Positions 1 through 64,000 of a DNA stretch of 64,000 bases are shown here, one piece after another; within the stretch, counting starts at the first letter, position 1, and every line of letters begins with the position of its first letter. Position numbers and translations under genes: made by a program. The stretch is taken from NCBI GenBank assembly GCA_030692565.1, contig JAUYAO010000026.1:1-64000 (forward strand). The letters are read 5' to 3'. The notes beneath the pieces were generated by a model. That model was not told the origin of the DNA, did not search any database, and was given only the letters and a program-made list of their open reading frames with translations. Origin of the DNA: Nitrospira sp. Its GTDB lineage: Bacteria; Nitrospirota; Nitrospiria; Nitrospirales; Nitrospiraceae.

Positions 1-13
1 GGGGGGGGGGGGG
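1..13. repeat. Poly-G tract of 13 at the window edge
   Basis: The window opens with thirteen consecutive G, then a GC-rich stretch up to the flagellin stop codon at 47-49. On the flagellin strand this is a poly-C run about 35 bases past the stop. It could be a genuine homopolymer, a contig-end artefact, or the edge of a phase-variable tract in a neighbouring gene outside the window. No convincing intrinsic terminator is visible between the tract and the flagellin stop. Confidence 0.6.
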
Positions 14-46
14 CCTTATTGGCGCGGCGCCCGCCCCCGCCGATGA

Positions 47-874
47 CTACCTCTGCAGCAAGGCCAAAGCCTGTTGCGGGAGGTTGTTGGCCTGCGCCAG
101 GACCGAGATACCGGTTTGGACCAGGATCTGGTTCTTGGTAAACAGCGCCGTTTCCGAGGCAATATCGGCGTCTCGGATACGTGATTCTGCGGCGGTGAGG
201 TTTTCGCTCGTCACCTGCAGGTTCGCAATCGTCGCTTCGAAGCGGTTCTGGATCGAACCGTATTCGGCGCGGGCGGTTGCGATGGCGCTGATCGCGCTAT
301 CGATGTTGGCCAGTGCGCTCGTGGCATTGGCTGAGGTGGATACGTTCACGGAGCTGATGCCCAGTGAATTCGTGGTAATGTCGTTGAGATCGAGGCTGAG
401 TGAGTTGCCTGCTCCGCTTCTGAAGCCGATCGCGATGGAGAAGCTAATCGTGCTGCCGCTGGTCAAGGCCTGGCCGTTGAATTCGGTGACCTGTGCGATA
501 CGATCGATTTCCGACCGCAACGCCACGAATTCCTGATCGATGTACGACCGTTCCGTGTTGCCGACCGTGCCGCTGGCTGACTGAGAGGACAATTCCCGGA
601 GCCGCGACAGGAGGTTTCCGATCGTCGCCGCCGCGCCGTCGGCGATCTGCGTCAAGCTGATACCATCCGAGGAATTCCGGACGGATTGATTGATGCTGCG
701 GATCTGCGCCCGCAAGGATTCGGACAATCCGAGACCGGCGGCATCGTCCGCGGCCCGCGTAATCCGAAGGCCGGATGAGAGGCGCTCGACCGAGCGTCCC
801 AATTGGTTGGTGCTGATCGATAAATTCCGCTGAGCGGAAATCGATGCCGGGTTGTTGTTAATGATTAATGCCAT
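47..874 (-). CDS. fliC: Flagellin (filament subunit)
   Basis: 275 residues. The N-terminal D0/D1 flagellin block (about 1-140, with the SSGLRI and ADDAAG signatures) and the C-terminal D1/D0 block (about 190-275, ending in the hydrophobic NLPQQALALLQR) are both complete. The central region (about 140-190) is short and rich in Ser, Thr and Asn, so it is the natural place for O-glycans. ATG at 872-874 has an AAGGAGGA ribosome site 7 bases upstream. The gene stands alone behind its own sigma-28 promoter and lies next to a large glycosylation island transcribed in the same direction. Only one flagellin is present here, and no fliD or fliS is found in the window. Family assignment is certain; glycosylation is inferred from context. 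Confidence 0.98.
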   Translation of the reverse strand: MALIINNNPASISAQRNLSISTNQLGRSVERLSSGLRITRAADDAAGLGLSESLRAQIRSINQSVRNSSDGISLTQIADGAAATIGNLLSRLRELSSQSASGTVGNTERSYIDQEFVALRSEIDRIAQVTEFNGQALTSGSTISFSIAIGFRSGAGNSLSLDLNDITTNSLGISSVNVSTSANATSALANIDSAISAIATARAEYGSIQNRFEATIANLQVTSENLTAAESRIRDADIASETALFTKNQILVQTGISVLAQANNLPQQALALLQR

Positions 875-968
875 GGATGCTTCCTCCTTGCCGACTGCTG
901 TACTGTCCTTGCCTCGCTTCCGCGTCCGTGCAGAAGCGTCTTATCCCTCTACGCCTAGAGAGCGGTTG
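875..968 (-). promoter_or_regulatory. Flagellin mRNA leader with candidate CsrA sites
   Basis: The roughly 94-base leader predicted downstream of the sigma-28 promoter contains several GGA triplets. One lies in the 12-base loop of a perfect 6-bp hairpin (CGCTTC/GAAGCG, arms at 915-920 and 933-938). Two more sit in the AAGGAGGA Shine-Dalgarno sequence. CsrA classically binds GGA in a hairpin loop plus a GGA in the ribosome site and blocks translation, and csrA-fliW is encoded in this same window. The motifs are seen directly; regulation by CsrA is inference. Confidence 0.5.
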
Positions 969-974
969 CATCCC

Positions 975-1001
975 TTATCGGAGGATACCCTCAAGACTTG
1001 A
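975..1001 (-). promoter_or_regulatory. Sigma-28 promoter of flagellin
   Basis: Read on the minus strand, a TCAA -35 core is followed by a 15-base spacer and a TCCGATAA -10 box. This closely matches the sigma-28 consensus TAAA-N15-GCCGATAA. It lies about 100 bases upstream of the flagellin ATG, after the stop of the 172-residue gene, so flagellin is probably a separate transcript. FliA, the sigma factor, is encoded at 44963-45712. Confidence 0.82.
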
Positions 1002-1071
1002 GAGGCCCGAAGGAACAAGGGTCAACCACACGGGTCGGCAGAAACCGAACGTAATGAACACGTCGGTCATT

Positions 1072-1590
1072 CTACGACTCCAACCTGGGCGCGAGTTCAT
1101 ACTCCAGGAGATCGGCCACACGAATGAGGTCTCGTTGGGCGCGCGCATCGAGTAAGGCCTGCACCCAGGGAGTCATCGCACGCTCGGGAGGAGTCTTCGC
1201 TGGCTTCGACTCCATCAGCTCGAGATAGTCGGCCAATTTTCCGAGCCAGGCGTCCAACGACATAAGGCGTTCGTCTCCCATGCGGATCTGCGAGGCAAGC
1301 TCATGGGCTTCGTGGCGAAGGAGATCGGCGTACTGGCGAATTGTCGAGGTGGCACCGCGCACCACCTCCTCCATGGTTTGAGAAACAGCTTGAAGGCGCG
1401 TAAACCGCGCGATCGGCTCGCCGAGAAAGGTCGAGTCCAAGTCGCGATCGGTAATGGTGCGCTGATCCACGGTCAGGGATGTGATCAGGCGAGAGCGGGC
1501 ATGCGCTTTCTCGCTGATATCGGCCAGCACGTCGCCAAGGCTGAGTTCATTGACGACTTCCCACTGATCTTGATCGAGCATGACATGCAT
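1072..1590 (-). CDS. Hypothetical helical protein at the end of the glycan island
   Basis: 172 residues, not recognised as a known family. It is predicted to be mostly alpha-helical and charged, with no signal peptide or membrane segment. An AAGGAG ribosome site lies 8 bases before the ATG at 1588-1590. It begins 50 bases after the stop of the GT9 gene at 1640 and is the last gene before flagellin. Its size, helical character and position would suit a flagellin-binding chaperone or a glycosylation accessory factor, but no motif supports either. Confidence 0.75.
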   Translation of the reverse strand: MHVMLDQDQWEVVNELSLGDVLADISEKAHARSRLITSLTVDQRTITDRDLDSTFLGEPIARFTRLQAVSQTMEEVVRGATSTIRQYADLLRHEAHELASQIRMGDERLMSLDAWLGKLADYLELMESKPAKTPPERAMTPWVQALLDARAQRDLIRVADLLEYELAPRLES

Positions 1591-1639
1591 GATGTTCTCT
1601 CCTTCTTGACGACGCGGGATAGGCGGAGCGATCCGGCCG

Positions 1640-3316
1640 CTATCCTGAATGGGCGACTGAGGAATCGGTGAACATCGTCAATCGCCGCACGGTGGACTTC
1701 GGGTGACTCTGAGTCAGGTGTCGATGGATCTCTGTAAGATGTTTTCTCCATTGGCGGTAGGCCAGGGCATGATGCCGGGCCATGCGGTCGAGCCCTCTGA
1801 CATGATCATGGTGGATTGAGCGCACGAACGAGGTTGTCACCGGGGAACTGGCGATATGGGCCATCCCCAGAAGTACGATGCGCTCGCGCAGCGCTGTTTG
1901 CTCCCGCTGTAATGACTGCAAGGAGCCGGGCGATGGCGATGCCTGTGCGGCGGCCTGCAGAATCGCATCGGCTTGACGGCAGAGGCGCTCCACGTCCGGC
2001 ATCATGCCGGCCAGGTGGCGGGCCGCCGCGGCGGCGTTGTGAGGCAGGGTCGAGTCTGCAGGGATACGGCTCACGGTGTGGGTCAGCGTTTCATACCAGT
2101 ACCGTCTCCAATACCGGCTGTACCAGTCGAGATCTGATGTCTCTTCCGTTTCTACCGCGCAATAGCTGCCCAACTGATCGTCGTCGACGGACGAGCGAAA
2201 GAGCCGGTAGCCTGGCGCCGTCGGGGGGCACTCCCCTTTCGCCAACACGTGTAACAGCAATTCCGCTACCATGGTCACTGGAAGACGATCCTTGCAGGTT
2301 TGATGGGCGCAAACCTGGTCGAATCCGCAGGGGGCACATTCAAGCTCCGGCTGCACGACCCAATGCCCCGATCCATAGGGACCGGTCTCCCGGAAATCCA
2401 CGTGCCCGACGGAAAGATCAATCACCGGTACCTGAACGCCGACGGCCAGATGCATCGGGCCGGTGTCGTTGGTTAAGAGCAGACGGCACTCCGCGAGCAA
2501 ACCCACCAACTGCTCCAGGGTCGTGTGGCCGGCCGCATTGAGGACGGGATTGCGTCCTCCGGCCTCCCGGTAGATTCGTACGACCTGAGCGATGGTGTCT
2601 TGTTCGGCCGGGGTTCCAATGAGGACGATTCCGCCCGTCCATCTGCTGCTCAGGTGAGCCAGCGTGCGGCCGAAATGCTCAGGCCGCCAGGCTTTCATGA
2701 CGTCGCTTGCTCCGGCTTGCACGGCAATCCATTCTTGTGACGCGTCCGGCGCCGTCGTGAGAAAGCGCCGGGCCCATTCGCGCGCGGCAGGGGTGACTCG
2801 CACCGACAATGGCGCGTGGGTGCCTGGCCCGCTGCCTCCCAGCGCATAGACGTCGACCAGATTGAATCGATTCATGGCGCGGAAGTGATGCATGTCGGTG
2901 AAATACGCCATCCAGGGATTCTCGATGACACTCTCTCCGTCCCAGGCGCATCGGGCTCCGCGGATATCCGGTGCGCCGATGTACGAAGCCAACAATGCGC
3001 TCGGACGATTGAAGGTCAGGTTGATGACGCGATTGTAGCGTCTGTCCACCAAGGGGCGAGCCCATGTCGCGAGGTCGGTATAGAGCGCGGTGACACTCTT
3101 CACGGCCGCCCGGCTGTCATCGATCAGGGCATGGAAGTCGTAGGTGATAATGTCCCGGATCCCGGGCAGCAAGGACGCAACGGCGGCAAACCGGCGATCC
3201 ACGATTACATCGACCGCCACGCCCGGCCATTCTTCTTGCAGCCGGGCCAGCAACGTCCCCATCTGGACCAGGTCGCCCATCCGCGTGATATTGAGGATCA
3301 GCACCTGCCGGTTCAT
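1640..3316 (-). CDS. GT9-family (heptosyltransferase-like) glycosyltransferase with C-terminal extension
   Basis: 558 residues. Residues 1-360 are a GT9 fold: the N-terminal MGDLVQMGTLL segment and the TNDTGPMHLAVG nucleotide-sugar signature near residue 285 are clear. Just after it is a cysteine cluster (CAPCG...C...C, four Cys in about 15 residues), which could bind a metal. The last 180 or so residues are a helical extension not found in ordinary WaaC/WaaF enzymes, which are around 340 residues. The ATG overlaps the upstream CgeB-like stop (ATGA), so the two are translationally coupled. It probably transfers a sugar, possibly heptose, to flagellin or a growing glycan; donor and acceptor are unknown. 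Confidence 0.88.
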   Translation of the reverse strand: MNRQVLILNITRMGDLVQMGTLLARLQEEWPGVAVDVIVDRRFAAVASLLPGIRDIITYDFHALIDDSRAAVKSVTALYTDLATWARPLVDRRYNRVINLTFNRPSALLASYIGAPDIRGARCAWDGESVIENPWMAYFTDMHHFRAMNRFNLVDVYALGGSGPGTHAPLSVRVTPAAREWARRFLTTAPDASQEWIAVQAGASDVMKAWRPEHFGRTLAHLSSRWTGGIVLIGTPAEQDTIAQVVRIYREAGGRNPVLNAAGHTTLEQLVGLLAECRLLLTNDTGPMHLAVGVQVPVIDLSVGHVDFRETGPYGSGHWVVQPELECAPCGFDQVCAHQTCKDRLPVTMVAELLLHVLAKGECPPTAPGYRLFRSSVDDDQLGSYCAVETEETSDLDWYSRYWRRYWYETLTHTVSRIPADSTLPHNAAAAARHLAGMMPDVERLCRQADAILQAAAQASPSPGSLQSLQREQTALRERIVLLGMAHIASSPVTTSFVRSIHHDHVRGLDRMARHHALAYRQWRKHLTEIHRHLTQSHPKSTVRRLTMFTDSSVAHSG

Positions 3317-5130
3317 ACCAAATCCCTGGTTTCAGTCCGATAACTTTCCAGCATGAGGATGAGCAGATCTTCGCGGCTGAGTTCTGTGCGGGGACCGCGG
3401 GCGCGAATCTGTGCCGCCAGATCCTTCAGTTCGACCCGCTGATCGGGCGCAAACCGGTTCAACATCGGCGCCAGTTCGGACGGCGTCGTCGTCTGTGCGG
3501 CGAGCGCCTCTGCAGTCCGTTCCCCTCGCAGGATCGAGCCTAAGCGGTCGGGTTCCCGCATGCCTAATTCGGCCAGAAGGTCTTTCATGCGATGTTCGTA
3601 GGTATGCTGCCGCAAGACCCGCCGGCGGGCCGCATCGGCGATGGTGCGGCGGCCGACCGGATCGCGAAGCCAGGTCCTGATCAGGGATGGCACCTCGTCG
3701 GCGTTTTCGAAACTGACGATCTCGTCCTCGGTAAAGCAGGCAGGAAGAAGCGCTCGTTGATCGACGAGTTGAAAGGCGCCTGCCGCAGCCAGTTCAAACG
3801 TACGGGGATTCACAAAATCTGCCGCCGGGTCCAGTCCCCCACCGGTATTTGAGTGGAGATTCAGATTGATGGCGGTGGCATTAAACACTTTGAGGCACGT
3901 ATCGGTGTCGATGCGCGCTCCGTTCCGTTGTAAGACGGGCGCCATCGCGTCGGCCCCCTCCCATTCATTTCCCCATACCTTGAATGTCCAGTCCTTGCTG
4001 ATCCAACGAGGAAGGACGGCCCGGCGATTGGCATAGCCGGCGCCGACAAATGACAGATCCGATCCGAATTCCAGTTGGTCGTTCGTCGTCAAGGTCAGCG
4101 GGCGATGCACGGATGGATCGGCCGCCATGGGGAGGTAACTGACATGCGGCGCACCGGCCCGCCGGAGGGCGTCGTGACAGTCCTGCTGTTGGATGGTGAA
4201 CCAATAATCGTATCCGGGAGCGAGTTGCTGCCAGTACGTCAAATGCCGATAGTTTTCGACGAACCACATGGCCGTGATGAATTTCTTCCGTCGCAGATGC
4301 TCCAGGGCGCCGAGCGACATAGGGGCTTGCGCCATCGCCAGGACGAGATCCGGAGGATCTTCTGCGAGTTCCGTCAGCGTCCCCATGCTGAGCACATCGG
4401 CAAAGCGGCTTTGCATCGAGAGCCGATGGCGAGGATCGCGGAAGGTGTTGAACCGCGCATAGCTGGCGTGATGGATACTGTGGTCCACCCAACTCACCCG
4501 GTGCCCGAGGGATTCAAGGGCCCGCACGACGTATCCGGTGATCGGCAATGAGCCGCCGTAGATCGGCCCCACGACGGCCACATGTAGACGTCCATGTTGC
4601 CTGGTCGCGAGCAGCCGGCGAAGTTCCACATCGAGGGCCTGGTGTTGTGCGGCATACGGGCGCGCCGCCGGTGCGTAGGTGAAGAAGCGGAGCGGGGCCG
4701 ATTTGGATGCGAGCTGCGTCGCCATTTCATCGGTGCCGCCCCAGATCCATTCAATGGCGTTAAACCAGGGGCCCAGAGGGCGGACAGCCAGGGCATCCTT
4801 GAACGCCGCAAGGTCAGCGATCACGACCGCCAGTCGAGCACCGGCAGGCTTTGATGCGACTAAAGCCTCGATGTGATAGAGCAGTCCCGCGCCCAGCACC
4901 ACCCCCAGCTCTCCGGCGTGCCACTCCTTGGTTTGCAGCGCGGCCCAGGACTGGGCTTCCTTTCTCGGGTCGTAGGCACTGTGAATCCATTGCCCATCTT
5001 GCGTGGCAGACGGACTGCCTTCTCGGGACGGTGCGATGGCGAGGACTCCTCCAGCGCTGTCTGAAACCGCCGCAACCAGGTCCGGAAAGGTCTTTCGAAT
5101 ACCGTCGAGATGTGTCTGTAGAAGATTCAT
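3313..5130 (-). CDS. CgeB-like glycosyltransferase with Maf-like N-terminal region
   Basis: 605 residues from the ATG at 5128-5130. An in-frame longer form exists but would run into the upstream gene. Residues 1-190 contain a Rossmann-like segment (GELGVVLGAGLLYHIEAL) resembling the N-terminal region of motility-associated Maf proteins. Residues 200-540 match the CgeB/DUF3880 GT-B type: a histidine-rich WVDHSIHHASY segment, and late FELAAAGAF and DEIVSF motifs typical of the nucleotide-sugar site. The end is helical. It is coupled by ATGA to the downstream GT9 gene. A cytoplasmic role in flagellin glycan assembly is inferred from context. Confidence 0.85.
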   Translation of the reverse strand: MNLLQTHLDGIRKTFPDLVAAVSDSAGGVLAIAPSREGSPSATQDGQWIHSAYDPRKEAQSWAALQTKEWHAGELGVVLGAGLLYHIEALVASKPAGARLAVVIADLAAFKDALAVRPLGPWFNAIEWIWGGTDEMATQLASKSAPLRFFTYAPAARPYAAQHQALDVELRRLLATRQHGRLHVAVVGPIYGGSLPITGYVVRALESLGHRVSWVDHSIHHASYARFNTFRDPRHRLSMQSRFADVLSMGTLTELAEDPPDLVLAMAQAPMSLGALEHLRRKKFITAMWFVENYRHLTYWQQLAPGYDYWFTIQQQDCHDALRRAGAPHVSYLPMAADPSVHRPLTLTTNDQLEFGSDLSFVGAGYANRRAVLPRWISKDWTFKVWGNEWEGADAMAPVLQRNGARIDTDTCLKVFNATAINLNLHSNTGGGLDPAADFVNPRTFELAAAGAFQLVDQRALLPACFTEDEIVSFENADEVPSLIRTWLRDPVGRRTIADAARRRVLRQHTYEHRMKDLLAELGMREPDRLGSILRGERTAEALAAQTTTPSELAPMLNRFAPDQRVELKDLAAQIRARGPRTELSREDLLILMLESYRTETRDLV

Positions 5131-5137
5131 ACGCTCC

Positions 5138-6313
5138 TCATGCCGGCATGGCTGGTGACAGCTCATGCCACAGGGCTTCACGTTCCCGTGGCGATGCCGA
5201 GGATTGCCCGGCTTCGGTGTAGTAGGTGCCCCATTCATCGGTCTGACTGGTCCATAGTGACCATGGGGTCTGCGTTCGAGGGGACTGGTTCATGAGCGCA
5301 TCCAGAGCGGGCTCGATGGGCCACGCGGTCGGGACCACGGCTCCCCCATCTTCACTCTCGGATTGCCAAATGCGGTGATCTGAACCATAGGGGCCGGTTT
5401 CGTGGACCCGGGCTCTCGAGAAATACCACCCCAGGGTCGGAGTGCCGACCGCGGCGGCCAGATGCAAGGGGCCTGTATCTGAACCAATGACATGATGACA
5501 ACGGGTGAGCGTCTGCGCGAGCTCATGAATGGTCGTCTGTCCGGTGAGGTCCCAGATGCGTCCGAGTATCGAGGGCGGCAGTGTCTCCTGGATGTCCCTT
5601 GCGCGCTCGCATTCCGCTCCCTGGCCGATCAAGACGACACGGCCTCTCGGAAGCACGCTCAGAAAGCGCACAATCCATGTACGCCAGACGTCAACCGGGA
5701 CCAGGCGGGCCGGATCCCCTGCTCCGACAATGATCCCGATCCAGGGCCCCCCGCCTCGACCGATTTGCTCCAGGTTTCTCGACGGTGAAACAAGCGGCGT
5801 CAGGCAGCGGGGCGGCGTTCCCGGAGGAAGGAGGCCGCACATGCCGCAAAAGGCATCCGATAAATGAATGCGGTTTGAGCGGCGGGTCCGCGCAATCTCC
5901 CGGACATAGGCCGCCCAGGGTGTCAGCTCCTCACTCAACGGTCCCTGAGCGAGCGGTCCGATACATTCATTCGCCAGCAGCGTCCCGGCGACGATGGCCC
6001 GGGTATGCTGATTGAGAACGAATGCTCGATCGTAGGGCCGTGGACAGAGGGCGGCGAGCTCCTGCTCGATCTCCTTCCGCTGGTCCGGCTGAATCCCCTG
6101 TGTGGCACGCGCGGCCCAGCGGTGCCATCTGGCGCCGTCCCATCCGATCACTCGATCGAGCCCGGGAATCAGCGTGCCAAGGTCCCGAAGCGGCTCAGGA
6201 CAGAGGAGGTCAATCGTGTCGCGAGGACACTGCTTCCGCAAGGCGGCAATCATCGGCATCGTTTGCACGAGGTCGCCGAGCCGCGCGAGTTGAATGACAA
6301 GCGTTCTGGACAT
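5138..6313 (-). CDS. GT9-family (heptosyltransferase-like) glycosyltransferase
   Basis: 391 residues. N-terminal ARLGDLVQTMPMIAALR and the SDTGPLHLAAAVGTPTLGW signature near residue 275 identify GT9. It lacks the cysteine cluster of the paralogue at 1640-3316 and has a shorter C-terminal tail. An AGGAG ribosome site lies just before the ATG. It sits 7 bases downstream of the giant glycosyltransferase and 7 bases upstream of the CgeB-like gene, so it is co-transcribed with them. The presence of two GT9 genes together with an HddA/HddC-like pair suggests heptose or a heptose-derived sugar as donor (inference). Confidence 0.9.
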   Translation of the reverse strand: MSRTLVIQLARLGDLVQTMPMIAALRKQCPRDTIDLLCPEPLRDLGTLIPGLDRVIGWDGARWHRWAARATQGIQPDQRKEIEQELAALCPRPYDRAFVLNQHTRAIVAGTLLANECIGPLAQGPLSEELTPWAAYVREIARTRRSNRIHLSDAFCGMCGLLPPGTPPRCLTPLVSPSRNLEQIGRGGGPWIGIIVGAGDPARLVPVDVWRTWIVRFLSVLPRGRVVLIGQGAECERARDIQETLPPSILGRIWDLTGQTTIHELAQTLTRCHHVIGSDTGPLHLAAAVGTPTLGWYFSRARVHETGPYGSDHRIWQSESEDGGAVVPTAWPIEPALDALMNQSPRTQTPWSLWTSQTDEWGTYYTEAGQSSASPREREALWHELSPAMPA

Positions 6314-6319
6314 GCGCTC

Positions 6320-9300
6320 CTAGGCGTTGGACACATTCAGCGCCAACACGCTCTCTTTGGCGGCGATGGCCTGGCCGAGTTCAACCAATCCCTCATACGC
6401 GGGAGCCAAGGCGCGCAGCTGATTGTATTCCTGACGCGCCGCGTCCACCTGATCGTCACGCAATAAGACGCCGGCGTAGGCGAAGCGGACCGACAGATCG
6501 CTGGGGTTCCGCGCGAGGAAGTTGTGCAGCTGGACGCTGAGCTCCCGCCAGCGATTCTGCGCGGTCCCCGCACGCAGCAGCCAATGAATCACATCGGCGT
6601 CATCGGGGTTCTCCGCAAGGACCCGTAGGAAGGTCTGCCAGGCTCCTTGCGGATAGGATCTGCCCATCGACGCCATGCCGATTCCCATGAGACATTTCTT
6701 CCGGTTCGCCCCCTGATTGAGCGCCGTGGTAAAGGCAATTTCGGCTTCGCGGTATTGTTCCCGCTGCATATGGAGGATGGCTCGAAGAAGGAGCGCCTCC
6801 GCATGGGTAGGATATTGCTTCAGTAACGCGTCGACGCGGCTCGACGCCATCGACAATTGACCGGCAGTGAGTGCGGCGCGAATGTCCTCCAGCTCGCGAA
6901 ATGCCGGATCATTCAGGCTGGCAACCCGGCGTCGATACTCCTCCGCAATGCTCGGGAGTTTCATGGCCGTCGCAACGGACGCGGCCCATTGCAGAATGGA
7001 CGCGTCGGCCGGCCAATCCGCAGAGCGTCGCAAGACAGCCTCGACGGTTGCCAAGTCCTGATGATGTGCTGCCTGTTGCATGGACGCGACGAGGTCCCAC
7101 GCCTGTCGCTCTTCTGTGCCGTCGATCAAATGAAGCTTATACGACGGTCTTCCATTCTGATCCTCCCCAACGGCTTTGTAGCCGTCCCCTGCGTAGATGC
7201 TGTCGTCATCGACCAGCCACCAGCAGTGCCCCCAACGCAGGTGTAAACGATTGGCATTCGCGCGGTCGTGTTGTTTACGGCCTGGCGTTTGACTTTCCAG
7301 GTGATACAACACGCTGTGAGGCTGGTAGATAATGCGGCCCTGTTTCTCCCGTACTCTCAGGCAGAGATCGACATCTTCAAAACCGTTGAGGTAGCCTTCA
7401 TCAAACCCACCGAGATCTGCGAACGCCGTGCGGCGAATCAGGAGACAGGCGGCTGTCACGGCGTTCAGTTCGCGCCGTTTATTGACGGCCGGATGATCGG
7501 CTGCGAATCCATTATATATATGGTAGGGAGTGAGGTTATTGCGGTCGATCGCGACCCCGGCATGTTGTATTGTGCCGTCCTGATACAGCAGTTTACTGCC
7601 GACGACGGTGACGTCGGGCTGTGTTCGGACTTCATCGACCAACGCGCTCAGCCAACCTTTGAGTGGAATCGTATCGTTGTTCAAAAACACGAGATACTCG
7701 CCCGTTGCAACGGCAGCTCCTTGGTTGCAGGCCTTGGCAAATCCCAGGTTCTCGTCGTTCGTGATGATCCGGACATCCCCACCCAGCGATGCGAGAAATT
7801 CAGGCGTGCCATCGGTCGAATGGTTATCAACGACGATGAGTTCGAATGACACATCTTCAGTGGCTGGACCGAGTGCGACGAGACATTGACGGGTGAGCTC
7901 GAGCTTGTTCCAGACCGGAATGATGATGGAACAGACAAATGATTTGCGAAGTGGCTTATTTCGGAGATTGGCGAGATTCTGCTGCTGGTTTTCCCGCACG
8001 CCTGCATACTTGGCGGCATAGGGCGCGTACTTACAATAAATGAGTTCCATCGTTCTCAGGAATATATCTTTCCTGTGACTCGTCATCGACGAGCCGTCCG
8101 TACGCCACGTGAACTCGGCCGTCGTGACGGCAAGGTGCTTGAACGGATATCGAGTCGCCATCCGGATCCAGAGATCCCAATCTTCATGGACGAAGAGGCT
8201 TTCGTCGAACGCGCCGACTTCATCAAGGACGGCCCGCTCATGCATGAGGCACAAGACCGGGAGATAATTGTTGATCAATAATTGATGCGGATTGAAATCA
8301 GCCGCATAGGGCTGATCTCGTCCGATTTCGGTCGCCGTGTTGTCGATCAGAGATTCATGCACCCGCCATGCATCGGTGTAGGCGACCTTGTCGCCGGAGG
8401 ATTCAAGATGCGTCACCAATGTCCGCAGATGGTGCGGAAGGAACCGGTCGTCGTCATCCAAATAGCACACGTATTTCCCTGACGCCTGTCGCAACCCGGT
8501 GTTGCGGGAGGCCGCGAGGCCTCGGTTGCGATCATGTGTCACAAGGAGGATGCGACCATCGCGGTTCAAACCGGACACGATGTCTTCGACAGGAGTCGTC
8601 CCGTCGTTGACCACCACGATCTGAAAGTCGTGATAGTCTTGGTTGAGTACGCTCGTTATCGCCGTGCGAAGACGATCCGGACGATTGTGTGTCGGAATGA
8701 TGACGCTCACCATCGGCGGCTTATTGATCATTGGACGCGCCTGACCCGGTGAACTGATCGTTCTCTGTGCGATCCACACCTGATAAATGGGAAGCAAATT
8801 CATGGTCTTGAGGTTATGCGGAGTGGGCGCGGGAATGTATCGGAGAGTCGGTATCTCAACGTAAATCCGTTCGAGACCCAAGGGCGTGAAGCCCTGAGCC
8901 GTCATATGCTGAGTGAGCCGTTCTTCAGTGATCCAATCTTCGATTGGCTGGCAGGGGGGTGCAATGCGTTGCCACTGTTCCCACATTTCTCCTCGTGGCG
9001 TGGTCAGAATGAGGTATCCGTCGGAAGTCAGAAGCTGCTTCAACTCGTCCAGAAAAGCCGGTTTCTCAGGGTCCGGTACGTGCTCAATGACTTCTGAGCA
9101 CAGCACCACATCATAGGGGGTGAAGTCCGGGCGGCTCAGCACGGCTTCTGCCGTGCCGGCTTCGAAACGAATGTGCGGAAACATCTTTCGGGCGTGGGCT
9201 ACGACGCCTGCGACCGGTTCAACGCCTTCCACCGTCCCATATTGGGAGGCCAAATTGCTCAACCATCCGCGGCCGCTTCCGACTTCAAGGATGCGGAGCA

Positions 9301-12300
9301 TGGCATCAGGATTATTGGCCTGTACCCTCCGGAGGATATGTTCGAGGAATCCGGCGATTTTTGACCAGCGTGCGGCTTCATCATCATTCGGTTCGGATGT
9401 TGACCAACCAGGACTCTTCACAAACATGTTGATGTAAAACTGATCTTGGTCCATTGAGCCCTCGTGTGATGTTGTGACTGGTGTGTGAACTGATCGATTC
9501 ACGTCAGGTGAAACAGGTCTCGTCAGTCGCGGCTTGCTTCCTGACGGACTCTGGCTGTGAAGGGATCCTGTCGCTGCCGTGCGCAGTGTTCGGTAGCGAG
9601 CGCGAAGATCGTCACGCATGCGGGCGATAGGTTCGGGGGTATCGCACGTGTGCGTGAGTCGCCCGTCTCGAATTAATTCCACCCAGGCTGCGAGGAGAGA
9701 TTCCCATCGATAACACGTCCTCCAATGGTCGTAACCTGCCTGAGCCAGCTGTGACGAATAGTCCGGATGTGCCATCAGGCATTCAATCGCCGACCTGAAT
9801 TCATCCAGCGGGAGTATCAACCCCCCGGCCTGTTCATTGGCAGTCCCGCAGCCAGGGGTGGCTAACCAAGGGCGTTGTAAGCTCATAGCTTCTAGCAGGC
9901 ATAACGGAGAGACTTCCGCCTCAGAAGATAAGACCACAAGATTGGCAGCCTGTATTGCTGCCGCCACGCCATCTCGATGCAATCCAGGAATATAAAGTAC
10001 GTCAGGGCGAGTCGAGAGCGCGCGTTGCACTTCCGCAACGTATGCGGTTTCGTGAGTGGGATGGCCGATCATGACGAGCGTGGCACCGGTGGGCAACGTA
10101 TCCAGGGTCTTGAGCAGGCTCATATGGTTCTTGATTCGATAGAGATTGGCGACATGCACGATGAGGAATTGCTGTTCGTCAATCTGGTACTTCAGCCTAA
10201 AGTCAAATGCGGGATTCAGTGTGGGCGTGCCGTTCGGGATAATGGTGGCAGGAATCCCCGTCTCTCCACAGAAGCGAGCATCGAATGTGTCATGACCAAG
10301 CACAATGATCGCGGTCGTCTGTTTGGCCAGGCGCTCCAGGAGTGACTGGACAATCGGTCTTTGCTGAATGAAGGCGTACCCTTCCCGGTTGATCGTGGGC
10401 TGGAATAGAATGCGTCGATTCTTCAGGTCCTGTAACTCTAGGATGGCATAGAACAAGGCATTCATTGGTGAGCCCAGTAGGATACAGGCGTCGTAGCGGT
10501 TCGACTCAACCAGGTGCTTCACCTGGTTGGCTGCGGTAGGAATACCGTTCGTCATTTGGTCATGAGGGGCCAGCTGGGTAATGCTGATGCCCCGATGACT
10601 GTCCATCCTTCGGTCGGGCTGTTCATAGCAGGCGACCTCTACATGGAATCCGGCGGTAAGCAAACCCGCTCCCAGATCCTCCGCCACCGTTTCGACGCCA
10701 CCGACAGAGGGCCAAAAATAAGGAGTCACGATAAGGATGTGACCAGGCTGCGGTGTGGGGTGTTTGGGTGTTGGCGCAAGGCTAGGGGTCGGTTGTTCCG
10801 ATGCCGAACGGGAAGCGTCGGTATGCGGTGGAACCGGCGCACTCTTCCACTGCACCTGATCAAGGGGGATTGGTGGATTCTTCAGAGGTACTGCTGCACG
10901 AGAGAAATCGTAGCTCTGGCTTACCGGAGGAGTAGTCTTGAGAAGCCGTCCAAAGATCTCCAGCTCTTTGAAATGGTACGCGCGGGCGTCCTTCTCTCGG
11001 TCTGGCGCCATCGGGGCATCGATGATTCCGTGCGCAGCTCCGAGGAGAGCAAATAGTTGGAGAATATCGCCGGTCTCGCGAAACTTGTGTGCTTTGCGGT
11101 GGATATCCGCAGTCAAAAGATTCCACTGCCGAATGTCCTTTTCGTACATCGTTTTATAGCGCCGATAGATGGTCTCTGGCGTATAGCGTGTTCCGTGGCG
11201 CCCCAAGGCATCGGGATGGAGAATCCAGCGAATCCCCTGCTCGCCCATCTGGTCGAGCAGATTCATTTCACTGGCCTTCAAGTCGCGGAACGCCAGCCGT
11301 TTCATCAGCTCCGTCCGATAGATTTTGATGCCTTGGATCGGGCATTCCCGGTCCTCGTCATAGAGGTGGAAGCAAATCATGCCGACTTCAGCCGGCGCCT
11401 GCGTCATCGCCTGCTCCATTCGACCGACGGCATCGGGATGCAGTACCATGTCTTCATCAACCTGAATGAAGTATGGAGTCGTACAGCGCACAATCATTTC
11501 CTGGGCGGCGGCGCTGAAGGGACAGACGTCTTGTATCGTCTCGATCTTGAATGTCGCTCCCGTTTGCTGTTCGACCGACTCTTGACAGGCTTGGAAGGTC
11601 GGATCACCGACTGTCAATAGAAACACAGTGGTGGAGATGGGGTGTGGCCCCTGAGGACGTGGGGCTGACGAGGAATTGACGGGCGTCACGGATTTGACGC
11701 CCGTCGGTTGTTCAGCAAGGGTGGGAAGGTTCCCGTACTCAGGTTCTTTCCCGCTTTCAAGCCACTGGAGGATGTCCTTCATCCGACGTTCCGCCGTATG
11801 ATGCGCGAGCAGTTTGCGCTGTCCCTGGATGCCGATCGCTTGGGCGAATGGTGTATCTTGCAGGATGCGATCGATCTGATGAGCCAGCTCCGCGGGATCA
11901 TCAGGAGAGAACAATAGGATCTCCCGATTGTCTTCAAACAAGGCGTCGACTCTGGGCCGGTCGGGAATGCGCCAGGAGATCACCGGGCGTCCCGCCGCCA
12001 TGGCTTCATAGACACGGCCACCGAAACAACGAGTCAGACCGGGAAGGTTGACGATACCGGCCCAGTCGGCGAGTCCAAACAGCCAGTCACGAAACTCTGC
12101 CTCACGCACGGTGTGCAAGGCCCGAACATAGCGCTCCAGGTCTACAGCGGTTACCATTGGAAGATGGCGCACCCGCTCGCTTGCAATCTTTTGGAGCTCA
12201 TCGAACTTCTGTTGATTGGAAGTGTATTGTGCCGGGGCCTGAGCGAAGGTCATGCGGTCGCGCAGCAGCGGATGCTCGATCCACTTGGCGCGATCACCAT

Positions 12301-12853
12301 ACACATTGCCATGAAAGACGGCCCGATTGTAACGAGGAGCACGTGAGGGATCCGCGATGAAACGGCGAGGCACTAATCCTGGGCACCAGAGCGCTGGCTT
12401 TGTTCCGAGTGCCGTGAGCTCGGCCACGTCGCGTTCATCGACCATCAGTGCGTGAGTCAGGTGCTCGAGCTGGCGGTGAAAGGCGACATGCCGACTGCGC
12501 AATCCGGGAGCCCAACGATAGTCCTCTTCCTCATACCGTAGCGACTCCATGAAAAACCCGATGCGGACAGGGGCCAGCTCCGCCGCCCATTCGAGAATTC
12601 GTGTGTCGAGGGACGCATGCACGAGCCAAATCCAGACCTGGTCGAAGCGCTGTCCGGCCAGTATGCGGCGGGCGTGGGATAACCAGGAATCGGGAGAGGC
12701 GGCCGTCGTATCAGGAAGAACCGGGACCGTCAGACAGGTGACTCCATTGGCAGCGAGTCCCTCCGCTACGGCAAAGCTCGCGCCGTAGGTCCAAGGTCTG
12801 GCCGTCTTCCATGTTGGAAACTCGAGTTGGAGAAGCAGCGCTTTCATCGACAT
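6320..12853 (-). CDS. Giant multi-domain glycosyltransferase/methyltransferase with TPRs
   Basis: 2177 residues in one uninterrupted frame. Approximate modules: 1-370 GT-B CgeB/GT4-like; 400-640 GT-A-like with a VDEDMVL acidic motif near 466; 705-1090 GT4 (TPYFWPSVGGVET start); 1130-1370 SAM methyltransferase (LEVGSGRGW motif I near 1192, CSEVIEHVPD); 1375-1640 GT2 (SVIIPTHNRPDRL, YLDDDD near 1466); 1642-1900 second GT2 (IIPVWNKLELT, FLNNDT near 1724); 1920-2177 TPR-like repeats. Pro/Ser-rich linkers near 380-400, 660-700 and 1100-1130 separate modules. Five transferases plus a methyltransferase on one chain suggest ordered assembly and methyl capping of a short glycan, with the TPR part possibly docking on flagellin. 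An alternative start at 12847 is slightly better spaced from a weak AGG. No frameshift is seen. Confidence 0.92.
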   Translation of the reverse strand: MSMKALLLQLEFPTWKTARPWTYGASFAVAEGLAANGVTCLTVPVLPDTTAASPDSWLSHARRILAGQRFDQVWIWLVHASLDTRILEWAAELAPVRIGFFMESLRYEEEDYRWAPGLRSRHVAFHRQLEHLTHALMVDERDVAELTALGTKPALWCPGLVPRRFIADPSRAPRYNRAVFHGNVYGDRAKWIEHPLLRDRMTFAQAPAQYTSNQQKFDELQKIASERVRHLPMVTAVDLERYVRALHTVREAEFRDWLFGLADWAGIVNLPGLTRCFGGRVYEAMAAGRPVISWRIPDRPRVDALFEDNREILLFSPDDPAELAHQIDRILQDTPFAQAIGIQGQRKLLAHHTAERRMKDILQWLESGKEPEYGNLPTLAEQPTGVKSVTPVNSSSAPRPQGPHPISTTVFLLTVGDPTFQACQESVEQQTGATFKIETIQDVCPFSAAAQEMIVRCTTPYFIQVDEDMVLHPDAVGRMEQAMTQAPAEVGMICFHLYDEDRECPIQGIKIYRTELMKRLAFRDLKASEMNLLDQMGEQGIRWILHPDALGRHGTRYTPETIYRRYKTMYEKDIRQWNLLTADIHRKAHKFRETGDILQLFALLGAAHGIIDAPMAPDREKDARAYHFKELEIFGRLLKTTPPVSQSYDFSRAAVPLKNPPIPLDQVQWKSAPVPPHTDASRSASEQPTPSLAPTPKHPTPQPGHILIVTPYFWPSVGGVETVAEDLGAGLLTAGFHVEVACYEQPDRRMDSHRGISITQLAPHDQMTNGIPTAANQVKHLVESNRYDACILLGSPMNALFYAILELQDLKNRRILFQPTINREGYAFIQQRPIVQSLLERLAKQTTAIIVLGHDTFDARFCGETGIPATIIPNGTPTLNPAFDFRLKYQIDEQQFLIVHVANLYRIKNHMSLLKTLDTLPTGATLVMIGHPTHETAYVAEVQRALSTRPDVLYIPGLHRDGVAAAIQAANLVVLSSEAEVSPLCLLEAMSLQRPWLATPGCGTANEQAGGLILPLDEFRSAIECLMAHPDYSSQLAQAGYDHWRTCYRWESLLAAWVELIRDGRLTHTCDTPEPIARMRDDLRARYRTLRTAATGSLHSQSPSGSKPRLTRPVSPDVNRSVHTPVTTSHEGSMDQDQFYINMFVKSPGWSTSEPNDDEAARWSKIAGFLEHILRRVQANNPDAMLRILEVGSGRGWLSNLASQYGTVEGVEPVAGVVAHARKMFPHIRFEAGTAEAVLSRPDFTPYDVVLCSEVIEHVPDPEKPAFLDELKQLLTSDGYLILTTPRGEMWEQWQRIAPPCQPIEDWITEERLTQHMTAQGFTPLGLERIYVEIPTLRYIPAPTPHNLKTMNLLPIYQVWIAQRTISSPGQARPMINKPPMVSVIIPTHNRPDRLRTAITSVLNQDYHDFQIVVVNDGTTPVEDIVSGLNRDGRILLVTHDRNRGLAASRNTGLRQASGKYVCYLDDDDRFLPHHLRTLVTHLESSGDKVAYTDAWRVHESLIDNTATEIGRDQPYAADFNPHQLLINNYLPVLCLMHERAVLDEVGAFDESLFVHEDWDLWIRMATRYPFKHLAVTTAEFTWRTDGSSMTSHRKDIFLRTMELIYCKYAPYAAKYAGVRENQQQNLANLRNKPLRKSFVCSIIIPVWNKLELTRQCLVALGPATEDVSFELIVVDNHSTDGTPEFLASLGGDVRIITNDENLGFAKACNQGAAVATGEYLVFLNNDTIPLKGWLSALVDEVRTQPDVTVVGSKLLYQDGTIQHAGVAIDRNNLTPYHIYNGFAADHPAVNKRRELNAVTAACLLIRRTAFADLGGFDEGYLNGFEDVDLCLRVREKQGRIIYQPHSVLYHLESQTPGRKQHDRANANRLHLRWGHCWWLVDDDSIYAGDGYKAVGEDQNGRPSYKLHLIDGTEERQAWDLVASMQQAAHHQDLATVEAVLRRSADWPADASILQWAASVATAMKLPSIAEEYRRRVASLNDPAFRELEDIRAALTAGQLSMASSRVDALLKQYPTHAEALLLRAILHMQREQYREAEIAFTTALNQGANRKKCLMGIGMASMGRSYPQGAWQTFLRVLAENPDDADVIHWLLRAGTAQNRWRELSVQLHNFLARNPSDLSVRFAYAGVLLRDDQVDAARQEYNQLRALAPAYEGLVELGQAIAAKESVLALNVSNA

Positions 12854-12921
12854 CCTGTGACACGGCCAGAAGGTTTGCGCTCACGCGCCGGTATCCCGGC
12901 CGATGGCGCAGTTGCAAGATC

Positions 12922-12937
12922 TTCAAGGAATGTGCCA
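12922..12937 (-). promoter_or_regulatory. Weak -24/-12-like element upstream of the giant glycosyltransferase
   Basis: On the minus strand TGGCAC is followed after five bases by TTGAA. The -24 half is perfect, but the usually invariant GC of the -12 half is GA. It lies about 70 bases before the start of the 2177-residue gene, in the 252-base gap after the radical SAM gene, which is the largest gap inside the glycan island. Weak candidate only. Confidence 0.22.
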
Positions 12938-13105
12938 GCGCCGGTTGGTCTCGCTGTGAAGAAAGTGGGGCAGATTGCGTGGGTCTATGCGTGTCCGATC
13001 GTTGAGGGGAAAATATTGCCGAGTGATCCGGCACCAATGTCCCTGCGAATAGCTGAGGTGAACAGCGGGCGGACAAAGACGTGGCACGCCATGCGGGGAA
13101 AAAGC

Positions 13106-15001
13106 TTAGGCCGCCAGAGGCATCGCTCGAGCGTTCGCGGCTCGAACACGACCGGCGATCTCACTCATGCCCAACACGGTAAAGCGCGTTGTCCAGTAGG
13201 CGGATTCCTCCTGAAAGCGTTTCGCCAATGCGAGACGCCGCTGGCTCTCGCCGAATTCATGCAGCTTTGATGCAATGACGGCGAGAAACAGGTTGCCCAT
13301 CGCGTTGTCGACGGTGTATTCGTCGGTGATTTGCTGCAACATCACCCTGATATTTCGCAGCTTGACCGGTTCGTCAATGTGAAGCAGCTTTTCATAGTTC
13401 ATTTTATAGTCGGCTACGAACCAGAGGTCATCCAACTCGGCGGCCGTCGGGACATGGTCGGCCGGGAGTGATTGCAGCAGATCCACAAAAGCGAGCGCCT
13501 CATGCTTCTCCGCCCGTTCACGTTGACGGAGCGTGCCGCCCCCTTTGCTCTTGGACCCGGCGGCCAGGCCTTTGAAACTGGCATCAGTGGGCGGACGTAT
13601 CAGCCCCTGCTCGATCATGCTCAGCGTAATTTCGGTGCCGGGCAACGTGGTCAGCAATTGCAGCGGGTACCATCCGAACTGCAGCTCGCAGCCAAGATTG
13701 ACCGTATCCCGTATCTGCGCGATGGTTTCATGCGGGAACCCGATAATCATGAAGCCTTTGACAAAGACATGAGGATATTGATCCAGAATGACGCGGGCCT
13801 GCCGGTAGCTCTTTGTCGTGCCCGGCTTGTGAATGGATTTTAGAATCCGGTCATTCCCCGACTCCAGTCCGAGATTGAATCCGATACAGCCGGATTCCGA
13901 TGCCGCCTGCATGATCTCAGGCGTGATGGCAGCCGCGATCAATCCATTGCTGGCGTCCCAGGTAATGTGGAGATTACGCCGGGTAATCTCATTGAAAAGC
14001 GCAATCGCGCGTTTGCCGTTGTAGAGCAGATCATCGTCGAGCCACATAAAATGGGTGACACCGTAGGAGGAGTACAGGCGTTCTACTTCATCGACCACGC
14101 TGGAGACGGCCCGGCCTCGGACACTGATGTCGTTGAAATTCCTGACGGCACAAAAAGAGCACATTGCCCGGCACCCTCTGTTGCTGATGATGGTGGAGGC
14201 TTTCCGTTCACCCCGCATGAAATTGTAGGCCCCCATTGAACCATAGTTCGTATAGTCCCCAATCGGTAAATCATAATATTCCGGTTGAATATCCATCTCT
14301 TGGTCGGACGGCGTGGCCCGTTCTTTGGTTGAGACCAATTGCTCCCCTTTGAGCATCGCCACCTGTCTTATTTCAGAGACCGGCTGTTTCCCGTTGATCA
14401 CGTCCAGTAAATCGGGGAAGCTGCGATCACCTTCATAAAAACTTCCGATGTCGATTTGGGGAACGGCTCTCAGGATCGACTCCACGTCATTCGAGACGCA
14501 TACTCCGCCGGCTATAATTGGAAGCGAAGGGAAGTTCGCTTTGAGAAAAGCCGCCACATCGGCGAGCGAGGGCCGAGAAATGGTGAACATGACGCTGATC
14601 CCTATAATATCCGGCTGGAACTCTTCGATCTTTTCTATCAAGTGCTCCTTCCATATCTGAAATCTAAAGTCCGACGGATTCTCATGTGCGTGTTTCAAGA
14701 CTTGGAAATTCAAATCAAGGAGGGCTGCTCGATAGCCGCGCTGCTCAAGGTTACGCGCCAGAATGCCGGGCCCATAGGGGGGGAAACAGGGATATCGTTT
14801 ACTCAAGACCAAGTCGCGATTGAAGTCTTTCTCGGGGGATTCCGGCGGCGTAATCAAAAGCACGCGGTGGCATCCCCTTGGAAGTAGGGTCTGCAGCCGT
14901 TCGGAAATGATTGTCTTCGTCGCAGGGAGGGACTCTCCGCAACGGCCCGAGTCTTCAGCGTCTGTATGCTGCGGTATGACGTTCAAGGGTAATGTCTTCA
15001 T
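13106..15001 (-). CDS. B12-binding-domain radical SAM protein
   Basis: 631 residues. Residues about 44-200 form a cobalamin-binding-type Rossmann domain (LLITPPESP, PPYGPGILARNLEQRGY, IIGISVMF, IIAGGV). The radical SAM domain follows with the CxxxCxxC iron-sulfur motif in GCRAMCSFC (near 277-284), then GFNLGLESGNDRIL. A helical C-terminal region of about 130 residues is extra. A GAGGAG ribosome site lies 7 bases before the ATG. The start overlaps the 3' end of the upstream gene by 47 bases. Members of this broad class often methylate unactivated carbon or phosphorus; here the substrate may be a nucleotide sugar, a glycan or flagellin itself. The exact reaction cannot be read from sequence. 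Confidence 0.9.
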   Translation of the reverse strand: MKTLPLNVIPQHTDAEDSGRCGESLPATKTIISERLQTLLPRGCHRVLLITPPESPEKDFNRDLVLSKRYPCFPPYGPGILARNLEQRGYRAALLDLNFQVLKHAHENPSDFRFQIWKEHLIEKIEEFQPDIIGISVMFTISRPSLADVAAFLKANFPSLPIIAGGVCVSNDVESILRAVPQIDIGSFYEGDRSFPDLLDVINGKQPVSEIRQVAMLKGEQLVSTKERATPSDQEMDIQPEYYDLPIGDYTNYGSMGAYNFMRGERKASTIISNRGCRAMCSFCAVRNFNDISVRGRAVSSVVDEVERLYSSYGVTHFMWLDDDLLYNGKRAIALFNEITRRNLHITWDASNGLIAAAITPEIMQAASESGCIGFNLGLESGNDRILKSIHKPGTTKSYRQARVILDQYPHVFVKGFMIIGFPHETIAQIRDTVNLGCELQFGWYPLQLLTTLPGTEITLSMIEQGLIRPPTDASFKGLAAGSKSKGGGTLRQRERAEKHEALAFVDLLQSLPADHVPTAAELDDLWFVADYKMNYEKLLHIDEPVKLRNIRVMLQQITDEYTVDNAMGNLFLAVIASKLHEFGESQRRLALAKRFQEESAYWTTRFTVLGMSEIAGRVRAANARAMPLAA

Positions 15002-16010
15002 GTCCGTTCTCCTCGGAAACGTATTGCCTCGACTTTCCGGTCAGCAGCGATCCTAGCTCCGCAAAGGTGTTCTGGTAATTGAACACTTGTGAATGTTGAA
15101 AGTCCTGAAAGCGTTGTTCCGGAAACTCCCGCATGCCGGACAGGAGTTCCGCGCACACCGCAATAAACGGCTGCCCGCTGTCGACCACATTGATGAATGG
15201 ATCTAAGGGAGACCGTATCGAGGTGCGTTCAAATACATGCGGGATGCGATGCACCAGATGATAATAGGCCCGCATCGTGGACAGGATCTTCGTCTCTTTG
15301 GACAATTTGAGGCCGAGGGACAGTTTGCATCGGTCGATATAGTCGTTTCTGAGATAAGCCGGTATATGCGCTTCGAGTGCCACGACCGTAAAGTTTCTCG
15401 ACCGGAGTTCGTCGAGCACCTTGATGCGATAGGGAGTCAATGTTCCGGTAAACAGAATATCGATGTCTTTTTCACGCCGCCGGACCGAAGCTGTCGGGCG
15501 CGATTGTGCCGGCGGATGGCAGAGAGGTACGAGATGCACGGGCTTGCCCAATTGAAAATAGCTCGTGACTCCTTCCTCGTACCCCGCAGGGAGTATTCCC
15601 CGAACCTTGTGCAGCCCGACCATAATGAAGCCGTCGACGACCGGCACGAACCGCATGAATTCCCTTGTTCTATTGGTCCAGTATTTAGCATCATCGTAAT
15701 GATCTTCGGGATTTATCCGGCCCGTTTGCTTCGAATTCGACGAGTTAAAGCCAGACGGCGTGAGCAATTCAGTCACAATCATGAACAGTTTCGAGTGAGG
15801 CAATAGCTTTCGCATCACGTACAGCTGGTCATAGACGGCTCCGAAGGGATGTTCTACGAGGATATTGATGCCATGGGTTAAATAATCGGTTTGCGAGTAC
15901 CCGACCTTCAGTCCGGCGCTGGTGAGCCCTTCCCGTACATACTCCAGCAAGTCTTCAGTGTGAATGGCTTGCCCGAGGTTGCCCGTAATGATGTTGACGT
16001 CTAATCCCAT
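14955..16010 (-). CDS. Putative GT-B glycosyltransferase, poorly characterised
   Basis: 351 residues from the ATG at 16008-16010; the only longer form would need a TTG start and overlap the upstream gene. A C-terminal half with DILFTGTLTPYRIKVLDEL and LGLKLS resembles the donor-binding half of GT4/CgeB-like enzymes. The N-terminal half (GINILVEHPFGAVYDQL) could be the acceptor half but has no firm family signature. It lies between two B12 radical SAM genes and overlaps the downstream one by 47 bases, so the three likely work on one substrate. Glycosyltransferase is my best reading; a different sugar-modifying enzyme is possible. Confidence 0.62.
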   Translation of the reverse strand: MGLDVNIITGNLGQAIHTEDLLEYVREGLTSAGLKVGYSQTDYLTHGINILVEHPFGAVYDQLYVMRKLLPHSKLFMIVTELLTPSGFNSSNSKQTGRINPEDHYDDAKYWTNRTREFMRFVPVVDGFIMVGLHKVRGILPAGYEEGVTSYFQLGKPVHLVPLCHPPAQSRPTASVRRREKDIDILFTGTLTPYRIKVLDELRSRNFTVVALEAHIPAYLRNDYIDRCKLSLGLKLSKETKILSTMRAYYHLVHRIPHVFERTSIRSPLDPFINVVDSGQPFIAVCAELLSGMREFPEQRFQDFQHSQVFNYQNTFAELGSLLTGKSRQYVSEENGHEDITLERHTAAYRR

Positions 16011-16065
16011 TCTCGTATTGTTCCGTACCTCAGGCGATAGGCTCTGAGTCCGACTGATCCCCTCT

Positions 16066-17622
16066 TCAGGCTGCCTCTGGTTGAAGCGGCGATTCTGCAA
16101 ATTTGCGTTTCAAACGATGGGTCGTCATCGATTGAATATGAGCGACGGTCTCTGTCCCGAAGCGCCGCTCCACATGTTCGAGATACCGCGGGTGCTCAAA
16201 AAATGTGTGGAACGCCTGGTCGCGGAATTGGAGGACTGCGGAGGCCGAGACGTGGTCGGTCGGTAAAGGCAGCGCCTCGTACGCGTGCTGCGAATACCCC
16301 ACCCATGTGTCGGGCAAGGCGGTGCCGTTTGTGACCGCGAGGTCGTATAGTTTTGAACCTGGATAGGCCATCGCCGAATAGAAGTTCGCCCAATCCGGGC
16401 AGAGCTCGATAGCCAGATCCAGCGTCTCCTGCATGGTGGCCAACGTGTCATCAGGAAGGCCGAAAATAAAATTCGCCCCGATATTGATGTCCGCCGCACG
16501 AATCTTATCGAAGATCTCTTTGATGTCTTTCTTGCCGAAACTCTTGTCTACTCCGTCGCGAACGTACTTGCTGGCGGATTCGATGCCGATGCCCAGCCAA
16601 TTGACACCGGCCTGCTTCAGCTTCGTCAACATGCTGTCCTTGACGGTATCGATCCGTGCGTACGCCCATATGTTCAAGTCATAACCCCGGTCGATGATGA
16701 GATCGCAGATACCGAGGACCTGCCGCTCATTCAGGATGAACATTTCGTCGGCCATCTTAATGTTGCGCACACCGTATTGCGTGACGAGTTCATCGATTTC
16801 TTGAATTACACTTTCCGGACTGCGGTAGCGAATCATCGGTTTTACGAATGGCGTATTGATGCAGCAGAAGGAGCATTTAAAGGGACATCCGAGGCTGGTA
16901 TACATCGACGCATAGGGCTTGCGATCGTCGATACGCCCGAAACAGTGCCAGTTGTGGGCGCGGTATTTCTCCATCGGGAGCAGGTCCCACGCGACCGCGC
17001 GCAGGTCTTTGTCCAGGTCTTCGATCACCGGGGCTTGCGGCGTTGAGCAGATGACGCCCTGCTTCCGGTACCAGAGTCCGTTGATCCGGCTATAGTCGAC
17101 GGGACCTTTCCACTCAGGCTGCTGTAGGAGGCCGAGCAGGGTGTAGGGCCCTTCACCCTGACAGACAAAGTCGACGGACTCTTCCTGCATGGTCCGTTCC
17201 GGAAGAGCCGACGGATGCAATCCGCCCATGAGCAGCGGCCGGTCAGGCGCAAGACGTTTGATGGCCTTGCAGACTTCTCCGGCGGCCGTCATGTTTTGGG
17301 TCGATGCGGACGGTTGTTGACCATAGACAATGACGGCCGTGAGTCTCGGATTCAGTTGGCGAACCCGCTCTGCGACTCCTTCCGGTCCGATACCTTCCGC
17401 TTCCGCATCCATAATCTTGACGGAATAGCCACGGTCACGGATGAAGGTTGCGATCAAACCGATCCAAACCGGCGGTTCTACCGCAGCCAGATCGGAGCCG
17501 AGGCTTTGATAGACCCGGGCTCGCGAGTTCGGATTGATGAGTACGAGATCAAGCCGGCCGGGAAGTGTCACGGCAGGCTCCTGTGAGCTGTGAGCTGAAG
17601 TTACTGGTCCGATCTGGATCAT
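16066..17622 (-). CDS. B12-binding-domain radical SAM protein
   Basis: 518 residues. Residues about 25-165 are a cobalamin-binding-type domain (LVLINPNSRARVYQSLG, PPVWIGLIATFIRDRGY, LMGGLHPSALPE). The radical SAM core has CxxxCxxC in GCPFKCSFCC (near 248-255), and later GIGIESASKYVRDGV and ANFIFGLPDDT. A purine-rich GAGGAGGGG ribosome site precedes the ATG. It is distinct from the paralogue at 13106-15001: shorter, without the long helical tail. It may catalyse a radical C-methylation or rearrangement in glycan synthesis; the reaction is not determinable here. Confidence 0.9.
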   Translation of the reverse strand: MIQIGPVTSAHSSQEPAVTLPGRLDLVLINPNSRARVYQSLGSDLAAVEPPVWIGLIATFIRDRGYSVKIMDAEAEGIGPEGVAERVRQLNPRLTAVIVYGQQPSASTQNMTAAGEVCKAIKRLAPDRPLLMGGLHPSALPERTMQEESVDFVCQGEGPYTLLGLLQQPEWKGPVDYSRINGLWYRKQGVICSTPQAPVIEDLDKDLRAVAWDLLPMEKYRAHNWHCFGRIDDRKPYASMYTSLGCPFKCSFCCINTPFVKPMIRYRSPESVIQEIDELVTQYGVRNIKMADEMFILNERQVLGICDLIIDRGYDLNIWAYARIDTVKDSMLTKLKQAGVNWLGIGIESASKYVRDGVDKSFGKKDIKEIFDKIRAADINIGANFIFGLPDDTLATMQETLDLAIELCPDWANFYSAMAYPGSKLYDLAVTNGTALPDTWVGYSQHAYEALPLPTDHVSASAVLQFRDQAFHTFFEHPRYLEHVERRFGTETVAHIQSMTTHRLKRKFAESPLQPEAA

Positions 17623-17667
17623 TGATCCCCTCCTCTACCTGCCTACGACGAATAGCTATGATCGGCG

Positions 17668-18612
17668 CTATTCAACGGTGGCTCCTGCCGGTATTGTCCG
17701 TCCGCTTCGAACCAGTTCCCGAACGACGCGTACAATCCGTTCCGGAGTGGGCGTCGGATTGTCCAGCGATTCGGCAACGCCAGCTGAACGGTCTTCCAAG
17801 CCAAGGGCGAATACCGGCGCTCCCGATTGATGCATAAGGTCATAGGCTATCGACCGTGACGGGCCGCCGATCTCGAAGTCCGAATCGATGACGAGCCCGA
17901 GTTTCGTTCGGGACAGACTGTGCCGCATCTCGTCTGTCACCGAGAATGGTTTGAGCCACACGAGGTGCTGGATGTTGCAGACGATGCCTTCCCGACGTAA
18001 GGCTTTCGCCGCCTCAACGGCATTGAGCCTGGCAGCAGAAATCGGGAACAAGGTGATGTCTGCTTCTGGCTCGATGCTGTTGTCGAACTCGTAGTCGATG
18101 GCAAAGCTCCGTCGATGCTCGCTGACATAGAGCGGATCGTCATGGCGCATGAACCAATTCCAGGCCTCCGTCCATTCGTTGGGCGACATGGGCGCGCACA
18201 CCGGCATCCCGGGCATTCGCATGATGAGACCGTGCTGTGACGCCGACGCGACCGGACCGATGCCGCTCCCTTCCATCGCGATGGCGCGGAGAAACACGGG
18301 GCAGGGTACGCCCCAGACATCCTTCGATTTCGCCGCATAGTTCACAATGGGCGCGGCGTTGTACCACATGAAACCTTGATAGCGCACTGTATAGATCGGC
18401 CGCCGTCCAGTCAGCGCCGCTCCGACGGCGATGCCGGCATTGGTCACATCGGCGAGCGAGAGTTCTACGATGCCCTCTGCCTCGGACATGTCCGGTACCG
18501 TGCCGCCGATCCATCCGACCGCCGTCACACACTGTCCCAAAAAGAGACCGCGGTTGTGTGTCAGATGATTCCGGGTGGTGTCTCTTATGACTTCCGCAAC
18601 TGTTCTGCCCAT
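17668..18612 (-). CDS. ThDP-dependent 2-oxoacid dehydrogenase E1 beta-like subunit
   Basis: 314 residues, shaped like the beta subunit of pyruvate/2-oxoisovalerate dehydrogenase E1 and transketolase C-terminal halves. The pyrimidine-binding domain (about 1-180) contains LSLADVTNAGIAVGAAL and SQHGLIMRMPGMPVCAP, which carries the conserved His. The transketolase C-terminal domain follows (about 190-310). It overlaps the alpha gene by 28 bases. No lipoyl E2 or E3 gene occurs in the window, which argues against an oxidative dehydrogenase complex and for a stand-alone decarboxylase or carboligase. Two-subunit E1-like enzymes of this kind attach two-carbon branches to keto sugars in some pathways (AviB1/AviB2 of avilamycin). 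Confidence 0.87.
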   Translation of the reverse strand: MGRTVAEVIRDTTRNHLTHNRGLFLGQCVTAVGWIGGTVPDMSEAEGIVELSLADVTNAGIAVGAALTGRRPIYTVRYQGFMWYNAAPIVNYAAKSKDVWGVPCPVFLRAIAMEGSGIGPVASASQHGLIMRMPGMPVCAPMSPNEWTEAWNWFMRHDDPLYVSEHRRSFAIDYEFDNSIEPEADITLFPISAARLNAVEAAKALRREGIVCNIQHLVWLKPFSVTDEMRHSLSRTKLGLVIDSDFEIGGPSRSIAYDLMHQSGAPVFALGLEDRSAGVAESLDNPTPTPERIVRVVRELVRSGRTIPAGATVE

Positions 18613-19490
18613 AGATTCTGCACGGTCCTTTCAGTGTCGGACTCGATGGCGAGGACATCGCGCTCCAAGCCAAGTAACGTCATGGTGTCTTTGATCAATG
18701 CATACCGATCCCACTCCGGTGGCCCGTCGCACCCGGAGCCCGCGTGCCATAAACCGCGACAGGTTCTAATATTGATCACAGCCGGTAATTGCAGGCTGAA
18801 CTGTCTTACATGATGCGCAATCAACCAAGGATCGTCAGTGATGTCGACTGCGGGAAGTCCGAGTCCTTGAGCGAGACCGCAGAGGGTCCATGAACGACGG
18901 ACAGGTGTCCTGGTCAAGATCGACAGATCATTGTCCTCGCAGACGAACAAGACCGGGAGTTTCTTGGTGACGGCAAACCCCAAGGCTCCGTAGATGTAGT
19001 CCTCTTCTGCGGAGGCATCGCCCATCACCGTCAGCACCGGTCTCCCGGCGCCTAAGGCCGCTCCCACCGCGATGGGGACCTGGTCTCCCATCAGTCCGCT
19101 ATGCCCGAACATGCCGATCTGCGGGGAATGTATGGAGGCAGAGCCTCCCATGCCGCGGGCGCACCCGGTCCGGCGTCCCAGGAGCTCGTCGATGAGTTGG
19201 AGCGGATCGCCGCCGAACGACAGATACACCGAGTGGGCCCGGTGCTGGGCAAAGATCAAACAGTCGGAAAAGACCGATGCGATGGCCGCCGGGATATGTT
19301 CCTGTCCGACCGACAGATAGATCGGCAGCTTCATCAATCCCCGGTCGTAGGCCTTTTTTACTTCGAACTCGAAGAAACGGTTAAAACAGGTTTGAGTGAA
19401 GAGTTTCAGGGCATAGTCTTTTGTAAACGTCCTGGCGACATCGGAGATAAGGCCAAACGTGGGTGTTCTCTGTTCCAGCTCGCAATTCAT
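18585..19490 (-). CDS. ThDP-dependent 2-oxoacid dehydrogenase E1 alpha-like subunit
   Basis: 301 residues, the pyrophosphate-binding half of an E1-type enzyme. Around residues 80-120 are AHSVYLSFGG and RRTGCARGMGGSASIH, as in E1 alpha. The ThDP motif is GDASAEED...CEDND, so the usual GDG is GDA and the second half is less canonical, but spacing is right. An AAGGA ribosome site lies 6 bases before the ATG, which overlaps the aminotransferase stop (ATGA). It presumably forms a heterotetramer with the beta product. Coupling to an aminotransferase suggests the 2-oxoacid substrate is made by transamination (inference). Confidence 0.87.
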   Translation of the reverse strand: MNCELEQRTPTFGLISDVARTFTKDYALKLFTQTCFNRFFEFEVKKAYDRGLMKLPIYLSVGQEHIPAAIASVFSDCLIFAQHRAHSVYLSFGGDPLQLIDELLGRRTGCARGMGGSASIHSPQIGMFGHSGLMGDQVPIAVGAALGAGRPVLTVMGDASAEEDYIYGALGFAVTKKLPVLFVCEDNDLSILTRTPVRRSWTLCGLAQGLGLPAVDITDDPWLIAHHVRQFSLQLPAVINIRTCRGLWHAGSGCDGPPEWDRYALIKDTMTLLGLERDVLAIESDTERTVQNLWAEQLRKS

Positions 19491-20704
19491 CGATAATCCT
19501 TCTTATCAGCTAGGGACCACTGACTCATAAACTCTTTGAGTCGTGTCAGGCCTGCTTCCAGCTTCTCCACTCGTGGAGTAAACGCGATACGGATATACTT
19601 GTCGGAGGTCGGGCCGAAGGTTGCTCCCGGAGCTACGACGACATGGGTGTCCCTGAGCAGACGATCGGCGAAATCGTCGGAATCCAGGCCGGTGAAACCG
19701 ATATTGACCAGCAGATAAAAGGCGCCCTCGGGCCTGCGTCCGGCATAGGGGCCGAGCATGTTCATCACCAGATCGCGTTTCTGTTGATAGGCTGCTCGCA
19801 TAGACTCGGGATAGGCGCCGCCATCGGCTAATGCCTGGAGCGCGGCGAATTGAGAGATGGAGGGGGCGCAGGAAATATAGAGTTCTTGCGCGTTCAGTAA
19901 TGCGCGGCGCAAAGACGGATGTCGTGTGACGACATAGCCCACTCGAAGGCCGGTGATGTTATAGCTTTTTGAGAAGCTGTAGAGGCCGACGACATGGTCG
20001 CTCCCCGTGAATGACAGCGGAGAGATATGCCGGCACCCGTACACATAGGTTTCATACACCTCGTCAGAAACCAGCCACAGGCCGCGTTCACGGGTCAGGT
20101 GGACTAGTTGTTCCATCCTGCCGCCATCGATAACGGCACCGGTCGGGTTCCCAGGCGAATTGACAATCATGACTTTGGTGGCCGGAGAGATAAGCGCTGA
20201 CAGCTCATCCAGGTCCGGCAGGAAACCTGCTTCCTCACGCAGCTGGTAGAATTTCACCACGCCGCCGTAATGCCGCACGGCGGCGGCGAAGTTGGGATAG
20301 CCCGGATCAGGCACCAGGACCTCATCTCCGGGGTTGATCAAACATCCAATTGTAACGGCGACGCCATAGGTGGCGCCGGGCGTGACAAATATACTTTCGA
20401 TATTCGTCTTGACGTGATTGCGGACGGCGAGTTTCTCCACGATGGCCTCACGAAGCACCCGCATGCCCGCATTTTCCGTATATCCCAGCGTGCGCTCTCC
20501 GGTAGCTTTGATGATGGCCTCCCGGATGAGGTCGTCCGTCGCTTCCTGTGGCTGCCCGAATCCCAGCTGGATCGCGTCGTCCATGTCCGGGCTTCCCATG
20601 ACCTGGTCTGTCAGCCGGCGAATGCCGGAGCGAGGAAGGCTTCCCAGCACATCGTTCACCGAGTGCTGGGCAGCCGTGGTCATGGTTGAAGGCGTGCGGG
20701 TCAT
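19487..20704 (-). CDS. Class I/II PLP aminotransferase
   Basis: 405 residues, fold type I aspartate-aminotransferase-like. Visible motifs: PGATYGVAVTIGCLINPGDEVLVPDPGYPNF opening segment (start at about residue 108), NSPGNPTGAVID, SDEVYETYVYG, and the PLP lysine in SFSKSYNITGLRVGY near residue 245. No good ribosome site precedes the ATG; another in-frame ATG lies seven codons later. It is coupled by ATGA to the E1 alpha gene and 3 bases from the SDR gene. It could supply a 2-oxoacid to the E1-like pair or aminate a keto intermediate. Substrate unknown. Confidence 0.9.
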   Translation of the reverse strand: MTRTPSTMTTAAQHSVNDVLGSLPRSGIRRLTDQVMGSPDMDDAIQLGFGQPQEATDDLIREAIIKATGERTLGYTENAGMRVLREAIVEKLAVRNHVKTNIESIFVTPGATYGVAVTIGCLINPGDEVLVPDPGYPNFAAAVRHYGGVVKFYQLREEAGFLPDLDELSALISPATKVMIVNSPGNPTGAVIDGGRMEQLVHLTRERGLWLVSDEVYETYVYGCRHISPLSFTGSDHVVGLYSFSKSYNITGLRVGYVVTRHPSLRRALLNAQELYISCAPSISQFAALQALADGGAYPESMRAAYQQKRDLVMNMLGPYAGRRPEGAFYLLVNIGFTGLDSDDFADRLLRDTHVVVAPGATFGPTSDKYIRIAFTPRVEKLEAGLTRLKEFMSQWSLADKKDYR

Positions 20705-20707
20705 GGT

Positions 20708-21538
20708 TTAGCTCGCTAAGAGCACGCCGGGCTCATGCATCCACTGACTGACCGATTCGTACGAGATCTTGTTGATGGCGACATGTGAATGAATGGCGTG
20801 CAGAATCGAATCGGCGGCTTCCTGCACGGACATGCTTTCGTCGTTATGCGCTTTTCTCGTGGCCTTATCCCAATGAGCGGTGAAATCGGTGTTGACGGAC
20901 CCGGGATTGATGAGGGTGAAGACCATGCGGTATTGGACATATTCCTTTTGCATGGCCTCGACCAGCTTCTCCACCGCCCCTTTCGCTGCGGTATAGACGC
21001 TCAGCTTGGGCAACGTGCGCTCGCCTGAACGGGACGACAGCATGAGGACGTGACCCCGCTTGGTATCCCGCCGGTCGATCTTGTTTAGCTTCATGTAGGG
21101 CAGCAATGCGCGCATCCACATGATCGGGGCCTTGGCATTCACGTCAAAAATCGCATTGATGTCCGCCATGGTCATTTCTTCCAACGTCCCATAGACGTGG
21201 CTCCCGCCTGCTGAACTCACGAAAATATCGATTTGGTCTTTCCCTTTGGAGTACACATCGCCGATCCAGGCTTGGGCGGATTCGATGTTACGGACGTCCA
21301 TGGCACAGGTATTAATCTCCGTATGAATGCTATTGCGTGTATTCTTTTGCAGCCGGAGCAGCGTTTCCCGCGCTTCGGCAAGTTTGCCGTTCTCATTTCT
21401 CGAGATCAGGGAAATTTTTCTGCATACTCCATTGAGGCGTTTTGCGACTTCGAACCCGATGCCGCTGGAACCTCCGGTAATCACAACGTGTTTCCCAATG
21501 CCCCAAACCGGTTTCGCAAGTGTCAACGCATGTTTCAT
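20708..21538 (-). CDS. Classical short-chain dehydrogenase/reductase
   Basis: 276 residues from the ATG at 21536-21538, which has AGGAG 7 bases upstream; a longer in-frame form reaching 21775 would overlap the nucleotidyltransferase and lacks support. NAD(P)-binding TGGSSGIG, the SSAGG turn, catalytic Ser in MLSSRSG and YTAAK (Tyr-x3-Lys) are all present, so it should be active. The fold resembles 3-ketosphinganine-type SDRs. In the pathway it could reduce a ketone, such as one left on a side chain by the E1-like enzyme, as YerF does in yersiniose synthesis (inference). Confidence 0.9.
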   Translation of the reverse strand: MKHALTLAKPVWGIGKHVVITGGSSGIGFEVAKRLNGVCRKISLISRNENGKLAEARETLLRLQKNTRNSIHTEINTCAMDVRNIESAQAWIGDVYSKGKDQIDIFVSSAGGSHVYGTLEEMTMADINAIFDVNAKAPIMWMRALLPYMKLNKIDRRDTKRGHVLMLSSRSGERTLPKLSVYTAAKGAVEKLVEAMQKEYVQYRMVFTLINPGSVNTDFTAHWDKATRKAHNDESMSVQEAADSILHAIHSHVAINKISYESVSQWMHEPGVLLAS

Positions 21539-21548
21539 AGTGCAGCTC

Positions 21549-22277
21549 CTATTGTGACAGTGAGGTGGTGTAATGGTGCTCGGTTGTTTCCTTATCAAGC
21601 GCTTCGAACGCCGCCAGGCGGGCCGGCGTTCCGATGTCGTAGAGTGGAACGTCGCAGGCAAAGCCGTAGAGCCTGCCGTCCACCAGGGGAGGGAAAAAGT
21701 CTCGCTCGAGTGAACAAGGGAGAGCATCAGGTATGAGGTGGATCGCTTCCGTCTGGATGGCGTAAGTGCCGGCATTTAGAAACGAGGCCGTTTGTTTTTC
21801 CTGAAATGAGCGAATCCATCCCAGTGCATCCATCCGGACTCCTCCCGCGTCGGTCCGTTCATTCGATGGAACCACGGCCATCGTTGCCACGGCTTGTCTG
21901 TCTTGATGCGCCGTCAGGAAGGCGCGGAGGTCGATTCGACATAGGGAGTCCCCGTTTAACACGAGGATGGTCGGTGTTGCGATCAAGGAGTGGCAGGCCC
22001 GAAGGGCTCCGGCTGTGCCGAGCGGGGTCTGTTCATGTGAGATGATCGCACTACAGTCCATTCGTCGGCCGACATGCTGCTCGATCCAATTCCCATGATG
22101 GCCGGTACAGAACACGATCCGGTGAAAGCCGTGTGAGAGGACATGGTCGACAACTAAATCGAGGAATGGCCGGCCATTGATTGAGGCCATGGGCTTGGGG
22201 CGATCCGTTAGGACCGGTTGAAGTCTGGTTCCCAAGCCTCCGCAGAGTATGACGACGTCAGTCGATGCGTGCGTCAT
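21549..22277 (-). CDS. Sugar-phosphate nucleotidyltransferase (HddC-like)
   Basis: 242 residues from the ATG at 22275-22277, which overlaps the kinase stop as ATGA. The N-terminal LCGGLGTRLQPVLTDRPKPM is the nucleotidyltransferase signature, followed by LGTAGALRAC, LNGDSLCRIDL and FLNAGTYAIQ. It is close to HddC, which makes GDP-D-glycero-alpha-D-manno-heptose from the 1-phosphate, and to N-terminal halves of other NDP-sugar pyrophosphorylases. Position directly after an HddA-like kinase supports the heptose reading. GDP versus other nucleotides cannot be settled from sequence. Confidence 0.88.
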   Translation of the reverse strand: MTHASTDVVILCGGLGTRLQPVLTDRPKPMASINGRPFLDLVVDHVLSHGFHRIVFCTGHHGNWIEQHVGRRMDCSAIISHEQTPLGTAGALRACHSLIATPTILVLNGDSLCRIDLRAFLTAHQDRQAVATMAVVPSNERTDAGGVRMDALGWIRSFQEKQTASFLNAGTYAIQTEAIHLIPDALPCSLERDFFPPLVDGRLYGFACDVPLYDIGTPARLAAFEALDKETTEHHYTTSLSQ

Positions 22278-23356
22278 CAGGCGGCGTCTTTCTTCCACGT
22301 CTGAACGGTGTGTTCTTCGAGCTCTGCAGAAGTCGGCACGTCATTCCAGAGGGGAGCCCGTCGGACAGGAACTTCCTGTTGGAAAAATACGATCTGGCTT
22401 CCCGAGCCTTCAAACTGAAATGGAACTTGCAAGAGGCCCGGCAAGGCTGCATTGATCTTGGCGTGCAGCTCCGGTTTGGCATAGATCAGCATAAAGCCTC
22501 CCCCGCCTGCACCGAGCAGTTTCCCGCCGAGTGCGCCGGCATTTCTCGCGGCGTCATAAATCTGATCGATGAGCGGAGTGGTGATTTTACTGGTTAGTCC
22601 CCGCTTGACCATCCAAGCTTCGTGCAGAAGTTCGCCGAACTCTGATAGGTCATGGTCGCCGGTCAGGAGAGATATGCCTTCCTGAACCATCTGTAGCATG
22701 GCAAATAGTTCCACCCGCCGCTGCTTAGTTCTTTCAATTTGCTCTTTAGCGATCTCGGAGGCTGTCCGGGAGAAGCCGGTGAAATACAGCAGCAGATGAT
22801 CTTGAAATTGCTTGAGCCGTTCGGGCTTCATGATCAACGGGGTGTATCCGATCTCTCCGGTGGGAGAGAAGGTGAGCCGGCACAGACCGCCATGGGCAGC
22901 CAAGACCTGATCTTGGCATCCGACCGCTTCTTTGACGATATTCTGTTCAACATGAATGGCCGCATGAGCCAGTTCGGATTTGGTCGGCATCCGATGTTGC
23001 ATCGCATAGAGGGCATGGAGGAGGCCCACCGTGAACGAGGAACTTGATCCCAGTCCGGTACGGGCCGGGAGATCGCCGTCATGATGAATCTCAAGACCTT
23101 CGGTCATCTTGAGATACTGGAGGACGCCTCGGACGGCTGGATGCTCGATCTCGGCATTATTATTGGCATGTTCGATTCGCGAGTAGGCAATCCGCGTCTT
23201 ATGTTCAAAGAAGGGCGGAAGATGGCGGCACGAGATATAGCAATACTTGTCGATCGTGGTGGCGAGGACGGCGCCGCCGTGCTCTTTAAACCACACGGGG
23301 TAGTCGGTTCCGCCTCCGAAGAAGGAGATGCGAAAGGGTGTGCGGCTGATGATCAT
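22277..23356 (-). CDS. GHMP sugar kinase (HddA-like)
   Basis: 359 residues. N-terminal RTPFRISFFGGGTDYP, ATP-binding PARTGLGSSSSF near residue 100, and the C-terminal GGKLLGAGGGGFML are the three GHMP kinase motifs. The best functional match is D-glycero-alpha-D-manno-heptose-7-phosphate kinase (HddA), which phosphorylates the anomeric position. The ribosome site AAGGAGGGG precedes the ATG. Isomerase (gmhA) and phosphatase (gmhB) partners are not in the window and would have to be supplied elsewhere. Confidence 0.9.
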   Translation of the reverse strand: MIISRTPFRISFFGGGTDYPVWFKEHGGAVLATTIDKYCYISCRHLPPFFEHKTRIAYSRIEHANNNAEIEHPAVRGVLQYLKMTEGLEIHHDGDLPARTGLGSSSSFTVGLLHALYAMQHRMPTKSELAHAAIHVEQNIVKEAVGCQDQVLAAHGGLCRLTFSPTGEIGYTPLIMKPERLKQFQDHLLLYFTGFSRTASEIAKEQIERTKQRRVELFAMLQMVQEGISLLTGDHDLSEFGELLHEAWMVKRGLTSKITTPLIDQIYDAARNAGALGGKLLGAGGGGFMLIYAKPELHAKINAALPGLLQVPFQFEGSGSQIVFFQQEVPVRRAPLWNDVPTSAELEEHTVQTWKKDAA

Positions 23357-23389
23357 CGAGCCCCTCCTTCTATCCGTCGGATGCCGGCG

Positions 23390-24337
23390 CTAGACATTGC
23401 CGTATCCCGTTCCGGTCACGATGGTGTAGCACTTGGTCAATTCCCGAATGCCGCGTTCTAACGACCAATCCGGCTTGAACCCGGTCGAGAGCATCCGTTC
23501 ATTCGAGACGATGTAGTCCCGTTTGTCGGGATCTTCTCCGATCGGGGCTTCAAAGAAGACAAACTGAGGAATGTGTCGTTGAATTTCCTGGCACAGTTCC
23601 AGTTTCGAAAGATTGGCGTCGTCCAGGCCGACATTGTAGGCGCGATTCTTCATGCTCTCGAACTGATCCATCGAGTGAAGAAAGGCCTTCACGACGTCAC
23701 GGATATGGATGTAGTTCCGTTTGCAATGCCCCTCGAACACCACGACGGCTCGATCATGGACCGCGCGCCACACAAAATCGTTGACCAGGAGGTCCATCCG
23801 CATTCGAGGAGACGCGCCAAAGACTGTGGCCAGCCGGAGGGTGATCGCGTTGCCGCGATCCAGCACGACCCGCTCGGCCTTGACCTTCGTCTCGCCATAC
23901 AAACTGATCGGACGTAACGGCGAATCCTCTGTGCAGGGAACGCCCGGTTGCCCGATGCCATAGCCGCTGTTCGTGACGGGGAAGATGATCTGCTGCTGTT
24001 GCGAGCTGAGCTTGCTCAGCATCTGCACGGCTTCAAAGTTGATCGTGTAGGCGCCGACCCGATCGCGATTGCACAACGGCGCTCCCACCAGGGCGGCGAG
24101 CGGAATAATGACGTCCGCGTCATGCAGGAGATCCGTGATGATTCGTTCGTCCCGGCAATCCCCTCGCACGACACGAAAGGTGTCAAAGGCGCAGCAATCC
24201 AACAGGCTGTTTTGTCGATACATGAAGGTATCGAGCACGGTGACTCGATGACCCCGGTCTAGGAGCTGTTTGCACAGCACCGATCCGATATAGCCGGCTC
24301 CCCCGGTCACCAGTACATGTGTCTGTTTTGTCGGCAT
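23390..24337 (-). CDS. NAD-dependent epimerase/reductase (extended SDR)
   Basis: 315 residues. N-terminal VTGGAGYIGSVLCKQLLDRGH is the NAD(P) site; the catalytic pair is Tyr-x3-Lys in SLYGETKVKAE. The triad region reads VTNSGYG rather than the T-D-E of 4,6-dehydratases, so I read it as an epimerase or reductase. AAGGAG lies 11 bases before the ATG. It lies between the HddA-like kinase and the GMER-like gene. Possible roles are sugar 3- or 5-epimerisation, or 4-keto reduction. Confidence 0.88.
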   Translation of the reverse strand: MPTKQTHVLVTGGAGYIGSVLCKQLLDRGHRVTVLDTFMYRQNSLLDCCAFDTFRVVRGDCRDERIITDLLHDADVIIPLAALVGAPLCNRDRVGAYTINFEAVQMLSKLSSQQQQIIFPVTNSGYGIGQPGVPCTEDSPLRPISLYGETKVKAERVVLDRGNAITLRLATVFGASPRMRMDLLVNDFVWRAVHDRAVVVFEGHCKRNYIHIRDVVKAFLHSMDQFESMKNRAYNVGLDDANLSKLELCQEIQRHIPQFVFFEAPIGEDPDKRDYIVSNERMLSTGFKPDWSLERGIRELTKCYTIVTGTGYGNV

Positions 24338-24352
24338 TGAGATCGCGACTCC

Positions 24353-25309
24353 TTAAGGCTGATGACAGAGCGGAAGCGATGCGCGTGACACCCCTTCCCC
24401 CGATGTTGAGTGATCGATAAACCATCGCACCGTCGCTTCAAGACCCTGTCTCAGGTTGGTGAATCGGCAATCCGGAAACAGCGATGAAAATGTTCTGCTC
24501 TGCAAGCGTTTCACCGGCACGCCTTCAGGTTGAGTCGAGTCGAATACCATCGGACCCGTATACCCCATGACGGACGCAATCGTTTCGGCTAAGGCTCGAA
24601 TCGTGATGCCGCCGTCAGGAGTAATGATGGTTGTCGTCGAATCGAGGTTACGCTCGATCGCATCGACGGCGATCTTGGCCACATCGTCGACAAAGACGAA
24701 TTGGCGCACCGCCCGGCCGCTCCCCCACACGACCAACGGAGTGCCGGTCGTCTTCGCCGCCCAGCAGCGGCTGATCAGCGAACCCACCACATGACCGCTC
24801 TCGGGATCGAACGAGTCCTGGGGACCATAGAGCGTGACCGGTGTCAGCGTGGTCCACTTCCACCCCTCTTCTTTCGCCACGAGACGGGTGTGGAGATCCA
24901 GCATGCGCTTGGCATAGCCGTATCCCGCATTGCCGTCATATGGGAGTGCGGCCTGGAGATCGTCTTCGGTCGTTGCCCGATCCGAAAAGAGAGGGAAGGC
25001 GCAACTTGAGAGCAGCGATACCAGCCTCTGTATTCCAAGGGCGCGAGCGGCGGAGAGTACTGCTGTATTGATCAGCACATTGTCCTCAAAGAAACGGCTA
25101 TTACAGGCGGCATTGGCCTTTACGCCTCCGACCGCACCAGCCAGATGAAGGATTTGCCCTGGCCGAATATCTGTTATCAGCCGTTGCGCAACGCTGCGGT
25201 CGCGGAGATCTCCGTCTGCGCGCGAGAGATAGATCGCGTCAGGACGGATCTTCCGAATGGCCGATCCCAGCAACCCGGTTCCGCCAGTGACCAGCAGCGG
25301 GCCTGTCAT
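24353..25309 (-). CDS. GDP-fucose-synthase/ColC-like epimerase-reductase
   Basis: 318 residues from the ATG at 25307-25309, overlapping the DegT stop as ATGA. TGGTGLLGSAI is the NADP site. LSSCAFP holds the Cys that acts in GDP-fucose synthase epimerisation, YGYAKRM holds Tyr-x3-Lys, and LYGPQDSFDPESGHVVGSL aligns with the segment that carries the catalytic His. All catalytic residues therefore look intact. Immediately following a ColD-type 3-dehydratase, it could be the ColC-type step that makes a GDP-colitose-like sugar; GDP-L-fucose synthesis is the alternative. Confidence 0.88.
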   Translation of the reverse strand: MTGPLLVTGGTGLLGSAIRKIRPDAIYLSRADGDLRDRSVAQRLITDIRPGQILHLAGAVGGVKANAACNSRFFEDNVLINTAVLSAARALGIQRLVSLLSSCAFPLFSDRATTEDDLQAALPYDGNAGYGYAKRMLDLHTRLVAKEEGWKWTTLTPVTLYGPQDSFDPESGHVVGSLISRCWAAKTTGTPLVVWGSGRAVRQFVFVDDVAKIAVDAIERNLDSTTTIITPDGGITIRALAETIASVMGYTGPMVFDSTQPEGVPVKRLQSRTFSSLFPDCRFTNLRQGLEATVRWFIDHSTSGEGVSRASLPLCHQP

Positions 25310-26502
25310 GCGGCCTCCAGGACGATTTGCGAAATTGCGGCGACATCGTCCGGCGTCAGCGCCGCATGGTTCGGGAGGAAGAAGCCGCAGTGATGAATGC
25401 GATCGGCTACAGGGAAACTGGTCGCTCCGTATCGACTGGTCCAAAACGGGTGGAGGCCGAGATTCCCCGCGGAGAAAATACGAGTTTCCACGCCTCGCGC
25501 GACGAGCGCTTGAACGATCCGCTGGCGTTGCTGGCGGGATTCCGCCAGCAAGCCGACCGAAATACTGGCGACCTGACTATTCTTCGGGGCCCGTTGGACA
25601 TAGAAGCTGGAACTGAGACGATCCAGGTAACGCCCGTGATTCGCCCGACGCTGTTCCGTCATCCAATCCAGTTTCTCCACTTGCCCGATTCCAATGAAGG
25701 CGTTCAGATCGGTCGAGCGAAGATTGAATCCCGGTTCGTAGAAGACGAACGGAGAGTGAAAGTCATCGATCAGGTGTTGTGTGACCAGTCCACGATGGGT
25801 CGCGGTATCCAGATCCTTGCTCCACCCGTGACTCCGAAGCATCAGGAGGAGATCGGCGAGGGCTTTGTCATTGGTCGAGACCATGCCGCCTTCGATGGTC
25901 GACATTTGATGGCCGAAATAGAAGGAGAAACTTGCCATATCGCCGAATGAGCCGACTTTGCGTCCTTCATAGCTCGCGCCGATCGCGGCACAGGCGTCTT
26001 CCAGTAAGATGAATCCATAGCGTTCTTTCAGCGCCATCAGTTCCCGCATCTTATGCGGGACACCCAAGACCTGAACGAGCATGACCGTCTGCGGTTGATG
26101 CTGTTTCAAGAGCGCTTCAAGATGGTTGAGGTCGAGCGCAAAGGTGTCCGGATCGGCTTCGCACATGATGGGTTCGAAGCCGAATTGAATGGCGGGCGCA
26201 ATCGATGTCACCCAGCCTACGCTGGGCACAATGACCTTCTTATTCCTCAATCGTCCGGAAGCCAGGAGGGTGTAATACATGAGCAAGTTCGCCGACGATC
26301 CCGAATTGCAAAACACGGAATGGGAGGCTCCCAGCCATTGCGACCAGCGCGACTCGAAGTCGACGGTGATCGGACCTTTGGTCAAACGAGGATAGGTTTG
26401 CAGCCATTCGACCAATCTATCGATGTCCTGGCGATCGATGGTGTCGTACGCAAGACACCATCGCGGGTTCATGGCTTGCTGAAGTGAATGACGGCCTTCC
26501 AT
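25306..26502 (-). CDS. DegT-fold PLP enzyme with His for Lys: probable sugar 3-dehydratase (ColD/RfbH type)
   Basis: 398 residues with the DegT/DnrJ/EryC1/StrS fold: NSGSSANLL, LLEDACAAIG (Asp169 for the PLP ring) and STIEGGMV. At the position of the internal-aldimine lysine (six residues before the Glu of EGG) there is His198, in YFGHQMSTIEGG. His here is the hallmark of ColD and RfbH/DdhC, which remove the C3 hydroxyl of 4-keto-6-deoxy sugars instead of transaminating. Length fits ColD (about 390) better than RfbH (about 437), and no [2Fe-2S] cysteine set is seen. GAGGAG lies 8 bases before the ATG. First gene of the glycan island; coupled to the ColC-like gene. Confidence 0.87.
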   Translation of the reverse strand: MEGRHSLQQAMNPRWCLAYDTIDRQDIDRLVEWLQTYPRLTKGPITVDFESRWSQWLGASHSVFCNSGSSANLLMYYTLLASGRLRNKKVIVPSVGWVTSIAPAIQFGFEPIMCEADPDTFALDLNHLEALLKQHQPQTVMLVQVLGVPHKMRELMALKERYGFILLEDACAAIGASYEGRKVGSFGDMASFSFYFGHQMSTIEGGMVSTNDKALADLLLMLRSHGWSKDLDTATHRGLVTQHLIDDFHSPFVFYEPGFNLRSTDLNAFIGIGQVEKLDWMTEQRRANHGRYLDRLSSSFYVQRAPKNSQVASISVGLLAESRQQRQRIVQALVARGVETRIFSAGNLGLHPFWTSRYGATSFPVADRIHHCGFFLPNHAALTPDDVAAISQIVLEAA

Positions 26503-26557
26503 GGCGTACTCTCCTCGATCGTAATCTGGATGCGCTGAGTCTGGCGGGTGAGACTAG

Positions 26558-26573
26558 TACAAGTTGTATGCCA
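26558..26573 (-). promoter_or_regulatory. Candidate -24/-12 element at the head of the glycan island
   Basis: Minus-strand TGGCAT, five bases, then TTGTA: the -24 half is good, and the -12 half differs from TTGCA at one usually conserved base. It lies about 56 bases before the DegT-like start codon, in the 206-base gap at the upstream end of a long co-directional gene run, which is where an operon promoter is expected. Confidence 0.35.
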
Positions 26574-26708
26574 CTAAGTTTTTCAGGGAATCTGACGACT
26601 TATCTCGAAACAGTGGGAGGTCGTGTGAGGAGGTCGGCACAATGTGCCGCCCCAGGAGGAAAGAAACGACAGGAGAAGACGCTGAAGGAGAACGAGTGGA
26701 ACGGCAGG

Positions 26709-27428
26709 TTATTGAAGTGGAAACGAATCGGTAACTTTTTGCGTGGTCCATTGTTCGATGGCCTGATGGACGGATCCACCCCACCCGCGGTACTCGATGT
26801 ATTCCATTTCTTGAAAACGAAATTCGAGGCCGAGCGTCCAGGTACCCTCTGCGGCTTCGGCACTTTTGACAAGCCCAGTCAAATTTGTGACGTGACCGAG
26901 TCCGGCCAGCTCAAACTCCAAGCGTAGCGTGGCTCCTGCCCGGAGCCAGACCGGAGCATGCGGGACGATGACGCTACAGCCTCCGATACTCAGATTTTGA
27001 AGCAGACCGCCGACGATCGCCGACGACGGCGCTCCGCTGATCGCGTTCCCCTCCACCCGTTCAAGGACAATCGGCTCGCAGGAAGACACGCGGGCATGTT
27101 TGCGCAAATGCATTTCTTCCACGGTGTGCGGAAAGGCAATGAACAGCAGCGGCACCGGCGCGCTCAGCATGTCACGAACTTCCGTTCGATAGCCGACCAG
27201 CTTTCCGTCGTGGAGATAGCTGACCGTGCAGGGCGTTCCCCTGGGAATATCGGTCCCATGGCCGACCTGCAGCGGCCATTCGCAGACCAGCCAGGCATAG
27301 TCTTTCCAGCCCAGTAGTGTCGAGCCGTACATCCCCTTCTGCCCGTTGAGGGTGAACGACAGTTTAAGGGAAAGGCCGACGGTGAGAAACGACGTCGGCG
27401 TGGGTTGTGTCGTGGTCACGTCATTCAT
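26709..27428 (-). CDS. PilZ-domain c-di-GMP receptor, YcgR-like
   Basis: 239 residues with a YcgR-type N-terminal domain (about 1-115) followed by a PilZ domain (about 115-235). The c-di-GMP contacts are present: RxxxR in RKHAR and (D/N)xSxxG in NLSIGG. Proteins of this layout slow or stop the flagellar motor when c-di-GMP is high. The ATG overlaps the stop of the HD-GYP gene (ATGA), so receptor and probable phosphodiesterase are made together. No membrane segment. Confidence 0.9.
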   Translation of the reverse strand: MNDVTTTQPTPTSFLTVGLSLKLSFTLNGQKGMYGSTLLGWKDYAWLVCEWPLQVGHGTDIPRGTPCTVSYLHDGKLVGYRTEVRDMLSAPVPLLFIAFPHTVEEMHLRKHARVSSCEPIVLERVEGNAISGAPSSAIVGGLLQNLSIGGCSVIVPHAPVWLRAGATLRLEFELAGLGHVTNLTGLVKSAEAAEGTWTLGLEFRFQEMEYIEYRGWGGSVHQAIEQWTTQKVTDSFPLQ

Positions 27429-28648
27429 GCGGGCTCCTGATCGAGATAGACAGTGGGATTGATGCCGGTGCTGACAGGGTCGGTCACGGCTGCAATGGTT
27501 CGCTGCGTCGCTCCTTGGGGGCGAGTAAGATCGACGGTCTCGGGATGCGACAGGATCGTATTGCCTGCGCTTTTGACGACCATGATCTCGGGCTGGAGTG
27601 GTGTGGCCCGATTGATTCGCCTGACGACCGCCACCTCCCCGGTATTGAGCCGGACGACTGAGCCGACCGGATAGACTCCGACGACCTGGATGAACCGTTG
27701 GACGAGCGTATGCTCAAGGTGGCCCTTTTGCGAGATAAGATAAAGGAATTGCAGCGCTTCATGCGCCGGCTTGGCTTTGTGGTAGCAGCGATCGCTTGTG
27801 ATGGCATCGTAGATATCCACAACCGCGGCCATCATCCCGAACTGGCTGAGGTCGCCTTTGCGGCGCTGATACGGATAGCCGGTCCCGTCCACGCGCTCGT
27901 GATGTTCCAGCGCCGGCATCAGGTAGTTGTCCGTCAAACCGGTCGTCCCTGACAGGACTTCGGCTCCTCGCATCACATGCTGCTTCATGATTTCAAATTC
28001 ATGGGCTTCGTATTTCCCCGGCTTATTCAAGATCTCCAACGGGACTTTCGTCTTCCCGATATCATGGAGCAAGGTGCCGACGCCGAGCTGATGCAAGAGC
28101 GTTTCGTCGATTCCAAGATTGCGCCCAAGCGACAAGGCCAGAAGCGACGTGTTGACCGAATGGAAAAACGTATATTCGTCGAAGTGCTTTAAGCGGGAGA
28201 GGCTCGTGAGGGCATCAGGATTCCGGAGGACGCTGTCGGCCATCTCTGATACCACCTGATTGACCGCATCCATGTTGATGTCGCGTCCCATGCGAACGTC
28301 GAGCATCGCTTCTTCGATCACATTCTTTGCCGCGGCATACACGAGTTTGGCGGCCGGCAGTTCCTCTTCGAATGGAATACCGGTGTCCCCCGGCCCCGCG
28401 GTGAGTACGGGAGAAGGATCATGAGCCTCAGCAGGCTCTTGGAAGAGTTCTTCCGTTGCCGGAGCCTCAGTCTCAAGCTCTCCTGAAATATCGAGCGTTT
28501 CAACACCGCAGGCTTTGAGTTGCTCCACCTGCTCCATCGACGTCACGGCCATACGGTGCCGGAAAAAGGGTGTGGCAAACCAGGAACAATCGAGTTTCTC
28601 GATGCGCATGCCGGGACGAAGCTGGGTGATGTGAATGCGTGTCGCCAT
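27425..28648 (-). CDS. HD-GYP domain protein, probable c-di-GMP phosphodiesterase
   Basis: 407 residues. An N-terminal DUF3391-like region (about 1-90, ITQLRPGMRIEKLDCSWF) precedes an HD-GYP domain (about 150-330). Metal and signature residues are intact: FFHSVNTS, LLHDIGKTKVP, EHHERVDGTGYP. The last 70 residues form a small beta-rich tail (YPVGSVVRLNTGEVAVV) common in this family. It should hydrolyse c-di-GMP. It is divergent to a paralogous HD-GYP gene with which it shares a 248-base intergenic region. Confidence 0.92.
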   Translation of the reverse strand: MATRIHITQLRPGMRIEKLDCSWFATPFFRHRMAVTSMEQVEQLKACGVETLDISGELETEAPATEELFQEPAEAHDPSPVLTAGPGDTGIPFEEELPAAKLVYAAAKNVIEEAMLDVRMGRDINMDAVNQVVSEMADSVLRNPDALTSLSRLKHFDEYTFFHSVNTSLLALSLGRNLGIDETLLHQLGVGTLLHDIGKTKVPLEILNKPGKYEAHEFEIMKQHVMRGAEVLSGTTGLTDNYLMPALEHHERVDGTGYPYQRRKGDLSQFGMMAAVVDIYDAITSDRCYHKAKPAHEALQFLYLISQKGHLEHTLVQRFIQVVGVYPVGSVVRLNTGEVAVVRRINRATPLQPEIMVVKSAGNTILSHPETVDLTRPQGATQRTIAAVTDPVSTGINPTVYLDQEPA

Positions 28649-28702
28649 GAGTGACTGCTGTGGGTATCCGTCAGAATTGCGCGCAGATCGCCGCTTGCTT
28701 CT

Positions 28703-28730
28703 GTATCGGAACAGGCCCAGGAATTCTTGA
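28703..28730 (-). promoter_or_regulatory. Sigma-28-like promoter for the HD-GYP/PilZ genes
   Basis: On the minus strand TCAA is followed after 16 bases by TCCGATAC, similar to the flagellin promoter (TCAA-N15-TCCGATAA). It lies 55-82 bases before the HD-GYP start at 28648. Confidence 0.45.
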
Positions 28731-28801
28731 GGGTAATCTCACGAAGAGGGGAAGGATGACTCTATACGCTCTCGAGCCAGGGTGCGGGCGCCCTCAAGCC
28801 G

Positions 28802-28829
28802 TTAAGATCGTTCTCCTGGGGACCGATAT
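28802..28829 (+). promoter_or_regulatory. Sigma-28-like promoter for the plus-strand HD-GYP gene
   Basis: On the plus strand TTAA, 16 bases, then ACCGATAT, about 68 bases before the ATG at 28897. It is divergent from the candidate at 28703-28730, with about 70 bases between the two -35 elements. A short GC-rich hairpin (28779-28794) lies between them. Confidence 0.42.
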
Positions 28830-28896
28830 GACATGTGGGATCCTCTCGAGGTGAACAGGCGTATTCGGACGGCGGCAACCGGGGAGATACGAATTC

Positions 28897-30162
28897 ATGA
28901 GTGGGACGAAGCAGATATCCATTGAGCAATTGATACCAGGCATGTTTGTCGTCGAGATGGATCTTCCGTGGTATCGCACGCCCTTCCTATTCCATAAACG
29001 TCTGATCCATGATGTAGAGACGGTCGACGTGATGAAACAGCATGGAGTCCGACACGTCACCATTGATACGAGCAAGGGAGTCGATGTGCAGGCGGCGGCG
29101 AACACGCCGCCCGCCACAGCCGATCATTTACCTGCCACATTGGACGCGGGGCCTGTGGGCGATGAGGCCTCGCAGAAAGCCGGTTCGGTCCCTCTGGACG
29201 GCGGTGAGAACCAGGTGGCGGCCTTGTATGGCGAAGCGCAAGAGGCCGTGGAGCGCATCTTTGCCGATCTTGAGCGCGGAGTCCCGCCGACGCCGGCCGC
29301 AACGAAGGAGATCGTCGGGGGTGTCATCAACCAGGTGCTGCACGACCGCAGCGCACTCCTGCTGCATAGTACCTTTCTCAAGGTGAAGCAGTTCGATCGT
29401 TCCCTGGGCGCCCATGCTCTTGATACGGCAATCTTGTCGTTGGTCGTCGCCGTCGAGTGCGGAGTCGACCCGTCGGTCTACGAACAGCTTGGGATGGGAG
29501 CCCTCCTGCATGATATCGGCTATGTCCGCCTTCCCCGCAATCTGGTCCGCAAGCGAGACGAATGCAATGACTCTGAGCAGCGACTCCTGGAGCAGCACAC
29601 CCAATTGGGCGTCACAGTTCTTGGCGAACAATCCGGTTACCACCAGGAGGTCTGTCGCGTCGTGGTGGAGCACCACGAGCGATGCGATGGAAGCGGGTAT
29701 CCGCGGAAGCTGAAGGCCCAGGACATCTCCCCGCTTGCCCAAATCGTCGGGATCGTGGACCTCTATGACAAGATGGTCAGCCGCCGCGGCGGCCGACCGG
29801 CGATGATCCCTCATGATGCGGTCCGTCAATTGTTTATGGTCGGAGAGCGCGGGCAATACCCCAAACCGTTAGTTGAGGCCGTGATTCGAAGCATCGGCGT
29901 GTACCCCGTCGGCAGCCTCGTTCGGTTGAATACCGGAGAGCAGGCAGTGGTCGTCGGGGTCAACCCGGAACAGCGCTTGAAACCTCAAGTGAAGATTACC
30001 GGAGGGCCGCACGGAGAGTCCTATCCCAATCCGGAGCACGTCGACCTTGCGCTCCCTTCGCAGGATAAGGTGTCGCGCACGGTCTTACGCGTGTTGGATC
30101 CCGTCCAAGAACGCGTCAATATTGCCATGTACCTGGACGATGGCATGGATCAGGCGGCCTAA
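28897..30162 (+). CDS. HD-GYP domain protein, paralogue
   Basis: 421 residues with the same layout as the minus-strand neighbour: DUF3391-like N-terminus (IEQLIPGMFVVEMDLPWY), HD-GYP domain (about 150-340) and the C-terminal YPVGSLVRLNTGEQAVV tail. The HD is kept in LLHDIGYVRLP, but the Lys after HDIG is Tyr; EHHERCDGSGYP is intact, and the early ligand segment reads GAHALDT. It may be a phosphodiesterase of altered activity or a sensor. A GGGAG site lies about 10 bases before the ATG. Its stop overlaps the ATG of the downstream kinase (TAATG), so the two are coupled. Confidence 0.9.
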   Translation: MSGTKQISIEQLIPGMFVVEMDLPWYRTPFLFHKRLIHDVETVDVMKQHGVRHVTIDTSKGVDVQAAANTPPATADHLPATLDAGPVGDEASQKAGSVPLDGGENQVAALYGEAQEAVERIFADLERGVPPTPAATKEIVGGVINQVLHDRSALLLHSTFLKVKQFDRSLGAHALDTAILSLVVAVECGVDPSVYEQLGMGALLHDIGYVRLPRNLVRKRDECNDSEQRLLEQHTQLGVTVLGEQSGYHQEVCRVVVEHHERCDGSGYPRKLKAQDISPLAQIVGIVDLYDKMVSRRGGRPAMIPHDAVRQLFMVGERGQYPKPLVEAVIRSIGVYPVGSLVRLNTGEQAVVVGVNPEQRLKPQVKITGGPHGESYPNPEHVDLALPSQDKVSRTVLRVLDPVQERVNIAMYLDDGMDQAA

Positions 30163-33005
30163 TGAAGCAGCTTCCCCAACGGCGGCGTTCGGCGTCGACT
30201 CGGCCAGTCAAGAAGCGGTCGCCGCAGTCGTACGAAGGACTATTGGACGGATTGCCGATCGGCGTCCTCCTGCTGAGTCCGACCGGGATCATCTCTGCGA
30301 TGAATGCCGAAGGCGCCCGTTTGTGCGGGGTGGTTGGAACTGGTTATATCGGAGCACTCTTTCCGGAACTGTGGGAGCAGTTGACCGGGCGGAATGCGGC
30401 TATCACCCGACAGCTCATTCAGCAGGTGCACTGCGAGAAGCAGCCCAGGCAGCCGGATCAGGTGGTCATACGGCAGGGCCGGGGCCGCGCGATTCCGGTG
30501 GAGTGGACCTGCATGCCCGCCAGCTTCGATCAACAACTCGCAGTCTCCGTCAGCCTCAAAGATATGTCACGAGAGCAGGAATTGACGCACGATCGTAATC
30601 GTCTTGCCGCAATTGCCGACGAGAGTCCGTATCCCATCCTTGAGCTCGACGATCAGGCCAGCCTGATCTATGCCAATCCGGTCATGACCGGACTTTTGGC
30701 TCAGTTCGGTTATGGAACCGACGGATATCCACAAGTGGCTCCGCAGGGCTTGCCCGATCTGGTGCGGCGTTGTTTAGACGCGGACACGCCCATCCAGGAA
30801 ATCGCTTATCGCCTGCCCGACGCGCGTTTCGCGTGGGTCTTCTGTCCCGTGAAGGCCGATCGGCATGTCCGCGGGTATGCCGTCGATCTGACAGAGACGC
30901 AGCGAGCGAAAGAGGCGCTTCACGCTTCGGCGGCAGAGCTGACCGCTCAAAACCTCCGGTTGGATCGGGCGCTTCAGGAGGCGCAAGCCGCCACTCATAC
31001 CAAGGCGGCGTTTCTCGCCACCATCAGTCATGAACTGCGCACCCCCATGAATGGGGTGATCGGAATGACCAGTTTGCTCATGGACACCGCCCTCGCCCCC
31101 GAACAGCGTTCGTATGCCGAGACCATTCGGCAATGCGGGGAAGCGCTCCTGCATTTGATCAACGATGTTCTGGAGTGCAGCAAGATCGAAGCCGGCAAGC
31201 TGGAACTGGAATCGATCGAGTTCAATCTTCGGACGACCGTCGAGGACGTGCTCAAGCAGTTTGCTGAACGCGCCGAGTCCAAAGGTTTGGAATTAAACGG
31301 CCTCATTCATGCGGCCGTGCCGACCGGATTGAGGGGCGATCCCGGCCGGCTTCGCCAGGTCCTGACGAATCTGGTCGGAAATGCCATTAAGTTCACCGAA
31401 CAGGGAGACGTCACCCTACAGGTCTATCTCGAAGAGGAGACCGAGGGCGATGCCTTGCTCAGATTTGACGTGACGGATAGCGGTATCGGCATTAGCCCGG
31501 AAACACAAGGCAGGCTCTTTCAACCGTTTGTCCAGGCGGATTCGACGATGACCAGGCGGTATGGAGGAACGGGACTCGGGTTGTCGATTTCCAAGCAATT
31601 GATTGAGTTGATGGGCGGACAGATCGGCGTGAAAAGTGCGCCGGATCGCGGCAGTATGTTTTGGTGTACGGCCCGGTTTCCGAAACAGCCCTCGTCGGTG
31701 TCGGCGATTCTTCCCATGGCGGATCTTCAAGGCCACCGTGTGCTCATCGTGGATGACAATGAGTCCAACCGGCTTATCTTGCACCATCTGGTCTCCGGAT
31801 GGGGCATGCAGGATGTGCTTGCGGAGGATGCGGGAAGTGCCCTGGCGCTCATCGAGGAGGCCTCTCGGCATGGCACCCCGTTCGATTGCGCAATTGTCGA
31901 TGTGGTGATGCCCGGAAAAGACGGTCTGCAATTGGCGGCGGAGCTTCAAAGCCTTTCCTGCGCCGCTTCCATGCGTATCGTCGTCATGACCTCGCTCTTA
32001 CAACGGGGGCATGCCGAGCGTGCCAGGAAGGTGGGGGCGAAGGGCTATCTCACCAAGCCCGTCCGGCACGATGAATTGAGGGATTGCCTGCGCACGGTGC
32101 TCGGAATGGCGCCCGCGCCGGTCGAGCCTCCGCAGGCGGATGATACGGCCTCTCCGCGTCTGATTACGCGACACACCCTAGCGGAGCAGTCCACGCGCCG
32201 ACGGGTCTTGGTCGTTGAAGATAACGGCGTCAATCAGAAACTGGCCGTGCGGATGCTGGAGAAGCTCGGGTACCGGCCCGATCTGGTCGAGAACGGGCAG
32301 GAAGCACTGGCCGCACTTGATGCGGGGGCCTATGACGCGGTGCTCATGGATTGCCAGATGCCTGTCATGGACGGGTTTGAGGCCACGGCCGCAATTCGCC
32401 GGCAAGAGGCTGCAGGAAAGCGCTATGTGAGCGAGGGCCATTTGCCGATCATCGCGGTGACGGCCAATGCGATGCAAGGCGATCGTGAGCGCTGCCTGGC
32501 CGCCGGCATGGATGCCTACCTTGCCAAACCCATTAAGCTGGAGGATGTGCGGACGACTCTGGCCCGGTGGGTCATGTCCCCTGCGTCAGAAGATACGGGT
32601 AAAGGCGTGGCGAGGAGCATGGGCCCGGTGTCCGATGGACGGTCGATTTTCGATCCGGCCCAAATGCTCCAGAACATCGGAGGCGATCAGGATCTTTTGG
32701 TGCAATTGGTCGACCTGTTCCTCGAACGACAGGCCGACATGATGAGCCAAATCAGGCAGGCGTTGTCTCTTGGGGACACCGTGACGGTCGAGCGAGCGGC
32801 TCATACGCTCAAGGGGACGGCCGGCAATCTTTGCGCTCCGGAGGTGGCACTGGCGGCGGGCCGTCTTGAAGCCATCGGCCGGCTGGGGACGCTGCACGAC
32901 GCTCCGGCGGTCTATGCGCATCTCGAAATGGAAATGCTTCGCCTGCTTCGGATCCTCGAAGATTATCGTGGTGCGAGCGGCGCCATGACACAGGCCGCTG
33001 CCTGA
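30162..33005 (+). CDS. Hybrid sensor histidine kinase: PAS-PAS-HisKA-HATPase-REC-REC-Hpt
   Basis: 947 residues, no membrane segment, so a cytoplasmic sensor. Two PAS-like domains (about 20-140 and 145-260), a short coiled coil, then HisKA with the phospho-His in SHELRTPMNG (near 290). The ATPase has NAIKFTEQG, DSGIGIS and GGTGLGLSISKQL. Receiver 1 (about 527-645) has its Asp in VDVVMPGKDG; receiver 2 (about 683-805) in MDCQMPVMDG. A C-terminal Hpt has its His in AHTLKGTAGNL (near 881). A complete phosphorelay on one chain. No output regulator is adjacent, but the coupled HD-GYP protein and the receiver-FliH fusion are possible partners. Confidence 0.94.
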   Translation: MKQLPQRRRSASTRPVKKRSPQSYEGLLDGLPIGVLLLSPTGIISAMNAEGARLCGVVGTGYIGALFPELWEQLTGRNAAITRQLIQQVHCEKQPRQPDQVVIRQGRGRAIPVEWTCMPASFDQQLAVSVSLKDMSREQELTHDRNRLAAIADESPYPILELDDQASLIYANPVMTGLLAQFGYGTDGYPQVAPQGLPDLVRRCLDADTPIQEIAYRLPDARFAWVFCPVKADRHVRGYAVDLTETQRAKEALHASAAELTAQNLRLDRALQEAQAATHTKAAFLATISHELRTPMNGVIGMTSLLMDTALAPEQRSYAETIRQCGEALLHLINDVLECSKIEAGKLELESIEFNLRTTVEDVLKQFAERAESKGLELNGLIHAAVPTGLRGDPGRLRQVLTNLVGNAIKFTEQGDVTLQVYLEEETEGDALLRFDVTDSGIGISPETQGRLFQPFVQADSTMTRRYGGTGLGLSISKQLIELMGGQIGVKSAPDRGSMFWCTARFPKQPSSVSAILPMADLQGHRVLIVDDNESNRLILHHLVSGWGMQDVLAEDAGSALALIEEASRHGTPFDCAIVDVVMPGKDGLQLAAELQSLSCAASMRIVVMTSLLQRGHAERARKVGAKGYLTKPVRHDELRDCLRTVLGMAPAPVEPPQADDTASPRLITRHTLAEQSTRRRVLVVEDNGVNQKLAVRMLEKLGYRPDLVENGQEALAALDAGAYDAVLMDCQMPVMDGFEATAAIRRQEAAGKRYVSEGHLPIIAVTANAMQGDRERCLAAGMDAYLAKPIKLEDVRTTLARWVMSPASEDTGKGVARSMGPVSDGRSIFDPAQMLQNIGGDQDLLVQLVDLFLERQADMMSQIRQALSLGDTVTVERAAHTLKGTAGNLCAPEVALAAGRLEAIGRLGTLHDAPAVYAHLEMEMLRLLRILEDYRGASGAMTQAAA

Positions 33006-33009
33006 CGCC

Positions 33010-33044
33010 ACTCTTCCGTCACCGTAGGTGTCCTGCCGAAGAGT
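33010..33044. terminator. Hairpin between convergent genes
   Basis: Arms ACTCTTC(C)G and CGAAGAGT form an 8-bp stem with one bulge, with a small inner CACC/GGTG hairpin. It fills the 41-base gap between the convergent kinase and fliW stops. No T-run follows on either strand, so termination is plausible but not certain. Confidence 0.35.
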
Positions 33045-33046
33045 AG

Positions 33047-33532
33047 TCAGACGGAACAGACAGCCGATGCGACCGGCTTGGGGGCGAGGGTGTCAGCCGC
33101 GGGCTTGTGCGCGAACAGCGGAAAGCGTGTGGGATAGTCGTCGGAGAGGATCAGTTGCTTGCAGAGCTTGGTGCGAGGATTCATGAGAAGCGGTCCCCGC
33201 AGATTGGCCGTGATGCCTGTCGGGTCGTTGGACGGAATGGTAAGCAGCACGGACAGGATCAACTCGTCGTCATCCTTGCCGTCCACTTCAACGAGGGCTT
33301 CATGGGGCGCCTGGACGTTATATTCAGGGTGGAACGTGGCCGGATCGAGAATCACAAAGGCCAATCCCGGTTCATCGAGTGACTGCAGCCATTTGAACGG
33401 CGCATCCGTATCGTGATCGAGAATCACGTAGCGGCGGCAGTCTGGAAATCCAAGAATCCCGTTCGGAAATGTCAGGACCGCGTCGGGTCGAACGTCACAG
33501 TTGCCGAAACGGGTCGAACGACATTGCATCAT
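33047..33532 (-). CDS. fliW: Flagellar assembly factor FliW
   Basis: 161 residues. FPNGILGFPDCRRYVIL, LQSLDEPGLAFVILDP and LTIPSNDPTGITANLRGPLLMN are the conserved FliW blocks. FliW sequesters CsrA allosterically until it is titrated by free flagellin, thereby coupling flagellin translation to secretion. It starts 6 bases after csrA, the usual partner order. Two consecutive ATG codons open the frame. Confidence 0.96.
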   Translation of the reverse strand: MMQCRSTRFGNCDVRPDAVLTFPNGILGFPDCRRYVILDHDTDAPFKWLQSLDEPGLAFVILDPATFHPEYNVQAPHEALVEVDGKDDDELILSVLLTIPSNDPTGITANLRGPLLMNPRTKLCKQLILSDDYPTRFPLFAHKPAADTLAPKPVASAVCSV

Positions 33533-33538
33533 GCATCC

Positions 33539-33784
33539 TTATGGCGCGCTCCGCCGCTTCGGCGGTGCGAGGTGGCGAAAGGCGTCGAGCGGAATGACTT
33601 GTGTTTTCGAGGCCAAGTGATTCTCGTCCTGAATCCGCGCATAGACTTCATCGCGATGTACCTCAATGGTGTGCGGAGCCTCGATCCCCAGGCGCACCTG
33701 TCCGCCTTTCATCCCGAGGACAATGACCCGGATATCCGGACCGATGGTCACACCTTCGCCGCGTCGTCTTGTCAGGACCAGCAT
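33539..33784 (-). CDS. csrA: Carbon storage/translation regulator CsrA
   Basis: 81 residues. MLVLTRRRGEGVTIG and VRLGIEAPHTIEVHRDEVY are the RNA-binding dimer core. The C-terminal tail is about 20 residues longer than E. coli CsrA (61), as in FliW-containing bacteria, where this tail contacts FliW. Expected target: the flagellin leader at 875-968. It is preceded by a sigma-28-like promoter and lies just downstream of flgL. Confidence 0.96.
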   Translation of the reverse strand: MLVLTRRRGEGVTIGPDIRVIVLGMKGGQVRLGIEAPHTIEVHRDEVYARIQDENHLASKTQVIPLDAFRHLAPPKRRSAP

Positions 33785-33826
33785 GAACGCCTTCCGTGGC
33801 TGTTGAACCGATACCCCCTACGAGTC

Positions 33827-33853
33827 TATCGGTCTATCTGCTGAAACCTTGAG
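33827..33853 (-). promoter_or_regulatory. Sigma-28-like promoter of csrA-fliW
   Basis: On the minus strand TCAA, 15 bases, ACCGATAG, ending about 43 bases before the csrA ATG in the 83-base gap after flgL. It would add FliA-driven expression of the flagellin translation switch on top of read-through from flgM-flgL. Confidence 0.6.
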
Positions 33854-33867
33854 TCCCCTGTCCTGAT

Positions 33868-35634
33868 TTATTGCAGATACTTCAGGAGCGAATTGCCGAA
33901 CAGTTGATTCAGGGTACGACTGGCGGCTTCGATCGCGTATTGTTGCAAGGTAAGATCGGAAATCGCTTTGGCGAGATCCACATCCTCCGTTTCCGAGAGG
34001 GTTTGGGTAAAGAAGGACTTGAATTCATCCAGCCGGCCCGCGCTGCCGGTCAGCCGATTCGACAAGGCCCCGACTTCTCCCAGGACGGCGCCGGCCTGGC
34101 TGAGCCCTGTGCCGACATCCCCGATCGTGTCGCGGATGCCCCCGCGGTAGTTTGTTCTGAGCGAGGTGACGAGGGTCTTGATCGAGTCGAACAAGTCGAT
34201 ATTGGGACCGCTAAACACACGATCCCCGGACACGTTGGTGGGCACCACTTGATTATTGCCTACCTCTACCTGATGCACGCCGGCATCGCCTTGATATTGC
34301 AACCCCGTCACCACGGCAAACCGGTCGCCCGTGGCCGGAGCGCCGCTGCCGGTGGAGAGCTGCAGCCGGATTCCGTCGAAACTGATGTCGCTTCCCGTGC
34401 TGTAGGTTTGATTGGCCAACACGGTCCGTGGAGCGAGACTCACGGCATACGCGTCACCGCTTTGCGGTCCGCCGCGATCGCTATTGGAGAGGACCACCCG
34501 AAGACCGTCGAACTCAACGGCGTTGCCTGACACGTAGGTGTTGCCAGAGGACACTGTGGCGCTCGTCGTCGTGTTTACAATGTTGTATTGGGTACTGGAG
34601 GTGAACTGGATCGCATAGGAATTGAGCGTCAAATTGCCCGGTCCGATAATCCCTGCATCAGAGGCAAAGGCTCCCCCCGTATTGGCGCTGTTCCTGGTCA
34701 CATTCACCGGGACGGTCACATCCAAGACGTCATACTGGGTCGCCGATGAAAACCGGATCACGTAGTCGTCCAAGGTGACGAGATTGTCATCTACGACGGT
34801 CCCTTGGCTGACCACCGCGCCACCGGTATTGGTCGATCCAGGGCTGGTCGTGGCCGTGAGTGCAAAAGGCTTATCTCCGGTTGTCCGGCTCCCCCCCACC
34901 AGCCCTAACGCAGCGCGAGAGGTGCCTCCGGTCACCGTCACGGTGGAGTCCGATCCATGCGTGTCGGACGCAATGACGAGATGATCTGTCTCAAACGTCA
35001 CCGTCACGTGTTTCCCCGCTGCGGTCAGTGCGGCATCGGCATTGATCTGCGTTTGGACCCGCGCGGCGAGTTGAGCGCCGGTCAAGCTACCCGTGGCCGA
35101 TGTCAGATCGATGGTGCCGGAGGTGACGCCGTCGACAGAGACGACGAGGGTATCATTGATGCCGTTGGTCAACGTCACAGGGGCGGTGATGGCTAACCCC
35201 GTCGTCCTTCCGTGGGTACTGGTCCCGGTGAAGACCGCCTGCCCGTTCAACTCCGCATTGGCATATTGCTGCACCAGCGAGTAGAGCTGACGCACTTCCT
35301 GGGAGCCGATGACGCGTTCCGCCGGACCGTTCGTATCGCTGCCGAACTGGACGGCGAGCTCTTGGACACGGCTGAGGGTGTCTGTCGTACTGCTCAGGAG
35401 TTTGTCGCTCAGATCGAGGCGTGTCCTGCCGAAGGAAATATTCCGTAGCCGTTGCTCAATCGACGCGACCGAAGCCTTATCGAGGCTGATACGGTTGAAG
35501 GCACTGGGGTCGTCGGAAGGCTGGCGCACTTTCTTTCCCGTCGATAGCTGCTGTTGCAGCTCCAAAGACCGCGCGCGGGAACGTTGCAGGTTCTTGACTA
35601 GCACGCCGAATGTTTGTTGCTCAGTCACACGCAT
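33868..35634 (-). CDS. flgL: Hook-filament junction protein FlgL, enlarged
   Basis: 588 residues against about 300-320 in enterics. The flagellin-like N-terminus (LQQQLSTGKKVRQPSDDP) and C-terminus (SRTLNQLFGNSLLKYLQ) are intact. The extra mass is a central beta-rich region: one Flagellin_IN-like segment (about 165-250, VQTQINADAAL, VTVTGGTSRAALGLVGG) and repeated YxIxFTSxTQY-type units near 290, 345 and 385. Related units occur in FlgK. It joins FlgK to the filament. It begins 15 bases after flgK. Confidence 0.96.
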   Translation of the reverse strand: MRVTEQQTFGVLVKNLQRSRARSLELQQQLSTGKKVRQPSDDPSAFNRISLDKASVASIEQRLRNISFGRTRLDLSDKLLSSTTDTLSRVQELAVQFGSDTNGPAERVIGSQEVRQLYSLVQQYANAELNGQAVFTGTSTHGRTTGLAITAPVTLTNGINDTLVVSVDGVTSGTIDLTSATGSLTGAQLAARVQTQINADAALTAAGKHVTVTFETDHLVIASDTHGSDSTVTVTGGTSRAALGLVGGSRTTGDKPFALTATTSPGSTNTGGAVVSQGTVVDDNLVTLDDYVIRFSSATQYDVLDVTVPVNVTRNSANTGGAFASDAGIIGPGNLTLNSYAIQFTSSTQYNIVNTTTSATVSSGNTYVSGNAVEFDGLRVVLSNSDRGGPQSGDAYAVSLAPRTVLANQTYSTGSDISFDGIRLQLSTGSGAPATGDRFAVVTGLQYQGDAGVHQVEVGNNQVVPTNVSGDRVFSGPNIDLFDSIKTLVTSLRTNYRGGIRDTIGDVGTGLSQAGAVLGEVGALSNRLTGSAGRLDEFKSFFTQTLSETEDVDLAKAISDLTLQQYAIEAASRTLNQLFGNSLLKYLQ

Positions 35635-35649
35635 AGAGCACCCTTCTTT

Positions 35650-37677
35650 CTAGCGCTTCAGCGACAACAAGGTGTCGAACATCTCGTCGGTCACACGGAT
35701 CAAGCGAGCAGCCGCTTCAAATCCCCGTTGAAACTTGACGAGATTGACGAGCTCCTCATCGATCGAGACGCCCGAAACTTGTGCCCGGAAGGTGTCGATT
35801 TGATCGCGGAGGATTTCCTGTGCCGTTTGCTCGCGATCGGCCGTTTGGGCAGAGACTCCGAGATTGGCCGCGGTGCTGCGATAGGCGTCATGCAATGTGT
35901 TGTTATTTAAACTCGCAAAGTTTGTGTGCTGGAGCGCCACGAGTTGGAGCAACGTCGCGTTGTTGCCCGGGATGCCGGCCCGTGTGGCGGAAGCGGCGAC
36001 CGTGGCCGGATTCGTGAGGGCGACGGCAACGTTGCCCGCGCTGTCGCGATAAGAGTTGACTCGAAACACGTCATTCGCTGCCGGGGCGCCTGACAGCCTG
36101 ACACTGATGCCATCAAAGATGAACGTGGAGGGGTCGCTATAAGTGCCGAAGGCAGCCGTGCTGGTCCCGCCCAGCAGGCCGAGGCTGGTTCTGGCGCTGC
36201 CGCCTGTCACATTCACGGCCGAGGAGGTGCCCGTTCCGTTGGACGTCAGCACGATCCGATTGGTGATCGTGTCGAATCTGGCCGATACTGTCAGTCCTGA
36301 GGCCTGCAGTGTCGCATCGGCATTGATCTGTGCCTGGACCTCCTGGGCCAGCGCCGCACCAGAGGTATAGGCCTGGCCCGGAGACGCGGCGCCTGTCAGC
36401 GTGATGGTTCCGGACGCGACCCCGTCGACTGAGACGGTTACGGTGTCGTTGGTCCCGGTAATGATGGAGAGTGGCGTGGCACTCGAAGGGGCCGTAATAG
36501 CGGTGCCGGTATAATTGCCCCGAATGGTCGCTCCAGTGGTGGTGTCCACAATCGAGTACGCCGTCGCAGAAGTAAACCGGACCTCGTAGTCGTGGAAAGT
36601 CAGCAAACTGTTCGCGGTCACGGTTCCGCTGCCGATCGCCGCCGTTCCCCGATTGTTGGAGGCCGCCTGAATCGTGACCGTGGGCGGCGTAAAAAAGTCT
36701 CGCCCCGTGGACCCATCAAGACCATAGCCCTGACGATGAATCAGGTTGACCGCATTCGAGAGCGTCGAGGCAATGCGATCAAATTGATCTTGCAGTCCCT
36801 GGACCGTAGTGTCTCGCAAATCAAGCAACGCGCGAAGGCGGCCGCTGGTGATCTGCCGGTCGAGACTGACGGTCCTGGTTCCGCCTGTCGAATATCCGAC
36901 TTCAAGCAGTCCCCCATTGTCAGCCGAAGCCACAGCAGCCAGGTCTCGATGCGTATCGCCTTCCACAACAACCTGCCCACGAGCCGCAAATACCGTCAGC
37001 CCTCCGGTGCTGCTTTCAATGCTGGTGATATCGATGCGCTGGGCCAATTCATTGAGCGCCAGTTGACGCTGGTCCCTCAAATCGTTGGCATTCTGTCCCG
37101 TCACTTCCGCCGTGATAATTTTTCCGTTCAGCTCGGCCAACTGGGTCGAGAGGCTATTGATCTCGGTAATGGTTTGGGAGACCTGGAAGTTCAAAGAAGA
37201 TCGGGCGTTGGTGAGATCTGACGCGGCTTGGTTGAGACTCGACGTCAATTGAGTCGCCTTTCCCAACAAGACCGACCGTGCTGTCGATTCGCCCGGCGAC
37301 GTCGAGACGTCCTGTAACCCCTGAAAAAAATCGCTGAGGGCGGCCCCGATGCCTTGATCGTTACTATCGCCGAATATATTTTGCAGGCGAAAGAGTTCGT
37401 CTCGCGTCACGGACAGACGCCCGAGCGTTTGGTCGGAAACGGTGAGCTGTTGCTCGACGAAACGATCGACATGGCGTCGGATAGAGGTGACCTGTACGCC
37501 GGTCCCCGTCATGCCGGGTTGGCCGTTAAGAGGTGGCCGCTCCGTCAGTACGGCTTCCTGTCGTGAATAGCCAGGTGTATTGACGTTGGAGATGTTCTGT
37601 CCGCTCACCGTCAGCGCTTGCTGAGCGGTGTTCAGGGCAGTGCGGGCGATGTCAAAGAGGGAATTTAAGCCAACCAT
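35650..37677 (-). CDS. flgK: Hook-associated protein FlgK, enlarged
   Basis: 675 residues, longer than the 547 of E. coli. N-terminal LFDIARTALNTAQQALTVSGQNISNVNTPGYSR opening and C-terminal VNLVKFQRGFEAAARLIRVTDEMF are diagnostic. The middle holds a Flagellin_IN-like insert (AQEVQAQINADATL, VNVTGGSARTSLGLLGG) and one YEVRFTSATAY unit shared with FlgL. First junction protein on the hook. 3 bases separate it from flgN, its export chaperone. Confidence 0.97.
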   Translation of the reverse strand: MVGLNSLFDIARTALNTAQQALTVSGQNISNVNTPGYSRQEAVLTERPPLNGQPGMTGTGVQVTSIRRHVDRFVEQQLTVSDQTLGRLSVTRDELFRLQNIFGDSNDQGIGAALSDFFQGLQDVSTSPGESTARSVLLGKATQLTSSLNQAASDLTNARSSLNFQVSQTITEINSLSTQLAELNGKIITAEVTGQNANDLRDQRQLALNELAQRIDITSIESSTGGLTVFAARGQVVVEGDTHRDLAAVASADNGGLLEVGYSTGGTRTVSLDRQITSGRLRALLDLRDTTVQGLQDQFDRIASTLSNAVNLIHRQGYGLDGSTGRDFFTPPTVTIQAASNNRGTAAIGSGTVTANSLLTFHDYEVRFTSATAYSIVDTTTGATIRGNYTGTAITAPSSATPLSIITGTNDTVTVSVDGVASGTITLTGAASPGQAYTSGAALAQEVQAQINADATLQASGLTVSARFDTITNRIVLTSNGTGTSSAVNVTGGSARTSLGLLGGTSTAAFGTYSDPSTFIFDGISVRLSGAPAANDVFRVNSYRDSAGNVAVALTNPATVAASATRAGIPGNNATLLQLVALQHTNFASLNNNTLHDAYRSTAANLGVSAQTADREQTAQEILRDQIDTFRAQVSGVSIDEELVNLVKFQRGFEAAARLIRVTDEMFDTLLSLKR

Positions 37678-37680
37678 AGG

Positions 37681-38193
37681 CTATCCCTGCTGGTAGAGGA
37701 CGGCTGATGACGGGTGTGCGAGCGCAGGCTTCCCCGTCCGGTTGTACGCCTTGCCGTCCGTCAGCGCGGCTGCTCCGGCGGTCAAGGCATGTTCGACAAA
37801 CCCACGAATGCCATCGATAAGGACCACATTCTGCTTGATCTCTTCACGCACATGCTTGGCGGTGGCCATCAAGGTCTCGTGATGACGACGAACGGTGGAC
37901 GCCTCCGATCCTTGCCAGCGATCGAGCAGGAGATGCAACGACGCGATGGAGTCAGGCAACGACAGCGCGAGCACAATCTGGCGGACCGTCTGGTCTCGCG
38001 CATCTGCAATGGATTGGAGTTGTTCGAGTATCGCAAGGCGGCGAACATTGATGGGGTGGAAGTCGCCGATGGCGAGTGTTTTGATCGCGTGACGCTCCGC
38101 CTCGACCGTTTCGAGGAGGGACTGGCAGGCGGCCAGTTCCCGGAGGAGGATCGTGTCTAATTGTGCTGACAGTGCCGTTGAAACCGAAGGCAT
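37681..38193 (-). CDS. flgN: FlgN-family export chaperone
   Basis: 170 residues, largely helical, with a FlgN-type N-terminal coiled coil (LLRELAACQSLLETVEAERHAI start of region). It binds FlgK and FlgL and delivers them to the export gate. Position between flgM and flgK is the standard arrangement. Sequence conservation in this family is low, so position carries weight. Confidence 0.87.
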   Translation of the reverse strand: MPSVSTALSAQLDTILLRELAACQSLLETVEAERHAIKTLAIGDFHPINVRRLAILEQLQSIADARDQTVRQIVLALSLPDSIASLHLLLDRWQGSEASTVRRHHETLMATAKHVREEIKQNVVLIDGIRGFVEHALTAGAAALTDGKAYNRTGKPALAHPSSAVLYQQG

Positions 38194-38266
38194 ACGCGCT
38201 CCCTGCGAACTTGCTTCGGACGCGACGCAGCCATCCTGGCTGCGTGGTCGATGTGGACCGTACCTG

Positions 38267-38572
38267 CTACAACACCGCGTCGGTCAGGACTTGCTTGATG
38301 AGTGCGTCGCCGACCTTGCGACCGCTGACATCATAGGTGCCATGTTCGATGGCTTTCTTGATCTGTTCGACGCGCGCGGTCCGTTCGTGATCGGGGGTCT
38401 GGCCCAGCGCGCGAATGCGCTGCAGCTCTTTGGCCTGATCCGAAATCTGGACCCGGTCGTTCCCCGTCTCTTTTTGAGACGGTTGCCGTTGCGTCGACGG
38501 ACCCTTGGTCTCCTGCGTGCCTAAGAGAATCTTGGCCAGTTGATCGGAACGACCTGAACCTGAGATCTGCAT
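38267..38572 (-). CDS. flgM: Anti-sigma-28 factor FlgM
   Basis: 101 residues from the ATG at 38570-38572. An unstructured N-terminal half precedes the FlgM domain: DRVQISDQAKELQRI, then RVEQIKKAIEHGTYDVSGRKVGDAL region with helices that bind FliA. FlgM is exported when the hook is finished, freeing FliA. It is preceded by a near-consensus sigma-28 promoter, giving the expected negative feedback. Confidence 0.95.
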   Translation of the reverse strand: MQISGSGRSDQLAKILLGTQETKGPSTQRQPSQKETGNDRVQISDQAKELQRIRALGQTPDHERTARVEQIKKAIEHGTYDVSGRKVGDALIKQVLTDAVL

Positions 38573-38651
38573 ATCTCTCTCCTTCTTCTGGGAAACGGCT
38601 GAGCCCACCGGGGTTTTCCCCTCTCGGTTGCTTCAACCCCTGTCGCACACC

Positions 38652-38679
38652 TTATCGGTCTTCACTGTCCGGAACTTTA
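38652..38679 (-). promoter_or_regulatory. Sigma-28 promoter of flgM-flgN-flgK-flgL
   Basis: On the minus strand TAAAGTTC with a 16-base gap from TAAA to ACCGATAA, very close to the TAAAGTTT-N11-GCCGATAA consensus. It overlaps the last codons of the flgJ-like gene and lies 80-107 bases before the flgM ATG. Confidence 0.77.
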
Positions 38680-39020
38680 GCGGTTGGCGGATAATTCTTT
38701 TCGATATATTCCTGAACCATTTGGGTAATCCCGATGCCCCCCGACTCGGATGCCCTATTCCCAATCTCCTGGTCGTAAAAGGAGTAAAAGTATGAGTCCA
38801 TCTTGCCGGACATCTCTGATTCATGAACGGTTTCCCGCATGACCTTCATTAGATAGGACACAAAGAATGCTTCATACTGCTTAGCGGCTTTCAATAATTC
38901 TTGCCGATCGCCAGGACTCCCCTTTACTTTCAACGAGTTGACTTCATTCTGGTTCCCCAGTGGATCAGTGAAGACCGGGGAAGAAAGAAACTGCGCCTGA
39001 GTCGAATCATGAATATTCAT
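38652..39020 (-). CDS. flgJ: Rod-binding protein, FlgJ N-terminal type
   Basis: 122 residues from the ATG at 39018-39020 (the upstream alternative is a TTG). LLKAAKQYEAFFVSYLMKVMRETV and the GIGITQMVQEY-type end are the rod-binding (FlgJ N) domain. The muramidase domain of enteric FlgJ is absent, so a separate peptidoglycan hydrolase must open the wall. It follows flgI by 76 bases. Local GC is lower than in neighbours. Confidence 0.92.
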   Translation of the reverse strand: MNIHDSTQAQFLSSPVFTDPLGNQNEVNSLKVKGSPGDRQELLKAAKQYEAFFVSYLMKVMRETVHESEMSGKMDSYFYSFYDQEIGNRASESGGIGITQMVQEYIEKNYPPTAKVPDSEDR

Positions 39021-39096
39021 AAGGATTCTCGTATCGTACAACAGCGATTGCCAGCCTCTAACCTACTAATACTTGCTAATACAATCATGGCTTTAT

Positions 39097-40239
39097 CTAT
39101 ATAATTTCAAGAGTAGCTTGGAGTGCTCCGGCTGCCCGGAGCGCCGAGAGAATCGAGACCAGATCTCTGGGTGTCACACCAACCGCATTGAGCGCCCTCA
39201 CGACTTCTCCCAGCGTCACGGTCTCATCCACGACGATTAACCGAGACTCTTGCTCCTTCACCTCAGTCTGAACATCTTCCGTCACAGTGGCTGGTTGATT
39301 GCCTGCAGCGCCGATCAGTGGTGCATTTGGCTGAGAAACACTCAAGGTATTCTTGACCGAAATCGTCAGATTCCCATGAGAAATAGCACAGGTGGAGATT
39401 CGCACATGCTCGCCAAGTACGACCGTACCGGTTCGTTCGTTGACCACCACTTTGGCGGCCATATCGACCGAGACATCCAGGCCTTCAATCGAGGCAATAT
39501 ATTCGACAACTCGACCATGGAAGTTTGCGGGAATCGTGGCCTTTACAAGGCCGGCATTGACGGGTAAGGCACTACCTTTGCCGAAGACCCCATCGATTGC
39601 TTCGGCCGTCCGAATGGCGGTCGTGAAGTCCGGCTGCCGGAGCATCACCGAGACGGTCTCCCAGGCATCGATATTGACCACCAGCTCCTTTTCGATAATC
39701 GCTCCTGCCGGTATCACTCCAGCGGCCTGGTGATTCTTGGTGACCGTCGCTCCTCCCGGTCCGCCTGTCCCACCCAGAAATCCCCCAACCGAAACCGGAC
39801 CCTGCGCCACGGCAAACACTTGCTGATTGGCCGCTTTGAGAGGAGTCAGCAAGAGCGTCCCGCCCTGCAAACTTTTCGCATTGGCCATGGAAGACACAAC
39901 TACATCGAGGGTTTGGCCAGGCTTGGCGAACGGAGGAAGCTTGGTGGTGACCATGACCGAGGCAATATTTTTCGTGAGGAGCTGGATCGGATCGATAACC
40001 AGATTGATCCCCATCTTGTTCAGCATGGACATCATGGCCTGGATCGTAAACTGGCCGCCGATGACTTGATCGCCGGTTCGATCAAGCCCCACGATCAATC
40101 CATAGCCGATCAATTGATTTTCCCGAACACCTTCAATGGCCCCGATGTCCTTGATCCTGACCGCCTCCGCAGAAAGCGGCGCACACAAGAATCCGACGAG
40201 CGCTCCCGCAATCCATGACTTGGTATAACGTGTCTTCAT
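39097..40239 (-). CDS. flgI: Flagellar P-ring protein FlgI
   Basis: 380 residues with a cleavable signal (WIAGALVGFLCAPLSAEA). VRIKDIGAIEGVRENQLIGYGLIVGL and MLNKMGI are conserved P-ring segments, and GVTPRDLVSILSALRAAGALQA closes it. It forms the periplasmic bushing in peptidoglycan. With flgH it shows a diderm envelope. Confidence 0.98.
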   Translation of the reverse strand: MKTRYTKSWIAGALVGFLCAPLSAEAVRIKDIGAIEGVRENQLIGYGLIVGLDRTGDQVIGGQFTIQAMMSMLNKMGINLVIDPIQLLTKNIASVMVTTKLPPFAKPGQTLDVVVSSMANAKSLQGGTLLLTPLKAANQQVFAVAQGPVSVGGFLGGTGGPGGATVTKNHQAAGVIPAGAIIEKELVVNIDAWETVSVMLRQPDFTTAIRTAEAIDGVFGKGSALPVNAGLVKATIPANFHGRVVEYIASIEGLDVSVDMAAKVVVNERTGTVVLGEHVRISTCAISHGNLTISVKNTLSVSQPNAPLIGAAGNQPATVTEDVQTEVKEQESRLIVVDETVTLGEVVRALNAVGVTPRDLVSILSALRAAGALQATLEII

Positions 40240-40260
40240 TGGTGCGACGATCCCCTCGTA

Positions 40261-40527
40261 TTACAACTTGTGCACGGATTGAATGGGCGACTTTCGACCT
40301 AAGAGCATTCTTGAAATCCATCCCTGTTCCGAGGCCGACTCTTGCGGAATGCTGACTCGGTTCTTCCCGCTATGCCAATACCCCGTTCGACCGGGATCCT
40401 GCGGCGGATCCAAGTCCGCTCTCCTCACCACGCCGCTCATCACCATCATCTGCAACGACTGGAGCGAGACCGCGCCACGCCAGACGCCCCATTTCGCCGA
40501 GACTTTCCGTTTAGGAATCGTTTTCAC
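40261..40527 (-). CDS. Small hypothetical protein between flgH and flgI
   Basis: 88 residues, basic, beginning with GTG. An AAGGG lies 8 bases upstream of the start. It fits between flgH (14 bases away) and flgI (21 bases away) with operon-like spacing, which favours a real gene. No known motif; an internal hydrophobic stretch is too short for a confident membrane helix. The opposite-strand frames here look like shadows. Confidence 0.5.
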   Translation of the reverse strand: MKTIPKRKVSAKWGVWRGAVSLQSLQMMVMSGVVRRADLDPPQDPGRTGYWHSGKNRVSIPQESASEQGWISRMLLGRKSPIQSVHKL

Positions 40528-40541
40528 TCAGGACACCCTTC

Positions 40542-41237
40542 TTAGAACGGGTACACCCAATCAAGAATGCGGACCAGCCATCCCGGCCGCTGCACATCGT
40601 CCAACACTCCCAACCCTGCGTATTCGATCTTGGCATCGGCGATCGCCGAAGAGAGCACGGTATTCTTCGTGTCGACGTCGACCCGCCGCACAATACCGGC
40701 AATCGTCATCATTTGCTTTTCACTGTTGACCGTGACTTCTCGCCGTCCTTCAACTCGCAAATCACCGTTCGGAAGCACGTCCACGACAATCACCGAGATC
40801 GTACCGGTTAACGTTCCTTCCCGGTTGGTGGCGCCTTTTCCGCTGAACTTGTTGCTCGCGGACGCATCAACTCCAAGACCTCGTCTGGCTTCATCGCTGA
40901 TTCTGAAACCAGGGATTCCAAAATATCCCACTCCGGATCCTGCCAGGGAGTTCGAGAGAGTCGAATCTCGTTGCGCCGCGGTGTCCGCCGACTTTGACCC
41001 TTTATGCTTTTCGACAATCTTGACCGTGAGGATATCCCCCACCCTCATGGCGCGCAAATCTTCGTAGAGATAGGCCCGACCATTCTCTTCTTGCCACAAC
41101 GATCCAAGAGTCTTGGGCGGAGGCAATGACGGCACGGTCAACTTGGTTGAAGTCGAGGCTGTGGGCATAAGACTACAGGCGCTCAGCATCACGCCGGCTA
41201 TCACCACGCCCCATGTTCGAATCTTTGGACTGCGCAT
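40542..41237 (-). CDS. flgH: Flagellar L-ring lipoprotein FlgH
   Basis: 231 residues. The lipobox LSAC (Cys21) marks outer-membrane lipidation. GSLWQEENGRAYLYEDLRAMRVGDILTV opening of the domain and DVLPNGDLRVEGRREV are typical FlgH. It forms the outer-membrane ring around the rod. Confidence 0.97.
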   Translation of the reverse strand: MRSPKIRTWGVVIAGVMLSACSLMPTASTSTKLTVPSLPPPKTLGSLWQEENGRAYLYEDLRAMRVGDILTVKIVEKHKGSKSADTAAQRDSTLSNSLAGSGVGYFGIPGFRISDEARRGLGVDASASNKFSGKGATNREGTLTGTISVIVVDVLPNGDLRVEGRREVTVNSEKQMMTIAGIVRRVDVDTKNTVLSSAIADAKIEYAGLGVLDDVQRPGWLVRILDWVYPF

Positions 41238-41245
41238 GCGTGATC

Positions 41246-42049
41246 CTAAAACTCCACTTGCACGAGGCCTGGAGCGACGATCTTCGCGCGCAGCTCTCGC
41301 CCCGAATCAAGGTTGGCCACCATCACGGTCTGTCCGACTTGTCCACTCCCCTTCGTCACGCCTGATGTTTGAACAGAGAAGTTGCCACGCCGCGCTTCAA
41401 TCATGACGTGGTCTCCCTTCTTGACCATAAACGGCTTTTTCAAAAAGGTCGGACGCAACGGAGTATTCGGCTGGAGCGGACGAACCGTGCTCTTCCCAAT
41501 GACGGCCTCCGGATCGGTGATGAAGGGATGTTTCACATCGTAGGTGACGATCCGCGCGGTCGTCAGATCATCCGGTTCAATCGTTTCTTCAGACTTCAAG
41601 TAGCGGGATGGGACGACCACATCGATCATGGCGGATATGTCGGCCAGCGCTTCAACGGTTTTCCACGGGTTCCCGTTGACTGTCACCTGGATGGCAAAGC
41701 TTCTGCGCCCCATCGTCGTGGAGCCTCCGGCGACGGAAGGGATCTGCAATTCGATCACCCCCACCGGAATCTTGATCGGATCCAGCGGTTCCAGAAGGGT
41801 AACCTGCACTGATTTCACCCGTGTGCCCCATTCTCCTTCGAGAAATCTCTGAATGGTTTTCTGGATCTGCTCAAAATGCAGCTCCCGCATCGTCGGCCGG
41901 GTCGCATCCAGCTTGCCGAGGGCCGGTCCGTTGGGCCCTTGCCCTCCAATCGAGACCGGTTTGGCGAGCTTCTCCGCCGTGGCGCCGATGGCCTGGTTGG
42001 CCCCGGCGGCGAGCATACTTGCGGCGACGATGATGCGAATACTGGTCAT
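41246..42049 (-). CDS. flgA: P-ring assembly chaperone FlgA
   Basis: 267 residues with a signal peptide (about 1-22). The C-terminal SAF/FlgA domain (about 140-267: LKSEETIEPDDL, PLRPTFLKKPFMVKKGDHV, LDSGRELRAKIVAPGLVQVEF end) is clear. Helps FlgI assemble in the periplasm. It lies 10 bases after flgG. Confidence 0.95.
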   Translation of the reverse strand: MTSIRIIVAASMLAAGANQAIGATAEKLAKPVSIGGQGPNGPALGKLDATRPTMRELHFEQIQKTIQRFLEGEWGTRVKSVQVTLLEPLDPIKIPVGVIELQIPSVAGGSTTMGRRSFAIQVTVNGNPWKTVEALADISAMIDVVVPSRYLKSEETIEPDDLTTARIVTYDVKHPFITDPEAVIGKSTVRPLQPNTPLRPTFLKKPFMVKKGDHVMIEARRGNFSVQTSGVTKGSGQVGQTVMVANLDSGRELRAKIVAPGLVQVEF

Positions 42050-42059
42050 GGCTTCTTCC

Positions 42060-42851
42060 TTATCGTCTGAGATTGTTCGCGATGGACATCATCTCGTCAG
42101 ACGCTTGAATCGTTTTCGAGTTAATTTCATAGCTCCGCTGCGCAATGATCATATTGACCATTTCTTCAGCCAAGTTGACGTTCGAACTTTCCAGGAAGCC
42201 CTGCTGAATGGTCCCGAATCCGGTGGAGAATCCGCCGGTCCCTTGGGTCGGAGGGCCCGACGCAAAGCTGTCGATGAACAGATTGTTTCCCATCGCCACG
42301 AGTCCGGCCGGATTGTCGAATCGCGTCAATTGAATCTGGCCGACCTGGGAAGCCTGCGTCACGCCAGGGAGCAGGACGGAGACGGTCCCGTCCTGACCGA
42401 TATCCATTTTCAAGGCACCGGAGGGAATCGTAATAACGGGATTCAACAAGTCACCGTCACCCGTGACCAAGTTCCCGACGTTATCGCGCTTGAATGACCC
42501 GTTCCTGGTGTACATGATGGTGCCATCCGGTCTGGAGACTTGAAAGAACCCCGGTCCATCGATTGCAATATCCAGGTCGTTATTGGTCTGGCGCATGTTG
42601 CCCTGGAGCCATTCCTTCGAGACGGTCGTGGGACGGACACCGGCGCCGACTTGAATGCCCACGGGAAAGACGCCCACGTTGGATGCGCTGGTGCCCGGCA
42701 AGCGTTGGATTTGGTACAGCAGGTCAGCAAACTCCGCCCGGCTGCGCTTGAAGGAGTTGGTGTTGACGTTGGCCAGGTTATGGGCCACGGTATCCACGTT
42801 GATCTGTTGTGCCGTCATTCCGGTGGCGGCTGTCCACATTGCCCGAATCAT
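42060..42851 (-). CDS. flgG: Distal rod protein FlgG
   Basis: 263 residues. MWTAATGMTAQQINVDTVAHNLANVNT beginning (Flg_bb_rod) and NVNLAEEMVNMIIAQRSYEINSK near the end are diagnostic; length equals the E. coli protein (260). It forms the distal rod. It starts 9 bases after flgF. Confidence 0.98.
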   Translation of the reverse strand: MIRAMWTAATGMTAQQINVDTVAHNLANVNTNSFKRSRAEFADLLYQIQRLPGTSASNVGVFPVGIQVGAGVRPTTVSKEWLQGNMRQTNNDLDIAIDGPGFFQVSRPDGTIMYTRNGSFKRDNVGNLVTGDGDLLNPVITIPSGALKMDIGQDGTVSVLLPGVTQASQVGQIQLTRFDNPAGLVAMGNNLFIDSFASGPPTQGTGGFSTGFGTIQQGFLESSNVNLAEEMVNMIIAQRSYEINSKTIQASDEMMSIANNLRR

Positions 42852-42860
42852 AATCGCCTC

Positions 42861-43631
42861 CTAAGCCACTCGTCCGACTTCTTGAATGGCCGTTTCAGCC
42901 ATCCGGTCCAGGGTCTGAATCAACTTTTGAGCCGATTCATATCCGCGCATGCCCTCGATCATCTTGACCATTTCACCGATGGAATTGACGTTGGAATCCT
43001 CGATGTGCCCGACCTGGACTTGGGGAGCTTTCGCAGGGAACCCCTTATCGGAGATGAACATGCCTTCCGCGTACTTTTGCGGCATGTTGGAGTCGGGAAA
43101 ATCCATGACCTTGATGGTGCCGACGGGGTTGCCGTCGACCTTGATTTCACCCTGATTGGAAATGTCCATCTTACCGACGGGAATCTTCAATTCTCCCTTC
43201 GTGCCCATCACCGGATACCCGAGATTCGTGACAAGCCGGCGTTGATTATCCAGAGAAAGCATTCCGTTGCGGGTATATCTGGTGCCTTGAGGGGTTTTAA
43301 CTTCTAAGAAGCCGCGGCCTTGGATGGCGAGATCCAGGGGATTTCCGGTAAGCCGAATGCGTCCCGCGTCATAGGTTGTTTTGACTGTATTGGGAGCCGC
43401 ATACACGCGTTCCGTCGGGCCGAAGGGTTTGGCCACGATTTGATTGGCGAGGGACACGGTTCCTGGAATTGCGGGAATCGCAAGATGCGCCTTGGGGAAG
43501 ACCGCTTTGAAGGTCTGCTCATCCTGCTTAAACCCGGCGGTGTTGACGTTCGCCATGTTGTTCGCAAAGACTTGCATCCGGCGTTCGTGCGCCAGGGCTC
43601 CTGAGAGAATTGGATAGATACCTCGATTCAC
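42861..43631 (-). CDS. flgF: Proximal rod protein FlgF
   Basis: 256 residues from a GTG at 43629-43631. An AAGGAG lies 8 bases before it, and a consensus sigma-54 promoter lies at 43671-43686, so a longer reading reaching 43697 would start upstream of the promoter and is rejected. N-terminal GIYPILSGALAHERRMQVF and NMANVNTAGFK, and the C-terminal NSIGEMVKMIEGMRGYESAQKLIQ, are FlgF/FlgG-family. First gene of flgF-G-A-H-orf-I-J. Confidence 0.95.
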   Translation of the reverse strand: MNRGIYPILSGALAHERRMQVFANNMANVNTAGFKQDEQTFKAVFPKAHLAIPAIPGTVSLANQIVAKPFGPTERVYAAPNTVKTTYDAGRIRLTGNPLDLAIQGRGFLEVKTPQGTRYTRNGMLSLDNQRRLVTNLGYPVMGTKGELKIPVGKMDISNQGEIKVDGNPVGTIKVMDFPDSNMPQKYAEGMFISDKGFPAKAPQVQVGHIEDSNVNSIGEMVKMIEGMRGYESAQKLIQTLDRMAETAIQEVGRVA

Positions 43632-43670
43632 GGTCTTGGCTCCTTGGTAGTTCGTTTCGCAAGGAGATAC

Positions 43671-43686
43671 AGCAACGTGCATGCCA
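43671..43686 (-). promoter_or_regulatory. Sigma-54 promoter of the flgF operon
   Basis: Minus-strand TGGCAT-GCACG-TTGCT has the invariant GG and GC exactly 10 bases apart. It lies 40 bases before the flgF GTG, giving a short leader with a good ribosome site. Confidence 0.77.
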
Positions 43687-43760
43687 GGCCGTGACACTCA
43701 GACGGCGTAGACCTGTTCGATGTGGGAAGTAAGAAATGCTGGGGAATCTGGCAGGCTGTC

Positions 43761-43816
43761 AAAAAGCCGACGGTCTGACGGAAAGAGAACCGGACACGGT
43801 CTCTCCTTCGATCGGC
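43761..43816 (-). terminator. Possible intrinsic terminator after the GGDEF-like gene
   Basis: On the minus strand GCCGA and TCGGC form an outer stem enclosing an inner AGAGACCG/CGGTTCTCT hairpin with one bulge, directly followed by TTTTT. It lies 31-86 bases past the stop of the GGDEF-like gene and before the flgF promoter. Confidence 0.42.
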
Positions 43817-43846
43817 GAATACTTCCGCTGACGAGGTAGAAGTTGC

Positions 43847-44791
43847 CTAGCGCAAAAGGGATTCGCTGGGAGCTGATTGCATCGCCATGGAAGATGGGCT
43901 GGGAGCGGCAGTGAGGGAATCGGAAAACCGGATGGGATTCTCAGAGGTCGCGAGAGCGAGTGATTTCACGGCCTGACTCAGCAAGGTTTCTCCTGATGCG
44001 CCAGAGGAGCCATACATAGCTCCCCCAATCTGACAGGTCAACAGGATCTCCTGTCCTTCAATCATCAGGGGAAGCGACATCGTGCGATAAATATTCTGTG
44101 CGAGAGTATCGATCTCCTCCCGTGCGATCACGTTTTCAATTAGGATGGCGAACCGCCGGTCGCCGATCCGGGCGACGGTGTGGTTCGAGGGCAGCGCGCT
44201 CTTGATGCGGGCGGCCTGCACGCGCACGATCAACGAGATATTGGAGATATTGGGAGTGGGTACGGAGGTCGGAAGCGGACGAAATTGATGAAGATCTGCA
44301 ACGAGGACGCCGATACTGCGGCCCATGTTCGATGCCCGAGTGAGCCCCTGTTCGAGAAGCACGGTAAAGAGGCGCAACGTAGGCAGGCCTGTCACGTGGT
44401 CGTATGCCGCCAAACTGTCTTCACGGGGCTGGAGTCTGGTTCGCCGGCCAAACGGCCAATACCATATTCCGGCAAGGCTGAGGCTGATGCTTACGAACAG
44501 TCCTACTCCGCCAACGAGTAATTCGGGAGCGATGAGGGACGCACTGCCCAGAGGGCTGCCGATGCTCGTGCCGGAAGGGGTTCTCCCCGGTGAATTCATG
44601 AGCCATTGGGCTGCCACTAGGCCGGTCGTGAGGGCCAATGCAAAACAACTGATGGCCTTCGAGCGAGACGATGCGCTGACTCTTGAGCGAGAACGACCCA
44701 GGCGGGAGAGACCCAGGGTGAACGGCCCGCGGTATCCGACGGAAGCACTGAGGGTCGTCGAGCGAGTTGATGGAGGCTGTTCTCTATCCAT
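43847..44791 (-). CDS. Membrane protein with degenerate GGDEF domain
   Basis: 314 residues. Two hydrophobic helices (about 45-65 and 85-110) precede a GGDEF-fold domain (about 125-280) with the typical DHVTGLPTLRLF start. The active-site loop reads RIGDRRF instead of GG(D/E)EF, so diguanylate cyclase activity is unlikely. It may bind nucleotide, act as a structural sensor, or be a relic. Located between fliA and the flgF operon, it may tie c-di-GMP sensing at the membrane to the flagellum. Confidence 0.82.
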   Translation of the reverse strand: MDREQPPSTRSTTLSASVGYRGPFTLGLSRLGRSRSRVSASSRSKAISCFALALTTGLVAAQWLMNSPGRTPSGTSIGSPLGSASLIAPELLVGGVGLFVSISLSLAGIWYWPFGRRTRLQPREDSLAAYDHVTGLPTLRLFTVLLEQGLTRASNMGRSIGVLVADLHQFRPLPTSVPTPNISNISLIVRVQAARIKSALPSNHTVARIGDRRFAILIENVIAREEIDTLAQNIYRTMSLPLMIEGQEILLTCQIGGAMYGSSGASGETLLSQAVKSLALATSENPIRFSDSLTAAPSPSSMAMQSAPSESLLR

Positions 44792-44962
44792 GAATGAGAG
44801 GCGGAGACATCCTTCTAAGTGATGCCTCTGTCTCGGCTATTCAGAGAGAGAACTGAAGCCCTTCTAGGGGAAGGATGCGATCCGGCACCAACCGTCACGA
44901 ACAATCACGGGAAGGGCTGCCTCAAGACAAGCGAGTCGCACCGCTGCGGTTTCTGTCTGGCC

Positions 44963-45712
44963 CTACCCGTCGGCATGAAGAAAGGCTTTCAGCCGGAGGA
45001 TGGCCTTGGTGTGAATCTGGCACACACGGGACTCCGTGACTTTCAACAGCTCGCCGATTTCCTTCATCGTCAGTTCTTCATAATAGTAGAGGGTCAGGAC
45101 CAGCCGCTCTTTTTCAGGCAATCCTTGAATGGCATCGCCGATCGCTTCGCGCTCTCGCTCGTTCACTAACGTGGACAAGGGATCCGGGTGATGCGTATCG
45201 GCGAGCATCTTGACGACTTTGTGCCCATCCGGCTCTTGAAGTCCCAGGTCGTCGATACTGATCATCACGGCCCCTCGGGCCCGCGAGATAAAGTCGTCGA
45301 GTTCCTCCAGCGGCATCTTGAGTTCGGACGCCACTTCTTCATCCAACGGAGGGCGTCCCAGTCGATTCAATAACGTGATATGGGTCTTTTGCAGGAGGCC
45401 GATACGTTCGTGCACGGATCGTGGAATCCAATCCATCGAGCGAATCTCGTCCAACATGGCGCCGCGAATCCGGAACTCCGCATAGGTCTTGAATTTCGCT
45501 TCTCGATTGGGGTCGTATTTCTCCATCGCATCCATCAGGCCGATGGTCCCGACGGAGATCAAATCCTCGGCATCCAGGTACGCGGGCAATCGAAAGGCCA
45601 GGCGATGGGCCATCGCCCGAATCACATGCGCAAATTCTTTGATCAGTTGCTCCCGATGAGCATCGCCGCTGGGAATCGCTTGATGAACACGATGAACTGC
45701 CGTTTTACTCAT
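44963..45712 (-). CDS. fliA: Flagellar sigma factor sigma-28 (FliA)
   Basis: 249 residues. Region 2 (YLDAEDLISVGTIGLMDAMEKYD start, AKFKTYAEFRIRGAMLDEIR), region 3 and region 4 (LPEKERLVLTLYYYEELTMKEIG start, TESRVCQIH) are complete. It should read the sigma-28 promoters at 975-1001, 38652-38679 and 33827-33853. It follows flhG by 22 bases in the flhA-flhF-flhG-fliA order common to polar flagellates. Confidence 0.98.
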   Translation of the reverse strand: MSKTAVHRVHQAIPSGDAHREQLIKEFAHVIRAMAHRLAFRLPAYLDAEDLISVGTIGLMDAMEKYDPNREAKFKTYAEFRIRGAMLDEIRSMDWIPRSVHERIGLLQKTHITLLNRLGRPPLDEEVASELKMPLEELDDFISRARGAVMISIDDLGLQEPDGHKVVKMLADTHHPDPLSTLVNEREREAIGDAIQGLPEKERLVLTLYYYEELTMKEIGELLKVTESRVCQIHTKAILRLKAFLHADG

Positions 45713-45734
45713 AATAAGTGCGCCTTTGACTCCA

Positions 45735-46601
45735 TCACATGACTGCGGTGGTCTGAAGTAAGCGGTGCCACAACAGCTGCACAGCGCTCTTAGGAAAATT
45801 CGGCTTCGGCCACTGCAAAACTTGCCCAGCGAGCCGCGTCAGCGCCAGAGCCGCCGGCGAGCCTGGAAACAGCTCCAGCAGCGCCTTTTGCTGCTTCACA
45901 GCGAGCGGAACATAATCATCCTGAGGGATATAGCCGACATATTCGAGGACAACATGCAGGAACCGGTCCGCTGCGGTGTCGAGTTTTCTAAATACTTCAG
46001 CCGCTTCTCTCGGGCTCTTTGCCATGTTGACCAACACCTTGAAGCGCCGTTCCCGATATTGTCTGGTCAACACCTTAATCAGGGCGTAGGCATCTGTGAG
46101 GGAGGTAGGTTCGGGAGACACGACGACAATGGTATCTTGAGCCGCGGAGGCAAAGAAGGTGACATTCGGAGAAATTCCCGCCCCGGTATCGATCAGCAGG
46201 ACGTCGACGTCCCGCGAGACCGCCTCCAATTGCTCCATGAGCAACATTTGTTGTGATTCACTCAATGCCGTCAGCTGAGGCACCCCAGAGCTGGCGGGCA
46301 AAACCCGGATTCCACCGGGACCGTCGACAATCACGTCATCCAAGCAGTGAGTCCCGGCCAGCACATGCTCGATCGTATGCTCAGGAACCAAACCCAGCAG
46401 CACATCCAGATTTCCCAATCCGAGGTCGGCATCCAAGACCAGGACACGCTTTCCTGCTTTACTCAGTCCCATCGCCATATTGGCCACGATGTTGGTCTTT
46501 CCCACGCCGCCTTTGCCGCTGGCCACGGCGATGACGTGCGTCAGCGACGAGGCTCGCTCCGACACGTCCCCTGCCGTTGGTGTATACGATCCGCTCTGCA
46601 T
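45735..46601 (-). CDS. flhG: MinD-like ATPase FlhG (FleN)
   Basis: 288 residues. The deviant Walker A is ASGKGGVGKTNIVANMA (residues 27-43), then DADLGLGNLDVLLG and LIDTGAGISPN. FlhG limits flagellar number and works with FlhF. The N-terminal DQAxxLR motif that stimulates FlhF GTPase in some species is not seen in the first 26 residues. It lies between flhF and fliA. Confidence 0.95.
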   Translation of the reverse strand: MQSGSYTPTAGDVSERASSLTHVIAVASGKGGVGKTNIVANMAMGLSKAGKRVLVLDADLGLGNLDVLLGLVPEHTIEHVLAGTHCLDDVIVDGPGGIRVLPASSGVPQLTALSESQQMLLMEQLEAVSRDVDVLLIDTGAGISPNVTFFASAAQDTIVVVSPEPTSLTDAYALIKVLTRQYRERRFKVLVNMAKSPREAAEVFRKLDTAADRFLHVVLEYVGYIPQDDYVPLAVKQQKALLELFPGSPAALALTRLAGQVLQWPKPNFPKSAVQLLWHRLLQTTAVM

Positions 46602-46612
46602 AGTCTTTCCTC

Positions 46613-48019
46613 CTACCGCGTAACAGTGTCCATGGTCACTTCGTGTGCGCTGCGTAACGGTGACCGCTCCGCCGAAGCCTGAGAATCCAGCGACGATCGG
46701 AACGGAACGGTGTAGCGACGGCTGACGAGAAGCTCGGCCAGCCGTTGCGGCGTCGCGACTTCAAGGTCTTCTGGAACCCGCTGACCGGCGCTCCAATAGG
46801 ACAGTGGAATGCCTGATTGGTGACTCAATTCGTACAGGGCTCCGAAGGAGTCCGTCTCATCGAGCTTGCTGAACAGGAGTCGCAAGAGCGGGAGCGCATG
46901 GATCTGCGCCACCTGACGTTGCAAATCCTGCTCACGTGTCGAGGCCGAAACCACGACGTGCGTCTGCACTTCCGGTTCGGCCTTGAGGAGCTGATGCAGG
47001 GTATGCACCAAGGCAAGATCGTTCTCGCCGAAACCGGCCGTATCGATCAGGATCAGATCGGCATCGGCATGCTTGTGGACATAGGCCGCAGCCTGCTTCG
47101 CAGACATCGCCGATTCGCAAGGAATGCCCAACACATCGGCATACATCCGGAGTTGCTCGACTGAAGCCAATCGATAGGTGTCCAGCGAGACAATGGCGAC
47201 GGACTTCTTTTCTTCCAACTGATAGTGGGCCGCCAACTTTGTGATCGCGGCCGTCTTGCCGGCCCCGTTTGTTCCGATCATCATGGCGATAGTCCGATCA
47301 CCCTGACCGGAGAGCAGGGATCCGCTCACGCGCATGTCCTGAGCCAGACACTTCGCCAATGCCTTCTGCAGGTGGTGCGGCGCCGTCGAGTTGCGACGAG
47401 CCAGTTCCACGCCCACGGACCGTCCGATCCTGTCGGCGCTCGACGGGCGCAGCCCTTGTGCCACGAGATTGCGGCACAACGACGCGATGGCCGGCTCCGC
47501 ATGTTGACTCAACGATTGCGAGGCCGCCGGCAAGGACGCGCCGATCTCCCGGCTTAACTCGCGTAAGTCTTTGCGCAGATCTTGTAAACGACTCTGTGTG
47601 ATATCCGATGAACGCGGCGCAGCCGGGCGTGTCTGCCGAGGCGCAGGCGCAGTCGCCGGCGGCTGATTCATGCCATACACATGAGATGCAGATGCTGGTT
47701 GCGCCAACATTCCCTGCAGGGTGTCACGAAAGACGTCCGGCCCGACCGGCTGGGTCCATGTGCTGGCCGAAGATGGCGCCTGCGAAGCTTTCCGTGGCTC
47801 GCTCGCAGCCGACGTGTCCCGCGACGGCTTGATCGGGGGCAACGGATCATATTCGGCCGCAGCCATGACCTCCAAGACCGGCTTATTGAAATAACTCATC
47901 AACCGGCCGCCTTGATGCACTTCCTTGGATGAAAGAATGACGGCATCCGGCCCCAGCTCTTCCTTGATCGCTCGAATCGCATCCTGCATGGTCAAGGCAT
48001 GAAACGTTTTAACTTTCAT
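46613..48019 (-). CDS. flhF: SRP-type GTPase FlhF
   Basis: 468 residues: basic N-terminal segment (MKVKTFHALTMQDAIRAIKEELG), Pro/Ala-rich linker (about 75-150), N domain, then the G domain with P-loop GTNGAGKTAAITKLA near 247, DTYRLASVEQL, and DTAGFGEND. It places the flagellum, usually at the pole. A GAGGTGA site precedes the ATG; it lies 8 bases after flhA. Confidence 0.96.
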   Translation of the reverse strand: MKVKTFHALTMQDAIRAIKEELGPDAVILSSKEVHQGGRLMSYFNKPVLEVMAAAEYDPLPPIKPSRDTSAASEPRKASQAPSSASTWTQPVGPDVFRDTLQGMLAQPASASHVYGMNQPPATAPAPRQTRPAAPRSSDITQSRLQDLRKDLRELSREIGASLPAASQSLSQHAEPAIASLCRNLVAQGLRPSSADRIGRSVGVELARRNSTAPHHLQKALAKCLAQDMRVSGSLLSGQGDRTIAMMIGTNGAGKTAAITKLAAHYQLEEKKSVAIVSLDTYRLASVEQLRMYADVLGIPCESAMSAKQAAAYVHKHADADLILIDTAGFGENDLALVHTLHQLLKAEPEVQTHVVVSASTREQDLQRQVAQIHALPLLRLLFSKLDETDSFGALYELSHQSGIPLSYWSAGQRVPEDLEVATPQRLAELLVSRRYTVPFRSSLDSQASAERSPLRSAHEVTMDTVTR

Positions 48020-48027
48020 GATTCACC

Positions 48028-50130
48028 TCACGACGGTTGTGGAAGCTCTGAGTCGAGCCGGATGGTATCCAGCGACTGCAAGCGCACCATGGCATCGATT
48101 TCATTCAGCCCGATCACCGGCACAGAGTGCAAGAGCCGGTCCGTCAATCGCCGCAAGTGCCGTCGCACGGCCGGGGAACAGAGCAGAATCGGCTGCTGGC
48201 CGCGCGCAGCCACGCGTTCCGCTGATTGCTTGAGCGCCGTCAGAAGTTTGTGCGACAGCGCGGGATCCAGATTCAGCATGGCTCCCTGCGGCAATATTGA
48301 CGCTTGCTCGGCGAGCGTCCGATCCAGCCGCGGGTCAAGTGTGATGACCGGGAGCGATCCATCCGGTGCCTGGTACTGCTTCGTAATGGTCCGGGCCAGC
48401 GATTGGCGGGCCATTTCCGTCAACAGTTCGGCATCTTTGGTCGTCATCGCATGATCGGCGATGGCCTCCAGGATGGAACGAATATCCCGGATGGGAATTC
48501 CCTCCTTGAGAAGATTGCCCAAGATCCGGACCACTGTACCCAGGGAGACCATGGTCGGAATGAGTTCTTCCACCAGCTTGGGATGCGTCCTCCCGACTTC
48601 GTCGAGCAAGGCTTGGGCTTCCTGCCGGCCCAACAATTCATGACCGTGCCGTTTGATGATTTCGGAAAGATGCGTGGTAATGGCCGAGCTGGCGTCGACG
48701 ACGGTATAGCCGGCCATCTGGGCCTGCTCGCGCTGGTCCTCGACGACCCACAATGCCGGCAAACCGAAGGCCGGTTCCTTGGTGGGAATACCTTGGACCA
48801 TCCCGCGTTGCGCCGTGCCGGGATCGATCGCCAGTACATGGCCCGGAAGCACTTCAGCCTTGGCGACTTCGACGCCCTTGAGCATGATCGCGTATTCATT
48901 CGGGCGCAGCTGCAAATTGTCCCGGATATGAATGGGAGGGACGAGAAATCCCATGGATTCGGCAAACTGCCTCCGCAGACCCTTGATGCGCTCCAGGAGT
49001 GTATTGCCCTGCGTGCCTTCAACGAGGTTGATCAGGCCGTATCCCACTTGCACTTCCATCAGATCGAGCGGCGCGATGTGGGCGACCGGTTCTTCAACCT
49101 TTGCGGTCACGGGCGGAGGAGCCTGAGTCTCCGGCGTCTGCTCCCGTTGATAGAGATGGTAGGCGATCCAGCACACGCCGGCTCCGAGGACCAGGAAGGC
49201 CAGATGCGGCAGCCCCGGCACCAGGCCGAGGGCCAGCAGGATTCCTCCGGCCGTTCCCACGGCTCGGTGTGAATTGAGGAGTTGCTGTGTCATCTCCGCG
49301 CCGAGGTCGTTTTCTGAGGCCGCGCGCGTCACGATCATACCGGTGGCGGTCGAGACGATGAGGGCCGGAATTTGAGCGACCAGGCCTTCGCCGACCGTCA
49401 AGAGCGTGTACGTTTGCGCCGCCAGGCCTGGGCTCATCCCCTGCTGGAGAATGCCGATGGTCAGTCCTCCGACGATATTCACCACCACAATGATGACGGC
49501 CGCGACCGCATCCCCTCGCACAAACTTGCTGGCACCGTCCATGGCGCCGTAAAAGTCCGCTTCTTCCGCGATATCCTTCCGCCGCCGTCTGGCTTCATCT
49601 TCTTTAATGAGGCCGGCGTTCAAGTCGGCATCGATGGCCATCTGCTTACCCGGCATGGCATCCAACGTGAAGCGGGCGGCGACTTCAGCGACGCGGCCGG
49701 CGCCCTTGGTGACGACGACGAAATTGATGATCACCAGGATGGCAAAGACCACGAGACCTACGGTGTAATTTCCGCCGACGACAAAGGTGCCGAACGTGCG
49801 GATGACTTCCCCTGCCGCCGCCGCCCCCTCATTGCCATGCAACAGAATCAGGCGGGTCGACGCAATATTCAGGGACAGCCGGAGGAGCGTGACCATCAGG
49901 AGAATCGAAGGGAATACCGAAAAGTCCATCGGCCGGCGGACCTGTAGTCCCACCAGCAAAATGATGATTGAAATCGTGATGTCGAAGCTGAGCAACAGGT
50001 CCAATAGAAACCGCGGAAGCGGTAACAGCATGACCATGAGCACGCCGACGACACCCACGGACATGACGATGTCGGGATGCTTGAGGAGTGGTGGATGCTC
50101 GACTGGAGACACAGTGGTCGTGGATGCCAT
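48028..50130 (-). CDS. flhA: Flagellar export gate protein FlhA
   Basis: 700 residues. Eight or so N-terminal membrane helices (about 20-320) carry the FHIPEP region (PSILLMVTLLRLSLNIASTRLIL, start of block, and AARFTLDAMPGKQMAID). The cytoplasmic nonamer-forming domain follows (about 350-700). It is the proton-driven export gate. Length matches the family. Confidence 0.98.
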   Translation of the reverse strand: MASTTTVSPVEHPPLLKHPDIVMSVGVVGVLMVMLLPLPRFLLDLLLSFDITISIIILLVGLQVRRPMDFSVFPSILLMVTLLRLSLNIASTRLILLHGNEGAAAAGEVIRTFGTFVVGGNYTVGLVVFAILVIINFVVVTKGAGRVAEVAARFTLDAMPGKQMAIDADLNAGLIKEDEARRRRKDIAEEADFYGAMDGASKFVRGDAVAAVIIVVVNIVGGLTIGILQQGMSPGLAAQTYTLLTVGEGLVAQIPALIVSTATGMIVTRAASENDLGAEMTQQLLNSHRAVGTAGGILLALGLVPGLPHLAFLVLGAGVCWIAYHLYQREQTPETQAPPPVTAKVEEPVAHIAPLDLMEVQVGYGLINLVEGTQGNTLLERIKGLRRQFAESMGFLVPPIHIRDNLQLRPNEYAIMLKGVEVAKAEVLPGHVLAIDPGTAQRGMVQGIPTKEPAFGLPALWVVEDQREQAQMAGYTVVDASSAITTHLSEIIKRHGHELLGRQEAQALLDEVGRTHPKLVEELIPTMVSLGTVVRILGNLLKEGIPIRDIRSILEAIADHAMTTKDAELLTEMARQSLARTITKQYQAPDGSLPVITLDPRLDRTLAEQASILPQGAMLNLDPALSHKLLTALKQSAERVAARGQQPILLCSPAVRRHLRRLTDRLLHSVPVIGLNEIDAMVRLQSLDTIRLDSELPQPS

Positions 50131-50145
50131 GTAATACAGCCCTTC

Positions 50146-51240
50146 TTATAACTGTCCGGGGTTGATCCCTCTGGCCCGGTAGACAAAGGCCAGAATTTCG
50201 GCGACGGCGCGATATAAATTCGACGGGATTTCTTTCCCGATATCGACCAGCCGATACAGCGTTCTGGCCACCAGCTTATTTTCGACCACCGCCACCCCAT
50301 GATGACGAGCCAGTTTGCGAATACGCTCCGCGATAAAACCGGCCCCCTTGGCCACCACGAACGGAGCGGCCTTTTGGGTGGCGTCATACTTCAATGCCAC
50401 CGCCAGGTGCGTGGGGTTGGTGACCACGACATCGGCGGTCTTCACCGCCGCCATCATGCGTTTCTTGGCAAGATCGCGTTGCGCAGATCGGATACGGCCA
50501 CGGACTAACGGATCGCCTTCAGATGCCTTGTGCTCTTCCTTCACTTCTTCTTTGGTCATGCGCAAATCACGGGACCACTCAAACCGTTGGTATATGTAGT
50601 CCACGGCGGCGAGGACGGCCAATGCGCCCACGACACCCGTCGCCACTTTTAGCGTGAGGTGCCCGGCCATTTCGATCGCCGCCGGCAGGTCGTAATCCAT
50701 GAGGCCCGGTACCATGAGCAGATCGCGACGGGCGGTAAAGAGAGCCACCGCCATGATGATGGCAATCTTCACGAGACCCTTGATGAGCTCCATCACCGAT
50801 CTGGTGGAAAACAGTTTGCCCAACCCCTTGATCGGATTGAGCTTGCTGAAACTGGGCTGCAGCGCGTTCGGCCGCCACATAAATCCTGTTTGCGCCAGTG
50901 ATGCGCCGGTCCCCATAAAGAGCACCACGCCGAGGATGGGAAGGATCAGCACCATCGTGGTCACACTGATCTGCACGACAATGGTATGGATATGTTCAAC
51001 CGTCAGCGCTTTCCAGAACGTTTCATCGAACGACAACGACAGCCCGCGCCGCGTCACGTCGGTCAGTTGGCGCAGTCCGATCGGCACACCGATCGCCAGA
51101 AATCCGACCCCTCCTATGAGGACCGCCGCAGTACCGACGTCGCGGCTTATGGCGACCTGTCCATCGGTCCTGGCCTGCGACTTACGTTTCTCAGTCGCCT
51201 CTTCTGTCCGGCTGCTCTTATCTGACTCTGACTCAGCCAC
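50146..51240 (-). CDS. flhB: Flagellar export switch protein FlhB
   Basis: 364 residues from a GTG at 51238-51240 with GGAG 8 bases upstream; a nine-codon longer TTG start is less likely. RTEEATEKRKSQARTDGQVA opens it, four membrane helices follow, and the autocleavage NPTH is in VVTNPTHLAVALKY. It switches export from rod/hook to filament substrates. Its start overlaps the fliR stop by 8 bases. Confidence 0.97.
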   Translation of the reverse strand: MAESESDKSSRTEEATEKRKSQARTDGQVAISRDVGTAAVLIGGVGFLAIGVPIGLRQLTDVTRRGLSLSFDETFWKALTVEHIHTIVVQISVTTMVLILPILGVVLFMGTGASLAQTGFMWRPNALQPSFSKLNPIKGLGKLFSTRSVMELIKGLVKIAIIMAVALFTARRDLLMVPGLMDYDLPAAIEMAGHLTLKVATGVVGALAVLAAVDYIYQRFEWSRDLRMTKEEVKEEHKASEGDPLVRGRIRSAQRDLAKKRMMAAVKTADVVVTNPTHLAVALKYDATQKAAPFVVAKGAGFIAERIRKLARHHGVAVVENKLVARTLYRLVDIGKEIPSNLYRAVAEILAFVYRARGINPGQL

Positions 51241-52021
51241 GTCCGAGACTCCGCAGTAAGGCTTCAATCGTGAGCTGGAGCTGTTCGAACTCCGACCCGA
51301 TCAAGGCGACAGTAAAGGGCATTCCGAGACTGAGGACGAGCAATCCGCCGGCAATCGTAATGGGAAAGCTTAAGACAAAGACCTGGACTTGCGGAACGGC
51401 GCGACCGAGCAAGGCCATAAGGACATTGATGAGCAAAATAGTAATCAGCACCGGCGCGGCCAATTTCATACCGATCGTAAACATCCGTTGTGACAGCAGG
51501 AGAATCTCTTCTCCCAGATGCGAGGACAGATGGGCGCCGAACGCCGGGATGGCCTCATAACTGTGGATGATGGTCGCCATGGCAAATAAATGCGCGTTCA
51601 ATGAGAGGAAGATCAACGAGGCCAGCATGGTGAAAAACTGCGCGACCATCGGGGTTTGGACGGAGGTCGTCGGGTCGAACAGATGGACCGCCCCGAACCC
51701 CATTTGGATACCCAAGATTTCGCCGGCCACTTCCAATGCGCCGAACATCAACCGCACCGCCAGTCCGATGGTGACGCCAATCGCCATCTCGCTGAGCATG
51801 CCACCGACCAAGATCATTGGATCGAGCGACAGGGTAGGCATCGGAATCGACGGAGCCAGCATCAGGCTCAGCGTCAGCACTAAGCCGAGCTTGACCTTGA
51901 CCGGAATCGTCCGTCCGCTGAAGACCGGCAGCGCGGCCAGCAACCCCCCAATGCGGGAGATCAGGACAAGAAACGCCTGGAATTGCGGAAGAAGGATGAG
52001 AATGGTTTGCGTCAGTCCCAT
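51233..52021 (-). CDS. fliR: Flagellar export protein FliR
   Basis: 262 residues with about six membrane helices; PVFSGRTIPVKVKLGLVLTL and the VGAVHLFDP-like GFGAVHLFDP block are typical. Export gate core with FliP and FliQ. 6 bases after fliQ. Confidence 0.97.
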   Translation of the reverse strand: MGLTQTILILLPQFQAFLVLISRIGGLLAALPVFSGRTIPVKVKLGLVLTLSLMLAPSIPMPTLSLDPMILVGGMLSEMAIGVTIGLAVRLMFGALEVAGEILGIQMGFGAVHLFDPTTSVQTPMVAQFFTMLASLIFLSLNAHLFAMATIIHSYEAIPAFGAHLSSHLGEEILLLSQRMFTIGMKLAAPVLITILLINVLMALLGRAVPQVQVFVLSFPITIAGGLLVLSLGMPFTVALIGSEFEQLQLTIEALLRSLGRG

Positions 52022-52027
52022 ACCGTC

Positions 52028-52297
52028 CTAGCGAATGTAATCAGGAATATTGGTCAGGAGATTCGTCATGAAACTCGTCATGATGCCTAACATCCAGGGT
52101 AAAAAGACGAGAATGGCGCCGAAGAGCGTTAAGACCTTGGGCACAAAACTCAGGGTCGGCTCATTCAACTGTGTCATCGCTTGAAAGGCGCTCACGGCCA
52201 AGCCCACCAGCAAACTCAACCCCAAGATGGGTGCCGAGACCATGATGGTCGTTTCCAATGCCTGCCGTCCGAGTTCCGTGACTAATTCCGGTGTCAT
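52028..52297 (-). CDS. fliQ: Flagellar export protein FliQ
   Basis: 89 residues, two membrane helices, with LVVGLAVSAFQAMTQLNEPTL-type core (here LLVGLAVSAFQAMTQLNE). Length and position between fliP and fliR are standard. Confidence 0.97.
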   Translation of the reverse strand: MTPELVTELGRQALETTIMVSAPILGLSLLVGLAVSAFQAMTQLNEPTLSFVPKVLTLFGAILVFLPWMLGIMTSFMTNLLTNIPDYIR

Positions 52298-52301
52298 AGG
52301 A

Positions 52302-53078
52302 TTACTGGAAGCTCCTTACCATCGAGCCGACGACGAGATACCATCCGTCGGCCAGGACAAATAAAATGAGTTTGAACGGCAATGAAATGACTGCCGGCGG
52401 CAAGAGCATCATGCCCATCGACATGAGAATGCTGGCCACCACCATGTCCACGATCAGGAATGGGATATAGATCAAGAAACCGATCTGAAAGGAGATACGG
52501 AGCTCACTGAGAATGAAGGCCGGGATGACGACATGCGTCGGTACATCCGCAAGCTTTTCCGGTTTCGGGATCTTGCTGAGCGTAATAAAGAGCTCCAGGT
52601 CCTTGTCCCGTAGCTGGCGCAACATGAATCCTCTGACTGGCTCGATACCTTTCTTCCAGGCATCTTCATAGGAAAGCTGTTCTGCCAACAACGGTTGCAG
52701 CGCGTCGCTGTACACTTGCTGTCCCACAGGGGCCATGATGAACATCGTGAGAAACAAGGCGAGCGCCAGCAGGACTTGATTCGGGGGAACCGACTGCGTC
52801 CCAAGGGCCTGGCGGAGGAACGAGAGGACGATCACGATCCGCGTAAATGACGTGACCATGATAAAGAGGGCCGGCGCCAGCGAGAGCACCGTCATGAGGA
52901 TCAGAATCTGGATGACGACGGCCGTCTGCTTGGGCGAATCCGATCCCAGATCGATACTGACCGAGGGACCCGCTGCCCAGACCGGCTCCGGCGCCGCCAG
53001 CCCCAGGCCAAGAAGGATCAGAATCCCCATCAGAATGAGCCTGGTCCACGGCGTTGCCACGTGCGTCAGGCTATGCAT
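52302..53078 (-). CDS. fliP: Flagellar export protein FliP
   Basis: 258 residues from the ATG at 53076-53078, with AAGG about 10 bases upstream. A signal-like N-terminus precedes TSFTRIVIVLSFLRQALGTQ and the IPFLIVDMVVASILMSMGMM block, both diagnostic. The start overlaps fliO by 8 bases. Confidence 0.97.
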   Translation of the reverse strand: MHSLTHVATPWTRLILMGILILLGLGLAAPEPVWAAGPSVSIDLGSDSPKQTAVVIQILILMTVLSLAPALFIMVTSFTRIVIVLSFLRQALGTQSVPPNQVLLALALFLTMFIMAPVGQQVYSDALQPLLAEQLSYEDAWKKGIEPVRGFMLRQLRDKDLELFITLSKIPKPEKLADVPTHVVIPAFILSELRISFQIGFLIYIPFLIVDMVVASILMSMGMMLLPPAVISLPFKLILFVLADGWYLVVGSMVRSFQ

Positions 53079-53478
53079 GCGGTCCGCCTTGCTTTCCCTG
53101 CCCGAATGCGTTGGCCACATGCTGCCACCAGTCAGCCGACAGTAGGTTGTGAGGAGAGATTCCGCACGAAGTACCGGTCTGACCGGAGGCTGATACGAGG
53201 GTCGCCAGATGTTCTGTGGCGTCGATACGACCGAGAGGAATCAACGTCTCTGACGTCACTCCGACGGCAAAATATTGACCGGCAATGGCCACGAGGGCGA
53301 TCGATTGTCGTGGGGCCAGGTAACTGTTCGCGATGACCTGGATGAGGGGCGTGCCACCGGGCGTGCCGATGCGTTGCGAGAACACTCGCCGGGCAACCCA
53401 GGCGACGGCTCCCATGAGAAGCAGGACCGTCCCCAACGCCAAGATTGTTCGGCCCATGCTGTCCCACACGTCAACCAC
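53071..53478 (-). CDS. fliO: Flagellar export assembly protein FliO
   Basis: 135 residues with one membrane helix (about 12-32) followed by a small cytoplasmic beta domain (IQVIANSYLAPRQSIALVAI, YFAVGVTSETL). FliO scaffolds FliP ring assembly. Family conservation is low, but position between fliN and fliP is decisive. Confidence 0.93.
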   Translation of the reverse strand: MVDVWDSMGRTILALGTVLLLMGAVAWVARRVFSQRIGTPGGTPLIQVIANSYLAPRQSIALVAIAGQYFAVGVTSETLIPLGRIDATEHLATLVSASGQTGTSCGISPHNLLSADWWQHVANAFGQGKQGGPHA

Positions 53479-53497
53479 GGTATCGCTCCCCTATTGC

Positions 53498-53866
53498 TTA
53501 GGCCAGCTGCTTGACACGTTCCGCAGCGCTCACCACATCGGTGAGCCTGATACCGAACTTTTCATTCACCACCACCACTTCGCCTTTGGCTACCAGCTTA
53601 TTGTTCACCATGACTTCCATCGGTTCCCCGGCCAACTTATCGAGTTCGATGACCGAGCCCTGCGCGAGCTGCAAGAGGTCGCGAATGGCCATCTTCGTCG
53701 AGCCGACATAGATGGAAACCTTCATCGGAATATCGAGAATGAAATCGATATTCTTCGTCTGTTCCGCCACCGCGGTGTTCGTCACCGGCGGAAACGAGGC
53801 CGGCGTTGCGGCGACCGGCTCCTGAGTCGTGGTGTCAGCGGATTGATTGGCATCGTCGTCAGCCAT
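53498..53866 (-). CDS. fliN: Flagellar switch protein FliN
   Basis: 122 residues. A variable N-terminal 40 residues is followed by the SpoA domain (LDIPMKVSIYVGSTKMAIRDLL start, GSVIELDKLAGEPMEVMVNNKLV start, VVNEKFGIRLTDV). C-ring component that docks FliH. 20 bases after fliM. Confidence 0.97.
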   Translation of the reverse strand: MADDDANQSADTTTQEPVAATPASFPPVTNTAVAEQTKNIDFILDIPMKVSIYVGSTKMAIRDLLQLAQGSVIELDKLAGEPMEVMVNNKLVAKGEVVVVNEKFGIRLTDVVSAAERVKQLA

Positions 53867-53890
53867 ACGGTCGTCTCCCCTACGTACGAG

Positions 53891-54871
53891 TTAAGTCAGC
53901 ACCTTCGTGACGCGACAGGCGTGATTCCCCTTAAATACCCCAGGGCTTCCCAGAAACTTGAGATAATCCTCGACATAACACTCCAACGGATTACCGGGGC
54001 GCTGGTCCAACATCACCACATCGCCGGGCGCGAAATTCAGCACGTCCTGGACGGTGACGGTGGTGGAACCGAGCTTCACGGCGATCGGCAGTTCGCACTC
54101 GTGGATCAAGTCGCGGAATTTGCTGTTCCAGGATCCATCCTGTTCCAACTGATTCGACACCAGCCCCGAGTAGAGCTTTTCCTTAATGGGTTCGAGCATC
54201 GAATAGGGATACACCACGAATAAATCCCGCGTGGTCTCGCCGATGATGACTTGCAGCGTCACCACGATGACGACCTCTGAGGCCGTCACGACCATGGCAA
54301 ATTGGGGGTTGCTCTCGGAACGCACATAGTCCACTTTCACCGGCATAATCGCCTGCCAGGCTTTCTCAAGGTCGGCGAGCGCCAGCATGAGCAGCTTCTT
54401 GATCATGCGTAGTTGGACGGCGGTAAAATCCCGCCCTTCCGGCTTCACATGAGTTTGTCCCTTGCCTCCGAAAAAATAATCCACCAGGAGGTAGACCAGA
54501 AAGGCATCCATCACAAACAGCCCGCTGCCTCGCAGGGGAGCCATGTGAAAGACGTTGAGGGACGATGGCATCGGAATCTTTTTCAGAAATTCGCCGAATT
54601 TGATGACCTGCGTTCCGACCACCACAAATTCAATCGCTTCGCGCAACACGCCGGTCCACGCCACGGCCTGGCGTCGAACAAACCGGTCGTTAATCATCTC
54701 CAGGGTCGGCATGCGTCCCCGGATAATGCGCTCCTGATTGAGGAGATCGTACCCCTTCACGCCGGTGGTGGCTTCAGCCGCAGCTTCCGCCGGTGGCGCT
54801 GTTTCGACCTCGCCGGAGACCACGCCGTTCAACAGCGCATCGATCTCATCTTGTGAAAGAATCTTTTCCAT
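53891..54871 (-). CDS. fliM: Flagellar switch protein FliM
   Basis: 326 residues. The N-terminal ILSQDEIDALLNGV is the CheY-P binding helix, so the motor should respond to CheY. GGxG-type middle domain (about 50-230) and C-terminal SpoA domain (about 245-326) are present. No chemotaxis genes are in the window. Follows fliL by 10 bases. Confidence 0.98.
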   Translation of the reverse strand: MEKILSQDEIDALLNGVVSGEVETAPPAEAAAEATTGVKGYDLLNQERIIRGRMPTLEMINDRFVRRQAVAWTGVLREAIEFVVVGTQVIKFGEFLKKIPMPSSLNVFHMAPLRGSGLFVMDAFLVYLLVDYFFGGKGQTHVKPEGRDFTAVQLRMIKKLLMLALADLEKAWQAIMPVKVDYVRSESNPQFAMVVTASEVVIVVTLQVIIGETTRDLFVVYPYSMLEPIKEKLYSGLVSNQLEQDGSWNSKFRDLIHECELPIAVKLGSTTVTVQDVLNFAPGDVVMLDQRPGNPLECYVEDYLKFLGSPGVFKGNHACRVTKVLT

Positions 54872-54881
54872 AGTCTTCGAT

Positions 54882-55439
54882 CTACTGGACGACGAAATCC
54901 GTAAAGTAGGCGGTTTTCACGCCTGGCTTAGGCAGCAGGCCGTTGATCCGCTGGGTAATCTCATCGCGGAGTTGAAATTTGCCTTGCGGACTCCGAATCG
55001 ACGTAGAGTCTTTGCTCGACAGCAACACCAGGATGGTGTCGCGCAATTGAGGAATGCGAGCGGCGAGATTCGCCGAAACCCCTTCATTCTCCACCTCTAA
55101 CTTAATGGTCATCTTGAGGTAGCGGATATCCGGCGCGTCGGCGAGATTGACAATGAACGGGTCCAGATCGAACACGACGCCTGGCGCGGCTCCGGCGGCG
55201 CCCTTTCCGGCCGGTTCGCCATGCCCCTCCGATTTCGCGACGGCTTCTGTCTTATGCTCCTCCGCCGCCTCTCCTCCTCCGCTACTGTGACCGCCCATGA
55301 ATTTCACGATCACAAACGCGCCGCCGAGTCCGGCGACGAGCGCCGCGGCGACGACGATAATGAGAAGCTTAATAGGAAGCGCGGGCGCTGGCGCCGCGGG
55401 CTTGCCTGGTTCTGGGGTTGCTGCTGGTTCGTCTGACAT
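54882..55439 (-). CDS. fliL: Flagellar basal-body protein FliL
   Basis: 185 residues from the ATG at 55437-55439, which has GAGGAGG 5 bases upstream. A Pro/Ala-rich cytoplasmic leader, one membrane helix (about 33-55), a low-complexity linker, then the periplasmic FliL domain (FIVNLADAPDIRYLKMTIKLEV start). It supports stator function. First gene of fliL-M-N-O-P-Q-R-flhB-A-F-G-fliA. Confidence 0.95.
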   Translation of the reverse strand: MSDEPAATPEPGKPAAPAPALPIKLLIIVVAAALVAGLGGAFVIVKFMGGHSSGGGEAAEEHKTEAVAKSEGHGEPAGKGAAGAAPGVVFDLDPFIVNLADAPDIRYLKMTIKLEVENEGVSANLAARIPQLRDTILVLLSSKDSTSIRSPQGKFQLRDEITQRINGLLPKPGVKTAYFTDFVVQ

Positions 55440-55485
55440 GGAGACCTCCTCAATTCGCACGCACAATTGTCGTCACAGGGGTTTG

Positions 55486-55501
55486 TGCAATGGATATGCC
55501 A
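55486..55501 (-). promoter_or_regulatory. Sigma-54 promoter of the fliL operon
   Basis: Minus-strand TGGCAT-ATCCA-TTGCA with GG and GC exactly 10 bases apart, a full match to the -24/-12 consensus. It lies 47 bases before the fliL ATG. Confidence 0.78.
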
Positions 55502-55711
55502 TCTGAGATTGAGTCGCCTGTCATGGAGTTGGCAGACAACTACACGCCAAATGCCTGTGATGAACGGGCTCATCGGAAGAAATGATCAGAAGACCGCCCG
55601 TGAGGAGCCGGTCCCTTGACGCTGTCAGAAATCTGACGGTGAAGTGAGGTGAGGCCCCGTGCCCTGCTGGTGATCTACAGGAGGCTCGAGAATGGAAAGA
55701 GAGAGAGGGAA

Positions 55712-55745
55712 GCCGGGGTGAGTTCTTGTAGGAACTCACCCCGGC
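55712..55745 (-). terminator. Strong hairpin terminator after flgE
   Basis: A perfect 14-bp inverted repeat (GCCGGGGTGAGTTC with its complement, 6-base loop) starts 13 bases past the flgE stop. On the minus strand it is followed by a pyrimidine-rich tract (TTCCCTCTCTCTCTTTCC) rather than a pure T-run. It separates flgE from fliL. Confidence 0.8.
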
Positions 55746-55758
55746 AGAGGCGCGTTAC

Positions 55759-57495
55759 TTACCGTTTCAAATTCACGAGTTCTTGAAGAATTTCGTCTGA
55801 CGTTGTGATGACGCGGGAGTTGGCCTGGAAACCCCGTTGCGCGGCAATCATATCGATGAAGCTTTGACCGAGATCGACGTTCGAGAGCTCCAACGAATTG
55901 GACAGGACGCGACCGAGGCCGGCGCTATCCGGGGAACCCGTCACCGGCTGGCCTGAGTTGCCTGATTCGGCAAACGTGTTCTTGCCGGTCCGGGTCAAGC
56001 CGATCGGATCCGGGAACCTCGCAAGAACCACCTGAGCCAACGCGCGCAGTTGTCCATTGGAGAACCGGCCGCTGATGGTGCCGTTCGTATCGACGCTAAA
56101 GGCCTGAAGAGATCCGGCGGCATAGCCGTCTTGGGTCTGCTGGACCAATGCGGAGGTGGAGCCGAATTGCGTCGATCCGGTCAGCCCGTTCCCTCCGTCC
56201 GTAATGACGCTATCGCCGAAATTGAAATCGATGAGCTGGTCTTGCGTGGCTCCGACAAAGTCGACCTGCAATTCCCCCGGAACGGTCCCCACGGTACCCG
56301 CCGCCGTATTCGTATCGAATCGAATCACGGGCCCTTCACGCTGCAGCGTCCCATCGGTCCCGAACGTCAACGTTCCGGCTCCGACTCGAACAATTCCGAG
56401 TGTCGTATCGATATTGCTGGAGTGGTAGTTAGCCGTATTGATATCAGCGGTGGGTGAAACCACATTATAATTCCAGGTATTCGAGCCGACCTTGGTGAAA
56501 TAGGTGGTCAACAGATGGTCGTTCCCCAGTGAGTCATAGACGGTGAGCGACGTGGTGAAGTTGGAAGTGCCGACCGGATCGGTCACATCGAAATCTGTGC
56601 CGGTGGTTGAGGTGCCGGCGAGCATGTTCAAGTTCGCGGCCAGCGTATTGGCGCCGCTGGCGGCGACGATAACAGCACCGGTATTGGCCGCTGCATCATT
56701 GGTTGTCCCTGAGATGCCCGATCGGAAGGTGAAAATGTTGCTTGCGCCCACTGTGGCTTCGAAGCCGTCATAGGCAGCTTGCACGTACGGGTTTGTTGCC
56801 GTCAAGCTGCGCACGGCGCTCTGGATGGCGCTGGCGAGCGCCGACCCAGTGAGACCGTTCGCAACTGTCACGGTCTGGACTCCGTCGCCGTTCAGATTGA
56901 TGGTAAAGGCATTATTGCCGGCTGCCGAGGTCGTCACCGAAGCGGACGATCCGATAATGTTGCCTCGGATTCCGGTTGTCGCCGTGCCGGAGTTCAGGTT
57001 GGCGGCCAAGAGCGCGGTCGTAGTGGGATTCGGTGCCGCGGTCGTGGTCGGCAGCGCGATGTCACCGATATTGCCGGTGATGGTCCCGGTCGTGTCAGCG
57101 AGGAATCCCTGCAGTTTGAATCCGGTCGGGTCGACCACGACACTGTCTTTGTTCAAGCGGAAGAGGCCGTTACGTCCATAGAACGTCCCGTTCTGCGCAT
57201 CTTTCATGACAAAGAACCCGTTGCCGTCGATCGCCAGATCGAGCACGTTCGAAGAGGTCGCCAGCGAGCCCTGGGTGAAATCCCCCTGCACGGAGGTGAG
57301 GGCCACACCGATTCCGGTCTGCACTGAGCCTGATCCGCCTGAGATCGAGGAACTGATCAAGTCGGCAAAGGTCGCACGACTCCCTTTGAACCCGACCGTG
57401 CTGAGATTGGCGATGTTGTTACCGATGACCGACAACGCCGTGCCGTTGGCATTGAGACCGCTCACACCGGCAAACAGGGACGACAGAATACCCAT
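55759..57495 (-). CDS. flgE: Flagellar hook protein FlgE, enlarged
   Basis: 578 residues against about 400 in enterics. N-terminal GVSGLNANGTALSVIGNNIANLST start and C-terminal ELSNVDLGQSFIDMIAAQRGFQANSR start are the rod/hook core. The extra mass is a Ser/Thr/Ala-rich central domain (about 150-310) with a VQTVTVANGLTGSALASAIQ-like unit related to hook/filament outer domains. Downstream of flgD by 41 bases and followed by a strong terminator. Confidence 0.97.
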   Translation of the reverse strand: MGILSSLFAGVSGLNANGTALSVIGNNIANLSTVGFKGSRATFADLISSSISGGSGSVQTGIGVALTSVQGDFTQGSLATSSNVLDLAIDGNGFFVMKDAQNGTFYGRNGLFRLNKDSVVVDPTGFKLQGFLADTTGTITGNIGDIALPTTTAAPNPTTTALLAANLNSGTATTGIRGNIIGSSASVTTSAAGNNAFTINLNGDGVQTVTVANGLTGSALASAIQSAVRSLTATNPYVQAAYDGFEATVGASNIFTFRSGISGTTNDAAANTGAVIVAASGANTLAANLNMLAGTSTTGTDFDVTDPVGTSNFTTSLTVYDSLGNDHLLTTYFTKVGSNTWNYNVVSPTADINTANYHSSNIDTTLGIVRVGAGTLTFGTDGTLQREGPVIRFDTNTAAGTVGTVPGELQVDFVGATQDQLIDFNFGDSVITDGGNGLTGSTQFGSTSALVQQTQDGYAAGSLQAFSVDTNGTISGRFSNGQLRALAQVVLARFPDPIGLTRTGKNTFAESGNSGQPVTGSPDSAGLGRVLSNSLELSNVDLGQSFIDMIAAQRGFQANSRVITTSDEILQELVNLKR

Positions 57496-57536
57496 GGATC
57501 AGACCCTCCTTTGTAGCAAATGCTCTCTCGTTCGAT

Positions 57537-58217
57537 TTATCGCAGTTCGACAATGTCTTTCCGGTCAATCACATAGTCGCCGGAAGCCAGTTGCGGGGTG
57601 CCGTTGACCATCCGCACACCGGAGATCTTTAGCGTCGCGCTTGGTGCGGCCAGTACCGCTGCGCCCTTCGCGTCTTTTGCCAGGACTTGATACTGATAGG
57701 TTCCGTTCGGCATCGGTTGACCGTTCTGGTTGCGTCCGTCCCACTGCACTTCCTGCTTGCCCGCACTCTGTGTGCCCAAGTCCAAGATGCGAATGGCCTT
57801 CCCTTGTGCGTCCTGAATGGTCACCCGCACGGTGGTCGCTTCACGCTCCAACGCGTAGGTGAGTTTTGCCGGTCCGTTGTTCAAGTCGATGAGCGAGCCT
57901 TCGACCTGCACGTTGCGCCCAATCATCGGCAACAGGGTGTACTGCATCGCATCCGTTTGTTGGGCGATACTCTTTTCCAACAGTTGGACTTGCTTGGTGC
58001 TCTGGTCCAACTGACTGAATTGGGCCAACTCCGCAACAAACGCAGTATTGTCCATCGGCTTCAGTGGGTCCTGATTCTTCAGCTGCGTGACCAGAAGCTT
58101 GAGGAAGTCGTTCTGGCCCATTTGCTGGTTCCCGCTCAAGGCGCCGGCGATCCCGCCGCTCGTTGGAGCCGTGACACCGGGGGTCGTTTGTGATGTTGCT
58201 GGGCTAATGGTTGCCAT
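57537..58217 (-). CDS. flgD: Hook-cap protein FlgD
   Basis: 226 residues. QMGQNDFLKLLVTQLKNQDPLKPMDNTAFVAELAQFSQ opening block is diagnostic; the C-terminal Tudor/Ig-like portion contains VQWDGRNQNGQPMPNGTYQY. It caps the growing hook. It follows fliK by 18 bases. Confidence 0.97.
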   Translation of the reverse strand: MATISPATSQTTPGVTAPTSGGIAGALSGNQQMGQNDFLKLLVTQLKNQDPLKPMDNTAFVAELAQFSQLDQSTKQVQLLEKSIAQQTDAMQYTLLPMIGRNVQVEGSLIDLNNGPAKLTYALEREATTVRVTIQDAQGKAIRILDLGTQSAGKQEVQWDGRNQNGQPMPNGTYQYQVLAKDAKGAAVLAAPSATLKISGVRMVNGTPQLASGDYVIDRKDIVELR

Positions 58218-58235
58218 AATCCGATTTCCTTATCG

Positions 58236-59867
58236 CTATGCCACAAGATTCAACATGCCGCGGCGCGGGGTGGTGTCGCGCGCCGCCTCTTCGCGCCCCG
58301 GTCCTGAGTTCCGCCCTTCTCCCTGTGGCGTATCGCCACGAGACTGTCCTTGGGATGTCGGCTCTTGGAAGGACCGTCCGGCGCTCTGGCGATCAATGTC
58401 GACCTGGAATCGCCCTAGATCCAATCCTGACGCGTTCAACGCTGACTGCAGTCGGTCTTGCCCATTCATCAGATACTGTCCTAACTCGTTCCGCTCTGAT
58501 ACGAAATGCGTGTGCACGGTATCCTGATTGACCGCGACGCGGATATTCACCCGACCCAGATCGGCTTGAGAAAGCTCTAGCATCATCGATTTGGTCTGGT
58601 TCGTTGAAGGCCCTGGCATCCAATCGGTCGGCTGAAGAGGAGGAGTTGCTGCAGTAGGCTGGGTGTCGGCAGAAAGCTTGGCCGAAGGCGCGGAAGAAAA
58701 CGCCCGGTGATCCATCCCGTTGGTCATCAGCGAGGAGTGTGATGGCGTCGCCGGCGCAGAGAGCTCCGGCATGGCGGACTGTGCCATGGCCTGATCTGCC
58801 GCGTGGCGTTCGCGATGGTCGCGGCCGGACCATTCCATCCCGCGTTCATCATCCTGCTGTGTGGGCTCCTGCCAACCGGTCGAGGGAACCGCCAGCCGAC
58901 GCGGCGCGACGTCTTCTTGAGGTTCAGGGGCCTGTTCTGCCGGAATCGGGCGCTCCGTAGCAACCGGCCGGTTGTCTTCCGGCCCCTGGATCTGTCGGGC
59001 TGCGAGCGCGGTGCCGGCATTGAGATCCTCCCCCACTTGAGTGCGCAGATCATTTGGCAGGGCCATCGACTCACTCATTCCCTCACTTTGCGATGACGCA
59101 TGGGGCTGTTCCTCAGGGGCTGGCTGGAATGCCGGTTTCTCCTGCTGAAGATTGCGAAGCTCGTCGGGAGTCGGCTGAACCGCACTCCTCAACGTGGCAT
59201 CGTGGTCCGTCGAAGCACTCTGCAGCATGGTCGTATCGTCAGCAGCGGGAAGGCCTGTCCCTGCTTGAATGGTTGTCGTGGGGTCTGCGGGCTTCCCCGT
59301 CATCTCCTTCTTCTCGATCTGTGGAAATGTGGAGGAGTCCGCCGCCGTGACCGGCAACGATGTCCCGTCCTCCATGACAGAAGGCATCACGGACTCCACG
59401 GCGCTGTTCGTCTGTTCACCCGATAAGGTCTGCATCAGGGCCGGACCCTCGGTTGTGGCAATGGGCTGAGCGATCAGCGCGAGTAAGACGCTTTGGGTCG
59501 TCACATCGGGCAGCGGCGATGCGGTGACGGCGTCGGAGTCGTGCCGGGAAGGTTCGGACGACCTGTCGCCCGCCTGTTCATCCCTGGCTGCGCCGGAGGC
59601 CGTCGATGCCGTTGTTGTGGGCGCAGACTCGTCCGAAGACATGGGGACATCGGTCTCGTCACTCTCTGTTTGGCTGCGCCCCATCTCGTGACGCGGCTCC
59701 TTAGCCGTACGAACCTCACGCAATTCAGACGAGAACGATTTGCCGGATCCGGCTGATTCTCGTTTACCTCCTCCTTGTCCTGGGCGAGGAGCGCTCTGGG
59801 TGCCGGAGGCGCCGGATGTACCGGGAGTGGTGACAGAGGCGATCTGAGGTAGTTGAAGATCCATCAT
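58236..59867 (-). CDS. fliK: Hook-length control protein FliK
   Basis: 543 residues from the first of two consecutive ATG codons (59865-59867, 59862-59864); neither has a clear ribosome site, and a longer frame to 59918 begins upstream of the candidate promoter. The first 400 residues are low-complexity and Ser/Thr/Ala/Glu-rich, as expected for the ruler. The C-terminal FliK domain (about 440-510) has LELSQADLGRVNIRVAV and RLQSALNASGLDLGRFQVDI. Confidence 0.93.
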   Translation of the reverse strand: MMDLQLPQIASVTTPGTSGASGTQSAPRPGQGGGKRESAGSGKSFSSELREVRTAKEPRHEMGRSQTESDETDVPMSSDESAPTTTASTASGAARDEQAGDRSSEPSRHDSDAVTASPLPDVTTQSVLLALIAQPIATTEGPALMQTLSGEQTNSAVESVMPSVMEDGTSLPVTAADSSTFPQIEKKEMTGKPADPTTTIQAGTGLPAADDTTMLQSASTDHDATLRSAVQPTPDELRNLQQEKPAFQPAPEEQPHASSQSEGMSESMALPNDLRTQVGEDLNAGTALAARQIQGPEDNRPVATERPIPAEQAPEPQEDVAPRRLAVPSTGWQEPTQQDDERGMEWSGRDHRERHAADQAMAQSAMPELSAPATPSHSSLMTNGMDHRAFSSAPSAKLSADTQPTAATPPLQPTDWMPGPSTNQTKSMMLELSQADLGRVNIRVAVNQDTVHTHFVSERNELGQYLMNGQDRLQSALNASGLDLGRFQVDIDRQSAGRSFQEPTSQGQSRGDTPQGEGRNSGPGREEAARDTTPRRGMLNLVA

Positions 59868-59913
59868 GGCTTCAGGTTTCCCTATGATTCTCAGATGACA
59901 CGCACCGGCATAG

Positions 59914-59929
59914 TTCAAGCCTCGTGCCA
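59914..59929 (-). promoter_or_regulatory. Candidate sigma-54-type promoter of fliK-flgD-flgE
   Basis: Minus-strand TGGCAC-GAGGC-TTGAA: perfect -24, but GA in place of GC at -12. It lies 47 bases before the fliK start, in the only gap (about 190 bases) between the motE-like gene and fliK. Confidence 0.4.
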
Positions 59930-60056
59930 GTTCACCTCACCACAAACTCTGCGCCAATTGATGGAAATGAACGAGGCGTGCTCAGCAGGTTTTAAGAAGG
60001 GGGAAAGAACTTCCTATCCCGTAGGCAAGATGCATCCACCTGCACGGCGGACAGGC

Positions 60057-60830
60057 TTAGGGGGCTTGAACGAGCAACTGTTCGGTGAGCTTTGCGGCCC
60101 GTTCCACACGGACCTGAGAAAGAATCGCTCCGGCGGTTTTTGGCTTGACGATGCGGAGAATTTCGATCGCCTTGTGTTCCGGCATCTTTTCGAGTCTGGC
60201 TGCGGCTTCTTCGGACGGCATGGATTCGTACATCTTGGCGAGCTGCGCCTGGCTTTGCGTCTTCTGATCCTGGGCATGCTTGGAGTACAGAGCTTTTCGA
60301 TCGGCGATAAACTGGTCCTGCTGGGCTTTCTGTTCTGTCGTTTGCTTCTGATGCAGTCGCCGAGACTCCTCAAGCTTCTTCTGCATCGCTTCATTCCTGG
60401 TGAGAATCCCCTCGAGTTCTGTCTTGAGAGCGAGGAGACGCTCTTCTTCTTGCCTGACGGCCACTTCGCGGCGATCGAGATCCTTCTTACGCTGATCTAA
60501 CATCTCGATGATTTCTCTGGGCGTCTCGATTGCCGGTCCTTGCGTGGCAGGTGCGGCGGTTGTGTCAGCAGCCGTTTCAGCTCCCCCGGTAGGTGCAGGC
60601 GAGACAGACGTCGCTGCCGCAACAGCAGGTTTGGCCGACTTAGGCTGCGGCTCTGATGAGGCCTGGCCCAGCTGCACCATCACCCACAACAGAAAGACCG
60701 ATCCTGTGACGCCTCCAGCTAGCGTCCAGAGATGGGAGCGCCGCGCTGATCGTGTAAGGACTGGTTGAGACTTCACGGCATGCCGCAATGTGATGCGATC
60801 GGAGACTGCACTCGCGTGTCTATTCTTCAT
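60057..60830 (-). CDS. motE: MotE-like periplasmic protein (MgtE-N domain)
   Basis: 257 residues. One N-terminal membrane helix (about 33-50), an Ala/Pro-rich linker, a long coiled coil (about 105-185), then an MgtE-N-type domain (MYESMPSEEAAARLEKMPEH start, AGAILSQV). This is the layout of MotE, which in epsilonproteobacteria chaperones the stator scaffold MotC. It overlaps fliJ (ATGA), the common location for this gene. Without motC in the window the exact role is inferred. Confidence 0.82.
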   Translation of the reverse strand: MKNRHASAVSDRITLRHAVKSQPVLTRSARRSHLWTLAGGVTGSVFLLWVMVQLGQASSEPQPKSAKPAVAAATSVSPAPTGGAETAADTTAAPATQGPAIETPREIIEMLDQRKKDLDRREVAVRQEEERLLALKTELEGILTRNEAMQKKLEESRRLHQKQTTEQKAQQDQFIADRKALYSKHAQDQKTQSQAQLAKMYESMPSEEAAARLEKMPEHKAIEILRIVKPKTAGAILSQVRVERAAKLTEQLLVQAP

Positions 60831-61267
60831 GACAACGCATCTCCCTGGCCGGCGAATCGATGATGGGCGGACTCATCCGTCGCCAGTTGCTCGCGGCGGC
60901 GTATTTCCGTTTGCGCCGCCTCCCGGTACCGCGCGATCAGGCGATCCAATGTGCGGCGATCCTGGCTCGCGGCCACCAGCTTGGTGCGGGCCTCGTCCCA
61001 TTGCAGTTGCCGATGCGCCATGGTTCGACGGGCCTGCTCCGTTGCGGCTGCTTGCGCTTCAAAGTGGGATTGCCACTGCAGCAATTGCTCAATGGTCAAT
61101 CCTCGGCGGGTCTCCTCACGGTACCGTTCCTCCTGCTGCCGCTGGTCGTCCGCCAAGCGTGCAATCGATTGTTCCGCCTGGAGGAGTTGCTGGGTGACCT
61201 CAGCGAGCTCCATTTTGAGCTGCTCCTCGACTTGGACACGATAGTGCTGCAACGATTGGACGCTCAT
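60827..61267 (-). CDS. fliJ: Flagellar export chaperone-escort FliJ
   Basis: 146 residues, nearly all coiled coil (about 5-135), matching FliJ in length and character. It links the FliI ATPase to FlhA. ATG overlaps the fliI stop (ATGA). Confidence 0.92.
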   Translation of the reverse strand: MSVQSLQHYRVQVEEQLKMELAEVTQQLLQAEQSIARLADDQRQQEERYREETRRGLTIEQLLQWQSHFEAQAAATEQARRTMAHRQLQWDEARTKLVAASQDRRTLDRLIARYREAAQTEIRRREQLATDESAHHRFAGQGDALS

Positions 61268-62568
61268 GTCTGTTGTGCCAAGGTCAGAAGGTCCTGTCTC
61301 GACGAAGCGAAATCAGCCGGTTGTTCAACCGCCTGACGGAGAAACCCGTTGATGGCGTCTTGTCCGCGTACGGCCCGATCCAGTGCCGCATTCATCCCCT
61401 GCTTATAGGCGCCGAGAAGAATAAGATCTTCAGATTGCCGATACCTCGCCATCAACTCGATCGTTTGGCGCGCCGCGGCCTCATGCTCACGCGTCACAAT
61501 ATCGCGCATGACGCGGCTGGTGCTTTGGAGCAGGTCGATGGCCGGGAAGTGGTTTTGCGCCGCGAGGGCGCGCGACAGCACGATATGTCCATCCAAGATA
61601 GAGCGCACCGTATCCGCAATCGGGTCGGATAGATCATCGCCGTCCACGAGGACCGTATACAGCCCTGTAATCGTGCCGACTCCGGGTCCCGTCCCCACCC
61701 GTTCTAATAGCTTGGGCAGCATGGCGAATACCGACGGCGTATAGCCTTTCGTCGTCGGGGGTTCGCCGATCGCCAACCCCACTTCTCGTTGGCTGTAGGC
61801 CAACCGAGTCAGTGAGTCCATCATCAGAAGGACCTGACGCCCTTGGTCGCGAAAGTATTCCGCAATGCAGGTGGCCACCAGGGAGGCTCGCAACCGAACC
61901 ATCGGCGGTTGGTCCGATGTGGCCACAATGACGACCGATCGCTTCAGCGCCTCCGCTCCCAGATCGCGTTCAAGAAACTCGTTCACCTCACGCCCGCGTT
62001 CGCCGATCAGGGCGATGACATTGACATCCGCTTGCGTATAGCGGCTGATCATGCCGAGCAAGACGCTCTTCCCGACGCCTGATCCGGCGAAAATCCCGAC
62101 TTTCTGTCCGCGGCCGCAGGTCAAGAAGCCATTGATCGCCCGCACACCCAGATCCAAGGGGGTCGTGATCCGGTTCCGAGACAGCGGATTCGGCGGACTC
62201 GTCCGGAGTGGGTAATGCGTCTGTGCGATAAGAGGGCCTTTGCCGTCTAACGGCTCCCCCAATCCATTCAAGACCCGTCCGAGCAGGGCCGGCCCCACCG
62301 CGAGTCCGGCCGCTTGACCGGTCATCGCGATGCGGCTCGAAGGTCCGATCCCTTGCATTTCCCCAAGCGGCATCAGCAAGACACGATCCCCTCGGAAGCC
62401 CACCACCTCCGCCGGAATCACTCCTTTGCCGTCTTCTCTCGTAATGTGACAGATATCACCAACGGTCGAGCGGGCGCCGGTTCCTTCAATGACCAGACCG
62501 ACGGCCTGAGCCACGCGGCCCGTAATATCCAATGGTTCAACCTGATCAAGCAGATCACTGAGCGACAT
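61264..62568 (-). CDS. fliI: Flagellum-specific ATPase FliI
   Basis: 434 residues. Walker A in GIFAGSGVGKSVLLGM (near 172), Walker B in VLLMMDSLTRLAYSQREVGLAIGEPP start, and the catalytic GERGREVNEF. Export ATPase, regulated by FliH. The start overlaps the upstream receiver-FliH stop by 14 bases. Confidence 0.98.
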   Translation of the reverse strand: MSLSDLLDQVEPLDITGRVAQAVGLVIEGTGARSTVGDICHITREDGKGVIPAEVVGFRGDRVLLMPLGEMQGIGPSSRIAMTGQAAGLAVGPALLGRVLNGLGEPLDGKGPLIAQTHYPLRTSPPNPLSRNRITTPLDLGVRAINGFLTCGRGQKVGIFAGSGVGKSVLLGMISRYTQADVNVIALIGERGREVNEFLERDLGAEALKRSVVIVATSDQPPMVRLRASLVATCIAEYFRDQGRQVLLMMDSLTRLAYSQREVGLAIGEPPTTKGYTPSVFAMLPKLLERVGTGPGVGTITGLYTVLVDGDDLSDPIADTVRSILDGHIVLSRALAAQNHFPAIDLLQSTSRVMRDIVTREHEAAARQTIELMARYRQSEDLILLGAYKQGMNAALDRAVRGQDAINGFLRQAVEQPADFASSRQDLLTLAQQT

Positions 62569-63604
62569 GTGATCCTCGTGCGCGAAGCGCTTCGCCCAGT
62601 CGAGTCAGTTGCGTATCGAGCGACGCGTCCACCACGCGGTTGGCCGTCTGCACGATACACCCCCCCCTGGACAGTGTGATATCCGGCTCAATATGAAGCG
62701 AGAGCGTGAGATCGCCGACCTGGCTCAATTCGCCCCGCAGCGCTTCGAGCGTTGCGGCGTCGGCGGGATGCACCGTGATCGTCACTCGGCCGGACTCTTT
62801 CAACGCCGCCAGCGCCGTCTTGGCCTGCGCCACCACTTGGTCTTTGACCTGGTCGGCGCGGTCGTGAAGGACTTTTGTCGCGATTTGAAAGGCCAGGCTC
62901 ACCACTTCTTCTTCCACCGTTTGATGCAAGGCCAGCCAGGCTTGATCGAACTTTCTCACGGCATTCGCGAGTACCGTCCGTTCATGGCGCCGGCGCTCCT
63001 CGTCCCGGGCGCAGGCGCGGCGTTCGCCTTCGGCAATGCCGCGTTCAAATTCAGTCAGTCCGTCTTGGCCCCGTGTCACACCGTCTTCGCCGAATGATTG
63101 CAACACCATACTTTGCACGCGCAACCCGCCGGCTCGCACGACGGCGTGTTTCAAGACCGTGTTTTCCGCGCGCAATGCATGCAGTTCGAGCAACCGTCGA
63201 GCGGTCATCAGCACGACATCATTCTGAATCGGCTTCATGAAGAATTCGGCGGCGCCGGCTTTCATCGCCCGTACGGCCAGCTCGACGCTCGGCGCCCCGG
63301 TCATCACGACGCTGATGACTCGCTGGTCACAGGCCTGGATCTGCTCCAATAGCTGAATCCCATCCAGATCGGGTAATGTCACATCGACCATCACGAGAGC
63401 CGGCGGGGCTTGTTTCACCATTGCCAGCGCTTCTCCGGCGGTCCCGGCGACACGAATGGCCACTCCTTCCGATCGAAAGAGCTCGACAAAGAGATTCCGT
63501 ATGATCTCATCGTCATCGACGACGAGAATGGAACCATGTAGTTTCGGAGATCCCATCGCCGACGGCGCCGACGCTCTCGCGGGAAGTGAGACGCTCGTAG
63601 CCAT
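62555..63604 (-). CDS. fliH: Receiver-domain–FliH fusion
   Basis: 349 residues. Residues 22-140 are a full CheY-like receiver: acidic pair Asp30/Asp31, phospho-Asp74 in VDVTLPDLDG, Thr102 in VVMTGAP and Lys124 in FFMKPI. Residues about 185-345 are FliH: a helical stalk (FERGIAEGERRACARDEERR), then the C-terminal domain (VVSLAFQIATKVLHDRAD, VTITVHPAD, DITLSRGGCIVQT). Position between fliG and fliI is that of fliH, and length exceeds the usual 210-240 by one receiver. Start abuts the fliG stop (TAAATG). The fusion implies phospho-control of the export ATPase. Confidence 0.92.
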   Translation of the reverse strand: MATSVSLPARASAPSAMGSPKLHGSILVVDDDEIIRNLFVELFRSEGVAIRVAGTAGEALAMVKQAPPALVMVDVTLPDLDGIQLLEQIQACDQRVISVVMTGAPSVELAVRAMKAGAAEFFMKPIQNDVVLMTARRLLELHALRAENTVLKHAVVRAGGLRVQSMVLQSFGEDGVTRGQDGLTEFERGIAEGERRACARDEERRRHERTVLANAVRKFDQAWLALHQTVEEEVVSLAFQIATKVLHDRADQVKDQVVAQAKTALAALKESGRVTITVHPADAATLEALRGELSQVGDLTLSLHIEPDITLSRGGCIVQTANRVVDASLDTQLTRLGEALRARGSHVAQ

Positions 63605-64000
63605 TTACAGCATCTCCTCGCCGGCTCCGGCGACCACGATGCGGCCTTCTTCTTCCAGCTTGCGGCAGACTTTGAGGATGTTCTGCTGAGATTTCTCCAC
63701 ATCCGTAATCTTGACCGGCCCCTTGGACTCCATGTCGTCCTTGAGCATCTCAGCCGCCCGGCTCGACATGTTCTTGAAGAATTTCTCTTTAATATTCGGG
63801 TTGGCGCCACGAAGTGCCATCGGCAGATCTTCTTTACTGATTTCCTTCATCAATTCCTGCATGCCGCGATCATCGAGCTTGATCAGATCGTCGAAGACGA
63901 ACATCAGGGCTCGGATGGCATCGGCCAGCGGCTGACTCTTCTCCGCAATTTTGGCCATGATGTTGCCTTCGGTATTCTTGTCGAGCCGGGTCATGATGTC
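63605..64000 (-). CDS. fliG: Flagellar motor switch protein FliG, 3' part
   Basis: The last 131 or so codons; the 5' end lies beyond base 64000. It contains FVFDDLIKLDDRGMQELMKEI and ANPNIKEKFFKNMSSRAAEMLKDDM-type segments of the FliG C-terminal domain, with the charged residues that contact the stator. First visible gene of the fliG-fliH-fliI-fliJ-motE run. Confidence 0.96.
   Translation of the reverse strand, partial: DIMTRLDKNTEGNIMAKIAEKSQPLADAIRALMFVFDDLIKLDDRGMQELMKEISKEDLPMALRGANPNIKEKFFKNMSSRAAEMLKDDMESKGPVKITDVEKSQQNILKVCRKLEEEGRIVVAGAGEEML

Follow-up and report, generated by a model that had tools for sequence, protein, structure and literature searches.

Does the leader of the filament flagellin gene in Nitrospira carry a CsrA switch that is antagonised by FliW and restored by flagellin awaiting export? 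Nitrospira are hard to culture and their regulatory genetics are sparse, and the question is raised here by a single locus in a stretch of 64,000 nucleotides from a Nitrospira sp. (assembly GCA_030692565.1, contig JAUYAO010000026.1, positions 1 to 64,000), referred to throughout as the window. The initial annotation of this DNA had predicted FliW-flagellin-CsrA homeostasis from a hairpin in the flagellin leader, a GGA pair in the ribosome site and the presence of csrA-fliW. At the level of sequence this prediction is supported by the two sites, the compensatory conservation and genome-wide rank of the hairpin, the gene pair, the residues of CsrA and the co-occurrence of FliW, and we put the probability that hairpin and Shine-Dalgarno sequence (SD) together form such a switch at about 0.87.

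The locus lies on the minus strand, where its parts, in the direction of transcription, are:

976..1001, minus strand: FliA (sigma-28)-type promoter of flagellin, TCAAGTCT-N11-TCCGATA
945..962, minus strand: 5' stem-loop of the leader (predicted fold), loop without GGA, sequence varying by clade
915..938, minus strand: BS1, upstream candidate CsrA site, a 9-bp hairpin with hexaloop ACGGAC at 929-924 and GGA at 927-925
880..889, minus strand: BS2, downstream candidate CsrA site on the Shine-Dalgarno sequence, AAGGAGGAAG, GGA at 887 and 884
47..874, minus strand: filament flagellin gene, 275 aa, PF00669 E 1.4e-34

A search with Flagellin_N (PF00669) found only this one filament flagellin gene in the genome, the sole further match being a FlgL-like protein at 35215-35595. 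Its promoter was assigned from the FliA consensus, and a pattern of this type, drawn up after the leaders had been inspected, occurs upstream in 58 of 79 flagellin leaders compared with 9 of 3950 shuffles. Transcription would accordingly start near 968, giving a leader that runs from 968 to 875 with GGA at 946, 927, 921, 908, 887 and 884 (position of the 5' G). The stem-loop at 945-962 is a possible 5' stabiliser; a second stem-loop of this kind, mostly GGA-free and with a sequence particular to each clade, also stands close to the 5' end in leaders among L005-L084, and in those of the Nitrospira defluvii-type clade often includes GATGTGGCCACATC. Directly upstream of flagellin lies a 172-aa open frame (1072-1590, minus strand) with no Pfam match, and just past the flagellin gene the contig starts with a run of 13 G (window positions 1-13) that resembles an assembly end.

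BS1 reads CGCTTCTGC-ACGGAC-GCGGAAGCG and forms nine pairs, one of them G-U. Folded on its own, the 109-nt leader has exactly this stem and loop in its minimum-energy structure, and the leader as a whole folds with a z-score of -2.10 (6 of 200 shuffles fold equally well). A hairpin of 6 bp presenting GGA in its loop had been described previously: the hairpin and its loop GGA are indeed present, but the stem is longer and the loop, at six bases, smaller than the 12 nt that six pairs would imply. The second GGA pair, also described at that time, is where it was placed, in the ribosome site (AAGGAGGAAG at 889-880), and the only structure predicted for it is a weak 3-bp hairpin whose loop contains the second of the two GGA. 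The proposed two-site geometry likewise stands, with 40 nt separating the GGA of BS1 from the first GGA of BS2 (887), a spacing that fits bridging as it falls within the 10-63 nt range of E. coli CsrA (PMC7652899, in excerpt). BS1 is, moreover, an ANGGAN hexaloop closed by a stem, the form given for high-affinity RsmE targets in the same excerpted source (PMC7652899). When the 94-nt leader was shuffled 20000 times with dinucleotides preserved, such a loop arose once with a perfect stem of 8 bp or more and 18 times with one of 6 bp or more; of the 549 ANGGAN sequences on both strands of the window, BS1 has the longest perfect stem (9, runner-up 7). A comparison of 4227 Rfam models with window positions 700-1200 yielded no match to the leader, and two weak plus-strand matches within the flagellin gene, both under their gathering scores.

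Conservation was assessed in 79 leaders, comprising that of the window and those of 78 of 80 loci with a complete 5' side (L035 and L078, with 5' ends cut off, were left out). Where one leader held several candidate loops the most upstream was chosen, except in L065-L082, for which the loop 37 nt from the start was taken. Every one of the 79 leaders has an A-[A/C/T]-GGA-[A/C/T] hexaloop 34-62 nt before the start codon, whose stem has 6-11 pairs and no more than one bulge or mismatch, as well as GGAGGA no more than 25 nt from the start codon; the combination of hexaloop and stem was passed by only 22 of 7900 shuffled leaders. Stem sequences differ among clades, from CGCTTCTGC/GCGGAAGCG in the window to TCGTCGGC/GCTGGCGA in L050, CCTCAAGGG/CCCTTGAGG in L071 and CTTTAGAGT/ACTCTGAAG in L080. 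When identical segments were collapsed into a covariation set of 28 distinct hairpins (33 of the 79 leaders fall outside it), 91.7% of pair cells were paired, against 61.4% in shuffled and 39.7-54.2% in slid versions. Two-sided changes occupied 78 cells against 27.2 in shuffles, none of 500 shuffles reaching as high; they touch 8 of the 9 pairs, a count that itself lies within the shuffle range (93 of 500). The loop GGA is invariant across all 28.

This is the pattern of a stem selected through compensatory changes around an invariant loop GGA, and it is weaker in the clade with bulged hairpins. There, 91.2% of cells are paired among 19 distinct hairpins, with little variation: five of nine pairs never vary, and covariation is weak, with two-sided changes in 6 cells, a count that 15 of 500 shuffles equal or exceed. 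The corresponding alignment, A3, holds 19 of 21 distinct segments, L048 and L066 being left out. Predicted folds of the 79 leaders are not uniform in accessibility, the BS1 GGA having an unpaired probability below 0.7 in 12 and the SD being mostly open, at a mean above 0.6, in only 38. Ahead of the SD of a different flagellin, of 652 aa and 44% identical over the match, another genome keeps GCGAC-ACGGAT-GTTGC, with pairs judged by eye. Longer flagellins (open frames of 626-652 aa) replace the 275-aa one in several members of the family: G078:C20:110471-112387 (L125), G157, G200, G133 and G208.

A covariance model, R1, was built from the 28 distinct hairpins. Searched against the window's own genome it ranks the flagellin leader first (E 2e-5), a position flattered by the inclusion of the window's own hairpin in the model, and places second a match between two opposite-strand genes (E 2e-3). 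Apart from the leader, four matches in this genome have E below 0.05, three in same-strand open frames and the one between opposite-strand genes; these were taken as chance. Across 351 kb, all 47 matches at E 0.02 or better are flagellin leaders, the training loci being the same. A genus-wide scan gave matches in 17 of 79 genomes, at the flagellin leader in 8 of them and at other places in 9, and failed to pick up the flagellin leaders of near relatives; it scored 100 candidates in each genome, with a model that misses bulged hairpins, and is too insensitive for showing absence. One candidate second target, the leader (L131; R1 E 1.6) of a gene that from its start reads as 6-phosphogluconate dehydrogenase-like, was rejected on poor conservation: its loop ACGGAT and closing pairs are kept by only one of its six nearest relatives (L223 of L223-L228), L225 has the loop without a closing pair, the other four alter the loop, and more distant relatives are without it.

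The same window holds the genes for the proposed regulators:

44963..45712, minus strand: fliA (sigma-28), TIGR02479 FliA_WhiG 251 bits, above cut-off
33539..33784, minus strand: csrA, 81 aa, with R44, I51, N55 and an extended C-terminus, single copy
33047..33532, minus strand: fliW, 161 aa, single copy, directly after csrA

The csrA-fliW pair named by the initial annotation is thus present as adjacent genes, each found once in the genome, at the end of a minus-strand series of flgN, flgK, a FlgL-like gene, csrA and fliW. The FliW assignment rests on PF02623, above cut-off, and on a best model match to FliW that is under its equivalog cut-off. Together CsrA and FliW match chains D and A, respectively, of 5dmb, which contains both proteins. 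The window's CsrA, with its extended C-terminus, carries the RNA-contact residue R44 (PMC7652899, in excerpt) and both FliW-contact positions: in the excerpted text of PMC7829508, V51 and N55 of C. jejuni CsrA are FliW-binding by alanine scanning, position 51 is isoleucine in five of the species set side by side, and the asparagine matters in B. subtilis too. The four other aligned CsrA chains that reach position 55 have K there, in contrast to N55 in the window.

These parts also occur together across genomes. In a phylum sample of 148 genomes, FliW was found in all 75 that bear a flagellin (at E 1e-20 or better) and in 17 of the remaining 73. Of 79 genomes of the genus, 69 have a match to window-type flagellin, 68 one to FliW and 66 one to CsrA, and nine of the ten without this flagellin also lack FliW and CsrA. 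The exception, G017, has csrA and fliW, and only a FlgL-like Flagellin_N protein; neither the 100 kb around its fliW nor a whole-genome PF00669 search yielded a filament flagellin. This genome is 99% complete in 8 contigs, with the FlgL-like locus at G017:C2:483442-484111. Other departures within the genus are G020 and G022, which are without FliW and CsrA, have a weak and a split flagellin match, respectively, and are 54% and 67% complete, and G045 and G076, which are without CsrA only.

Beyond the genus, 60 flagellin leaders were taken from 46 flagellin-bearing genomes of the phylum sample, 8 in the window's family and 38 outside it, representing 14 families; some genomes supplied several leaders, and at least L144 and L200, by the length of their contigs, appear to repeat L043 and L056. 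Under a looser definition, set after inspecting the leaders (a loop of 5-7 that contains GGA, on a stem scoring 6 or more, at 25-110 nt ahead of the start), a GGA hairpin is present in 43 of the 60 against 5.9 expected from shuffles, and 17 fail. In 35 of the 43 the distance to the start codon is at most 62 nt, and in 8 it is greater. The definition fails to catch some likely instances, one being the mismatched hairpin of L144, which passes the test of the stricter set as L043. The element is absent from family f11 (2 of 2) and from several extra flagellins of f21 and f14. In some other Nitrospirota families, five-base GGA loops (AGGAT, CGGAT, AGGAA, TGGAC) replace the hexaloop in flagellin leaders: L157, L159-L161 and L172 in f14; L175, L176, L181, L182, L187 and L188 in f21; and L154, L194, L195 and L197 in f15.

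The switch that we favour would operate as follows. RNA polymerase with FliA would transcribe the flagellin message from near 968, and a CsrA dimer would set one face on the ACGGAC hexaloop of BS1 and the other on the ribosome-site GGAGGA of BS2, bridging the two and so blocking ribosome entry. For as long as the hook is unfinished, unexported flagellin would keep FliW bound; once export begins, FliW would be freed to bind the C-terminal helix of CsrA (at I51 and N55), and the block would be lifted. Bridging of this sort is described for glgC, and relief by FliW with its reversal by unexported flagellin for hag and flaA (PMC7652899, PMC4894983). The binding of CsrA, the block to translation, the release of FliW and the binding of flagellin to FliW are what we infer for Nitrospira, and the cell would probably in this way halt synthesis of its filament protein until the filament can be placed.

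Abundant messages often have protective hairpins, and BS1 might be one of these: a structural stabiliser or RNase barrier, with its GGA kept for some other reason and CsrA uninvolved. The second, mostly GGA-free stem-loop that precedes BS1 lends this some weight, suggesting that structured leaders are favoured here. A stabiliser, however, has no need for A-N-GGA-N to persist in the loop while the stem beneath it is rewritten, nor for that loop to sit about 25-42 nt before the SD GGA in clade after clade, and the presence of csrA-fliW largely tracks that of flagellin; we consider this explanation improbable. The idea that the hairpin arose by chance and was kept only through descent in close relatives could draw on the five invariant pairs of the bulged clade, but is disfavoured already by the compensatory changes in the 28 hairpins, and further by stems that differ by clade, by the rarity of the hairpin in shuffles, by its persistence ahead of a flagellin that differs greatly in length and by conservation that extends past the genus. 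We give it next to no credence.

A different alternative accepts the binding of CsrA and replaces its antagonist, such that something other than FliW, for example a sponge RNA, sets CsrA. In its favour, a FliW-CsrA test for Nitrospira was not found among the literature matches listed; yet fliW is the very next gene after csrA, the window's CsrA has I51 and the N55 that four other aligned chains replace with K, and no flagellin-bearing genome of the phylum sample is without FliW. Its probability is low, a shade below that of a hairpin serving stability alone, and the FliW-antagonised switch remains by far the preferred reading.

Upstream of csrA, two further features come into view:

33827..33852, minus strand: FliA-type promoter of csrA-fliW
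33789..33800, minus strand: candidate CsrA site in the csrA leader, GCC-ACGGAA-GGC across the ribosome site

A promoter of this type is seen in 53 of 66 csrA leaders compared with 7 of 3300 shuffles, which suggests that csrA-fliW expression is late and FliA-driven. In 43 of 66 csrA leaders of the genus the ribosome site lies in ANGGAA with at least three closing pairs, usually GCC/GGC, a test passed by 89 of 13200 shuffles; in reading these counts it should be borne in mind that the leaders are related, that the events are not independent and that a ribosome site itself favours GGA. The N of the motif takes all four bases (A 22, T 12, C 6, G 3). The other 23 leaders do not fit, 13 of them having no ANGGAN there, and one leader, L283, is cut to only 36 nt. 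The candidate site suggests that CsrA may regulate its own synthesis.

A broader proposition, that CsrA in Nitrospirota is a nearly dedicated governor of the flagellum rather than a global regulator, we regard as tentative and, on balance, doubtful. It would act mainly on two RNAs, the flagellin leader and the csrA-fliW message, both under FliA; CsrA would repress flagellin and itself, FliW from the same message would oppose it, and the leader hairpin would have outlived replacements of the flagellin gene, with five-base loops (AGGAY, CGGAY) in some families. Were this true, the dedicated circuit would be a compact, self-damped homeostat, and the five-base loops (AGGAY, CGGAY) would imply a changed recognition by CsrA.

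Zere et al. 2015 (PMC4682653, in excerpt) have already suggested, from the genes present, that FliW may control CsrA in Nitrospira; a paper on the Nitrospira flagellin leader itself was not among the matches listed for literature on FliW, CsrA and flagellin leaders, Nitrospira CsrA or Nitrospira motility. The leader would provide Nitrospira with a concrete, testable post-transcriptional switch for motility and would extend to another phylum a CsrA mechanism established in a few model bacteria. Supported by covariation and matching no Rfam family, this RNA element could also serve to mark CsrA-FliW control in uncultured genomes. It agrees, furthermore, with flagellum control as the old job of CsrA-FliW, as proposed in PMC4894983 (in excerpt).

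Comparison with known systems places the Nitrospira leader among several of these models. In E. coli glgC, as proposed here, an upstream high-affinity hairpin is bridged to a site on the SD (PMC7652899, in excerpt); the gene there is a different one, has four sites, and belongs to a bacterium with sponge RNAs rather than FliW. Closer is flaA of C. jejuni, likewise a sigma-28-dependent flagellin gene with two GGA sites, whose upstream site is an ANGGA stem-loop supported by compensatory changes, and among whose relatives some non-flagellated species are without csrA and fliW, as in Nitrospira (PMC4894983, in excerpt). The C. jejuni leader is 45 nt long with both sites in stem-loops, whereas that of Nitrospira is about 94 nt with BS2 in a weak predicted 3-bp hairpin, and fliW does not adjoin csrA in Epsilonproteobacteria as it does in Nitrospira. 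Adjacency of csrA and fliW is shared instead with B. subtilis (PMC4894983, in excerpt), where the leader of hag also has two CsrA sites, one of them on the ribosome site, and FliW is the protein antagonist of CsrA (PMC7652899, in excerpt), the sites being predicted and the antagonism proposed in Nitrospira. The Nitrospira system differs from that of B. subtilis in that some 32 kb separate its csrA-fliW pair from flagellin, the pair following flgN, flgK and a flgL-like gene.
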